The notes under the pieces were generated by a model. It was not told the DNA's origin. It made no database searches and saw only the letters and a program-made list of their open reading frames with translations. Shown one piece after another: positions 1 to 35,451 of a stretch of DNA of 35,451 bases; position 1 is the stretch's first letter, and each line of letters starts with the position of its first letter. The position numbers and the translations under genes were made by a program. The DNA is from Candidatus Cloacimonadota bacterium (GTDB taxonomy: Bacteria; Cloacimonadota; Cloacimonadia; Cloacimonadales; JAQVBK01), in the NCBI GenBank assembly GCA_028690365.1, contig JAQVBK010000007.1, forward strand, positions 1 through 35,451, read 5' to 3'.

Positions 1-162
1 ACCAGTCTTTCCAAGAATAGGAACTTCTGTCTTATTCTTTTCAAATTTTGCTTCCAGGTTGATTGCCTGCATAAAATTGTATCTATTTCCTTTGATAGTA
101 ACGAAACATTCAGCAAGTTTTGCTGCAATGGTATCTTTACCCTTCATAGTTACATTTGACAT
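1..162 (-). CDS. Phage tail tube protein (XkdM-like), 5' part only
   Basis: The first 54 residues of a protein that runs off the left edge. It forms the inner tube of the contractile tail. The pattern MKGKDTI near the N-terminus, followed by a strand with NLEAKFEKNK and ending near PILGK, resembles the start of XkdM-type tube proteins of PBSX-like phages. It lies directly after the tail sheath gene, which is the standard sheath-tube order. The ATG at 162-160 is preceded by a strong AAAGGGGG ribosome binding site. A second in-frame ATG five codons later is possible but further from that site. The identity is inferred from the short N-terminal pattern and the position. Confidence 0.75.
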   Translation of the reverse strand, partial: MSNVTMKGKDTIAAKLAECFVTIKGNRYNFMQAINLEAKFEKNKTEVPILGKTG

Positions 163-179
163 TCAGATTTCCCCCTTTC

Positions 180-1487
180 TTATTGGACTGTCACTGTCAT
201 ATAAAGCTGTGCCATTGCATTCACAACAGTCACAACATCACCGACAACAACAGCTTTTTTACTTATACCCTGATCAACTGTGACATTGGAATCTTTGAAT
301 TCTTCAATTGCTCTAATGTCTTGAAGTTGTTCATGATGTTTTACGATATCTGCCCAAAGACTAATTCTTCCTGCTGCATCATTTGGAACTGTACCAAGAT
401 ACTTTGTATTGAACAGAACTGCAATATCATTTGCAATTTGATCAATAACCCTGATCGTTTGATTCTCTTTGAATACATCACCTTTGGTGTCTGAAATAGT
501 CACCAATGAATTGATATCAGAAAGAACACGAACATCGGATCCAACCTTGTGCAGTGTGAATTCTCCTGCTTTGATTGAATTTTCAAGTGCTGTTTGTGTG
601 TAATCCACATTTATTGTGAATTCACCATCATATTTCTTGTTCAGGTTTGATTTATTAACTGCACACCCTGAAATGATACCAGTTACCCAGTACACAAGGG
701 ATGCTTCTGACCAACCTGCATCAGTGGTTGCATTTTTAACATTAACGACACCTTCATAATTAGCAGCTTTACGATAAGTGACCGCTTGGAATTTAACACC
801 AAGTTCATCACGCATTCTTGAACAAAATGCAGTGAACAATCCATTAATCACTGCATCGGTTGAAACAACACCAATTGCATTGAATGAATAGGATTCAATC
901 TTAGATAAAAATGCAGAATAAGCAGTTCCATCAATTGACCCATTTGCACCCAATGTCAATGGTGTTGAAGCTGTAACTGCAAGAACCGCAGCAGGTTTGA
1001 ATGTAACAAAATCATTTTTAACAAGTCCTGCTGCTGTCAAAACAGTTTGTACATCAACAGTAGTTGTGTCCAGGATCGTTTTTACATCATACTTTGATAC
1101 ATCATCTGCATTCTGTTGAATAACGATCTTTAATGCATTACCCCTAATACCACAATAATTTGCAGTTGCAAACGTATTTGATGCTTTGACACCGCCACTT
1201 GTTAGCTTGTAAGCATAAAGTGTATTGGTGTTCAGGAATAGATCTCTAAGACCTTTCAACTTATCATTTGTGTAATCATAACCAAAAATCTTTAATGCAT
1301 ATTTCTGAAAATCACCACTGGTCACTTCAAATACTTCATTATCAATACCCCAGTCAAGATCAAATGGCATTGCTACAATTCCCCTATCACTAAGGGATGC
1401 ACTTGCTCTTGCTGCTGAAATAAAGTTAATAAACGAACCAGGAAGGATCTTACTTTGTGTCACGAAAGTTCCACCACCTAATGCCAT
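180..1487 (-). CDS. Contractile tail sheath protein (XkdK-like)
   Basis: A 435-residue protein, the usual size for PBSX/XkdK-type sheaths. The N-terminus (MALGGGTFVTQSKILPG, then NFISAARAS) is the typical start, in which the protein declares a target surface and an early beta domain. The C-terminal third (IDQIANDIAVLFNTKYLG and following) matches the conserved sheath subdomain that packs against the tube. Sheath subunits polymerise around the tail tube and contract during DNA injection. It lies between small tail-completion genes and the tube gene. Start: ATG with AAGGTG eight bases upstream. It places the phage among the myoviruses. Confidence 0.92.
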   Translation of the reverse strand: MALGGGTFVTQSKILPGSFINFISAARASASLSDRGIVAMPFDLDWGIDNEVFEVTSGDFQKYALKIFGYDYTNDKLKGLRDLFLNTNTLYAYKLTSGGVKASNTFATANYCGIRGNALKIVIQQNADDVSKYDVKTILDTTTVDVQTVLTAAGLVKNDFVTFKPAAVLAVTASTPLTLGANGSIDGTAYSAFLSKIESYSFNAIGVVSTDAVINGLFTAFCSRMRDELGVKFQAVTYRKAANYEGVVNVKNATTDAGWSEASLVYWVTGIISGCAVNKSNLNKKYDGEFTINVDYTQTALENSIKAGEFTLHKVGSDVRVLSDINSLVTISDTKGDVFKENQTIRVIDQIANDIAVLFNTKYLGTVPNDAAGRISLWADIVKHHEQLQDIRAIEEFKDSNVTVDQGISKKAVVVGDVVTVVNAMAQLYMTVTVQ

Positions 1488-1489
1488 AA

Positions 1490-1687
1490 TTATTTCACCT
1501 TACCTTTCATAAATTTATCAATTGCCTGATCCACTTCTTCAAAGGAATAATCCTTTTCATTAGTAAGAAGAACATTGATAATGTCTTTTTGATCACTATA
1601 TCTTTTGGATCCAAGAAGCTGTTCTTTTGAAAATGTACCAACCGCTTCAATTACTTCTTTACTTTTTGTTACCATATATTCCATCAT
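1490..1687 (-). CDS. Small conserved phage protein before tail sheath
   Basis: Sixty-five residues or slightly fewer. The reading MVTKSKEVIEAVGTFSKEQLLGSKRY, then a helical stretch DYSFEEVDQAIDKFMKGKVK, is a pattern seen upstream of the sheath gene in many Bacillota phages; no function is established. The start could be the first Met or the Met five codons on (MVTK), which is better spaced from the AAAGGATG sequence. The predicted fold is all-helical with a charged C-terminus. It overlaps the end of the preceding gene by a few bases, so translation is probably coupled. Confidence 0.75.
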   Translation of the reverse strand: MMEYMVTKSKEVIEAVGTFSKEQLLGSKRYSDQKDIINVLLTNEKDYSFEEVDQAIDKFMKGKVK

Positions 1688-2109
1688 CCTTTCACATCAG
1701 AATTTACAACCAATGATTCCATAGGTTCACTTGCCACAACAACCTTATAAACAAACATATCATAGTTAATAAAGAAGTTCAGGACACCATCAACCACTTC
1801 ACCCTTCATCTTTGTACCCATGGTAAGATCACCTGTGACTATAATAAATTCAAGGCAATCAAACAATCGTTCAATAACATTATTACATTCAGAACTTTTG
1901 TCATCGGTTGAAGGAAAGTATTGAATACAGAATTGATTTGTTCTGTAATACCTTTTACCCAAGAAAAGTTCATTTGTTGGATTAAGGCACAAAATAGAAA
2001 AACAAGGTTCTTTCAAACCTTGTTCAATGTTTTCTGTATATATTTCATAGCTGTCACCAAATTCTGTATTGATTGAAATACTGATTGAATCAATTATTGA
2101 ATTAATCAT
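1684..2109 (-). CDS. Tail terminator/completion protein (XkdJ-position, DUF6838-like)
   Basis: About 141 residues starting at MINSII. The ATG at 2109 overlaps the TGA of the preceding gene (ATGA), and the GGGGGA site is correctly spaced for it, unlike an ATG three codons upstream. Features typical of phage tail terminators are the N-terminal helix, then EPCFSIL and a middle LGKRYYRTNQFCIQYFP strand pair. The protein probably caps the tail tube and joins it to the head connector. The family assignment is from pattern and gene order, not from any catalytic motif. Confidence 0.7.
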   Translation of the reverse strand: MINSIIDSISISINTEFGDSYEIYTENIEQGLKEPCFSILCLNPTNELFLGKRYYRTNQFCIQYFPSTDDKSSECNNVIERLFDCLEFIIVTGDLTMGTKMKGEVVDGVLNFFINYDMFVYKVVVASEPMESLVVNSDVKG

Positions 2110-2600
2110 TTGAAGCATTCCCCCAGTAGTTTTTTCAATTTGTTTTCAATTACCTTTGGTGCATCTGTATCAAGTTCCTGTTCTGATATTGTCAACATGA
2201 ACTTTCCTTGCACCCAACCTTCATGATTTCTTGTCCTATGCCCATATTCAACATAGGATGCATAATGCAATGGATTGACGATTTCAACCACATAGGTGTC
2301 ACCAAAATGATTCACCTTTAAGGTTTCAACATATTGCTTAGTACCTTGTGTTTTTAACCCTTCTGAACCACTTCCAGTTGATTGTGAAGTCCATCCACGT
2401 CTTAATGTACCACCCTTTTTCCCTGAACTCGTTGGATATTGACCAACTGGTGTCCGCTTGATCACCTTTGCAAGTAATCTTGCTGCAAGTTCCTTTGCAC
2501 AACCTTCAATGAACAATTTAACTTCAATGCTTCCAAGGTTATCAATGTTTTCTTGAAGTCTTTTTAAATCTTTAAAATCGCACTTGCCATACTTTGGCAT
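2106..2600 (-). CDS. HK97 gp10-like head-tail component (XkdI-like)
   Basis: About 164 residues, starting at the ATG at 2600 (MPKYGKCDF) with AAGGGG eight bases upstream; an upstream in-frame GTG is too close to that site. The middle holds TPVGQYPTSSGKKGGTLRRGW, and the C-terminal half holds HYASYVEYGHRTR. These are the two hallmark segments of gp10/XkdI proteins, which sit at the head-tail interface. The stop of the preceding gene overlaps its start by one base. Confidence 0.85.
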   Translation of the reverse strand: MPKYGKCDFKDLKRLQENIDNLGSIEVKLFIEGCAKELAARLLAKVIKRTPVGQYPTSSGKKGGTLRRGWTSQSTGSGSEGLKTQGTKQYVETLKVNHFGDTYVVEIVNPLHYASYVEYGHRTRNHEGWVQGKFMLTISEQELDTDAPKVIENKLKKLLGECFK

Positions 2601-2968
2601 TATGCCCACCCCTTGAATAGTTCAAGAATGATCTCCTGATGTGTTTCATAAATAGCAGGTTCACCACTTTTTTTATAATCAGTAGTGATCCCATTCTGTT
2701 TTATGGTCACCTTTGAACCAGGTTTGATTATAATTTCAGGTGCAATCAGTAGCTTTGCAGTTTGAACAACCATTGCAGCAGTTTCAGTTTGACTTGTATT
2801 ATTTATTTTTGAAAAGGAAAGTTTGCAGGGTTGATTTTCTAGCACTGGAACTTCTTGATGACCTGTTGACTTATTATCTTTCTTATAAGATTGATATTCA
2901 GTAACAGTACAAGTCCCATTGTATAATGTTTCAATTGCTGATCTTGCAGCAGTCATTGCAGTTACCAT
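2600..2968 (-). CDS. Head-tail joining protein (XkdH-like)
   Basis: About 122 residues from the ATG at 2968 (MVTAMTAARSAIE). AGGTG is correctly spaced for it, while an upstream GTG is part of that site. It is a beta-rich protein with a segment containing QTAKLLIAPEIIIKPGSKVTI, followed by YETHQEIILEL, as in small head-closure proteins of PBSX-like phages. Gene order (connector, this gene, gp10-like, terminator) supports a role in the head-tail neck. It overlaps the preceding gene by a few bases. No enzymatic motif is visible. Confidence 0.65.
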   Translation of the reverse strand: MVTAMTAARSAIETLYNGTCTVTEYQSYKKDNKSTGHQEVPVLENQPCKLSFSKINNTSQTETAAMVVQTAKLLIAPEIIIKPGSKVTIKQNGITTDYKKSGEPAIYETHQEIILELFKGWA

Positions 2969-3423
2969 TTGATACACCTGAATGAAACAAATTCATCCCT
3001 TCCTTTGTTCATCAAATAGGTGATCAGCAAATCCAATCTTTGTTCAGGTGTCCTTGTGCCTTCATTAATTGCAAAGGTTACACTGGTGTCACCACCTTGG
3101 ATCTGCTTGACTGCTGTCGATATATCAAACCCTGTCAACTTACCTGTTCCTTTTTTGGTGAATAAGAATTCACCACACACCATATCAACTGCTGCTTTCA
3201 TTAGTCCATCAGGAATAGAAGTGGTATTGCATGAATTTTTTACATTGTTTTCAACCTTTTGGACTGAAAAAGAAATCACCCAGGTATCTGCATCTGTTGC
3301 AGTGTACCCAAGTGATTCCAGTCTTTTCAGAACATCAGTTAAAAATGCATCTGTTATTGTCAAACTGTTCAGAATTGTTTTGATACTGTTAAGTATCAAT
3401 TGAAGTTCTTCACTTAATGCCAT
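2962..3423 (-). CDS. Head-tail connector protein (gp6/YqbG-like)
   Basis: A 153-residue, largely helical protein directly after the major capsid gene, the slot of the adaptor that binds under the portal. The N-terminal helices (LILNSIKTILNSL, then VLKRLESLGY) followed by a segment with IPDGLMKAAVDMVCGEFLF fit the gp6/YqbG connector pattern. The start ATG has AAAGGGTG upstream. The assignment rests mainly on gene order and helical pattern. Confidence 0.65.
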   Translation of the reverse strand: MALSEELQLILNSIKTILNSLTITDAFLTDVLKRLESLGYTATDADTWVISFSVQKVENNVKNSCNTTSIPDGLMKAAVDMVCGEFLFTKKGTGKLTGFDISTAVKQIQGGDTSVTFAINEGTRTPEQRLDLLITYLMNKGRDEFVSFRCIKW

Positions 3424-3449
3424 ACAATATCACCCTTTCTTGGTATTTA

Positions 3450-4631
3450 TTATCCCCTTGAAATAATTCTAGCAATTGGGATTGCTTTGTGATCGAAGTA
3501 TTTCTTTCCTGTTGCAGCACCATCATGAACTAGTTCCCAGTTTGATGCAGTCTTTAATTCTGCATCTGTTGGTGAATTTGTAACCATAGCAGCCTTTGTG
3601 AAGCTGATACCATAAGGTGCAAATACTTTTCTTTGTCTGCTGTAAAGTAATGTCTGACCACCACTGGTCTTTTCATCACGAACCATTGCATAAGGAACTT
3701 CTGCACCAATATCTTCATAATCGAATGCACCATTTCCAAGAACATAAGTTGTATACTGTGTGAATGCTTCCAAATAAAGAACGTATTCACCTGCAACAAC
3801 TGTGATACCAGTAGTGGTGATCTTGACTTCACCAACACCTGGTGTTGCATCATCAGCAACAACTTTTAAAGCACCTACATCAGTAGAAGCACACTTGATG
3901 TAATGTTCAGCAACTTCTGCTGTCGGCATACCATCATCAATAATAACTGCTCTACCATTCCAAGTTGCAAGTTCAAGCTGTCTTTCAATACCATTTGCAT
4001 CAGTGTATGTCATGTATGCAAGTAACTTCAAGTTTTCAAGGTTGGTTGCAATAGCTGAATGCATGATGGAAATAGTGAATTTCTTCTTCTTGTCACCACT
4101 TGCTTTTTGAATAGCAGTGTTCAATGTTGAACCCTGAACCAAACCATTCACTGCTTCACTGATATTATAGGTATGACCATCTACAAACTTTAAGTTAGCA
4201 GCACCAGTCATGGAGAAGATACCTTCAATGATTGCAAGTAATGTGTCCTGATCAATTTCATCCCAGTATTCAGCAACTTGTCTTGCTACATTGGACATGA
4301 AACCTGCACCACCTGTTACATCCTCTGCAAAGTCATTTTCAACCCATGCTTTGGCTCTACCAATTACAATTACACCACGTTCATAGGAAGTTGTGCTTGT
4401 AGCAGTGATGTCAGTCTTACCATCATAATTCAATGGTGTGCCATCAATTCTTCCGTACATAGGAATGGTTGCATAAACAACACCAGTTTGACCACTGAAT
4501 GCCTGTTTGATCTGACTATTTGCTTGTAATGCTTTGGATTTAACCAACTCATTTTTCTTTAGCTTTGGAACAACATCAACATATTTTCCAAATGCTCTTT
4601 CATTAAAACTTTTTGAATCGAATTTAGCCAT
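3450..4631 (-). CDS. Major capsid protein
   Basis: A 393-residue protein directly after the scaffold gene. The N-terminus has FDSKSFNERAFGKYVD, then ASKQ-type helices and VYATIPMYGRIDG; the body holds WVENDFAEDVTGG and SNVARQVAEYWDEIDQDTLL, which matches HK97-fold coat proteins of PBSX-like clostridial phages. It forms the icosahedral shell. Around residues 245-285 a Gly/Thr/Val-rich stretch interrupts the usual fold and could be a surface domain. Start: ATG with AAAGGATG seven to eight bases upstream. Confidence 0.88.
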   Translation of the reverse strand: MAKFDSKSFNERAFGKYVDVVPKLKKNELVKSKALQANSQIKQAFSGQTGVVYATIPMYGRIDGTPLNYDGKTDITATSTTSYERGVIVIGRAKAWVENDFAEDVTGGAGFMSNVARQVAEYWDEIDQDTLLAIIEGIFSMTGAANLKFVDGHTYNISEAVNGLVQGSTLNTAIQKASGDKKKKFTISIMHSAIATNLENLKLLAYMTYTDANGIERQLELATWNGRAVIIDDGMPTAEVAEHYIKCASTDVGALKVVADDATPGVGEVKITTTGITVVAGEYVLYLEAFTQYTTYVLGNGAFDYEDIGAEVPYAMVRDEKTSGGQTLLYSRQRKVFAPYGISFTKAAMVTNSPTDAELKTASNWELVHDGAATGKKYFDHKAIPIARIISRG

Positions 4632-4662
4632 TGTTATTTCATCCTTTCTTTAACTGTGCAGC

Positions 4663-5268
4663 TTAGATTTCTGCATCAGGGTTTTGTTCAAGGTATGTTG
4701 CAATTTCTTCATATGACATCTTAGCCATATCAGGTTTACCATCAACATCTTCATTTCCTGCTTCACCAGGTGCAGCACCCTTGATTTTGGTTTTCTTGGT
4801 TTCAGTGTTAAAAAGGAACTTTGAATCTTCCCCTGCAACAAGTTTTGTGATTTGTTCTTCCAATCCTTTGATTGAACCATCATCTGCAAGGTCTGCTTTT
4901 GATAGATCAAGTAATGCTTTGACTGCTTTTACATTTCTTGCTTTCGCACCAGTCAATGCAGCTTCAACAGCATTATCAACTTTGATCTGTTTGATAGTTG
5001 CTTCATATTCAGCATTCTTGGTGGTGTTATCGGTTTGAAGGGTTGCAATCTGTGTCTTTAATGCTTCCACATCCCCAGTTGAATTCTTCAATGTTTCCAG
5101 TTGACCATCACGTTCTTTCACATCAAGTTCTAACTGTCTTTTTGAAATATTAACTTCATCAAATCTTGCTTTGGGGATATATGCTTTCAATTCTTCTGTT
5201 GAAGCATCAGCAACTTTTTTTGCAGCTTCTTCATCCAACCCTAATTTCAATAGATCTTCTTTCTTCAT
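4663..5268 (-). CDS. Capsid scaffold protein (GP20 minor structural family)
   Basis: About 201 residues from the Met of MKKEDLLKLGL at 5268, with AAAGG ten bases upstream; an in-frame ATG nine codons earlier overlaps that site. The N-terminal segment LGLDEEAAKKVAD is typical of GP20 scaffolds. Residues 35-110 are a long coiled coil rich in Lys, Glu and Leu. The C-terminus is acidic and low-complexity (GEAGNEDVDGKPD), and probably binds the inner face of the capsid. It precedes the major capsid gene, as usual. Scaffolds direct shell assembly and then leave or are degraded. Confidence 0.85.
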   Translation of the reverse strand: MKKEDLLKLGLDEEAAKKVADASTEELKAYIPKARFDEVNISKRQLELDVKERDGQLETLKNSTGDVEALKTQIATLQTDNTTKNAEYEATIKQIKVDNAVEAALTGAKARNVKAVKALLDLSKADLADDGSIKGLEEQITKLVAGEDSKFLFNTETKKTKIKGAAPGEAGNEDVDGKPDMAKMSYEEIATYLEQNPDAEI

Positions 5269-5318
5269 GGTTTTATACCATCCTTTCAAATTCATTTTTT
5301 ACCTGGTTCAGTCCAGTC

Positions 5319-5543
5319 TTATTTGTCTTGTTCTTTATCGTCAGCAATACCAAAATGACGATTGATGTTTTTACCCCAACATCCAGGAAGATAAAAAGGA
5401 TCACCGCCTTCCTAATCCACGTATTGTTTCTTACCACATTTCTTGCAGTAGTGATAATGTCTTTTAATATAAGGTCTTGACTTATCAGATCTTAATTCAT
5501 CCGACATAAAGTGACCACATAGTAATTGTTTTAACCATTTCAT
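5319..5543 (-). CDS. Small Cys-rich hypothetical protein with in-frame amber codon
   Basis: The ATG at 5543, behind a GGGGGTGG site, opens a 43-residue frame with CGHF near residue 9 and YCKKCGKK near residue 32, a possible zinc-binding pair. It stops at a TAG at 5414-5412. The same frame then continues for 30 more codons to a TAA at 5321-5319. This second part looks coding (GGDPFYLPGCWGKN, then a Lys/Asp tail) and has no in-frame start codon of its own. The simplest reading is a 43-residue protein. Readthrough to 73 residues, or a gene recently broken by a nonsense mutation, is also possible. Confidence 0.5.
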
Positions 5544-5674
5544 AGCTAACCACCCCCATATCATAAATAGTGACTTCATATATTGACCATATAGCTATTA
5601 AAAATTACGTCATGACACATGGATACCATTGATTTTACTACATTTTAACCATTCCCCCTTTTTATATTTACATT

Positions 5675-5701
5675 AAAAAAGCACCCATTATTCAGGTGCT
5701 T
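5675..5701 (-). terminator. Rho-independent terminator after small gene
   Basis: On the minus strand AAGCACC pairs with GGTGCTT around a nine-base loop, followed by six T. The hairpin includes the stop codon of the 50-residue gene at 5688-5840. It separates the terminase/portal/minor head genes from the scaffold/capsid/tail genes. The 130 bp beyond it (5544-5671) are non-coding and A+T-rich. A TATGAT box just before the small Cys-rich gene may be part of a second late promoter, but its -35 is weak. Confidence 0.75.
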
Positions 5702-5840
5702 CTTCAATCTGTTTTTTTAATTTTTCAATTTCTGCTGAATTATTAATTCCGTCAAAATCTTGTTCCGATTGTAATTTGAATATTTCATTTTTTATCCTGA
5801 TATATTCAGTTTGTGTCATACTATCGTTAATACTTTCCAT
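5688..5840 (-). CDS. Small hypothetical helical protein
   Basis: Fifty codons from the ATG at 5840, behind a GGGGG-containing site, to the TAA at 5690-5688. The composition is Ile/Lys/Glu-rich (TEYIRIKNEIFKLQ, then EIEKLKKQIEEAPE), consistent with a short coiled coil. It starts a few bases after the minor head gene ends and is probably in the same operon. No family is recognised. Confidence 0.6.
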   Translation of the reverse strand: MESINDSMTQTEYIRIKNEIFKLQSEQDFDGINNSAEIEKLKKQIEEAPE

Positions 5841-5842
5841 AA

Positions 5843-7795
5843 TTATACCCCCTTGAAAACCCTGTTGAATTCTTCATTGAAAACTGCATCAAAGTCTTTT
5901 ATAAAATCAGTCTTTTGTTCATTAGATAAGTTTTGCATATTGCTGAATGCTTCAGCAAGGAATTCTGCTTTGTCATGATAAGCATACGACCCATAGTTAT
6001 CCTTTATCATATCCCACAATTCACTGGTTTCACATTTGTACTTTTCTTTTAACTTTTTGAAAATGATATTTGAAAGACTTCCATCTGATGATATGGCACC
6101 ATTTAACTTTTCAATATTTGATATGTCACTTCTTGTGTAAGCAGTTGCCATTTTATATTTTGTCAACAAGTCATCCAGTTCAGATTGAGTTTTAAAGGCA
6201 TACATATTATCAATAGCATGACCATATTCATGAGAAATAGTTGTAAGACCATTATTAACATCAAGTAGTTTGGAATTTCTTACTTTAAGGGTATGATAAT
6301 GGCTATCATTGCAGGTCTTCAAATCAGTATGGTATATTTTTGAATATGCAATTTCATTTATATATTTTATTTTACCTGCATCACCATCAAATCCTTGTCT
6401 GTGTGTACCAAAGGTCTTTTTAGCACTACTCATTCTAATGGTAATATCCTCTGTTCCTATTGGGTAAGTATTTGCCAGTCTTAATAATTCATTTTCAACT
6501 ACTGTTTTATATCCTGCATCAGTAATTCCATTCAGTGAAACAGCATTGAATGCTTTCTTCACATCAGTGTATTTTATTATATTCTTTTCAGGAAACGAAC
6601 CCAGTAAAAAGTAATTATCAAAGTCTGTATCCAAATAGTTCATTTCATCAGCAGTTGGTACCCTTCCAACAACTGATTTGAATTTATTGATATATTCATC
6701 TTCCACCTTCATGATACCATCTTGTGAAGCATCTTGCAATCCATCCTTTGAACCACCGTCAACAAATGATTCCTTCCAGTCCTTATATTTCATATCACCT
6801 GGTACATAATACGTTTTACCATCTTCATCCCTTGCTGCTCTTTCAGTGTAGTTGTCTTCAAAGTAGGGGACAGTTGTTGATCTACACCATACATGAAATG
6901 GTGGTGCAGTGACACCTGGTTCATAGTCTTTCATTTCATAGATCTGACCATCAAGATCCTGACATATCGCTGATGTGTGACTATCCAATGTAGCAACAAT
7001 TTCAAACCTTTCAACATCCAAATCATTGAAGCAGTCCTTTTGGGATGCACTTGCAAAATATGCGGATTCTGTCATTATCAACTTTCCTGCATTATTTTTT
7101 GAAGTATTGAACTTTTTTGAAATGGCTTTTATTGCTTCATCAGGTGATTTGCCAATCATAACGGTTTGTGTCAACTGGGTATGCAGTTCATTTACAAGAT
7201 TACTTTTATTTGACCATATCCTTGAACTGAAATTCTTCCCATCTGCTGCCCATGGTTTGGATATGATCTTTTCAAGTCTGTTGTTGTCTATGGATGCTAT
7301 ATCATAACCAACATTGAAACCCTTCTGAATCTCAAATGCTGTATGATAGTAACCTTCTGTATAAATGTTTCTTGCAAGCTTATCAAGTGAATCAAGCTGA
7401 TTACCATATAATACTTCAACCGCTTGTTGTGCTTGGATCTTCAATGCTTCCAATCTTGATATATGAAATCTTGCAGAAGCATTTTCAAGCTGCTTCATCC
7501 ATGCCCCATCAAGTGCATTAGTCTGACCATATTTAATATATTCATTCACATCCCATTTCAGTTCAGCAAGTTCTTTTGTACTCAATATCTTTCTTGCTTC
7601 TGCCATGGTGATGTTGTTATTGTCAGCAAACCTTTGATACCATGCTAACAATTTACCTTCAATGGTGCTTTGTGCTTTCTTATACTGATCTTCAATTCCA
7701 CCATATATTGCTTGACCTTTTTTATTTGATACATCTTCCAATGCTTCAAATCGTTTCTTCCAATACTGTTCATTTGGATTTGAACTATTTTTCAA
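5843..7795 (-). CDS. Minor head protein (SPP1 gp7/Mu gpF type) with zincin-like domain
   Basis: A 650-residue protein, about twice the length of SPP1 gp7. Residues 240-315 hold the conserved core, with DSHTSAICQDLDG at about 271-283, then GVTAPPFHVWCRSTTVPYF. The extra C-terminal part holds SHEYGHAID (His522, Glu523, His526) and EFLAEAF about 85 residues later, a layout like HExxH metalloproteases with a distal Glu ligand. The core is a portal-associated minor capsid protein; the extra domain could act on scaffold, capsid or host targets after ejection. It starts with TTG at 7795, spaced six bases from AAGGCGGTG and overlapping the end of the portal gene. Confidence 0.85.
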   Translation of the reverse strand: MKNSSNPNEQYWKKRFEALEDVSNKKGQAIYGGIEDQYKKAQSTIEGKLLAWYQRFADNNNITMAEARKILSTKELAELKWDVNEYIKYGQTNALDGAWMKQLENASARFHISRLEALKIQAQQAVEVLYGNQLDSLDKLARNIYTEGYYHTAFEIQKGFNVGYDIASIDNNRLEKIISKPWAADGKNFSSRIWSNKSNLVNELHTQLTQTVMIGKSPDEAIKAISKKFNTSKNNAGKLIMTESAYFASASQKDCFNDLDVERFEIVATLDSHTSAICQDLDGQIYEMKDYEPGVTAPPFHVWCRSTTVPYFEDNYTERAARDEDGKTYYVPGDMKYKDWKESFVDGGSKDGLQDASQDGIMKVEDEYINKFKSVVGRVPTADEMNYLDTDFDNYFLLGSFPEKNIIKYTDVKKAFNAVSLNGITDAGYKTVVENELLRLANTYPIGTEDITIRMSSAKKTFGTHRQGFDGDAGKIKYINEIAYSKIYHTDLKTCNDSHYHTLKVRNSKLLDVNNGLTTISHEYGHAIDNMYAFKTQSELDDLLTKYKMATAYTRSDISNIEKLNGAISSDGSLSNIIFKKLKEKYKCETSELWDMIKDNYGSYAYHDKAEFLAEAFSNMQNLSNEQKTDFIKDFDAVFNEEFNRVFKGV

Positions 7796-9305
7796 CTATA
7801 ACACCGCCTTTTGCAGCAGGATCAGTCCCAGGAACAGCAGGTTGTGGAAATGCATTTGCATATTCATCTTGTTCCTTCTGCTTTTGTTCTTCCTTTCGTT
7901 CAAGTTCCTTTTGTGGGTCATCCACCCAAGGATGCATTGATGTGATTGTTTCATCTGAAAGGATCCCAACTGATTTAGAACAATTATCAATTACTTCTGT
8001 TTCATTGATCAGGATATCACGATTGAATATGACTTCAACTTCTTCCTGTTCAAAATCACCAAACCCTGCATTGAATAGATGCATATTAACGAACCATAGC
8101 AGATCTTCAAAGGATGCTTGAAATTCTGTTTCCATTCCGTTTGCATCAAGATCAATGTCACTATACATGGACTGTATATTCATTTGGTTTGGATTTCCTG
8201 ACATTCTATCGTCTTTTGCATCATAACCCTTTGCATTCTCAATGATTGCCTTCTTGAAGATTTCAAGGATTGACTTGTAATTATCAGCATTCACTTCAAC
8301 AGATAATGTTTTAAGATCACCTGCTGCACCATCTACTGTCTTTACTTTAACAGCACCAAATTGTGCAAGGTTCTTTCTGAATTCACCAAGGTTAGTTCCA
8401 TCATAGTTCATTAGAACCAAGATGGTGTTTCTTGCATCTTCTTCCATATTGTTTTGGAAGTTTGAAAGGATCGTATTCAACCCATCTTGTAAAGTCTTAA
8501 CCTTCTTGATCAATGGGATCTCTTTATCATTATATTTGAATGGTATCAATGGGATCTTTGACCAGTTCCAACCTTGTTCAATCACCTGGTCACCATCTTC
8601 ATCAATAGTTGTGAAGTATGTGCTGAATGGTTCTTCATCAGGTACAAGATGACCACCATCAAGGATAAATCTATTAATTCCCTTTTCAGTGTACACTTCA
8701 ACCCTTTCAATTACCTTTTCTGTTTCACCTTCATATGCTGTCACTTCAAATAATCTGATCACATAATCAAGTATTGTATGTTCTGCATCTGCCCACCCTG
8801 GAATGATCTCATATGGCTTGAATCGTTTGAAGCTAAACACACCTTGTTCATTGTAATATGGATAGATCCAAGCAATAGCATCATTCATGGCATCTTCGCC
8901 AATATTCTTCATTAGCTTTTGGAATCGTTTATTGAATATTTTCTTCAATAACTTCCCATATGCTTCATTATCTGTTTTGAATACAATGGGTTGACCAAGA
9001 AGATAATTGTTTTTCTGATCCACCATCTTAGCATATTGATTATCAACGATCCTGTTATTTGGAATGTTCTTCACTTCTTCCAGTTCACCATTCTGACCAA
9101 TGATAGTCCTTTTTCTTAAAAGAATATCATGTTTTCCATCATAATATCTTTCACCAGTGATCATGTCCATTCTTCTCTTTGAATTCTTGAAGTTTTTAAT
9201 TTCAAGTTCAATGAATCGTGTATCTGTGATCCTAGTTGCAGCACCTTCATTGATGATCTTATTAATCCTATCTGTTTCACTTCCAAATTGTAAAAACTCG
9301 AACAT
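7785..9305 (-). CDS. Portal protein (SPP1 gp6-like)
   Basis: About 506 residues, the expected size for SPP1-type portals. Recognisable segments are ERYYDGKHDILLRKR near the N-terminus, then NRIVDNQYAKMVDQKNNYLLGQP, and, later, RMSGNPNQMNIQSMYSDIDLDA. The portal is the dodecameric DNA entry channel at one capsid vertex and docks the terminase. The chosen ATG (MFEFLQF) is 11-12 bases from AAGGGGG; an upstream GTG abuts that site. It lies between the large terminase and the minor head gene. Confidence 0.92.
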   Translation of the reverse strand: MFEFLQFGSETDRINKIINEGAATRITDTRFIELEIKNFKNSKRRMDMITGERYYDGKHDILLRKRTIIGQNGELEEVKNIPNNRIVDNQYAKMVDQKNNYLLGQPIVFKTDNEAYGKLLKKIFNKRFQKLMKNIGEDAMNDAIAWIYPYYNEQGVFSFKRFKPYEIIPGWADAEHTILDYVIRLFEVTAYEGETEKVIERVEVYTEKGINRFILDGGHLVPDEEPFSTYFTTIDEDGDQVIEQGWNWSKIPLIPFKYNDKEIPLIKKVKTLQDGLNTILSNFQNNMEEDARNTILVLMNYDGTNLGEFRKNLAQFGAVKVKTVDGAAGDLKTLSVEVNADNYKSILEIFKKAIIENAKGYDAKDDRMSGNPNQMNIQSMYSDIDLDANGMETEFQASFEDLLWFVNMHLFNAGFGDFEQEEVEVIFNRDILINETEVIDNCSKSVGILSDETITSMHPWVDDPQKELERKEEQKQKEQDEYANAFPQPAVPGTDPAAKGGVIVEK

Positions 9306-9323
9306 CTTTATGTTCACCCCCTT

Positions 9324-10571
9324 CTAATCAAAACTGAATATGTCACCCTTGATGAATTCTTCTAATGCATAACGCATTGCATCAAGTAAATGATTGAAGT
9401 CATCAATTGGTTTATTCATCTTCTTACCAAATTTATCTTTGTCCCAGGTGTAGTTGCTTATTTCAGTAAGGAAGTTCACACACCTTGGATGAATATATAT
9501 TTTGAAGTCCTGGATAAAATCAATACCATTATTGATTGAATCCTTTCCCTTCCTTGCTGCTTTGATATTAGATAGACCCAGTTCCCTAAGTCTATCAATT
9601 GATTTTGGTTCTGCTGAATCTGCTCTGATACGTTCCTTCCTATATCCCATATCACTAACACTGGAATATATCAGTTCATTTGACATACCTGTCTTGTACA
9701 TTTCATCAAATACATATATTGCTTTACCCTTGATATCAACCAATCCACACCATAGTGCAGAAGGATCATTGGTATATCCAAAATCAAGTCCGAATGCAGA
9801 TTTGATTGCAGCAATCTTCTTGATGTCTTCTATGTTGAAATTCTTTTCTTCCCAGTTCTCATATACAAGACCTTCGACAATACCCCATTCACCAAGTCCT
9901 GCAACTCTGTATCTTCTTGGGTTATTCTTCTTCATGGTGTTGAATACTTTTAGATCAGCAGCATCCAACCATTCATTACATAAGTAATTGGTTGTCAACG
10001 CAAGAATGTCTTCATCAGGTTCAGCATCAAAGAACCGTTTCTTGATCCAGTGATGTTCATTCCATGGATTGAATGTCAATGTGATCTGTTTGAACAGTCC
10101 ATCAGCAACTTGACCACGAATGGATTCATCAAGAATATTGAAATCATCTTCATTCAAGATCTCATATGCTTCTTCTATCCACATCCAACATAATGACCCA
10201 ACATCAACTGTAATGGATGTTACTTTCAAAGGATCATCAAGACCCCTGAAATAGATCGTTTGACCTGTTGGTATATATGTCATCTGCAAAGGTGATTCTG
10301 TGATCTTCCAATGCTCTTGAACATCAAGTCTTGCTATTGCCCATTTTAATTCAGTAAAGCAGGAATCCTTCAATGTCCTGAATGTCTTTCTTACTACAAG
10401 TAGATTTGATTCAGGATACTGCATGATCCTAGTAATAAAGTTCAATGCTGTGGTCTTTGACTTCTTGGATGCTCTACTTCCTTTGACTACTCTATATCTA
10501 CCCTTGAAGTGCCAAAACTTATTGTAATTCTTACCTACAACTTTTTTCAGTGATACTTCATGCTTAATCAT
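9324..10571 (-). CDS. Terminase large subunit (PBSX family)
   Basis: About 415 residues. The ATPase Walker A-like segment is GSRASKKSKTT near the N-terminus, the Walker B segment is WMWIEEAYEI, and the C-terminal RNase H-like nuclease begins at DFGYTNDPSALW. It pumps and cuts concatemeric DNA during packaging. The ATG at 10571 overlaps the small terminase stop, giving translational coupling; ATGs at 10574 and 10589 and a TTG at 10601 are also in frame. Phages with this terminase and an SPP1-like portal often package by headful, but no pac site can be read here. Confidence 0.93.
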   Translation of the reverse strand: MIKHEVSLKKVVGKNYNKFWHFKGRYRVVKGSRASKKSKTTALNFITRIMQYPESNLLVVRKTFRTLKDSCFTELKWAIARLDVQEHWKITESPLQMTYIPTGQTIYFRGLDDPLKVTSITVDVGSLCWMWIEEAYEILNEDDFNILDESIRGQVADGLFKQITLTFNPWNEHHWIKKRFFDAEPDEDILALTTNYLCNEWLDAADLKVFNTMKKNNPRRYRVAGLGEWGIVEGLVYENWEEKNFNIEDIKKIAAIKSAFGLDFGYTNDPSALWCGLVDIKGKAIYVFDEMYKTGMSNELIYSSVSDMGYRKERIRADSAEPKSIDRLRELGLSNIKAARKGKDSINNGIDFIQDFKIYIHPRCVNFLTEISNYTWDKDKFGKKMNKPIDDFNHLLDAMRYALEEFIKGDIFSFD

Positions 10572-11067
10572 CATCTTCACCCAAATCATCTTTAATGACA
10601 ACCGGGATTGAACCTTCTATTTTTATTTTGTCATTGAACATTCCAAGATGTCTTCCTAATAAATCAAGTGCTTTCAATTTATCGTAGGTCTTAATTTCTC
10701 TTTCTATCGAATCACCTGTGTCACTGGATGACTTCTTGATCTTTACACTGGATATACAAGATAGATCATCCTTGTTCGCATCTGCTAGTACAGAAGCATT
10801 CTGCATATTGATCACATCAGAAGGATTCAAGAATGCAATCTTTGCTAATTCTTGAATAACCCTATCTTGGTTCACCCCTGTTCGCTTTGATCTTGCTGCA
10901 AGTGCCTGATCTATTGCATTTTTGATGTTGGGTTTTGCTAAGTTTTCACATGCAATGTCCTTTGCAGTCTGTGTTGAATAACCTGCCCTAATAGCTGCCT
11001 GTGTTGCATTCAGGTCAATCAAATATTCATCAACAAATGTCTGTTGCTTTTTCGTCAACTTCCCCAT
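10564..11067 (-). CDS. Terminase small subunit (Terminase_2 family)
   Basis: A 167-residue protein starting MGKLTKKQQTFVDEYL, followed by NATQAAIRAGYS, the signature DNA-binding helices of this family. The middle is an oligomerisation region and the acidic C-terminus (DDLGEDDD) likely contacts the large subunit. It recognises the packaging start site. The start ATG has AAGGTG eight bases upstream. It is the first gene after the double terminator region, so it is probably the first gene of the late operon. Confidence 0.93.
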   Translation of the reverse strand: MGKLTKKQQTFVDEYLIDLNATQAAIRAGYSTQTAKDIACENLAKPNIKNAIDQALAARSKRTGVNQDRVIQELAKIAFLNPSDVINMQNASVLADANKDDLSCISSVKIKKSSSDTGDSIEREIKTYDKLKALDLLGRHLGMFNDKIKIEGSIPVVIKDDLGEDDD

Positions 11068-11101
11068 AACTACAACACCTTCTCTTCTTTTTTATTAAAA
11101 C

Positions 11102-11140
11102 GAAAAAGGTCTATGCATGAGGAGTGGCACACATAGACCT
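11102..11140 (-). terminator. Second of two tandem terminators
   Basis: Perfect 9-bp arms, AGGTCTATG and CATAGACCT, around a 16-base loop. On the minus strand they are followed by TTTTTCGTTTT. It lies 35 bases before the small terminase gene and just after another terminator, with no other promoter visible between it and the gene. Confidence 0.75.
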
Positions 11141-11176
11141 AAAGAAAAAAGAAGCAAGGCGGCAAAACCCTGCTTC
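11141..11176 (-). terminator. First of two tandem terminators
   Basis: On the minus strand GAAGCA pairs with TGCTTC around a G+C-rich loop, followed by a run of T. It would end transcripts from the early replication genes. Late transcription of the packaging genes must pass it or start within it. Confidence 0.75.
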
Positions 11177-11188
11177 TTAGTTAGCTTT

Positions 11189-11237
11189 TATAATAATTAC
11201 ATTGTAATTATTATAACATATATAAGGGGATACACAA
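11189..11237 (-). promoter_or_regulatory. Possible late promoter with overlapping palindrome
   Basis: On the minus strand TATAAT lies at 11215-11210, preceded by TG and one base (an extended -10), with a weak TTGTGT 16 bases upstream. A perfect inverted repeat of 12-bp arms and a 3-base spacer (11189-11215) covers the -10 and the predicted start. This suggests control by a dimeric DNA-binding protein, for example the ArpU/sigma-like regulator encoded about 400 bp upstream. Both the promoter and the protein pairing are inferred. Confidence 0.45.
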
Positions 11238-11280
11238 GTGCGTATGTATTGCACTAAACGTGCATTACATACGCACTTGT
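11234..11280. repeat. 47-bp long hairpin at end of early operon
   Basis: Arms of 21 bases with a single mismatch around a 5-base loop; the outer 15 bp are perfect. It ends exactly in the stop codon of the gene at 11280-11615. No T run follows on the minus strand, so it is not a standard terminator. It could protect the 3' end of the early mRNA, act as a packaging or replication site, or bind a regulator. Confidence 0.8.
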
Positions 11281-11615
11281 CAAGTATTTGATCTTTGCAT
11301 TTTCACACCTGCTTCTTCCCATAGACATTTTTCTAAGTCTTCAAATGAAACATAACCTTTGACATAGGAATCATATAGATCTAAACATAGATCAGCAAAT
11401 CTTTCTTCCCTGGGTTTCCCTTCAACTTCTTTCTTCATCAGCAAACTATATTTATCATGTAATATCATTACTGGAATTGACAACATCAAAAAGAATGCTT
11501 TGTCAACTGCTTCATCTACTGCTGATTTTTTAATCTGCTGAACATCACTTGACTTCATGTTATACACTGCATCAGGTTTAATGCTCTGTTGTCTTCTTCT
11601 TTCTGCTCTGTTCAT
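11280..11615 (-). CDS. Conserved phage hypothetical protein before terminase
   Basis: A 111-residue protein starting MNRAERRRQQ, a basic N-terminus common to hypothetical proteins encoded near the terminase genes of Bacillota phages. The rest is helical, with a hydrophobic segment FFLMLSIPVMIL at about residues 41-52 that is too short and flanked too strongly by charge to be called a membrane anchor with confidence. The start ATG has AAAGGGTG upstream. Function unknown. Confidence 0.7.
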   Translation of the reverse strand: MNRAERRRQQSIKPDAVYNMKSSDVQQIKKSAVDEAVDKAFFLMLSIPVMILHDKYSLLMKKEVEGKPREERFADLCLDLYDSYVKGYVSFEDLEKCLWEEAGVKMQRSNT

Positions 11616-11630
11616 GACATCACCCTTTCT

Positions 11631-12179
11631 TTAACTGAATATCTGAAAAACAACTTCATCAGAAAACAATCTGATCTGTAATGTGTTGATCAATCTGTTT
11701 TTATTCCTGGATATTGTTGATACATCAACTTCAAAGTATTCAGCAAGCTTTTCCCTAGTGATACCTTCAAAGTATTTTAACCTGATCACTTCATAGTATG
11801 GATCATTCTTCAACTTCTCAATTGCATCATCAATAATTGAAATCAAATTCTTTGTTACTGCAATAGATTGTTCAATAGATTCAATCTTTTCTTCTGCTTT
11901 TTCAGAATCTAACTTATTATCACGCATTCCGTCAGAAGAATTAAAACTGGTAATGCTATGTGATTTCTTTGAAACCCCTTCACACTGGATCGTTTCAATT
12001 TGCTTATACTTATCATCAATTGCCTGTTGGAAATTGTTATAATTATAAAGTAAAGTTTCTGTTTTTTGAAAAGGTGACTGCTTATTATCACGCATTAACC
12101 CTTGTCTTTTGAATTCAGCAGCAACTTTCTTTGCTGTTTCATCAATATACTTTTCTATTTGTTTAATTTCATTACTCAA
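11631..12179 (-). CDS. Sigma/ArpU-like late transcription regulator
   Basis: A 182-residue protein with a long helical, charged N-terminal half. Its C-terminal helix-turn-helix (YFEGITREKLAEYFEV, then DVSTISRNKNRLI) resembles sigma-70 region 4 and ArpU/RinA-type phage regulators. Such genes usually sit just before the terminase genes and switch on late transcription, which fits here. The start is a TTG ten bases from AAAGGA. The target may be the promoter-palindrome at 11189-11237; this is inferred. Confidence 0.75.
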   Translation of the reverse strand: MSNEIKQIEKYIDETAKKVAAEFKRQGLMRDNKQSPFQKTETLLYNYNNFQQAIDDKYKQIETIQCEGVSKKSHSITSFNSSDGMRDNKLDSEKAEEKIESIEQSIAVTKNLISIIDDAIEKLKNDPYYEVIRLKYFEGITREKLAEYFEVDVSTISRNKNRLINTLQIRLFSDEVVFQIFS

Positions 12180-12209
12180 AAGTTATCATTCCTTTCAGTT
12201 TTTATTATA

Positions 12210-12527
12210 GGTTCACGTTCAGGTTCAAGGCTACAATATTCATAATTGATCCTGAACCGCTTCAAAGTCTTGCTATCACTGGTTATTTTAGTTAAATTGC
12301 TTTTATGCGGTTCAAGGTTCAAAGTGACTTTCCTATTACTTATATTTTATAAGAATTTACGAATTTCGTTTATTATTTTTTTATCTTATTATTAAGAAGT
12401 TATAATAACATTGAACCCCTTGAACCCAAACCCCACAACCCCCCACCACTACTGTGTTTGAATCGGTTCAATGTAAACACAATCACCTTGAACTTATCTT
12501 GAACCTTTACCATTAACCTTGAACTTT
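12210..12527. repeat. Iteron region A: GTTCAAG repeats around an A+T-rich core
   Basis: This 348-bp gap (12180-12527) has no gene. It holds many copies of GGTTCA(AG) and its complement: three at 6-base spacing at 12210-12230; an inverted copy at about 12253; a direct pair at 12309-12324; an inverted pair at 12411-12427; and more at 12465, 12487-12505 and 12518. The direct and inverted pairs face each other across about 85 bp of A+T-rich DNA (12325-12409). The layout matches region B at 29583-29886. Likely roles are a replication origin or binding sites of the P4-type primase. It also contains C-rich tracts at 12425-12446. Confidence 0.75.
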
Positions 12528-12710
12528 TTAAATATAGTTTGCTAATATTATTCCTACCGCTACACCCAACATGATTGCTAGAACCCTTATCATCAGTATG
12601 AAGTTTCCTTTGTCATCTTCCATGATCTTCTTCTGTTTCCACTGTTTCAAGTATTCCATTTGTGCATCATCTTCTATTTCTTGATGTGATTTATTTACAC
12701 CTTCACCCAT
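12528..12710 (-). CDS. Small single-pass membrane protein
   Basis: Sixty residues: a charged N-terminal half (KSHQEIEDDAQMEYLKQWK) and a C-terminal membrane segment (FILMIRVLAIMLGVAVGIILA). The start ATG has GGGGTGTG upstream. It follows the broken HD-hydrolase gene by a few bases and ends at the edge of iteron region A. No family is recognised. Confidence 0.6.
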   Translation of the reverse strand: MGEGVNKSHQEIEDDAQMEYLKQWKQKKIMEDDKGNFILMIRVLAIMLGVAVGIILANYI

Positions 12711-12714
12711 AAGA

Positions 12715-13304
12715 TCACACCCCTATTATTTTTGAAGCAATCATATCAGCAGTGTGGGTGTACAGAACATTTGGATATTTCTTGATTGCTCTGTCATAAT
12801 AGTTCCATTCATCCTTTTCATAGGCACCCATGTGATATCTGATACAAAGGACTTCTTCTTCCGTTAGCTGCATGTGTTGGGAAAGAAGTTGTACTGACTT
12901 TGCACCATGACCTGGGATCAGGGTATCATTGTTATAATCCCAATGTGATTCTTCACCCTTCGGTTCATCCAGTCCAAAGTATTCAACACCTTCAACATCA
13001 ATCACCTTAACATAAGAATCTATCTTACATAGATCATGGAACATTCCAACAATATATGGTGATCTTGGATTTTGCCATTGCAACTTCAATTCTGCTGTCA
13101 ACCAAACCAATGCATCCACAAAGTATCATGGTAATTATGATCAAATCCACCACCTTCATAATTACCATGATACTTTGTGGATGCAGGTGCAATGAAGAAC
13201 CCATTGTCAATCAACCAGGTATAAAAATCAGTTTCAACATGTCCATCCATCATCTTCATGAACATTTCACACCTTTTTGCTTTATTTATCATCTGAACTG
13301 CCAT
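12715..13304 (-). pseudogene. HD-domain hydrolase, broken by an inverted duplication
   Basis: Two frames together give a nearly complete HD-superfamily hydrolase of about 195 residues. The first part (from the ATG at 13304, MAVQMINKAK) runs to PASTKYHGNYEGGGFDH, which holds the first metal-binding His. The second part starts at ALVWLTAELK and holds MFHDLCKID (the HD pair) and HTADMIASK (the last Asp). Between them the DNA is a perfect inverted copy of the preceding 30 bases, which puts the two parts out of frame. The upstream frame ends shortly after the junction. Such enzymes cleave nucleotides or phosphates. As read, the gene should be inactive. Confidence 0.8.
13111..13185. repeat. Perfect 30-bp inverted repeat inside the HD-hydrolase gene
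   Basis: Arms 13111-13140 and 13156-13185 are exact reverse complements, with a 15-base loop. The right arm is the normal coding sequence (ASTKYHGNY region). The left arm replaces about eight codons expected after the first catalytic His. This is the pattern left by template switching during replication. Confidence 0.97.
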
Positions 13305-13581
13305 CTTCAACTTCCCCCTTCACATCTATTCTGATATCTTTATCTTCATATCTGATTGCTGATTCTGTTGCAATAAAGCAAGGTTGAACCGTTCTTCCCA
13401 TTATGTAAAGATAAAGCTTACCTTCTTTCAATACCTGATCCTTTTCCTTTTCATTCAATTCCCAAACCGTTTCTATTCCTGGGGTTATACCATCATCACA
13501 CAAATATCTTGTCCCAGGAAGATCTTCACACCCTTGACCAACAAATGTTACATTGCTCGTTTCTGTTTTTACTGGTTTCAT
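13282..13581 (-). CDS. Hypothetical phage protein
   Basis: A 99-residue protein with segments VGQGCEDLPGTRYLCDDGI, then VWELNEKEKDQVLKEGKLYLYIMGRTVQPCFI, and an acidic tail. The YLYIMGRTVQP pattern occurs in short phage proteins of unknown role. It starts with ATG after AAAGGA and overlaps the start of the HD-hydrolase gene by about 20 bp, so it belongs to the same operon. Four Cys are present but not in a clear metal motif. Confidence 0.65.
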   Translation of the reverse strand: MKPVKTETSNVTFVGQGCEDLPGTRYLCDDGITPGIETVWELNEKEKDQVLKEGKLYLYIMGRTVQPCFIATESAIRYEDKDIRIDVKGEVEDGSSDDK

Positions 13582-13793
13582 TATTTGAATTCCTTTCCTG
13601 ATTTTTTATGTCTGATCTGAACTCTTCCTACGAACTCGAACCCTGCCCATTCAACTATAAATTTCAATGTATTGATTAAATTATGAACCTTATAATCAAG
13701 TGCAGCATCTTCCTTCATAATTGGTTTCAATGCTTCATATGCAGTAGGATCAGAACAACCCCTGTCATTACGCATTGGATTATTATTTCCCAT
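13581..13793 (-). CDS. Hypothetical phage protein (SDPTAYEA motif)
   Basis: Seventy residues. The N-terminal motif NDRGCSDPTAYEALKPI followed by a helical region and a C-terminal beta hairpin (FEFVGRVQIRHKKSGKEFK) is found in many small phage proteins of Bacillota, with no known function. The start ATG follows GGGTGA. Its stop overlaps the next start by one base. Confidence 0.7.
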   Translation of the reverse strand: MGNNNPMRNDRGCSDPTAYEALKPIMKEDAALDYKVHNLINTLKFIVEWAGFEFVGRVQIRHKKSGKEFK

Positions 13794-13796
13794 AGA

Positions 13797-14009
13797 TCAG
13801 TCACCCACTTTCAAAGGAACGAACATTTCATCTGTTGTAACGGTTGCACCATTACATTCAATAATGATCTTTGTGTGGGGACTATAATTTTTAAGCATCC
13901 ATACTTGAATTGGTTTAACAAGTTCAGCAAACTGTTCAATCTTTTCAAACTTATCATCAGTAAGCATTGGGACTTCTTTCATAACTGTATCAATTACTTT
14001 CATCTTCAT
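13797..14009 (-). CDS. Hypothetical phage protein
   Basis: About 70 residues, probably starting at the third Met codon of the frame (MKMKVIDTVM), eight bases after AAAGG. The middle (KFEKIEQFAELVKPIQVWML) is helical; the end (TKIIIECNGATVTTDEMFVPLK) is a beta hairpin. It overlaps the end of the diphosphohydrolase-like gene by about 20 bp. No family is recognised. Confidence 0.6.
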   Translation of the reverse strand: MKMKVIDTVMKEVPMLTDDKFEKIEQFAELVKPIQVWMLKNYSPHTKIIIECNGATVTTDEMFVPLKVGD

Positions 14010-14469
14010 CACCATATCCTTTCATGTCAATAATTTCAGGTTTATTGTTAATTGTCCACATGCAGCAAAGGATGTTCCAAACAAATGCCCTGTCATGTGG
14101 TTCATCAGTATCACCCCTATTATCCTTCAACAAATGTCTAACTGCTGAATCAATATAACAATGAACCGGGATCCCCTTCTGCCAATTATTTTCACCATAT
14201 TTCTTTGCACCATCTTCAAAATGTTTTGATGTTTCAATCATCATGGTGATCAGGTCAACTTTCTTTTGAATTGCAAACATTTCTAATGCTTTATTCAAGT
14301 GAATGATCCCACCACTTCTTTGAAAGAATCCTATGTATTGAAGAACCCTATCTTCCGTAAGACCTGCCACTTCTAACAATGGCATCAGATCACACCTTCC
14401 TTTTCCTTCCTGGATGTCACGAACTGCACCAGTTCCAAACTGTCTTCTTTCACCACTATCTTTAATCAT
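13990..14469 (-). CDS. dATP/dGTP diphosphohydrolase-like protein (DUF5664 type)
   Basis: A 159-residue protein with the hallmark N-terminus RRQFGTGAVRDIQEGKGRCDLMP. Later come HFEDGAKKYGENNWQKGIP and SAVRHLLKDNRGDTDEPHDRAFVWNIL, which hold the conserved His, Glu and Asp of this phage family. These proteins are annotated as dATP/dGTP diphosphohydrolase domains and may shift nucleotide pools during infection. The start ATG overlaps the methyltransferase stop (ATGA). No aminoadenine-synthesis genes are nearby, so a role in base replacement is not suggested. Confidence 0.8.
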   Translation of the reverse strand: MIKDSGERRQFGTGAVRDIQEGKGRCDLMPLLEVAGLTEDRVLQYIGFFQRSGGIIHLNKALEMFAIQKKVDLITMMIETSKHFEDGAKKYGENNWQKGIPVHCYIDSAVRHLLKDNRGDTDEPHDRAFVWNILCCMWTINNKPEIIDMKGYGDEDESN

Positions 14470-15398
14470 TTGATACCTTCCTTTCCTAAAATAACTTTGA
14501 ACATACTTTCAAAAATTGTGACTGGAATTGAATTCCCTGATTGCTTCCATAGTTCTCTTTTTGAATTTGTTACTTTTTCAGCAGCATAATATTCTGTGTC
14601 TGAATATCCTTGTAATCTCCAACATTCGAGTGGTGTTAAATATCTATACTGACCATTACCCAGGTCAACAACTCCACTGTTTGGTGCTCTGTCTTGTCTT
14701 TCTGTTATGGTGTAGCAAAAGGAATCAATAATTGATGCCCTTCTTGGTGTATTCTTCTTCCCTATTGCTGCAACCATACTTGGTGCGGTCACCAGGTATT
14801 CATCAGGTACTTCATCATTTGGTTGAAGGAATTCACTAATGTGTGGTGCAGGTGTTCTTTTCATCCTGCCAAAATCAAACTGTTCACCATTGATGAATGA
14901 AACTGTGAAAACCCTTTTCCTTTGTTGTGGAAGTCCAAAATCCATTGCATTCAATGTTGCATGTGAATTTGTATATCCCAACTCTTCCATTCTGTATAAA
15001 TATTGATTGAAGTTGTGAATCATATGCTGTGATATGACACCTTTGACATTTTCCCAAATCACAATTCTTGGTTTCCATATTCCCATCTGTTCAATTATGT
15101 TCAATGTTTCCCACATCAGACTTGACCTGGTTTCACTTCCTTCATCTGCACCTTTTTGATGTCCTGCAATTGAAAAATCCTGACATGGTGAACCATGGAT
15201 CAGAATGTCAGGTTTCAGATTCCATCCGCACACATTCTGTGTTTTATATGGAAGTTCTGATGCAAACATTGCATTGTATGACCTGACTGCTTTTTCATCA
15301 ATTTCAACATAATCAATTGCTTTTACTGGAATACCTATATTTTGAAGGGCAATTCTTGGACTGCCAATTCCACCGAATAACTCGAGAATTTTAAGCAC
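14466..15398 (-). CDS. DNA (cytosine-5) methyltransferase
   Basis: A 310-residue complete C5 methyltransferase. Motif I FGGIG at residues 8-12; motif IV SPCQDFS with the catalytic Cys at 72; motif VI ENVKG at 116-120; motif VIII QQRKR near 158-162; motif IX/X LTPLECWRLQGY and QSGNSIPV near the C-terminus. It methylates cytosine in a short target, probably protecting phage DNA from host restriction, since no cognate endonuclease is beside it. The target recognition region is between residues 165 and 255. The start is a GTG eight bases after AAGGGGTG. Confidence 0.95.
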   Translation of the reverse strand: MLKILELFGGIGSPRIALQNIGIPVKAIDYVEIDEKAVRSYNAMFASELPYKTQNVCGWNLKPDILIHGSPCQDFSIAGHQKGADEGSETRSSLMWETLNIIEQMGIWKPRIVIWENVKGVISQHMIHNFNQYLYRMEELGYTNSHATLNAMDFGLPQQRKRVFTVSFINGEQFDFGRMKRTPAPHISEFLQPNDEVPDEYLVTAPSMVAAIGKKNTPRRASIIDSFCYTITERQDRAPNSGVVDLGNGQYRYLTPLECWRLQGYSDTEYYAAEKVTNSKRELWKQSGNSIPVTIFESMFKVILGKEGIK

Positions 15399-15414
15399 TA
15401 TTTAATCACCCCTT

Positions 15415-17304
15415 TTAGTTTGTAATAAAGATCCTGAACTTCTTACCGTTTATTTTTTTATCTACAATCACAAAGTCAAAATATTTCTTGACCTGTTTTG
15501 AAAATTCACCATTTGACAAAGGTTGCAAGCTATTTGAAAGACAATATTCTTGATATGATTTGTAAACCTGGTTAGTTGGTTCATTTTCAATACTATCTCT
15601 TTCATTTTCTTTGAAGAACCCAATAATAGGATTGTTGTTTTCTTCATATTCTTCAATTTCACTTTGAACTTTTTCAGATTCAGTGAACTTCTGATTTTTA
15701 AGAACTCTTTTCAATCCTTCTGTTCCTATCTTGATCAAGTATTCAATTGATTCCTGCTTCCTTAATTCATACTTTATGTATGGTTTATAATCAGGATCAT
15801 TTTCACTAAATCTTGCAGCAAATGGTATGATGACCAATCTTCTAAGTATTGCACCACTGTCCTTTCCTTTTCCGATCCTTGGTATGTTGTTTGCACTGAA
15901 TAATAATTTGGAATAGTTGTTGAAATCAAATGGGTTCTGACCTTTTCTTTCAACATTTAATCTGTCCCCAGTAACCAACTTCTTGAACACTGCTGCATTT
16001 GCAATGAATTCATCACCAATATCATCACCAATGTTTGCAAGTTTTCCAACTAGTTCAGCAGTTTTGAACCTTTCACCCAGTTCACCCAGGTCTAATGCTG
16101 AAATGTTTTCTTCCCCAAGTAATGTTTTTACCATATCCAGGAAGGTTGACTTTCCATTGCTCTTGTCCCCAGTCAGGATGAATGCTTTTCCCATTTCGTT
16201 TCTTCTGTACATACAATATCCAACCACTTCATCTAATAACATCCTAATCTTAGGATCATCACAAGCAATTTTATTCAGAGTGTTATCAGTAAGTTCACAA
16301 TATGCGTTTGGGTTGTAATCCCAATCAATTTTGTTTGTTATAACATGTTCGTGTGTAAAATTAATGAAGCTATCATCTGTTATATTGAATATACCATTCC
16401 TGAATGCAATCATGTTTGCATCTGTTGCATCTGTATTTTCACGAATCATCAAGTCAAGGTATGACATTACTTCTGTTCTTTTTGCCCTGTTCAAGCTGCT
16501 GATGTGCTTAATCATTTCAGATTCAATTTCTGATTGACCACTGATATAGATACCATCTTTATATATGTGCAGTTGATTGTTCACCTTAATGATGTGATTA
16601 TTGTTCTTGATATAGGTTGCAAACTTATCAAATAAAAATGCTGTACCTTTGAAGAATATTGGTTTCTTGAATGCATCATCACGCAACACCGTTTCAATTT
16701 CTTCATCTGACAATGGAACTTTTAGCATGTAAGTATTTATGATCCTAATACATTCCCTTGATTCTTCTACACTGAAATCATTGGATTGAAGTGTCAGTAT
16801 GTAATTGAACAATGACTGGTTTCTTCCATCCCCTGCTTCCATATCAAGGAATTCCATATTTGTTTTAATTGGGAACATCCACTTTGGAAGATCTTGTGCT
16901 TCTTCATTTTCCGTATTATCATAAAGAATTGTTCTTTCTTTATCTTTGAACTTCAAAATTGAATATGAATTTCTTTTTCCAAGTTTGATGTCTGACTTGA
17001 TCCCAATGGATAATGATGTATTTGTCTTATTGCTTTCTACACCACTATTTTTGAATAAAAAATGTTTACCCCTGGTGGTTTCATACACCCTGCAAATTAG
17101 TTTCTTTTCTTGAACTATTTTGAACAAAACTTCACTTGATTCAAGTTCATCCACATCAATCAGGATGGTATCTGTTGCCAGGATACCTGCAAATTCAGGA
17201 AGTGATTTGATTTGTTCATAGTTCTTGAAATCGGTTCTGTTTTTAAATTTTTCAATGCATTTTTTATCTTTGGTTTCAACATAACCTTTGAAGAACAAAC
17301 CCAT
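15415..17304 (-). CDS. P4-type primase-helicase
   Basis: About 629 residues. The N-terminal part (DTILIDVDELE at about residues 47-57, then TTRGKHFLFK) is a primase-polymerase-like fold. Residues about 220-340 are a D5_N-type region. The C-terminal superfamily 3 helicase has Walker A TGDKSNGKST at about 379-388, a DDIGDEF Walker B-like segment and KLLFSANNIPR. It primes and unwinds during phage replication. In phage P4 the related alpha protein also binds origin iterons, which makes the two GTTCAAG repeat regions candidate sites here. The ATG overlaps the stop of the preceding gene (TGATG). Confidence 0.9.
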   Translation of the reverse strand: MGLFFKGYVETKDKKCIEKFKNRTDFKNYEQIKSLPEFAGILATDTILIDVDELESSEVLFKIVQEKKLICRVYETTRGKHFLFKNSGVESNKTNTSLSIGIKSDIKLGKRNSYSILKFKDKERTILYDNTENEEAQDLPKWMFPIKTNMEFLDMEAGDGRNQSLFNYILTLQSNDFSVEESRECIRIINTYMLKVPLSDEEIETVLRDDAFKKPIFFKGTAFLFDKFATYIKNNNHIIKVNNQLHIYKDGIYISGQSEIESEMIKHISSLNRAKRTEVMSYLDLMIRENTDATDANMIAFRNGIFNITDDSFINFTHEHVITNKIDWDYNPNAYCELTDNTLNKIACDDPKIRMLLDEVVGYCMYRRNEMGKAFILTGDKSNGKSTFLDMVKTLLGEENISALDLGELGERFKTAELVGKLANIGDDIGDEFIANAAVFKKLVTGDRLNVERKGQNPFDFNNYSKLLFSANNIPRIGKGKDSGAILRRLVIIPFAARFSENDPDYKPYIKYELRKQESIEYLIKIGTEGLKRVLKNQKFTESEKVQSEIEEYEENNNPIIGFFKENERDSIENEPTNQVYKSYQEYCLSNSLQPLSNGEFSKQVKKYFDFVIVDKKINGKKFRIFITN

Positions 17305-17768
17305 CACTTCCTTTCATGTAGTATTTCAATATTCTTTTGTACCTTTTCTTTTCTACTATGATACTTTTTGAATGATGAATTATAGGAACTTTCTGAATTT
17401 TTCAAGTACCTATATTCATTTTGAATTTCTTTGAACTTTGTTTTAACTTCTTTGTATTCAGGTGTCCTTTTCCATGCAGCTATTGTATTGATGTACCCCT
17501 GCATTGATTTCACCTTTTCTTCTGCTTCTCTGACCTTTGGTCTTATGTCCACATACTTATTTGCATATTCCTTTGCATGGTGTTCACAAAGATCCTTTTC
17601 TTCTATCAGCCATAATATTATAGACTGAATTAGTTCATCGTTATGGTCATAATCCATATTGATAATTGAAACCAACTTCTTGCAATCCCTTTGGGAAGTG
17701 GGAAAGAAATTTTCTAAATTTATGGTCATTTGACCTTTTTTGTATTTAATTTGAATTTGTCTTTCCAT
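17304..17768 (-). CDS. Coiled-coil hypothetical protein of replication module
   Basis: About 154 residues. A short N-terminal beta segment (MERQIQIKYKKGQMTINLENFF) is followed by DCKKLVSIINMDY and a long Lys/Glu-rich coiled coil (VREAEEKVKSMQGY, then EVKTKFKEIQNEYRYLK). It overlaps both neighbours, DNA polymerase upstream and primase-helicase downstream, by a few bases, so all three are translated together. It could be an adaptor between them; nothing in the sequence proves it. Confidence 0.65.
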   Translation of the reverse strand: MERQIQIKYKKGQMTINLENFFPTSQRDCKKLVSIINMDYDHNDELIQSIILWLIEEKDLCEHHAKEYANKYVDIRPKVREAEEKVKSMQGYINTIAAWKRTPEYKEVKTKFKEIQNEYRYLKNSESSYNSSFKKYHSRKEKVQKNIEILHERK

Positions 17769-19462
17769 CACTCCACCCCAAAGTCTGCAAGTCTTTTATT
17801 TGCCATGTTGATATACCATTGCTTATCAAGTTTTCTTGGTGCTTTTACACCATTCACTTCATCGTTAAAAATAAAGCAGTGTTCGGGGGAATTTGATATT
17901 TTTTCAGGATTCCCAGTCCTTACACTCACTTTTTTCACCCCTGCATCTGTTTCACATTTTGAAGCAAATATTCTAATGCATTTTTCCTTCAAAATTTCTT
18001 CACCATGAAGGATGTGAAAATACTTGGATGAAATTTTGCTGACAAGTTGAAATTCTTTTAGTTCATCACATTCATTTACTGTTTTTTCAACTGGTGCATC
18101 ATGAACCATGTAATTGATCAATGCTTTGTTGATAATAGGTAAATCATAATCAATGTTGCTTAATTTCTTGACATATCCACCTTTTGATTTTGCTTTTCCT
18201 TTTTCATCAATTAATATATAGTTGTTCACATCCTTTTGAAATACTTTTTTATATAGTTCAAATTCCATCTTCATTCCAGTGATACATTCCCAGTCATATA
18301 CAATGTCATCAATCAGATCATAGTCATCCATGCTTTTTAGTTTAACCAATAAACCATCAGTATTACTTTGGATCAGCTGCACATATGGTTCAACCATTTC
18401 AATCAGCATAAGCAGCATCAATTGACCATTCACACATACTGCATTATTCATCAATGGATCATACAATCTACTGTTTTTATCCTTCAACTGACCACTGATT
18501 GAATTGTCTGCTATCTTAAATGGAAGTCTTGCCTTCTTATCTCCAAGTGTTTTATATCTCAAGTTTTCATTGTGGATAAGTTCAAAATTTTCAGGTTTAC
18601 TCATGTTCCTATACCCATATTTATATTCAAGCTGAATTGATGGATAATAAGCAGTAACATCAATATTAAGAAGGACACCTGAAACTGTACTTTGCTTGTT
18701 TGCCCCATGTATTCCACCCCAAGCAAGGGTATGTGGTATACCTGCAATCATAGTTTCAAGCTTTTCACTGTAATCTTGATTTTTAGCATTTTTATACCAG
18801 TCAAGCACATATTTATATTTTGTTAATTTTAAGCATGGAACAACTGGAAATTCAAATTCATTGTCATCAAACCTTTTACCTAACCCACCACATATTTCAG
18901 AAACAAGCTGTGCTTTTGTCTTACTGTATGATTCAATGGAAAGACGAAATATTTTCACTAGCTGCCTTGATGCTTCAAATTCTTCTCTTCTTTCCAGGAA
19001 CAATTCAATTGTCTGTTCCACATCATGTCTACAATACTTTACTGTTTCGTCAAGTTCATCCTGGGTTAGCTTTCTGTCAATATCAAATGGTACACTTGAT
19101 TCCTTGATGTCATTACCCATGAACCCTTCAAAGGACTTCAAACCCCTGTCATTATTCAGCATAACATCATAATTAATTAACTTTATATTCCTAAGAAGGG
19201 AAGAATATTTCCATCCTGGGTTTCCTTTGGCAATGATGTAATCATTGATTTTTTTCGGTTCAAATCCACAAAGGATCCCTTTCAGGATATATTGATCATA
19301 ATGTCTGCTGTTGAACCCAACCCATATTTCATTATCATCAATTTTATAGATCCTTTCGAGTTCATCAGGGTCATTGATAATGACATGTTCACATTTATTT
19401 GTCACATCAATAATTACAACCAACCAATCTTCCTTGAAAACTTCAAAGTCATAAAACACCAT
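17768..19462 (-). CDS. Family B DNA polymerase
   Basis: About 564 residues, short for family B. The 3'-5' exonuclease is intact in outline: YDFEVF (Asp and Glu) at the N-terminus, FNSRHYD at about 52-58 and YCRHDVEQT at about 145-153. Palm motif A is LLNIDVTAYYPSIQ at about 267-279, motif B-like residues are in NNAVCVNGQ, and motif C reads QSNTDGL, so the usual DTDS is NTDG. The C-terminal KVFQKDVNNYILID is the conserved Lys/Asp segment. It copies phage DNA, probably with the adjacent primase-helicase. The chosen ATG is seven bases from AGGTG; another lies two codons upstream. Confidence 0.88.
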   Translation of the reverse strand: MVFYDFEVFKEDWLVVIIDVTNKCEHVIINDPDELERIYKIDDNEIWVGFNSRHYDQYILKGILCGFEPKKINDYIIAKGNPGWKYSSLLRNIKLINYDVMLNNDRGLKSFEGFMGNDIKESSVPFDIDRKLTQDELDETVKYCRHDVEQTIELFLERREEFEASRQLVKIFRLSIESYSKTKAQLVSEICGGLGKRFDDNEFEFPVVPCLKLTKYKYVLDWYKNAKNQDYSEKLETMIAGIPHTLAWGGIHGANKQSTVSGVLLNIDVTAYYPSIQLEYKYGYRNMSKPENFELIHNENLRYKTLGDKKARLPFKIADNSISGQLKDKNSRLYDPLMNNAVCVNGQLMLLMLIEMVEPYVQLIQSNTDGLLVKLKSMDDYDLIDDIVYDWECITGMKMEFELYKKVFQKDVNNYILIDEKGKAKSKGGYVKKLSNIDYDLPIINKALINYMVHDAPVEKTVNECDELKEFQLVSKISSKYFHILHGEEILKEKCIRIFASKCETDAGVKKVSVRTGNPEKISNSPEHCFIFNDEVNGVKAPRKLDKQWYINMANKRLADFGVE

Positions 19463-19491
19463 TATCATTCACCTTCCTTTCTAGCAATTAA

Positions 19492-19586
19492 CATGTTGTG
19501 ACAACTGATTCATTGAACCCATTTGATATGCTCTAAGCACCGCCCACATGGACAAGTAAGAATTCAGATCAATTTGTCACAACATG
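19492..19586. repeat. 13-bp inverted repeat enclosing a 69-base spacer between DUF669 and polymerase genes
   Basis: CATGTTGTGACAA (19492-19504) and its exact complement (19574-19586) frame a region with a small internal hairpin (TGCT-TAG-AGCA on the minus strand). The whole 133-bp gap between the two genes holds no ORF. As RNA it would form a long closed element ending about 17 bases before the polymerase ribosome binding site, so control of polymerase translation or mRNA processing is possible. Confidence 0.8.
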
Positions 19587-19601
19587 CTATTGATTTAGTT
19601 A

Positions 19602-20060
19602 TTAGTTAGCATCATATACTTCTGTGATTTCATAATTACTGAAACCCTTTTTACCTTCTTTGTAATCAAGCGCAAATTCAGATTTTCCATCAATAGCTTC
19701 CATTACATCCATGATCAAGCTGAAATATTGTTTGTAGGTCTTGAACTCAATATCAAGATCAGTGTCCATTGCTCTAAGAAGTTCATTTACAATGTGAATT
19801 TGGAAACCCTGCGTTACTACCTGGTTGAAGAATATCAAACTACCTTTGAACTCACCTTCAAGAACCTTGAACCATATTGTAACCATTGGATCATTTTTCT
19901 TGGATGTTGTTAATTCCATTTTGTTGACTTCAACTTCATACTTACCATGAGGTACTTCTTTAAAATTACCACTTCCATTTTCTGCTGCTTCTTTTACATC
20001 ACTTGCTAATCCTGCCACATCCACTGCTTCATCAAATTTATCCCAAATGTTACTTGCCAT
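19602..20060 (-). CDS. DUF669 family phage replication protein
   Basis: A 152-residue protein. Typical elements are PHGKYEVEVNKMELTTSKKNDPMV, then WFKVLEGEFKGSLIFFNQVV, and QYFSLIMDVMEAIDG near the end. DUF669 proteins are found in phage replication and recombination modules, commonly beside a nuclease/ATPase as here, and are thought to act on single-stranded DNA; direct evidence is limited. Start ATG with GGTGA upstream. It is followed by the hairpin element before the DNA polymerase gene. Confidence 0.85.
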   Translation of the reverse strand: MASNIWDKFDEAVDVAGLASDVKEAAENGSGNFKEVPHGKYEVEVNKMELTTSKKNDPMVTIWFKVLEGEFKGSLIFFNQVVTQGFQIHIVNELLRAMDTDLDIEFKTYKQYFSLIMDVMEAIDGKSEFALDYKEGKKGFSNYEITEVYDAN

Positions 20061-20099
20061 ATCTATTCACCATTAACCTTTCAATTTTTAATTTTATTT

Positions 20100-20441
20100 T
20101 TAGTTGTTATTAAACATCATTGTTGCAATTGCTTCTGCCATGGACTTTGCGAACAAGTCCTTTTCAGTTGGTTTGAAATTTACATCCTTTTTCAGATCCA
20201 AATCTTTATAAACTTTGTTGAAGATCATTTCACATGCAGCATCATCAAATGCCCTTTTCAATTCAGGATCAATCCGCATTGATGTTGAAATTGAACTGCT
20301 TACACATTTCTTATTGATTGCTTCCTTCAATGAATCAGGAAGTTCATAAGGTGGTTCAGGTGCCAGGTTCTTTGCCATCTGCATTGATTTCACACAACCT
20401 TTATCATGCAGCATTTTAATGAAAATTTCATACTTTGACAT
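20100..20441 (-). CDS. Hypothetical protein between nuclease/ATPase and DUF669 genes
   Basis: About 113 residues from MSKYEIFIKML, with AAGGGGTG eight bases upstream. The second half (SSSISTSMRIDPELKRAFDDAACEMIFNKVY) resembles a small helical DNA-binding or ribbon-helix-helix-like region, but the match is weak. The C-terminus is helical (DLFAKSMAEAIATMMF). It is in the same operon as its neighbours. No function can be assigned. Confidence 0.55.
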   Translation of the reverse strand: MSKYEIFIKMLHDKGCVKSMQMAKNLAPEPPYELPDSLKEAINKKCVSSSISTSMRIDPELKRAFDDAACEMIFNKVYKDLDLKKDVNFKPTEKDLFAKSMAEAIATMMFNNN

Positions 20442-20443
20442 TA

Positions 20444-22303
20444 TCATTCACCCCTTTTTTTTCTTGTTCTTGTCTTTGCTACTTCATCCACTGGTACCAC
20501 TTCTTCTTTTATGGATTCATCAACTGGAACTTCAACAACTCTTGCCCTGCCACCCTTTTCTCTAACAACTGTTCTTTTGGTTGTTGGTTCTTCATTTGAT
20601 GGTGCTGATTCTTCAATGATTTCAGTATTTTCAGTTACATTTTCAAGTTCAGTTGCAGGTGTTTCTTGCTCAACTGGTTCTGATGTACTGTCAGAAGTCA
20701 TATTTTCGTCATTTGGGACTTCTTTTGGTGTAGTTGATGTTTCTTTCTTTGTCCTTCCTTTTTTCTTTTCTGTGCCTTTTTCGGTCACTGTGGATTCTTC
20801 TATTGTACCACCTTTGTCAGAACATGTGTTCTCTTTTTTTAATTTTTTAACTGCATTTCTATTCGCTTCTTCATACACTGAAAGGAATGCATCATAATCC
20901 AGTGGGATCTCATTTGTAGATGCTGCAAGTCTACCACCGCCAAATATTACTTCATTTGTCTTGAAGGATAGAACACGAACTTCACCATCTGCAACAACTC
21001 TTGCTACTATATCAACCATACCTGCAACCTTATTTGATGTCTTTTCTTGAAGGTTTGGTTTGATTGCAGTGATCTTGTCACCGCCTTTTTTCGTGATGTC
21101 CTTTGAAGTATCTTCATGACTGATCAGGATAATATTTTCATATTCCAGGTTCATCAACTTCTTCAATGTGGAAAGGAATTCAGTTCTAACCTTATCCCAT
21201 GCCCTGAAACTATCATCTGATTCATGTGTGATACCCATTTGGTCATACATGTACAGTCTGCAAGATTCATAAGTATCTTCAAGTAAGTCAACACTGATGG
21301 TCTTGAACTGGTTGTCCTTCTTTTCGAGTTCAGCAATAACTTCTTTGAACGTTTCCCATGCAAGCTTTCTTTTTGTCATCCTGCCTTCAACTGTCACCTG
21401 GTCTTTAATTGGAACATAAGGTGCATCAGCGAATTTGATGTTTCCATCTGTATTAAGCATCAAAGGATCAGGGAACTTGTTTGCAAATGTTGTCTTTCCG
21501 CTAAATGGTGAACCGTACAACCAAATAACCTTCTTTTCAATTTTCTCAATATTTCTTCGTTCATTTTTTGGTAATAACATATAATCCACTCCTCTTTCAC
21601 AATAGTCTTGGTATTCACAATACCTACATAAGTAACTTGGGTTCTTTTTAAAATCTTTTTCTTCCAATAGATCCTTTATGCCAAACATGAATTCAACTAT
21701 CTTTTCCATGTCAAATTCTATTGGAACAATCTTTGGTTCAACTTCGTTCAACTCACTTTGAATTCTTCTTCTAAATTGCAGCAAGTCTTCTGTTTTCTTC
21801 TGCTTGATCTGTACTTTTGGAACGAACAAGAAATATGTATTCTTGATGATCTTTCCTGGGTTCTGCTTCTCCCAAAAGTATTTGTATAAATGAAGCTGTA
21901 CTGAATTTTTGTAGTTCTTTACATTATTTGAATACTTGAAATCATAAAGATCATATGTTCCATCTTCATTTTTTGATAGAAGATCAATGTATCCAATATG
22001 GTGACTTGATAGAATTGGAACTTCATATTCACCAGGTGGAAGCATTGCAGCTGCTCTTGGTATTAAATATTCAAGCTTCATTGCTTCGTTAATGTGGTTA
22101 TCATCAATCACTGGATATGACATGAAGTATTCATTTATTGCTGTATCCACACTTTTTTGAATTCCAGTGTGTAGTGCTTGTCCAATCAGTAATGCATTGT
22201 CTGCTTCCATTGGTGGAAGTGTTAGTATTTTATCAACATAACGCATTTTGTACTTGAATGGGCATTTCTCATGTGATTCAACCCTTGAATGTGAACATTG
22301 CAC
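20444..22303 (-). CDS. RecB/Cas4-like nuclease fused to phage RecA-like ATPase
   Basis: A 619-residue two-domain protein. Residues 1-240 are a PD-(D/E)XK nuclease: Asp107 (GYIDLL), DFK at 121-123, and Cys14 with CRYCEYQDYC at 226-235, four Cys suited to an iron-sulfur cluster. Residues 255-480 are a P-loop ATPase with Walker A GSPFSGKTTF (264-273), ISVDLLEDTY and ILISHED, as in Sak4-like recombinases. The last 135 residues are a low-complexity tail rich in Glu, Thr and Lys. It probably processes DNA ends and loads or acts as a recombinase. The start is a GTG after AAAGGGGTG. The nuclease and ATPase are often separate genes. Confidence 0.85.
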   Translation of the reverse strand: MQCSHSRVESHEKCPFKYKMRYVDKILTLPPMEADNALLIGQALHTGIQKSVDTAINEYFMSYPVIDDNHINEAMKLEYLIPRAAAMLPPGEYEVPILSSHHIGYIDLLSKNEDGTYDLYDFKYSNNVKNYKNSVQLHLYKYFWEKQNPGKIIKNTYFLFVPKVQIKQKKTEDLLQFRRRIQSELNEVEPKIVPIEFDMEKIVEFMFGIKDLLEEKDFKKNPSYLCRYCEYQDYCERGVDYMLLPKNERRNIEKIEKKVIWLYGSPFSGKTTFANKFPDPLMLNTDGNIKFADAPYVPIKDQVTVEGRMTKRKLAWETFKEVIAELEKKDNQFKTISVDLLEDTYESCRLYMYDQMGITHESDDSFRAWDKVRTEFLSTLKKLMNLEYENIILISHEDTSKDITKKGGDKITAIKPNLQEKTSNKVAGMVDIVARVVADGEVRVLSFKTNEVIFGGGRLAASTNEIPLDYDAFLSVYEEANRNAVKKLKKENTCSDKGGTIEESTVTEKGTEKKKGRTKKETSTTPKEVPNDENMTSDSTSEPVEQETPATELENVTENTEIIEESAPSNEEPTTKRTVVREKGGRARVVEVPVDESIKEEVVPVDEVAKTRTRKKRGE

Positions 22304-22638
22304 TGTATCACCCCTTTCATAATATTTTTAAAATCTTCAAATCCTTCAGGATATAAGATGATCCCAATTCCATTGGATTGATTGATCCTTGCAGTGTTCA
22401 TCTTCTGTAAATCAGAAGCATGTCCAACTGATGCCTTTAATTCAACCGCAAGGAATATTCCGTTCACACATAATATCAGATCAGGAATTCCACTTTTCTG
22501 ATACCCCCCACCCCAAATCTTGGTGAACCACCCTTTTTGATCTGCATCCATTTTGTCTGATGGTGTACCTGCCTGATACACTCCAATTGAATGCAGGTAC
22601 TTTTCAACTTTCTTTTCAAATAACTTTTCAGCAGCCAT
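22222..22638 (-). CDS. VRR-NUC domain nuclease
   Basis: A 138-residue protein. The catalytic core is GIPDLILCVNGIFLAVELKA, with the PD and ExK residues of the VRR-NUC family, followed by QKMNTARINQSNGIGIILYPEGFEDFK. Phage VRR-NUC proteins are structure-specific nucleases in replication and recombination. About 27 residues beyond the usual end (from GVIQCNVHIQG) overlap the next gene by 82 bp. This suggests the original stop codon was lost. The start ATG lies within the end of the HNH gene. Confidence 0.88.
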   Translation of the reverse strand: MAAEKLFEKKVEKYLHSIGVYQAGTPSDKMDADQKGWFTKIWGGGYQKSGIPDLILCVNGIFLAVELKASVGHASDLQKMNTARINQSNGIGIILYPEGFEDFKNIMKGVIQCNVHIQGLNHMRNAHSSTKCVMLIKY

Positions 22639-22978
22639 GTTTTACCTTCTTCTTTCTCTTGCAAAGACCAGTATTCCAAGCATGTTGAATATTTTCTTGC
22701 TGTGTGACCCATTCAAGTTGTGATGCTCTGCAATCATGCTTCTTACCTTTCTTGTGATTGACAATATTCTTTGTTTCAGGATCAGGGTTTGGAACATAGG
22801 TAATTGCAACTAATATATGAAGTCTGCAACATTTTCCATCAATCTTGACCCTTAGATATCCACTTCCATCATCATATGGACTAAGAATGTTTCCTGTTTT
22901 CTTTGACCTAACTTGACCCATCCTGCTAACTTCATAGTTTGGATGTTGGTCAATTTCTGTCCAAACTATCCTACACAT
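22628..22978 (-). CDS. HNH endonuclease with NUMOD4 motif
   Basis: A 116-residue protein. The N-terminal W-x-E-I-DQHPNYEVSRMGQVRSKKTG is a NUMOD4 motif; LRVKIDGKCCRLHILVAITY, then NIVNHKKGKKHDCRASQLEWVTQQENIQHA is the HNH core. It has the size of free-standing homing-type endonucleases common in phages. The ribosome binding site is weaker than those of the neighbours, which fits an inserted gene. It lies between the Gp157-like and VRR-NUC genes. Confidence 0.88.
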   Translation of the reverse strand: MCRIVWTEIDQHPNYEVSRMGQVRSKKTGNILSPYDDGSGYLRVKIDGKCCRLHILVAITYVPNPDPETKNIVNHKKGKKHDCRASQLEWVTQQENIQHAWNTGLCKRKKKVKHGC

Positions 22979-23418
22979 TACTTTGCTTCTATCTTGACGA
23001 ATGCTTTGACATTTGATGTTTTGTTACATTCAGCAGCAATGTCAGGATATTTCTTTTTCAACTTTGCCGAATCTACTGAATTTCTAACTGATTCATTCAT
23101 ATATGTAACCTTGATCAATTCATTATCAAATGACTTAATGCTGAACTGTTCCATTGCAGCTTGTAATTTCTCTTTCATCAACTTTTCTTGTTCTTCCAGG
23201 TGCTTCTTTTGGATCACAATTTCTGCAATTGCTTTAATTACGGTTGCAGTCTTATTTTGAAAAACTTCAAGTTCTGTTGTTCCTTCAAATTCTGCATCTT
23301 CACATTCATTTGGTTTATTACAAGAAGGACAAACACTCCCACATTCATTTTTCTTTTCACATTCTGAACAACAAAATATATTGTTTTCAGGACATCCATC
23401 GTTTTTACATTTGATCAT
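22978..23418 (-). CDS. Gp157-like protein with Cys-rich N-terminus
   Basis: A 146-residue protein. The first 40 residues carry ten Cys (KCKNDGCPENNIFCCSEC and following), likely binding zinc. Residues 60-146 hold a coiled coil (QKKHLEEQEKLMKEKLQAAM) followed by a beta segment (VTYMNESVRNSVDSAKLKKKYPDI), as in the siphovirus Gp157 family, whose function is not settled though links to phage resistance have been proposed. Start ATG after AAAGGGAG. Confidence 0.75.
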   Translation of the reverse strand: MIKCKNDGCPENNIFCCSECEKKNECGSVCPSCNKPNECEDAEFEGTTELEVFQNKTATVIKAIAEIVIQKKHLEEQEKLMKEKLQAAMEQFSIKSFDNELIKVTYMNESVRNSVDSAKLKKKYPDIAAECNKTSNVKAFVKIEAK

Positions 23419-23421
23419 CTT

Positions 23422-23967
23422 TCATTCTCCCTTTTCTATGAATATTTCATGGATCTGCTTTCCAAATTCAGCAGCTTCTTCATGATTATTAAAATAAATA
23501 TCTATGATCTTAGAATCATATTTTTCACTGACCCAATCTGCTGTTCTATCCTGAACTATATATTCACCTAATCCTTCAATTGAAATTGAAGTTCCAAGTG
23601 GAAGCGGTGAAGCAACTGATATTCCTGATACTAATTCAATTCCTGCTGCACCATATACAATTCCATTAGGTCGGTTCTTTGCCCATTTCCCACAACATAT
23701 TTCACATGAACAGTATGCTGTAATTGTGTATTTTCCAAGAGAAATGTTTTGTTCAATCTGTTCTTCTTGGATGAACTCTTTATGTATAGTTGTGACCATC
23801 CTTGGTTCAGTTATCACCTGATCAACTTGTTCAGTTGCTTGAACAATTGGTTCATATATATTGGGTTGCGTTTGATGACTTATTGCAAATAAAGAAATTG
23901 GAATTCCCAATGCACAACCAATGATGAAACTAGGAAGGTTCTTTTTCATATACTCTAAAAAGTTCAT
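23422..23967 (-). CDS. Membrane-anchored 3D-domain protein
   Basis: A 181-residue protein. Residues about 12-30 (SFIIGCALGIPISLFAI) are a signal anchor. Residues 78-170 form a 3D domain: YTITAYCSCEICCGKW, then VYGAAGIELVSGISVAS, VQDRTADW and KIIDIYF with the characteristic Asp residues. Such beta-barrel domains are found in cell wall enzymes related to lytic transglycosylases. It is encoded among early replication genes rather than with lysis genes. It overlaps the helicase gene by about 40 bp. Confidence 0.85.
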   Translation of the reverse strand: MNFLEYMKKNLPSFIIGCALGIPISLFAISHQTQPNIYEPIVQATEQVDQVITEPRMVTTIHKEFIQEEQIEQNISLGKYTITAYCSCEICCGKWAKNRPNGIVYGAAGIELVSGISVASPLPLGTSISIEGLGEYIVQDRTADWVSEKYDSKIIDIYFNNHEEAAEFGKQIHEIFIEKGE

Positions 23968-25309
23968 CTGTGTAATCCTTTCTCATTTCCAATGTTTCAA
24001 GAATATCTTCTTCAATGCTGTTCTTACAAATCATCAAGTAATAGAAGCATGTGTTACTTTGACCGATCCTGTGAATCCTTTTTTTACTCTGTTCAAATAG
24101 TTCACTTTTTTCAGTCAATGTGAAATAGATAACCTTGTTTGCTTTTTGAAGATTTAATCCCATTGCACCTGCTTGATATTGCACAAGTGTAATTGAATTT
24201 TCTTCTGTTTCATAATTGGAAAGATCTTTGGTTTGTCCATTTATTTCTGATACTGGTCTTTCAAATAATTCTGCAATTTTTTTCAATGTATGAAGTTCAT
24301 CATTGAAGTTATAAAATACAATCAACCTGTCATTGGTACTTGATACAATATCTTTGAAAGCTTCTAGTTTTTCTTTGTTGTACTGTCCACATAACATCCT
24401 GGAATATAACCTTTTTGTTAGTGTTGTATCACCGATCAGTTCAACTCTTGGTGTGACATCCTGACCATTGAAATCACTATCATCTTTAAATTCAACCAGG
24501 TTTTTTGTATCAATAGTAATGATTGAATTTCTTTGGAACTTTCTATAAGCTTTACTTGTGCTGATTTTAACTGGGATCATTATTTGTTCAGGAAGATCAA
24601 ACACTTCTTCTGACTTCATGAATACTGCACCATGATCACGCAACTTTTGTTTCAGCCTGTCCACATTTTTATATGGTTCATCTTTGTCAACAATTTTCAT
24701 TGGAAATCCACCAATATCAAGGGTTGTCCAATTCACATATTGTTTATTGTATAGATTGCTGCTGATGCTCCAACCAAGAAGGTGAATCTGTGATAATAAG
24801 TTTTCATACTTCCCTGATGTTGGTGTTCCTGATAAAAGGATCACGTTTTCAGGTTTCATTTGTAATATGAATTTTGACCGCTTCGCCTTCTCATTTTGGA
24901 TCAGGGAACTTTCATCCAACATCAATGTAAAATGCTCTAGTTGAAGGAAATATGACCTTCTGAATACCAAATCATAGTTGATTATTCCAACTATGTTTGC
25001 AACACACCCTGCCTTTTCCATTTCATCAACCTTTGTGATTACACGCATGAACATTTCAAATTCATCTTTATTTGTTAAGTTGTAAATAGTCCAAGAATGG
25101 TTCATTGCATAATACTCAATAAAGTGTTCCACCCAGTCATCAATTTTTGATTTTTGACATATTAGTAAGTTGACCTTATTTCCAAGTTGCATCATCTTTT
25201 CTGAACCAACAAATGTTTTTCCAAGACCCATGTCAAGGTAGTATGCAACATTTTTCAAATCCTTTGTTTGTTCAAGTGCTTGTTCCTGGTGTGGATAAAG
25301 TTGCATCAT
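23930..25309 (-). CDS. SNF2-family DEAD-like helicase
   Basis: A 459-residue helicase of compact phage type. Motif I DMGLGKT at about 26-32; motif II LDESS; motif III LLSGTPTSG; C-terminal motif V YQAGAMGLNLQKA; motif VI KKRIHRIGQ. It likely translocates on double-stranded DNA to aid replication or recombination. Start ATG after GAAGGTGG. It directly follows the NSG-repeat gene by 15 bases. Confidence 0.92.
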   Translation of the reverse strand: MMQLYPHQEQALEQTKDLKNVAYYLDMGLGKTFVGSEKMMQLGNKVNLLICQKSKIDDWVEHFIEYYAMNHSWTIYNLTNKDEFEMFMRVITKVDEMEKAGCVANIVGIINYDLVFRRSYFLQLEHFTLMLDESSLIQNEKAKRSKFILQMKPENVILLSGTPTSGKYENLLSQIHLLGWSISSNLYNKQYVNWTTLDIGGFPMKIVDKDEPYKNVDRLKQKLRDHGAVFMKSEEVFDLPEQIMIPVKISTSKAYRKFQRNSIITIDTKNLVEFKDDSDFNGQDVTPRVELIGDTTLTKRLYSRMLCGQYNKEKLEAFKDIVSSTNDRLIVFYNFNDELHTLKKIAELFERPVSEINGQTKDLSNYETEENSITLVQYQAGAMGLNLQKANKVIYFTLTEKSELFEQSKKRIHRIGQSNTCFYYLMICKNSIEEDILETLEMRKDYTDELFRVYEKEPS

Positions 25310-25323
25310 ATTACCACCACCTT

Positions 25324-26289
25324 CTATATTCTGATTCCTGTTATTTTAAAGAATTTATCAAGATCAAAATTTGGAATGCTTCTGACAATATTTTTGTTTC
25401 TTTCTGATAAACCATTCCACCATTCAGTGCAGCAATCTGTGTTATCACGAATCTTCAAATAACCGACAGTTGTTTCATGTTCTGTGTGTTCTGCTTTTTC
25501 AATATCAGTCATGTCATCAGTCCAAATCCAATCAGCAGGTCTGAAATCAATCTGATTCAAAAGGTATCTTGCATCTGAATTCTGCCACTGATCAAATGAC
25601 ATGTCTGTTTCTTGATCAAAGAATTTTAATTTCTGACTTTGTGTGTTGAAACATCCCATGGTTTGAGAAGATTTGTTCCAATCACCACTGTTCCAATTAC
25701 CACTGTTCCAATTACCACTGTTGCGATTACCACTGTTCCAATTACCACTGTTGCGATTACCACTGTTGCAATTACCACTGTTGCAATCACCACTGTTGCA
25801 ATTACCACTGTTCCAGTTACCACTGTTGCAATTACCACTGTTCCAATTACCACTGTTGCAATCACCACTGTTGCAATTACCACTGTTGCAATCACCACTG
25901 TTGCAATCACCACTGTTGCAATCACCACTGTTGCAATCACCACTGTTGCAATCACCACTGTTGCAAAGTCCAGTGCAGGCTTTTCCTATATTTACAATTG
26001 TCAAAACTTCCTGCCATGTAATTTCCCTGATTACCTGAATTATATTAGTGCAACATTTGTCACCTTCTTCTGAAACATCACCGATTGCAAGAATTTCTGC
26101 AACTTTATTACTTGGATCAAAACCATAATAGTTGAAACAATCTTTTGCTTCTTTACAGAAGTGAAACCCTTTATCGCATACACTTGGTACAATATTTTCT
26201 TCATAAACCTTACCTACTTCATATTGAAAACCCCTGCATGTCCAATCAGGATTAAAAACTTTAAACCCCTTCATAGCTTCCATTTGCAT
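25324..26289 (-). CDS. DUF7666-type protein with 19 Asn-Ser-Gly pentapeptide repeats
   Basis: About 321 residues. The first 100 (MKGFKVFNPDWTCRGFQY, then VCDKGFHFCKEAKDCFNYY) match a conserved phage N-terminal domain of unknown role. Next come 19 perfect pentads NSG(D/N)(C/W/R), then a C-terminal segment with FDQWQNSDARYLLNQIDFRPADW. The pentads probably form a beta-solenoid. C-type units cluster at the N-terminal side and W/R-type units at the C-terminal side. Of several near-adjacent in-frame ATGs, the one at 26289 is best spaced from AAAGG. A role in DNA mimicry or binding is possible but unproven. Confidence 0.75.
   Translation of the reverse strand: MQMEAMKGFKVFNPDWTCRGFQYEVGKVYEENIVPSVCDKGFHFCKEAKDCFNYYGFDPSNKVAEILAIGDVSEEGDKCCTNIIQVIREITWQEVLTIVNIGKACTGLCNSGDCNSGDCNSGDCNSGDCNSGDCNSGNCNSGDCNSGNWNSGNCNSGNWNSGNCNSGDCNSGNCNSGNRNSGNWNSGNRNSGNWNSGNWNSGDWNKSSQTMGCFNTQSQKLKFFDQETDMSFDQWQNSDARYLLNQIDFRPADWIWTDDMTDIEKAEHTEHETTVGYLKIRDNTDCCTEWWNGLSERNKNIVRSIPNFDLDKFFKITGIRI
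25678..25962. repeat. 15-bp tandem repeat array, 19 units
   Basis: Nineteen in-frame 15-bp units on the minus strand: AAC AGT GGT then GAT or AAT then TGC, TGG or CGC. The first three codons are identical in all units; variation is confined to the last two codons. The uniformity suggests recent expansion by slippage or recombination. Confidence 0.97.
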
Positions 26290-26374
26290 TTCCATCCTTT
26301 CATTGCTATAATGATATTAATATTATTTTCTAACTGCACCATTTGGAACTTGCACTTCCTTTGGTGCTTTTCTT

Positions 26375-26761
26375 TTACTTACCAACATAATCATAAAACC
26401 TTTGTGGATTTATATAATATGTCCATCTACTACTTAATTTGACCGCTGATCCAAATGGAAGCAAACCCCTTTGAAGTCCTACCCTGATAAACTGCTGTGA
26501 CTTACCCATAAGGCTTGCAGCCTTTTCAACTGGTACACTTTTTTCTTCACCTGCTTCATTGGTTTCAATCAACCCATTCATATATGCAGTTGAAACTTGA
26601 AGTGCTTCTGCAATCTTTTCAATTGCCTTTGTTTTTGGTTCGTTCTTTCCTGATATGTACTGACTTATTGATGACTTTCCAATGCCTGTTAAGGAACAAA
26701 GATCAGCTTGTGACATATTCTTTTCTTCCATTGCCTGTTTCAATCTTTCTGAAAAACTCAT
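26375..26761 (-). CDS. Cro/CI-type regulator with second DNA-binding-like domain
   Basis: A 128-residue protein. Residues 5-65 are a standard HTH_3 domain (LKQAMEEKNMSQADLCSLTG, then SISQYISGKNEPK). Residues 75-128 (VEKAASLMGKSQQFIRVGLQ, then RWTYYINPQRFYDYVGK) resemble a MerR/excisionase-like winged helix. It may be an early regulator or an excisionase-regulator fusion. The start ATG follows GAAAGGAAG. An operator-like palindrome lies about 110 bp upstream. Confidence 0.85.
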   Translation of the reverse strand: MSFSERLKQAMEEKNMSQADLCSLTGIGKSSISQYISGKNEPKTKAIEKIAEALQVSTAYMNGLIETNEAGEEKSVPVEKAASLMGKSQQFIRVGLQRGLLPFGSAVKLSSRWTYYINPQRFYDYVGK

Positions 26762-26872
26762 TTTTGCAATCTTCCTTTCTTCTTTTCATTTGGTTACAAC
26801 CCAACTTTATTAGTTATAAGATCCGACATTGAAGGTTTCACCAACCCACCTTCCAAGTGTTCGATTGATCAA

Positions 26873-26893
26873 AAGTGTCTTGAAAAGACACTT
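26873..26893. promoter_or_regulatory. Operator palindrome AAGTGTCTT-N3-AAGACACTT
   Basis: Perfect 9-bp arms with a 3-base spacer, between two regulator genes. Fifteen consecutive bases (AGTGTCTTTTCAAGA, minus strand) are identical to the operator inside the early promoter at 29064-29078. It is probably bound by the phage repressor or the small HTH protein. A weak terminator function is an alternative, since four T follow on the minus strand. Confidence 0.7.
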
Positions 26894-26898
26894 CCTAG

Positions 26899-27102
26899 TT
26901 AAAAAAAAATATCTGCTGCTTCATCATTAGAAAGACAGTATCTTTCCTTGATCTTTTGAATTTCACCTTGCGTAAACTCTGCACCTTTGGTTTCATTTAT
27001 CTTAGCAGATAGTCTTTGTGGTGTGCATCCAATTGCAGCCGCAAGGGTGGCATTGGTATCATCATGAAGTTTCATTTTTGACTTAAATCTTAGCTTATCC
27101 AT
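26899..27102 (-). CDS. Small Cro-like DNA-binding protein
   Basis: About 67 residues starting MDKLRFKSKMKLHDDTNATL; this ATG is well spaced from AAGGGAG, unlike the upstream one. LAAAIGCTPQRLSAKINETKG is a helix-turn-helix with the serine and arginine of phage XRE-type small regulators. The C-terminus is acidic (LSNDEAADIFF). It probably represses the lysogeny genes or its own promoter, and is followed by the operator palindrome. Confidence 0.7.
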   Translation of the reverse strand: MDKLRFKSKMKLHDDTNATLAAAIGCTPQRLSAKINETKGAEFTQGEIQKIKERYCLSNDEAADIFF

Positions 27103-27193
27103 TCTGATCTCCCTTCTTAATATTTTTTTCTGCTGCACTCTGCATTTTTAATCAGGACTTGTGACCTGCATTGGTTGCATTACAAGGGGATCT

Positions 27194-27373
27194 TTAAATC
27201 CCCATTTTGTTATTGTTGTAAGGTTTACGAATTACCAAGTTATATTTATCACCTTCATATGATTCAATAACCTTCATTCCTTTTGAACTTTCTAATCTGA
27301 TATATTGCTGTCTTTCTTCATCAGTGTCAAATTCAATAACCTGTTCAACGTGTGCCAATACTATTTTCTTCAT
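27194..27373 (-). CDS. Small hypothetical protein
   Basis: Fifty-nine residues, MKKIVLAHVEQVIEFDTDEE to RKPYNNNKMGI. The ATG at 27373 has AAAGGGG eleven bases upstream; a longer frame running into the preceding gene is a by-product. Two beta strands and a short helix are predicted. It lies between the PAPS-reductase-like and the Cro-like genes in the early operon. No family is recognised. Confidence 0.65.
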   Translation of the reverse strand: MKKIVLAHVEQVIEFDTDEERQQYIRLESSKGMKVIESYEGDKYNLVIRKPYNNNKMGI

Positions 27374-27401
27374 GCCACATCCCCTTTCATTTATTTTTAC
27401 A

Positions 27402-28724
27402 TCAGCATGGACCACCTTCTGCACCATGAAATGCACCTGATGGATACATCCATTTTCCTTTGACATAAATGTCATCAGTAGTAAATTCACCTGTTAAAAT
27501 ACTATGTAATGCTTTTTCATCACCATGGTATACACAAGACTTCGCACATCCAACAAAAGTGTCCAAATCCTTTTTGTTATCAATTGTGAATCCAAGTGTC
27601 TGTTCATCTTTTTTTAGTGCTTCATATTCAACTGGAAAAAGTTCTTTTATTCCTGCAAATAATGTTGGTGTGGAAAATATACACATTGAACATGAACACC
27701 GATTCCAACCAATTCTATAACATGGATGTGGATTCACATTGTGTCTTTTAAACACTTCCCAAACATCTTTTTCAGAATAATCAATAACTGGTCTCCATTG
27801 ATGAACTGTTCTATGTGCCTTTGCTTGTGCATTGGTTCTGTGAATTTCCATTTCGTTATATTTTGATCTTCCTACTGATTCACCACGTCTTTCACCTGAT
27901 ACAACCAAGATCTTTGTACTTGTCCTGGTCTTCTCCAGGTTAGAAGTGACACTGTCTTGTACTGCTGCTTTCAGGTTTCCACTGCACCATCTTCCTTGGT
28001 GTGTTCCACTTTTTGCAGGAAACTTGTGCCTTTTACCTAACTTTTCAAGTTCATCAAGACTGTCCAAATTTCTAATTACTGTATCTGCAACAACTATTTT
28101 GAGATAAGCACTGCACCATCTTTTTGATAAATCACCACTCTTTGCAGGAAACTTCATTCTATAACCATATTCTTTCAACTGTTCTTCCATTTCACATGCT
28201 GACTGCTCTTTCAATTCTTTACATTTCAAGTAATTGGACGAAAGTTTACATTGCTTGATTTCCCCAGTACCAGGTTCTATCCATTCAATCGGTTCTGATG
28301 CACCTAGTCTATATAGTTCACCAAAGAACCCATTTATTCTGTATGAAATTCTTAATGGAACACCTTCTGCTTCTGATAATGCTTTCACATAATTCTGTGT
28401 ACATGTCCAGTCCATTTTTCTTATCGGATGACCACCATCAATATCATGATGCCAAAATTCCATTTTTTCTTTTGGTACACCAAGTTCTAATAATTTGTAA
28501 TAGCAAGCTACACTATCTTTTCCACCTGATAATAAGATAACTACTAAATCATATTCTTCAAGTGGTAATAATTCAGGTAAAAATGTTTTTTTGAAATATT
28601 CTGTTTCATTTCTTCCCGGTACTCTTGGTTTTATCTTTTCACCTGATCCATAGATTTTCACATCTTCAATTCCATGAATTATTGGTGTATCTTTATTACA
28701 ATCTACATCCCTTATATAATCCAT
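27402..28724 (-). CDS. PAPS reductase-like PP-loop ATP pyrophosphatase
   Basis: A 440-residue protein, longer than classical CysH enzymes. The PP-loop SGGKDS is at residues 66-71. A Cys cluster RCSCSMCIF at 342-350, after HPCYRIGWN, could hold an iron-sulfur cluster. An internal duplication (KFPAKSG, RWCS and LK at 191-209 and 234-252) is notable, with 13 of 19 positions identical. Phage members of this family are proposed to act in sulfur metabolism or DNA phosphorothioation-like chemistry; no Dnd genes are nearby. It is the first gene after the early promoter and its long leader. The start has AAGGATG upstream. Confidence 0.85.
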   Translation of the reverse strand: MDYIRDVDCNKDTPIIHGIEDVKIYGSGEKIKPRVPGRNETEYFKKTFLPELLPLEEYDLVVILLSGGKDSVACYYKLLELGVPKEKMEFWHHDIDGGHPIRKMDWTCTQNYVKALSEAEGVPLRISYRINGFFGELYRLGASEPIEWIEPGTGEIKQCKLSSNYLKCKELKEQSACEMEEQLKEYGYRMKFPAKSGDLSKRWCSAYLKIVVADTVIRNLDSLDELEKLGKRHKFPAKSGTHQGRWCSGNLKAAVQDSVTSNLEKTRTSTKILVVSGERRGESVGRSKYNEMEIHRTNAQAKAHRTVHQWRPVIDYSEKDVWEVFKRHNVNPHPCYRIGWNRCSCSMCIFSTPTLFAGIKELFPVEYEALKKDEQTLGFTIDNKKDLDTFVGCAKSCVYHGDEKALHSILTGEFTTDDIYVKGKWMYPSGAFHGAEGGPC

Positions 28725-29049
28725 TTCAACATCCTTCCTGATTATTCATTGTGCAGTGGTTACAAAATGGGTACTGTGTCTTCTCGCTTAGCAACTGTTC
28801 AGGTCACAAGTTCCATAGCCGTTGGAGTGGTTTTGGCAACCCTAGGTTTTCGCTAACTACTCACCCTCTATGCTCCGTTTAACTCTTGTGCGTCTTTTCG
28901 TTACCTTTTGGTGTTCAGGTGTCTTACCAACCGCTCTGTCAGGTCTTCCCTGCTTAGTTTCCATTCTACTTGCGATTGAGCCCTAAATCCGAACCCCGTT
29001 TCCTGCTTTCCCATTTTCACTGCTTTTTTGTTTGTGTATTGTTAAGACT
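28725..29049 (-). ncRNA. Long G+C-rich leader, candidate structured RNA
   Basis: From the predicted early start (about 29049) to the first gene there are about 325 bases. G+C over 28801-28980 counts to 47%, against about 37% in a sample of the neighbouring coding sequence. A stem pairs CAATCGC (28979-28973) with GCGGTTG (28935-28929) and encloses a CAGG/CCTG hairpin; TTAGC (28857-28853) can pair with GCTAA (28793-28789). A 37-codon frame (29015-28902, MGKQETGF) is present but has no clear ribosome binding site. It may be an antitermination or regulatory leader. No known RNA family was identified. Confidence 0.45.
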
Positions 29050-29055
29050 CTTTCA

Positions 29056-29084
29056 GTATATCAGTGTCTTTTCAAGATGTCAAC
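29056..29084 (-). promoter_or_regulatory. Early leftward promoter with operator
   Basis: On the minus strand TTGACA (29084-29079), 17 bases, TATACT (29061-29056): a near-consensus sigma-A promoter. The spacer carries AGTGTCTT-TTC-AAGA, matching the operator at 26873-26893. Further half sites AAGACACT lie at 29103-29110 and 29154-29161, toward the repressor gene. Repressor binding would shut off the replication operon. Confidence 0.85.
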
Positions 29085-29189
29085 CCCTTTTTGAAAGTTT
29101 TTAAGACACTTGTGAATATTTTCTTTATGTTTTGTAAATAATATGTTATTATTAAGACACTAAATTATCTCAAAAAGGTGGTGTAAAAA

Positions 29190-29567
29190 ATGAACATGGG
29201 TGAAAGAATCAAACAACTAAGGATAGAAAAGGGCATGACACAAGAAGAATTGGGTCAAGTAATTGGAGTTCAAAAGTCAGCAATAAGAAAATATGAAAAA
29301 GGTGAAGTTGAAAACATCAAAAGATCTTCTATTAAGAAGCTTGCAGATTTATTTGATGTCAGTCCTACATTTATTATGGGATGGGAAGAAGAATATGATG
29401 AACTTGCACTTGCAAAAGAAGTGAAGTTGATTGAACAAATTCAAGAACAATATGGTAAGGATGCAGTAGAACTTTTGAACCAATTTAACAAATTGAATGC
29501 TCTTGGTAGGAACAAAGCAGTTGACATCATTGCTGACCTGACAGAAATCCAAAAATATTTTAATTGA
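29190..29567 (+). CDS. CI-like phage repressor
   Basis: A 125-residue protein. Residues 3-65 form an HTH_3 domain (IKQLRIEKGMTQEELGQVIG, then SAIRKYEKGEVENIKRSS). The rest (LLNQFNKLNALGRNKAVDII) is a helical dimerisation region. There is no S24 peptidase domain, so induction is unlikely to go through RecA self-cleavage. It is divergent from the early operon, with operator half sites in the shared region. Start ATG after AAAGGTGGTG. Confidence 0.85.
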   Translation: MNMGERIKQLRIEKGMTQEELGQVIGVQKSAIRKYEKGEVENIKRSSIKKLADLFDVSPTFIMGWEEEYDELALAKEVKLIEQIQEQYGKDAVELLNQFNKLNALGRNKAVDIIADLTEIQKYFN

Positions 29568-29582
29568 TATTTAGTTGAATTT

Positions 29583-29886
29583 GGTTCAAGATGGTATACA
29601 AAGTTCAAGATAAGTTCAAGATAAAATAATTCACCTTGAACTTCAAAATTTACTTACAACATCATTGTTTCACTCATACGGTTCAAGATGGTTCAAGATG
29701 CTTTTAAGTTCTTAATAGTAAGAGTATAATAATCATTGCATCATTTATGTTTTCTATAAAAATTAAACTATATAATATGGATCTTGAACCTTGAACCGTA
29801 AAATATTAAAAATCTCAAAATTTAGTTGATTTCACTGGGGTTGAAGCGGTTCAAGATCATTTGCAAAGTTCAAGATGAATTCAAGA
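29583..29886. repeat. Iteron region B: GTTCAAGAT repeats around an A+T-rich core
   Basis: The 335-bp gap (29568-29902) has no gene. (G/A)GTTCAAGAT occurs at 29583, 29602, 29613, 29680, 29690, 29848 and 29867; inverted copies are at 29634 and, as a tandem pair, at 29784-29797. The direct pair (29679-29700) and the inverted pair (29781-29798) converge on about 80 bp of A+T-rich DNA. The architecture repeats that of region A at 12210-12527. Several of the direct copies are spaced 10-11 bp, one helical turn. Confidence 0.8.
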
Positions 29887-29902
29887 AAGGGAAGGTATTT
29901 AT

Positions 29903-30352
29903 ATGTTTGGAAAGAAAAAAGAAGATATGAAGGTAATTGGTTGTACATTGATTGAAGGTCTTCCAGTGATAAAGGGATCTGATTTGATTCTAAAGCTAAC
30001 TGGTGATGGTGTATCTATAATAGTTACACCAACTAAACAAACATTTGAGATTAGTTTTTCAAAACTCACATCCGTTCAATATTACAACGAAACAGAAATG
30101 GAAAAAGTAATCAGTCAGTCAGCACCAGGAATGATCATTGGTGGTGCAGCATTTGGAATACTTGGTGCAATGGTTGGTGGAAGGATCAAGACCAAAGAGA
30201 AAAAAACTGTGACACATTTTGTTGTGATTGATTTTGAATCAGAAGGTTCAAAACAGATTGTAGTTCAATCAAATGATTTTTTTGGTGCAGGTCAGATTGC
30301 AGATCTATTCAGGAAGTTGAAACCTATCGAATTAGCAGCAATAGCTTTATAA
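29903..30352 (+). CDS. Unknown lysogeny-region protein with Gly-rich hydrophobic segment
   Basis: A 149-residue protein. Residues 10-70 look like a PH/GRAM-like beta domain (LILKLTGDGVSIIVTPTK, then EISFSKLTSVQYY). Residues about 73-93 (APGMIIGGAAFGILGAMVGG) are a glycine-rich hydrophobic segment. More beta strands follow. It lies between the repressor and the integrase on the plus strand, so it may be expressed in the lysogen; superinfection exclusion or a host-benefit trait are possibilities without direct evidence. Start ATG after AAAGGGAAGG. Confidence 0.65.
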   Translation: MFGKKKEDMKVIGCTLIEGLPVIKGSDLILKLTGDGVSIIVTPTKQTFEISFSKLTSVQYYNETEMEKVISQSAPGMIIGGAAFGILGAMVGGRIKTKEKKTVTHFVVIDFESEGSKQIVVQSNDFFGAGQIADLFRKLKPIELAAIAL

Positions 30353-30366
30353 AGGACTGATGATAA

Positions 30367-31407
30367 ATGAAAAATCCAAATGGATATGGGTGTGTTTTTA
30401 AACTGACTGGAAAAAGAAGAAAACCCTGGGGTGTTAGGGTGACAACTGGATGGGATGATAATGGAAAACAACTTTATAGAAATATAGGATATTATGTGGA
30501 ACAAGCGGATGCTCTGATCGCACTTGCTGAATTCAATAAAAATCCATATGGAATAGAAGTAAGTACAATTACATTTGATGAAGTATATACAAATTGGTCT
30601 GATAAAAAATATAAAAAAATATCAGATTCAAATGCCAATGGATACAAGGCATCATATAAATGTTGTGCTGATCTGTATACTATACCATTTGTGAATATTA
30701 GAACACCACATATGCAGGATATTGTTGATACCTGTGGTAAGAATTACCCAACCCTTAGAAAATTGAAGGTGCTGTTCAACCAGTTGTTTGAATATGCTAT
30801 GGAAAATGATATTGTTGTGAAAGATTATTCTGAATTTATAGATATCATTCAATACAAAGATAAAAACCCAAATAAGATTGATCGAGAACCATTTACAAAT
30901 GCAGAAGTTAAGAAATTATGGGATAGTGTTGATTCAAATGAATATGTGCAGATTGTCCTGATGCTTATTTATTCAGGGGTTAGAATTTCAGAATTACTTG
31001 ATTTGAAGAAAGAAGACATTTACCTGAAAGAAAGATATTTTGATGTTATTGACAGTAAGACACCTGATGGTATTAGAAAAGTACCAATTGCAGCAAAGGT
31101 CTTGAAATTTTATGAACATTGGATGACCAAAGACTGTGACTATCTTCTTTGTACACCTGACAACCAACACTTCATGTATAGAAACTATTTTGATTCTTAC
31201 TGGACAACACTATTGACTGAAATGAAAATGGAAACACACAAACCACACGATACAAGACACACCTGCACAACTATGCTTGCTGTTGCAAATGCAAATCAAA
31301 CGATCATAAAGCTTATCATTGGACATTCTGGTGCTATGTCATTAAATGAAAAAGTATATACACATTTCCCTATTAGTAAGTTAGTAGGAGCAATTGATTT
31401 GATCTAA
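30367..31407 (+). CDS. int: Tyrosine recombinase integrase
   Basis: A 346-residue integrase. Catalytic residues: Arg206 (YSGVRISELL), Lys231, His294 and Arg297 (HDTRHT), His320 (IGHSG) and Tyr331 (EKVYTHF). An N-terminal AP2-like arm-binding region (residues about 8-45, VFKLTGKRRKPWGVRVTTG) precedes a core-binding domain. It catalyses integration and, with a helper, excision. It ends 80 bp before a strong terminator, with a likely attP between the gene and the lysis module. Start ATG after AAAGGA. Confidence 0.95.
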   Translation: MKNPNGYGCVFKLTGKRRKPWGVRVTTGWDDNGKQLYRNIGYYVEQADALIALAEFNKNPYGIEVSTITFDEVYTNWSDKKYKKISDSNANGYKASYKCCADLYTIPFVNIRTPHMQDIVDTCGKNYPTLRKLKVLFNQLFEYAMENDIVVKDYSEFIDIIQYKDKNPNKIDREPFTNAEVKKLWDSVDSNEYVQIVLMLIYSGVRISELLDLKKEDIYLKERYFDVIDSKTPDGIRKVPIAAKVLKFYEHWMTKDCDYLLCTPDNQHFMYRNYFDSYWTTLLTEMKMETHKPHDTRHTCTTMLAVANANQTIIKLIIGHSGAMSLNEKVYTHFPISKLVGAIDLI

Positions 31408-31640
31408 ATATACTGTGTATTACTTGTTTATTACTTGTGTATTACACCTAAATTTTCATAGGTTTTCGTGTGTCTTTCAGAATGAACAAATCCCCCAACC
31501 ATAAAGGTTTGGGGGATTTTCATTTTGTCTGAAATTATCTCTTTGAGAACTGTGGTTGCTTTATATAATGGTGTTTGAAGGTCATTTGTGTATTACTTGT
31601 ATATTTCCTTTGGTATCGTTTAAGATCAATCCTTTGAACT
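31408..31640. other. Probable attP region with integrase arm-site repeats
   Basis: A 233-bp non-coding region. TGTGTATTACTTGT occurs exactly at 31414-31427 and 31587-31600, with partial copies at 31428-31438 and 31437-31445. Direct repeats flanking a core are typical of integrase arm sites. The crossover core itself cannot be identified without the attB sequence. Confidence 0.6.
31488..31520. terminator. Bidirectional terminator between integrase and amidase
   Basis: An 11-bp stem AAATCCCCCAA/TTGGGGGATTT, extended by CC/GG after a bulge, with a loop of five bases. It is T-rich on both strands. It can end both the rightward integrase and the leftward lysis transcripts, which converge here. 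Confidence 0.92.
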
Positions 31641-32426
31641 TTAATCAGTTGTAATGAACGAATCGAAACCCTTTGATTCTAATTTTTTAAGCATAACATC
31701 AGCATTTGTTTTGACACCGAATGCACCAACCTGAACTTTGTATAACTTTCCAACCTTGGTGACATAGGCATCAAACCCTGCTGCTTTAATCTTTTTTAAT
31801 AATGCATCTGCATTTCCTTTGACAGAAAAAGCACCTGTCTGAACTCTGTATAGTGTACCACTCTTGACTGGTGTTTTCAACTTCTTTGCAACATCACTTC
31901 TGAAAGTATCCATTGACTTTCCATGCTTTGGGAACCAATGCATTACATCTGCATGACCTGATCCATACCCAAGTGTATGCACTTCACTATGACAAACGAT
32001 ATCCTTTTCAGTTAGATTAAATTCCTTACAAAGATAAGTAAACAATTCAACTGCATTATCATACACCTTATTGAAATAGGATGCTTGTGCTGCCACATTA
32101 TAGCCAACCATGGTTGCACCACCTGAATATTTGAATCCACTTGGTTCACATATTTCAACACCAATAGCATTGTTATTATAGGATCCTTTTGATCCACTTC
32201 CTACATGCCAACCACGCATTGTCCAGGGTAATGTTTGAATGATCCGATCTGTTTCAATGAACGCATGAACAGCAGCATTTGCATCTGCTTTATTTTCATT
32301 TTTGATATATGCATCAGCATCAGGTTGTGGTGTCCCAGTAGAATGAAGAACTAATTTTTCAACCTTGATGGTCTTCCCCTGCTTGTAGCAATCACTTTTG
32401 GTCATGAACTGTTTAATTAAATTCAT
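31641..32426 (-). CDS. N-acetylmuramoyl-L-alanine amidase endolysin
   Basis: A 261-residue endolysin. Residues 15-165 are an Amidase_2 (PGRP-like) domain with zinc ligands at His28 (LVLHST) and in HADVMHWFPKHG, and AIGVEICE in the centre. Residues 185-261 hold two SPOR-like repeats (LYRVQTGAFSVKGNADALL and LYKVQVGAFGVKTNADVML) that should bind the cell wall. It cleaves the amide bond between MurNAc and L-Ala at the end of the lytic cycle. Start ATG after GAAGGTG, overlapping the holin stop. Confidence 0.94.
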   Translation of the reverse strand: MNLIKQFMTKSDCYKQGKTIKVEKLVLHSTGTPQPDADAYIKNENKADANAAVHAFIETDRIIQTLPWTMRGWHVGSGSKGSYNNNAIGVEICEPSGFKYSGGATMVGYNVAAQASYFNKVYDNAVELFTYLCKEFNLTEKDIVCHSEVHTLGYGSGHADVMHWFPKHGKSMDTFRSDVAKKLKTPVKSGTLYRVQTGAFSVKGNADALLKKIKAAGFDAYVTKVGKLYKVQVGAFGVKTNADVMLKKLESKGFDSFITTD

Positions 32427-32725
32427 TATTCATCACCTTCACTTTCATCTGTACTTGGTGCAGAAAATCCAATTACATTTGTTGAACTTTGTTCACTGGT
32501 ATCTGTTGAACTTGTAGAACTGGTTGAACTTGCCCTTGAACTATCAACCAACCCTTCACCTATAATGTAAGCAATCAGTACCGAACATGCAGATACTACA
32601 CCAGTCACTTGTTCAATTGTAAGATTATCAACATTGAACACAATCATTATTGCAGTGATGAAACCAATCAATGCTGCCCAAAATTTTCTTGATGTTAATT
32701 TGCTTTTCCAATCTATTTTATTCAT
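32426..32725 (-). CDS. Phage holin (phi LC3-like)
   Basis: About 99 residues from MNKIDWKSKLTSRKFWAAL, with AAGGGAAGG nine bases upstream; a longer frame upstream is not supported by a ribosome binding site. One or two membrane segments: FWAALIGFITAIMIVF, then VTGVVSACSVLIAYIIGEG. The C-terminus is a Ser/Thr-rich tail ending in acidic residues. It permeabilises the membrane for the amidase. The next gene upstream is also a membrane protein. Confidence 0.88.
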   Translation of the reverse strand: MNKIDWKSKLTSRKFWAALIGFITAIMIVFNVDNLTIEQVTGVVSACSVLIAYIIGEGLVDSSRASSTSSTSSTDTSEQSSTNVIGFSAPSTDESEGDE

Positions 32726-32930
32726 TATTTTCATCCTTCCCTTTTTTGACTTTGGATTTCTTAATACTTGAAAGCATCCAAAGTTCACCTGTTGTGAAAG
32801 AAAACCATGCTGCAACCAATGCGGTAGGTTCACTTTCAGTTTTCAAGAATACATACAAAACAGCAGCAGTGAACACTGAATTCAATACCACTACTGCTGC
32901 CACAACAAATTTTGAAAATTTATTCTTCAT
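32718..32930 (-). CDS. Two-pass membrane protein of the lysis module
   Basis: About 70 residues from MKNKFSKFVVAAVVVLNSVF. Segment 1 (VVAAVVVLNSVFTAAVLYVF) and segment 2 (ALVAAWFSFTTGELWML) form a helical hairpin; the C-terminus is strongly basic (KKSKVKKGK). It may be an accessory holin or regulator of lysis timing. It overlaps its upstream neighbour and the holin gene by a few bases. The ATG at 32930 follows GGTTTGGTG. Confidence 0.7.
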   Translation of the reverse strand: MKNKFSKFVVAAVVVLNSVFTAAVLYVFLKTESEPTALVAAWFSFTTGELWMLSSIKKSKVKKGKDENNE

Positions 32931-33237
32931 TAGCATCACCAAACCTTTTGCAATACTTTTCACAAGTATCCATTCTTTTGTGTGCCTGTTTTGCAGATTC
33001 TTCCACCTTGATGATCCTTTCCCTACTTTCTTTAATGTCATTTTTAACATTAGACATTTCACCTTTGATTTCAGTGATTCCATTTCCAATGTTTTCAAGC
33101 TTGACAATAACAGTTGTTAATTGTGAAGCTTCATTTTTATCATCTGCTTTCTGATTTCTTTTCAGATTTGATATACCTGAATAGATACCAAATGCAAGTG
33201 ATATTCCTGATAGCAATAGTGCTAATTCAATTGTCAT
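32920..33237 (-). CDS. Membrane-anchored coiled-coil protein (XhlA-like position)
   Basis: A 105-residue protein. An N-terminal membrane segment (IELALLLSGISLAFGIYSGI) is followed by a long coiled coil (LENIGNGITEIKGEMSNVK, then RERIIKVEESAKQAHKRM). The layout is the reverse of XhlA, which has its membrane segment at the C-terminus, so this is not a plain XhlA. It starts the lysis operon, after a terminator. Start ATG after GGGGGG. Confidence 0.7.
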   Translation of the reverse strand: MTIELALLLSGISLAFGIYSGISNLKRNQKADDKNEASQLTTVIVKLENIGNGITEIKGEMSNVKNDIKESRERIIKVEESAKQAHKRMDTCEKYCKRFGDANEE

Positions 33238-33270
33238 TCAAATTGATCCCCCCTTGTGTATGAATAATAT

Positions 33271-33316
33271 AGAAAACCCCTATCTGACAAGTCATATAAC
33301 TGTCATATAGGGGGTT
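33271..33316 (-). terminator. Terminator before the lysis genes
   Basis: On the minus strand AACCCCCTAT pairs with ATAGGGGTT, with an inner TGACA/TGTCA stem, followed by TTTT. It lies after the small late genes and before the lysis operon. Partial readthrough or a separate lysis promoter is needed for downstream expression. Confidence 0.8.
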
Positions 33317-33356
33317 CACATAATATATTGGTATATTCGTGTGTCTTGATTAATTT

Positions 33357-33485
33357 CTATTCAAGAATTAAGTATTCACAATCAAGGTCAATCAAAACTT
33401 CTCTAACTTGATCCTTGATTTTTTCAGGAACTTCTGCAAAGGTCTTTTTTCCTTTTACAATTAAAGTTGCATAAATAACTGCCAT
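33357..33485 (-). CDS. CD1375-like small phage protein, copy 2
   Basis: Forty-two residues: MAVIYATLIVKGKKTFAEVP, followed by EKIKDQVREVLIDLD. The pattern MAxIYAxLIxKGxKTxxEVPExI is typical of short phage proteins after tail-fibre genes. Function unknown. The ATG at 33485 follows GAAAGGAAG; the longer frame upstream includes the first copy's end. Confidence 0.75.
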   Translation of the reverse strand: MAVIYATLIVKGKKTFAEVPEKIKDQVREVLIDLDCEYLILE

Positions 33486-33522
33486 ATCTTTCACTTCCTT
33501 TCTGTACAAGAATAATATTAAT

Positions 33523-33636
33523 TTAAGCAATTGAATCACTGTCCAATATTGACTGGACTTCTGCCCTGATCCTTTCAGGAACTTCATCAATGGTCTTCAA
33601 ACCCTTTCTAATTAGATCAGCATAGATCTTTGCCAT
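33523..33636 (-). CDS. CD1375-like small phage protein, copy 1
   Basis: Thirty-seven residues: MAKIYADLIRKGLKTIDEVP, followed by ERIRAEVQSILDS. It is a tandem paralogue of the gene at 33357-33485, sharing the whole N-terminal pattern. The ATG at 33636 follows GGGATGG. The frame ends TAA at 33525-33523. The gene is easy to miss because of its length. Confidence 0.75.
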   Translation of the reverse strand: MAKIYADLIRKGLKTIDEVPERIRAEVQSILDSDSIA

Positions 33637-33639
33637 TTC

Positions 33640-33900
33640 TTACACCATCCCTTCATAGATTTCTACTAAAGCAAGCTGTGTGTCACTCAACTGTGCTTCC
33701 ATTGTTTGGTTCTTTTCTGACATTTCTTTTATATATTCATCTTTGTCATATTGAACCATGCTGAATTCAAAACCAATGAAAGTTTCTTCACCAACAGCTT
33801 CTTCAACTGGTACAATGTCAGAATGGATCCACACACTAAAATCATCAACAACCATTGGATCAGGTGAAACTGTACTTCTTTGTTTTCCATAATTTTTCAT
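33640..33900 (-). CDS. Hypothetical late phage protein
   Basis: About 86 residues from MKNYGKQRSTVSPDPMVVDD, with AAAGG upstream. The N-terminal half has VWIHSDIVPVEE and FIGFEFSMVQYDKDEYIKEM; the end is a short coiled coil (LSDTQLALVEIYEGM). Similar small proteins lie between tail-fibre and lysis genes in clostridial phages. It begins a few bases after the DGR reverse transcriptase gene ends. Confidence 0.65.
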   Translation of the reverse strand: MKNYGKQRSTVSPDPMVVDDFSVWIHSDIVPVEEAVGEETFIGFEFSMVQYDKDEYIKEMSEKNQTMEAQLSDTQLALVEIYEGMV

Positions 33901-33904
33901 GTAC

Positions 33905-34955
33905 TCACGCAACCTTTCTTTTTATATTGTTTATATAATAATCTACTGAATATTGTTCAATAGGTTTCATATACTTTTGACTTAATCTATAACTATCACA
34001 ATGGATCAACCATCCTTTGTATGAGTTTACCGAACACCATTCTGAATATGTCATTTCTTCATGGTTCAACCGCTTGACATTGATCGCAGTCATTTTCTTT
34101 TTGAACTGCTTACATGTGGTTTTTCTAAGAAGTGAATAATTCATGAAGGATCTGTACCCTACAAAATCAACACCACGAACAAATGTTGGAAACACTTGCC
34201 AGTTACCTTTCATTACAAGCTTTAATTTAATTCTAAAATATTGATCAAATTCCTTCCTAAGTTCATGAAGATATTCTTTCGATTCATGAAAAACAACAAT
34301 GTCATCCATGTATCTGTAATAATATTTCAAAAGTTTAATTTCTTTTGCCCAATGATCAAATTCTGAAAGGTAATAATTACCACTATACTGTGAAAGATAA
34401 TTTCCAATAGGGATTCCTTTTTCACCTGGTGTTGAATCAATTATTTCATCCAATAACCAAAGAAGTTCGCTATCTTTGAACATTCTTCTGTACTTACCTT
34501 TCAAGATGTTATGATCAATGGAAGGATAGTATTTCTTTGCATCTATTTTCAAGCAATATTGTGTGCCTGGAACATCATTCTGAATTGCATGTTGTAATCT
34601 ACCATATACAAGATGGATACCTTTTCCCGGTATAGCTGAATAGGTGTCATTTGTAAGGTTATTTAAAAGATATGGTTCAATAACCTGTAAAATTGCCCAC
34701 TGACAAATTCTATCAGGGAAGTTTGAATATTTCTCTTTCCTTCCCACTATCTTTCTTAATAAAAGTTTCGTATGGTGAAGTTTGGTATGTTTTATTTATC
34801 AACATTTCTTGAAGTATTCCAAGATAATAATCTTCATTTGAATCAATCATCTTGACTTCTGTATACCATCCTTTTCCCTTCTTTGCATTTTTATGTGCAG
34901 ATCTAAGATTATCCATACTATAAATCTTTTCATATAAGTTACCGTATCTTTTCAT
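33905..34955 (-). pseudogene. DGR reverse transcriptase, frameshifted
   Basis: Two frames form one reverse transcriptase of about 349 residues. The first (34955-34713) starts MKRYGNLYEKIYSMDNL and ends EREIFKLP at a TGA. The second continues with DRICQWAILQVIEP. Motifs in the second are KIDAKKYYPSIDH (motif A), GIPIGNYLSQ (the DGR-type IGxxxSQ), YRYMDDIVVF (catalytic YxDD) and FVGYRSF. The frames meet at CTT CCC TGA. Family members have two or three more residues here (KLPxxPDR), so an 8-bp deletion between CTTCC repeats is likely. A +1 shift at CCC-TGA would restore a protein lacking about three residues. It copies the template repeat RNA into mutated cDNA. Confidence 0.88.
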
Positions 34956-35056
34956 CTGCCACGTTCCTTTGTCTTTTGTATGCATTATCAAACCGAATCT
35001 TCAACTTTGAAAGCAACTTTCAAATTTACCAATACAGTCTAAAATTCTTTTATGTT

Positions 35057-35075
35057 TTGCCAAGGGGCAGGGCAA
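35057..35075. other. Small hairpin beside the template repeat
   Basis: TTGCC and GGCAA arms of five bases around a nine-base G+C-rich loop, between the reverse transcriptase start and the template repeat. It lies in the probable 3' part of the template RNA, where DGRs carry structures needed for cDNA priming. The short stem limits certainty. Confidence 0.35.
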
Positions 35076-35099
35076 TCAAGGTTCACATGGATCTTTATG

Positions 35100-35220
35100 C
35101 ATTTACTAAGTGACTGCTGATATTCCGATTACGATTAGAAGAAGTATTATTCACATTCCAATTGAAACTACCACTGTTAGTACCATTATTCCAATTACTG
35201 CCTAATTGAGTGATTAACTA
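35100..35220 (-). repeat. DGR template repeat (TR)
   Basis: A 121-base repeat aligned without gaps to the variable repeat at 35322-35442 (offset 222). In the 120 bases from 35101 there are 30 differences; 29 lie at template A (T on the given strand), 1 elsewhere. Of 42 template A, 29 are changed: 18 to G, 7 to T, 4 to C. Read in the frame of the target gene it is Asn-rich (SNWNNGTNSGSFNWN), with AAY codons placed for maximal diversification. Confidence 0.97.
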
Positions 35221-35290
35221 AAAATGGTTTTTTCTTTTGTTCTACTTCAAATTGGTATCAACACCTTGAATTGCCCATATATTTAATATT

Positions 35291-35304
35291 TAAAATTAAT
35301 TTTA
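35291..35304. repeat. Palindrome at the end of the variable gene
   Basis: TAAAATTAATTTTA is a perfect 14-bp palindrome overlapping the stop codon of the variable protein gene. DGRs often have a cruciform or hairpin just downstream of the variable repeat that aids retrohoming; this is a weak, A+T-rich candidate. Confidence 0.4.
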
Positions 35305-35451
35305 TGCAATAGTAGCAGGTACATACACCAAGCGACCGCCGATATTCCGAACACGACAAGAAGAAGTATAAGGCACACGCCAATAGAAACCACCACCGCA
35401 AGCATCACCACTCCAAGTACCGCCTAATTGAGCGATAAACCATGATGCAAC
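35302..35451 (-). CDS. DGR variable target protein (C-type-lectin-like), 3' end only
   Basis: The last 49 codons of a protein that starts beyond the right edge. It ends WFIAQLGGTWSGDACGGGFYW, with RVRNIGGRLVY and a short VPATIA tail. Trp, Gly and Arg patterns fit the C-terminal part of C-type-lectin/formylglycine-enzyme-fold DGR target proteins. The variable repeat covers all but the last few codons. It is probably a tail-tip receptor-binding protein. Diversified residues include the positions that are Asn in the template. Confidence 0.88.
   Translation of the reverse strand, partial: VASWFIAQLGGTWSGDACGGGFYWRVPYTSSCRVRNIGGRLVYVPATIA
35322..35442 (-). repeat. DGR variable repeat (VR)
   Basis: The partner of the template repeat at 35100-35220. 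It lies inside the C-terminal coding end of the target gene, with its 3' boundary seven codons before the stop. One difference (35405) is G to A on the coding strand, outside the adenine rule, and may be an ordinary mutation. Confidence 0.97.

Follow-up and report, generated by a model that had tools for sequence, protein, structure and literature searches.

A phage-borne diversity-generating retroelement with a frameshifted reverse transcriptase and a lineage-wide, two-class pattern of adenine substitution

Results

The Locus and Its Phage

The window, by which we mean the whole stretch of DNA analysed here, is 35,451 nucleotides long and is one complete contig of a Candidatus Cloacimonadota bacterium (C311 of a 449-contig bin). 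It covers the greater part of a temperate, contractile-tailed phage, with genes for sheath, terminase, portal, capsid, scaffold, DNA polymerase, repressor, integrase, holin and amidase. At mid-contig (30,367–32,426) the integrase sits beside the lysis genes for amidase and holin, an arrangement that suggests excised or circular phage DNA rather than an integrated prophage. A stretch at 31,478–31,527 resembles its own reverse complement (77% match) and is a candidate part of attP; the search of the bin for an attB match of the integrase-lysis region returned chance matches only. Two other features of the early region lie on the minus strand. An Rfam RAGATH-8 RNA (28,762–29,019, 115 bits) is found just upstream of an ORF (27,402–28,724) that is, by inspection, putatively PAPS-reductase-like, and another ORF (25,324–26,295) carries about 20 NSGN/NSGD pentapeptide-like repeats.

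The contig ends inside a gene that is the target of a diversity-generating retroelement (DGR). On the minus strand this target gene is followed by the variable repeat (VR), the template repeat (TR) and the reverse transcriptase (RT), the same single-strand order that a sequence-only reading of the window had given. Of the target gene, the last 49 codons and the stop are present (35,302–35,451, minus strand, VASWFIAQLGGTWSGDACGGGFYWRVPYTSSCRVRNIGGRLVYVPATIA before the stop). Because the window is a whole contig, it lacks the rest of the gene, and a search of the bin did not recover it.

The VR (35,322–35,442) is in frame with the end of the open gene and finishes 20 bases before the end of the stop codon. 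The TR (35,100–35,220) is non-coding, with an in-frame TAG at its start opposite a TGG in the VR. As the sequence-only reading had found, both repeats are 121 bases long, lie 222 bases apart and align without gaps. They differ at 30 positions. Twenty-nine of the 42 template adenines are changed, compared to 1 of the remaining 79 bases; this one exception is a G to A near position 35,183. The earlier reading had counted the same differences over 120 bases and 78 other bases, a trivial discrepancy. The 3' ends of TR and VR show fixed differences across relatives. No perfect stem of at least 6 bases was found within the 100 bases after the VR of the window, and the 449-contig bin contains no further copies of either repeat.

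Could such a pair arise by ordinary repeat divergence or by chance, without any retroelement? We regard this as practically negligible, since 29 of the 30 differences fall on A (hypergeometric p about 9e-17), an RT lies alongside and the pattern recurs in dozens of relatives.

The RT spans 33,905–34,955 on the minus strand, and two reading frames are needed to cover it. Its N-terminal part (34,713–34,955) begins with an ATG at 34,955 and runs into a TGA at 34,715–34,713 that results from a frameshift. The C-terminal part (33,905–34,747) is in another frame and contains GIPIGNYLSQ and YMDD. The protein matches RVT_1, which lies in the C-terminal part, and PHROG 1423. Its best solved relative is the "Reverse transcriptase" chain of 8ub7 (E 1.4e-22), which we take to be the BPP-1 DGR RT complex. 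Between TR and RT lies a match to the Rfam RNA family RT-17 (RF03020; 34,976–35,074, minus strand).

The Retroelement Belongs to a Phage-Borne Lineage

Searching with the RT yielded 80 viral and 63 genomic loci. Most loci of the RT clade of the window have an A-specific TR/VR pair of 100–130 bases, about 160–310 bases apart and upstream of the RT, and the same layout of TR, VR and RT is repeated in more than 60 related loci. In the relatives the VR lies right at the end of its gene, which in most cases encodes 590–700 amino acids.

We turned to these relatives for the nature of the target. A Pfam search of the target gave nothing convincing. The full target of one relative (L016) is a PHROG 5302 tail protein. 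We modelled the last 300 amino acids of the target of another relative (L015) with a mean pLDDT of 85. The best structural match of the model is the DGR variable protein TaqVP of Thermus aquaticus (5vf4, E 2.5e-10), which comes from a different DGR and is 15% identical. The next matches, Mtd and formylglycine-generating enzymes, are not significant. The target of the relatives is thus a phage tail protein with a predicted C-type-lectin-like fold.

The element in the window is a phage-borne DGR and thus belongs to a known kind of element. The sequence-only reading had said as much, and A-specific TR/VR differences, a DGR-type RT, a tail-protein target and the repeated layout bear it out. Three things are new here: the mutation pattern of two classes across the lineage, the position assigned to RT-17, and the frameshift of the window copy.

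Variation in related phages, whose absence would have spoken against the earlier reading, is readily seen. In pairs of near-identical loci with an identical TR, the VR differences that fall on template A number 13/13 (L033/L112), 14/14 (L085/L105), 16/16 (L101/L102), 3/3 (L021/L022) and 12/13 (L071/L099). This turnover of the VR means that the DGR lineage of the window is active.

The Window Copy Has a Broken RT

The earlier reading also held that the phage diversifies the end of a probable receptor-binding protein. For the window copy this is unsupported because the RT gene is frameshifted. Relative to other loci, 8 bases are absent at a junction (34,716–34,721, minus strand) between two TTCCC-like direct repeats, and the window thus lacks an intact RT gene. 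The junction reads CTTCCCTGATAG (KLP/PDRI), where the 40 closest relatives have an unbroken KLPYFPDRI. The missing residues fall within a stretch that is conserved in nearly all relatives. Under a strict length filter 101 of 109 RT loci are uninterrupted. The remaining loci are contig-edge cases or one residue short of the upstream cut-off, except for the window and one other locus, whose break lies close to a contig end.

With its RT frame broken when compared to more than 100 relatives, the DGR copy in the window is probably inactive or a non-functional variant. The VR may have been written before the deletion occurred, or the sequenced phage could be a non-functional variant in a population that keeps intact copies. 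The bin contains no other DGR RT that could act in trans. By inspection its sole other RT (locus L001, positions 442–2,754 of contig C285 in the same bin, G000) has a Cas6-like N-terminus and a Cas1-like C-terminus, and looks like a CRISPR RT-Cas1 fusion.

Alternatively, the frameshift could be an assembly or sequencing error, or the ribosome could bypass it by +1 slippage at CCC TGA, leaving the DGR fully active. We think this quite possible, though on balance doubtful. The sequence comes from just one contig of the 449-contig bin, the frame of the C-terminal 280 codons is otherwise open and the 0-frame stop follows CCC. However, the loss of 8 bases between direct repeats is typical of a spontaneous deletion, and a protein made by slippage would still be without residues that nearly all relatives conserve. 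The broken RT lowers the case for an active copy, not the case for a DGR. For the phage in the window the lesson is that a perfect TR/VR signature is no proof of an active element.

RT-17 RNA Lies between Template and RT

The RT-17 match in the window scores 67.3 bits against a gathering threshold of 40.4 bits. RT-17 reaches the gathering threshold in 15 of 20 DGR loci, always between TR and RT. Within the same phylum it is found in 2 of 125 genomes, that of the window and one other (G052). The latter has two matches, one of them below the cut-off, and both adjoin DGR-type RTs.

We also approached the question blind to the RT, by scanning viral contigs for the RT-17 core motif alone. Among the 53 loci found this way, 43 have a DGR RT 290–380 bases downstream and 40 an A-specific TR/VR pair. 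Allowing for contig ends, some part of a DGR is present at 49 of the 53 loci. On four viral contigs with the core motif (L176, L197, L198 and L213) neither a DGR RT nor a TR/VR pair was found nearby; these may be chance matches or reflect another use of the RNA.

The pairing of RT-17 is accompanied by compensatory changes in 8 of 16 pairs. The interval between TR and RT measures 144 bases in both the window and BPP-1, and in BPP-1 it carries another structured RNA, Rfam RF03022 (Phage_DGR), which occupies a position like that of RT-17 but belongs to a different sequence and structure family. Given its regular place between TR and RT, the DGR parts at 49/53 loci, the covariation and RF03022 in BPP-1, the reading that fits RT-17 best is that it forms the 3' portion of the template RNA in the lineage of the window. 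The BPP-1 spacer binds the RT and primes cDNA. By analogy, RT-17 may bind the RT or prime cDNA as well. Its placing would give a function to an Rfam family known by name only.

Two Kinds of Template Adenine

In 57 non-redundant TR/VR pairs some TR adenines are free in the VR, and others are G in every VR. The outcome depends on the next template base. We read this rule from VR snapshots and used core positions only, excluding the ends. In these pairs an A before G is G in the VR in 123 of 125 cases; for an A before C the figure is 61 of 89. In contrast, an A before A or T is kept in 41–53% of cases and otherwise spread over the other bases. Across the Avd-less lineage, to which the window belongs (see below), a template A before G is G in the VR at 193 of 198 core sites (about 97%). 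When VR letters are shuffled within loci, the corresponding mean is 77 and the maximum 98. When the set is thinned so that a single RT represents each group at 75% identity, the count is 70 of 72.

The window itself follows the pattern. Seven of its eight AG adenines are changed, all to G, and one keeps its A. All four changed AC adenines are G as well, while the changes at AA and AT are mixed. Altogether, changes to G make up 11 of 11 at an A before G or C, compared to 7 of 18 at an A before A or T (p about 0.001, calculated by hand). Thus the earlier reading was right that variation is specific to A, but random substitution of A by any base is only half of the story: an A before G almost always becomes G.

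One way to obtain fixed A-to-G sites is selection on the tail protein. If Gly, Ala or Trp is required at these positions, then other random outcomes would be lost. Many AG sites are indeed AGY codons turned into conserved Gly (GG..R motif). Yet the same bias is present at synonymous sites, where the protein does not change. At four-fold synonymous AG sites of the Avd-less lineage G is found in 52 of 53 cases (31 of 31 for GCA followed by G). All synonymous AG sites together give 70 G versus 2 A, whereas A is retained at 19 of 32 synonymous AT sites. Furthermore, if each event depended on a 1-in-4 chance at several sites, G should by now have replaced A in the TR. Selection is hence an improbable cause.

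Together, the counts for core sites (193 of 198) and for the four-fold sites among them (52 of 53) argue that A substitution in the Avd-less lineage is partly deterministic, not random. As a fact of the VR sequences the AG pattern is strongly supported.

A second alternative is that nothing is transferred at these sites: AG sites have always been G in the VR, and once the cDNA has annealed, that earlier G is restored by mismatch repair or patchy conversion. Sites at the 3' end (TR positions 103–118) do act like the fixed IMH/IMH* difference described for BPP-1, and VR snapshots do not display the cDNA itself. However, AG sites inside the span that was rewritten behave the same way. In five identical-TR pairs of near-identical phages from the clade of the window, all 23 internal AG sites, lying between rewritten positions, are G in both alleles. 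Moreover, there is no reason to expect repair to be sensitive to the 3' neighbour or to vary between DGR clades. We consider non-transfer unlikely.

Template slippage, in which the previous base is copied twice, was rejected as a model for the AG rule because an A before C goes to G, not to C.

The Rule Follows the RT Tree

On the RT tree the clade of the window comprises 68 loci, and A before G is G at 181 of 186 sites. A second viral clade, which includes crAss-like phages, comprises 14 loci with 12 of 12. The clade with BPP-1 behaves in the opposite way: A before G is G at 3 of 42 sites and kept in 37 of 42, and at four-fold AG sites it is G in 0 of 18 cases. The rule is also found in the named crAss-like phages cr60_1, cr50_1 and cr10_1, and in an archaeal virus.

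The accessory protein gene Avd is distributed along the same lines. We detected it with a purpose-built Avd profile on six-frame ORFs, since PF05635 was silent on the control. All 26 loci of the BPP-1 clade have an Avd-like ORF, whereas none of the 82 loci of the other two clades does, including the window, whose target-side end is cut. Avd is not required in all DGRs. On the RT tree the contrast between DGRs with and without Avd comes down to one or two independent events, and therefore Avd, RT clade and RNA type are inseparable as a cause. Some DGR loci with no detected Avd (L119–L122, L226, L230 and L234) have TRs that contain no core AG sites and are silent on the rule.

This distribution also bears on RNA editing. 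A host or phage enzyme could edit A to I in the template RNA, so that the RT merely copies the edited base, and an A read as G with a 3' G neighbour would fit. Nevertheless, we know of no enzyme in these hosts that edits A to I in this way, which counts against it, and in Bacillota phages as in crAss-like phages the rule tracks the RT clade. We hold editing to be very unlikely. The most likely reading of the AG rule is a cause in the RT complex, not selection.

Discussion

Comparison with Known Systems

The DGR of the Bordetella phage BPP-1 shares much with that of the window. In both, a VR at the end of a tail gene, a TR, 144 bases with a structured RNA and the RT follow on one strand, VR changes are specific to A, the target is C-type-lectin-like (in the window lineage by prediction) and the RTs are related (28% identity over 84%). 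In contrast to the window, BPP-1 has an Avd gene between VR and TR and RF03022 in place of RT-17, its RT lacks the frameshift and its clade keeps A before G where the lineage of the window turns it into G.

Closer to the window are the Avd-less DGRs of Bacillota phages (such as L015/L016, L033 and L112) and of the Psychrobacillus phage Perkons. They share its RT clade, its class of TR/VR spacing, the AG rule and, in most cases, RT-17, but their RT genes are uninterrupted. The Bacillota loci also have the same target family. The DGRs of crAss-like phages have RTs that are 42–44% identical to that of the window and other target genes, and in some the RT adjoins the tail gene. An A before G becomes G in 8/8 cases in cr60_1, 6/7 in cr52_1, 6/6 in cr50_1 and 9/9 in cr10_1. 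Counts of 8/8, 6/7, 6/6 and 9/9 were noted for the crAss-like loci L223, L224, L225 and L228.

A survey of 155 DGRs found substitutions to be essentially random and argued against a strong enzymatic bias (PMC3521204). For the BPP-1 RT expressed in Escherichia coli context effects have been described, most prominently for A before C, without mention of near-complete conversion before G (PMC12875486). In the literature that we searched, which is incomplete and does not include the paper that first described RT-17, this BPP-1 enzyme is the only one with measured context effects, and there is no account of the AG rule or of a tie between RT-17 and DGRs.

A Model for Partly Deterministic Mutagenesis

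We propose that the window carries a phage-borne, Avd-less DGR with two classes of A errors, of which the AG class stems from the RT complex, and we consider this model likely. The DGR reverse transcriptase would copy a transcript of the TR and the RT-17 RNA, misreading A in the template, and the resulting cDNA would then replace the VR at the end of the tail (receptor-binding) gene. In this lineage the errors at A are unconstrained at AA and AU sites but nearly always give G at AG sites. The AG class may arise when a C is inserted opposite A after the previous template base was G, a property that we ascribe to the RT complex.

If so, there may be two biochemical classes of DGRs, a broader proposal that we favour somewhat more cautiously. 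The Avd-less RT complex would read AG as GG nearly deterministically, and AC mostly as GC. A template would then combine random adenines (AAY codons) with obligatory switch sites, which may also prevent TR and VR from becoming alike, and RT-17 would be the template-RNA module of much of the class.

The AG rule alters estimates of the diversity that a template can yield. A lineage in which one adenine context leads to one fixed base also provides a direct handle on why these reverse transcriptases misread A.
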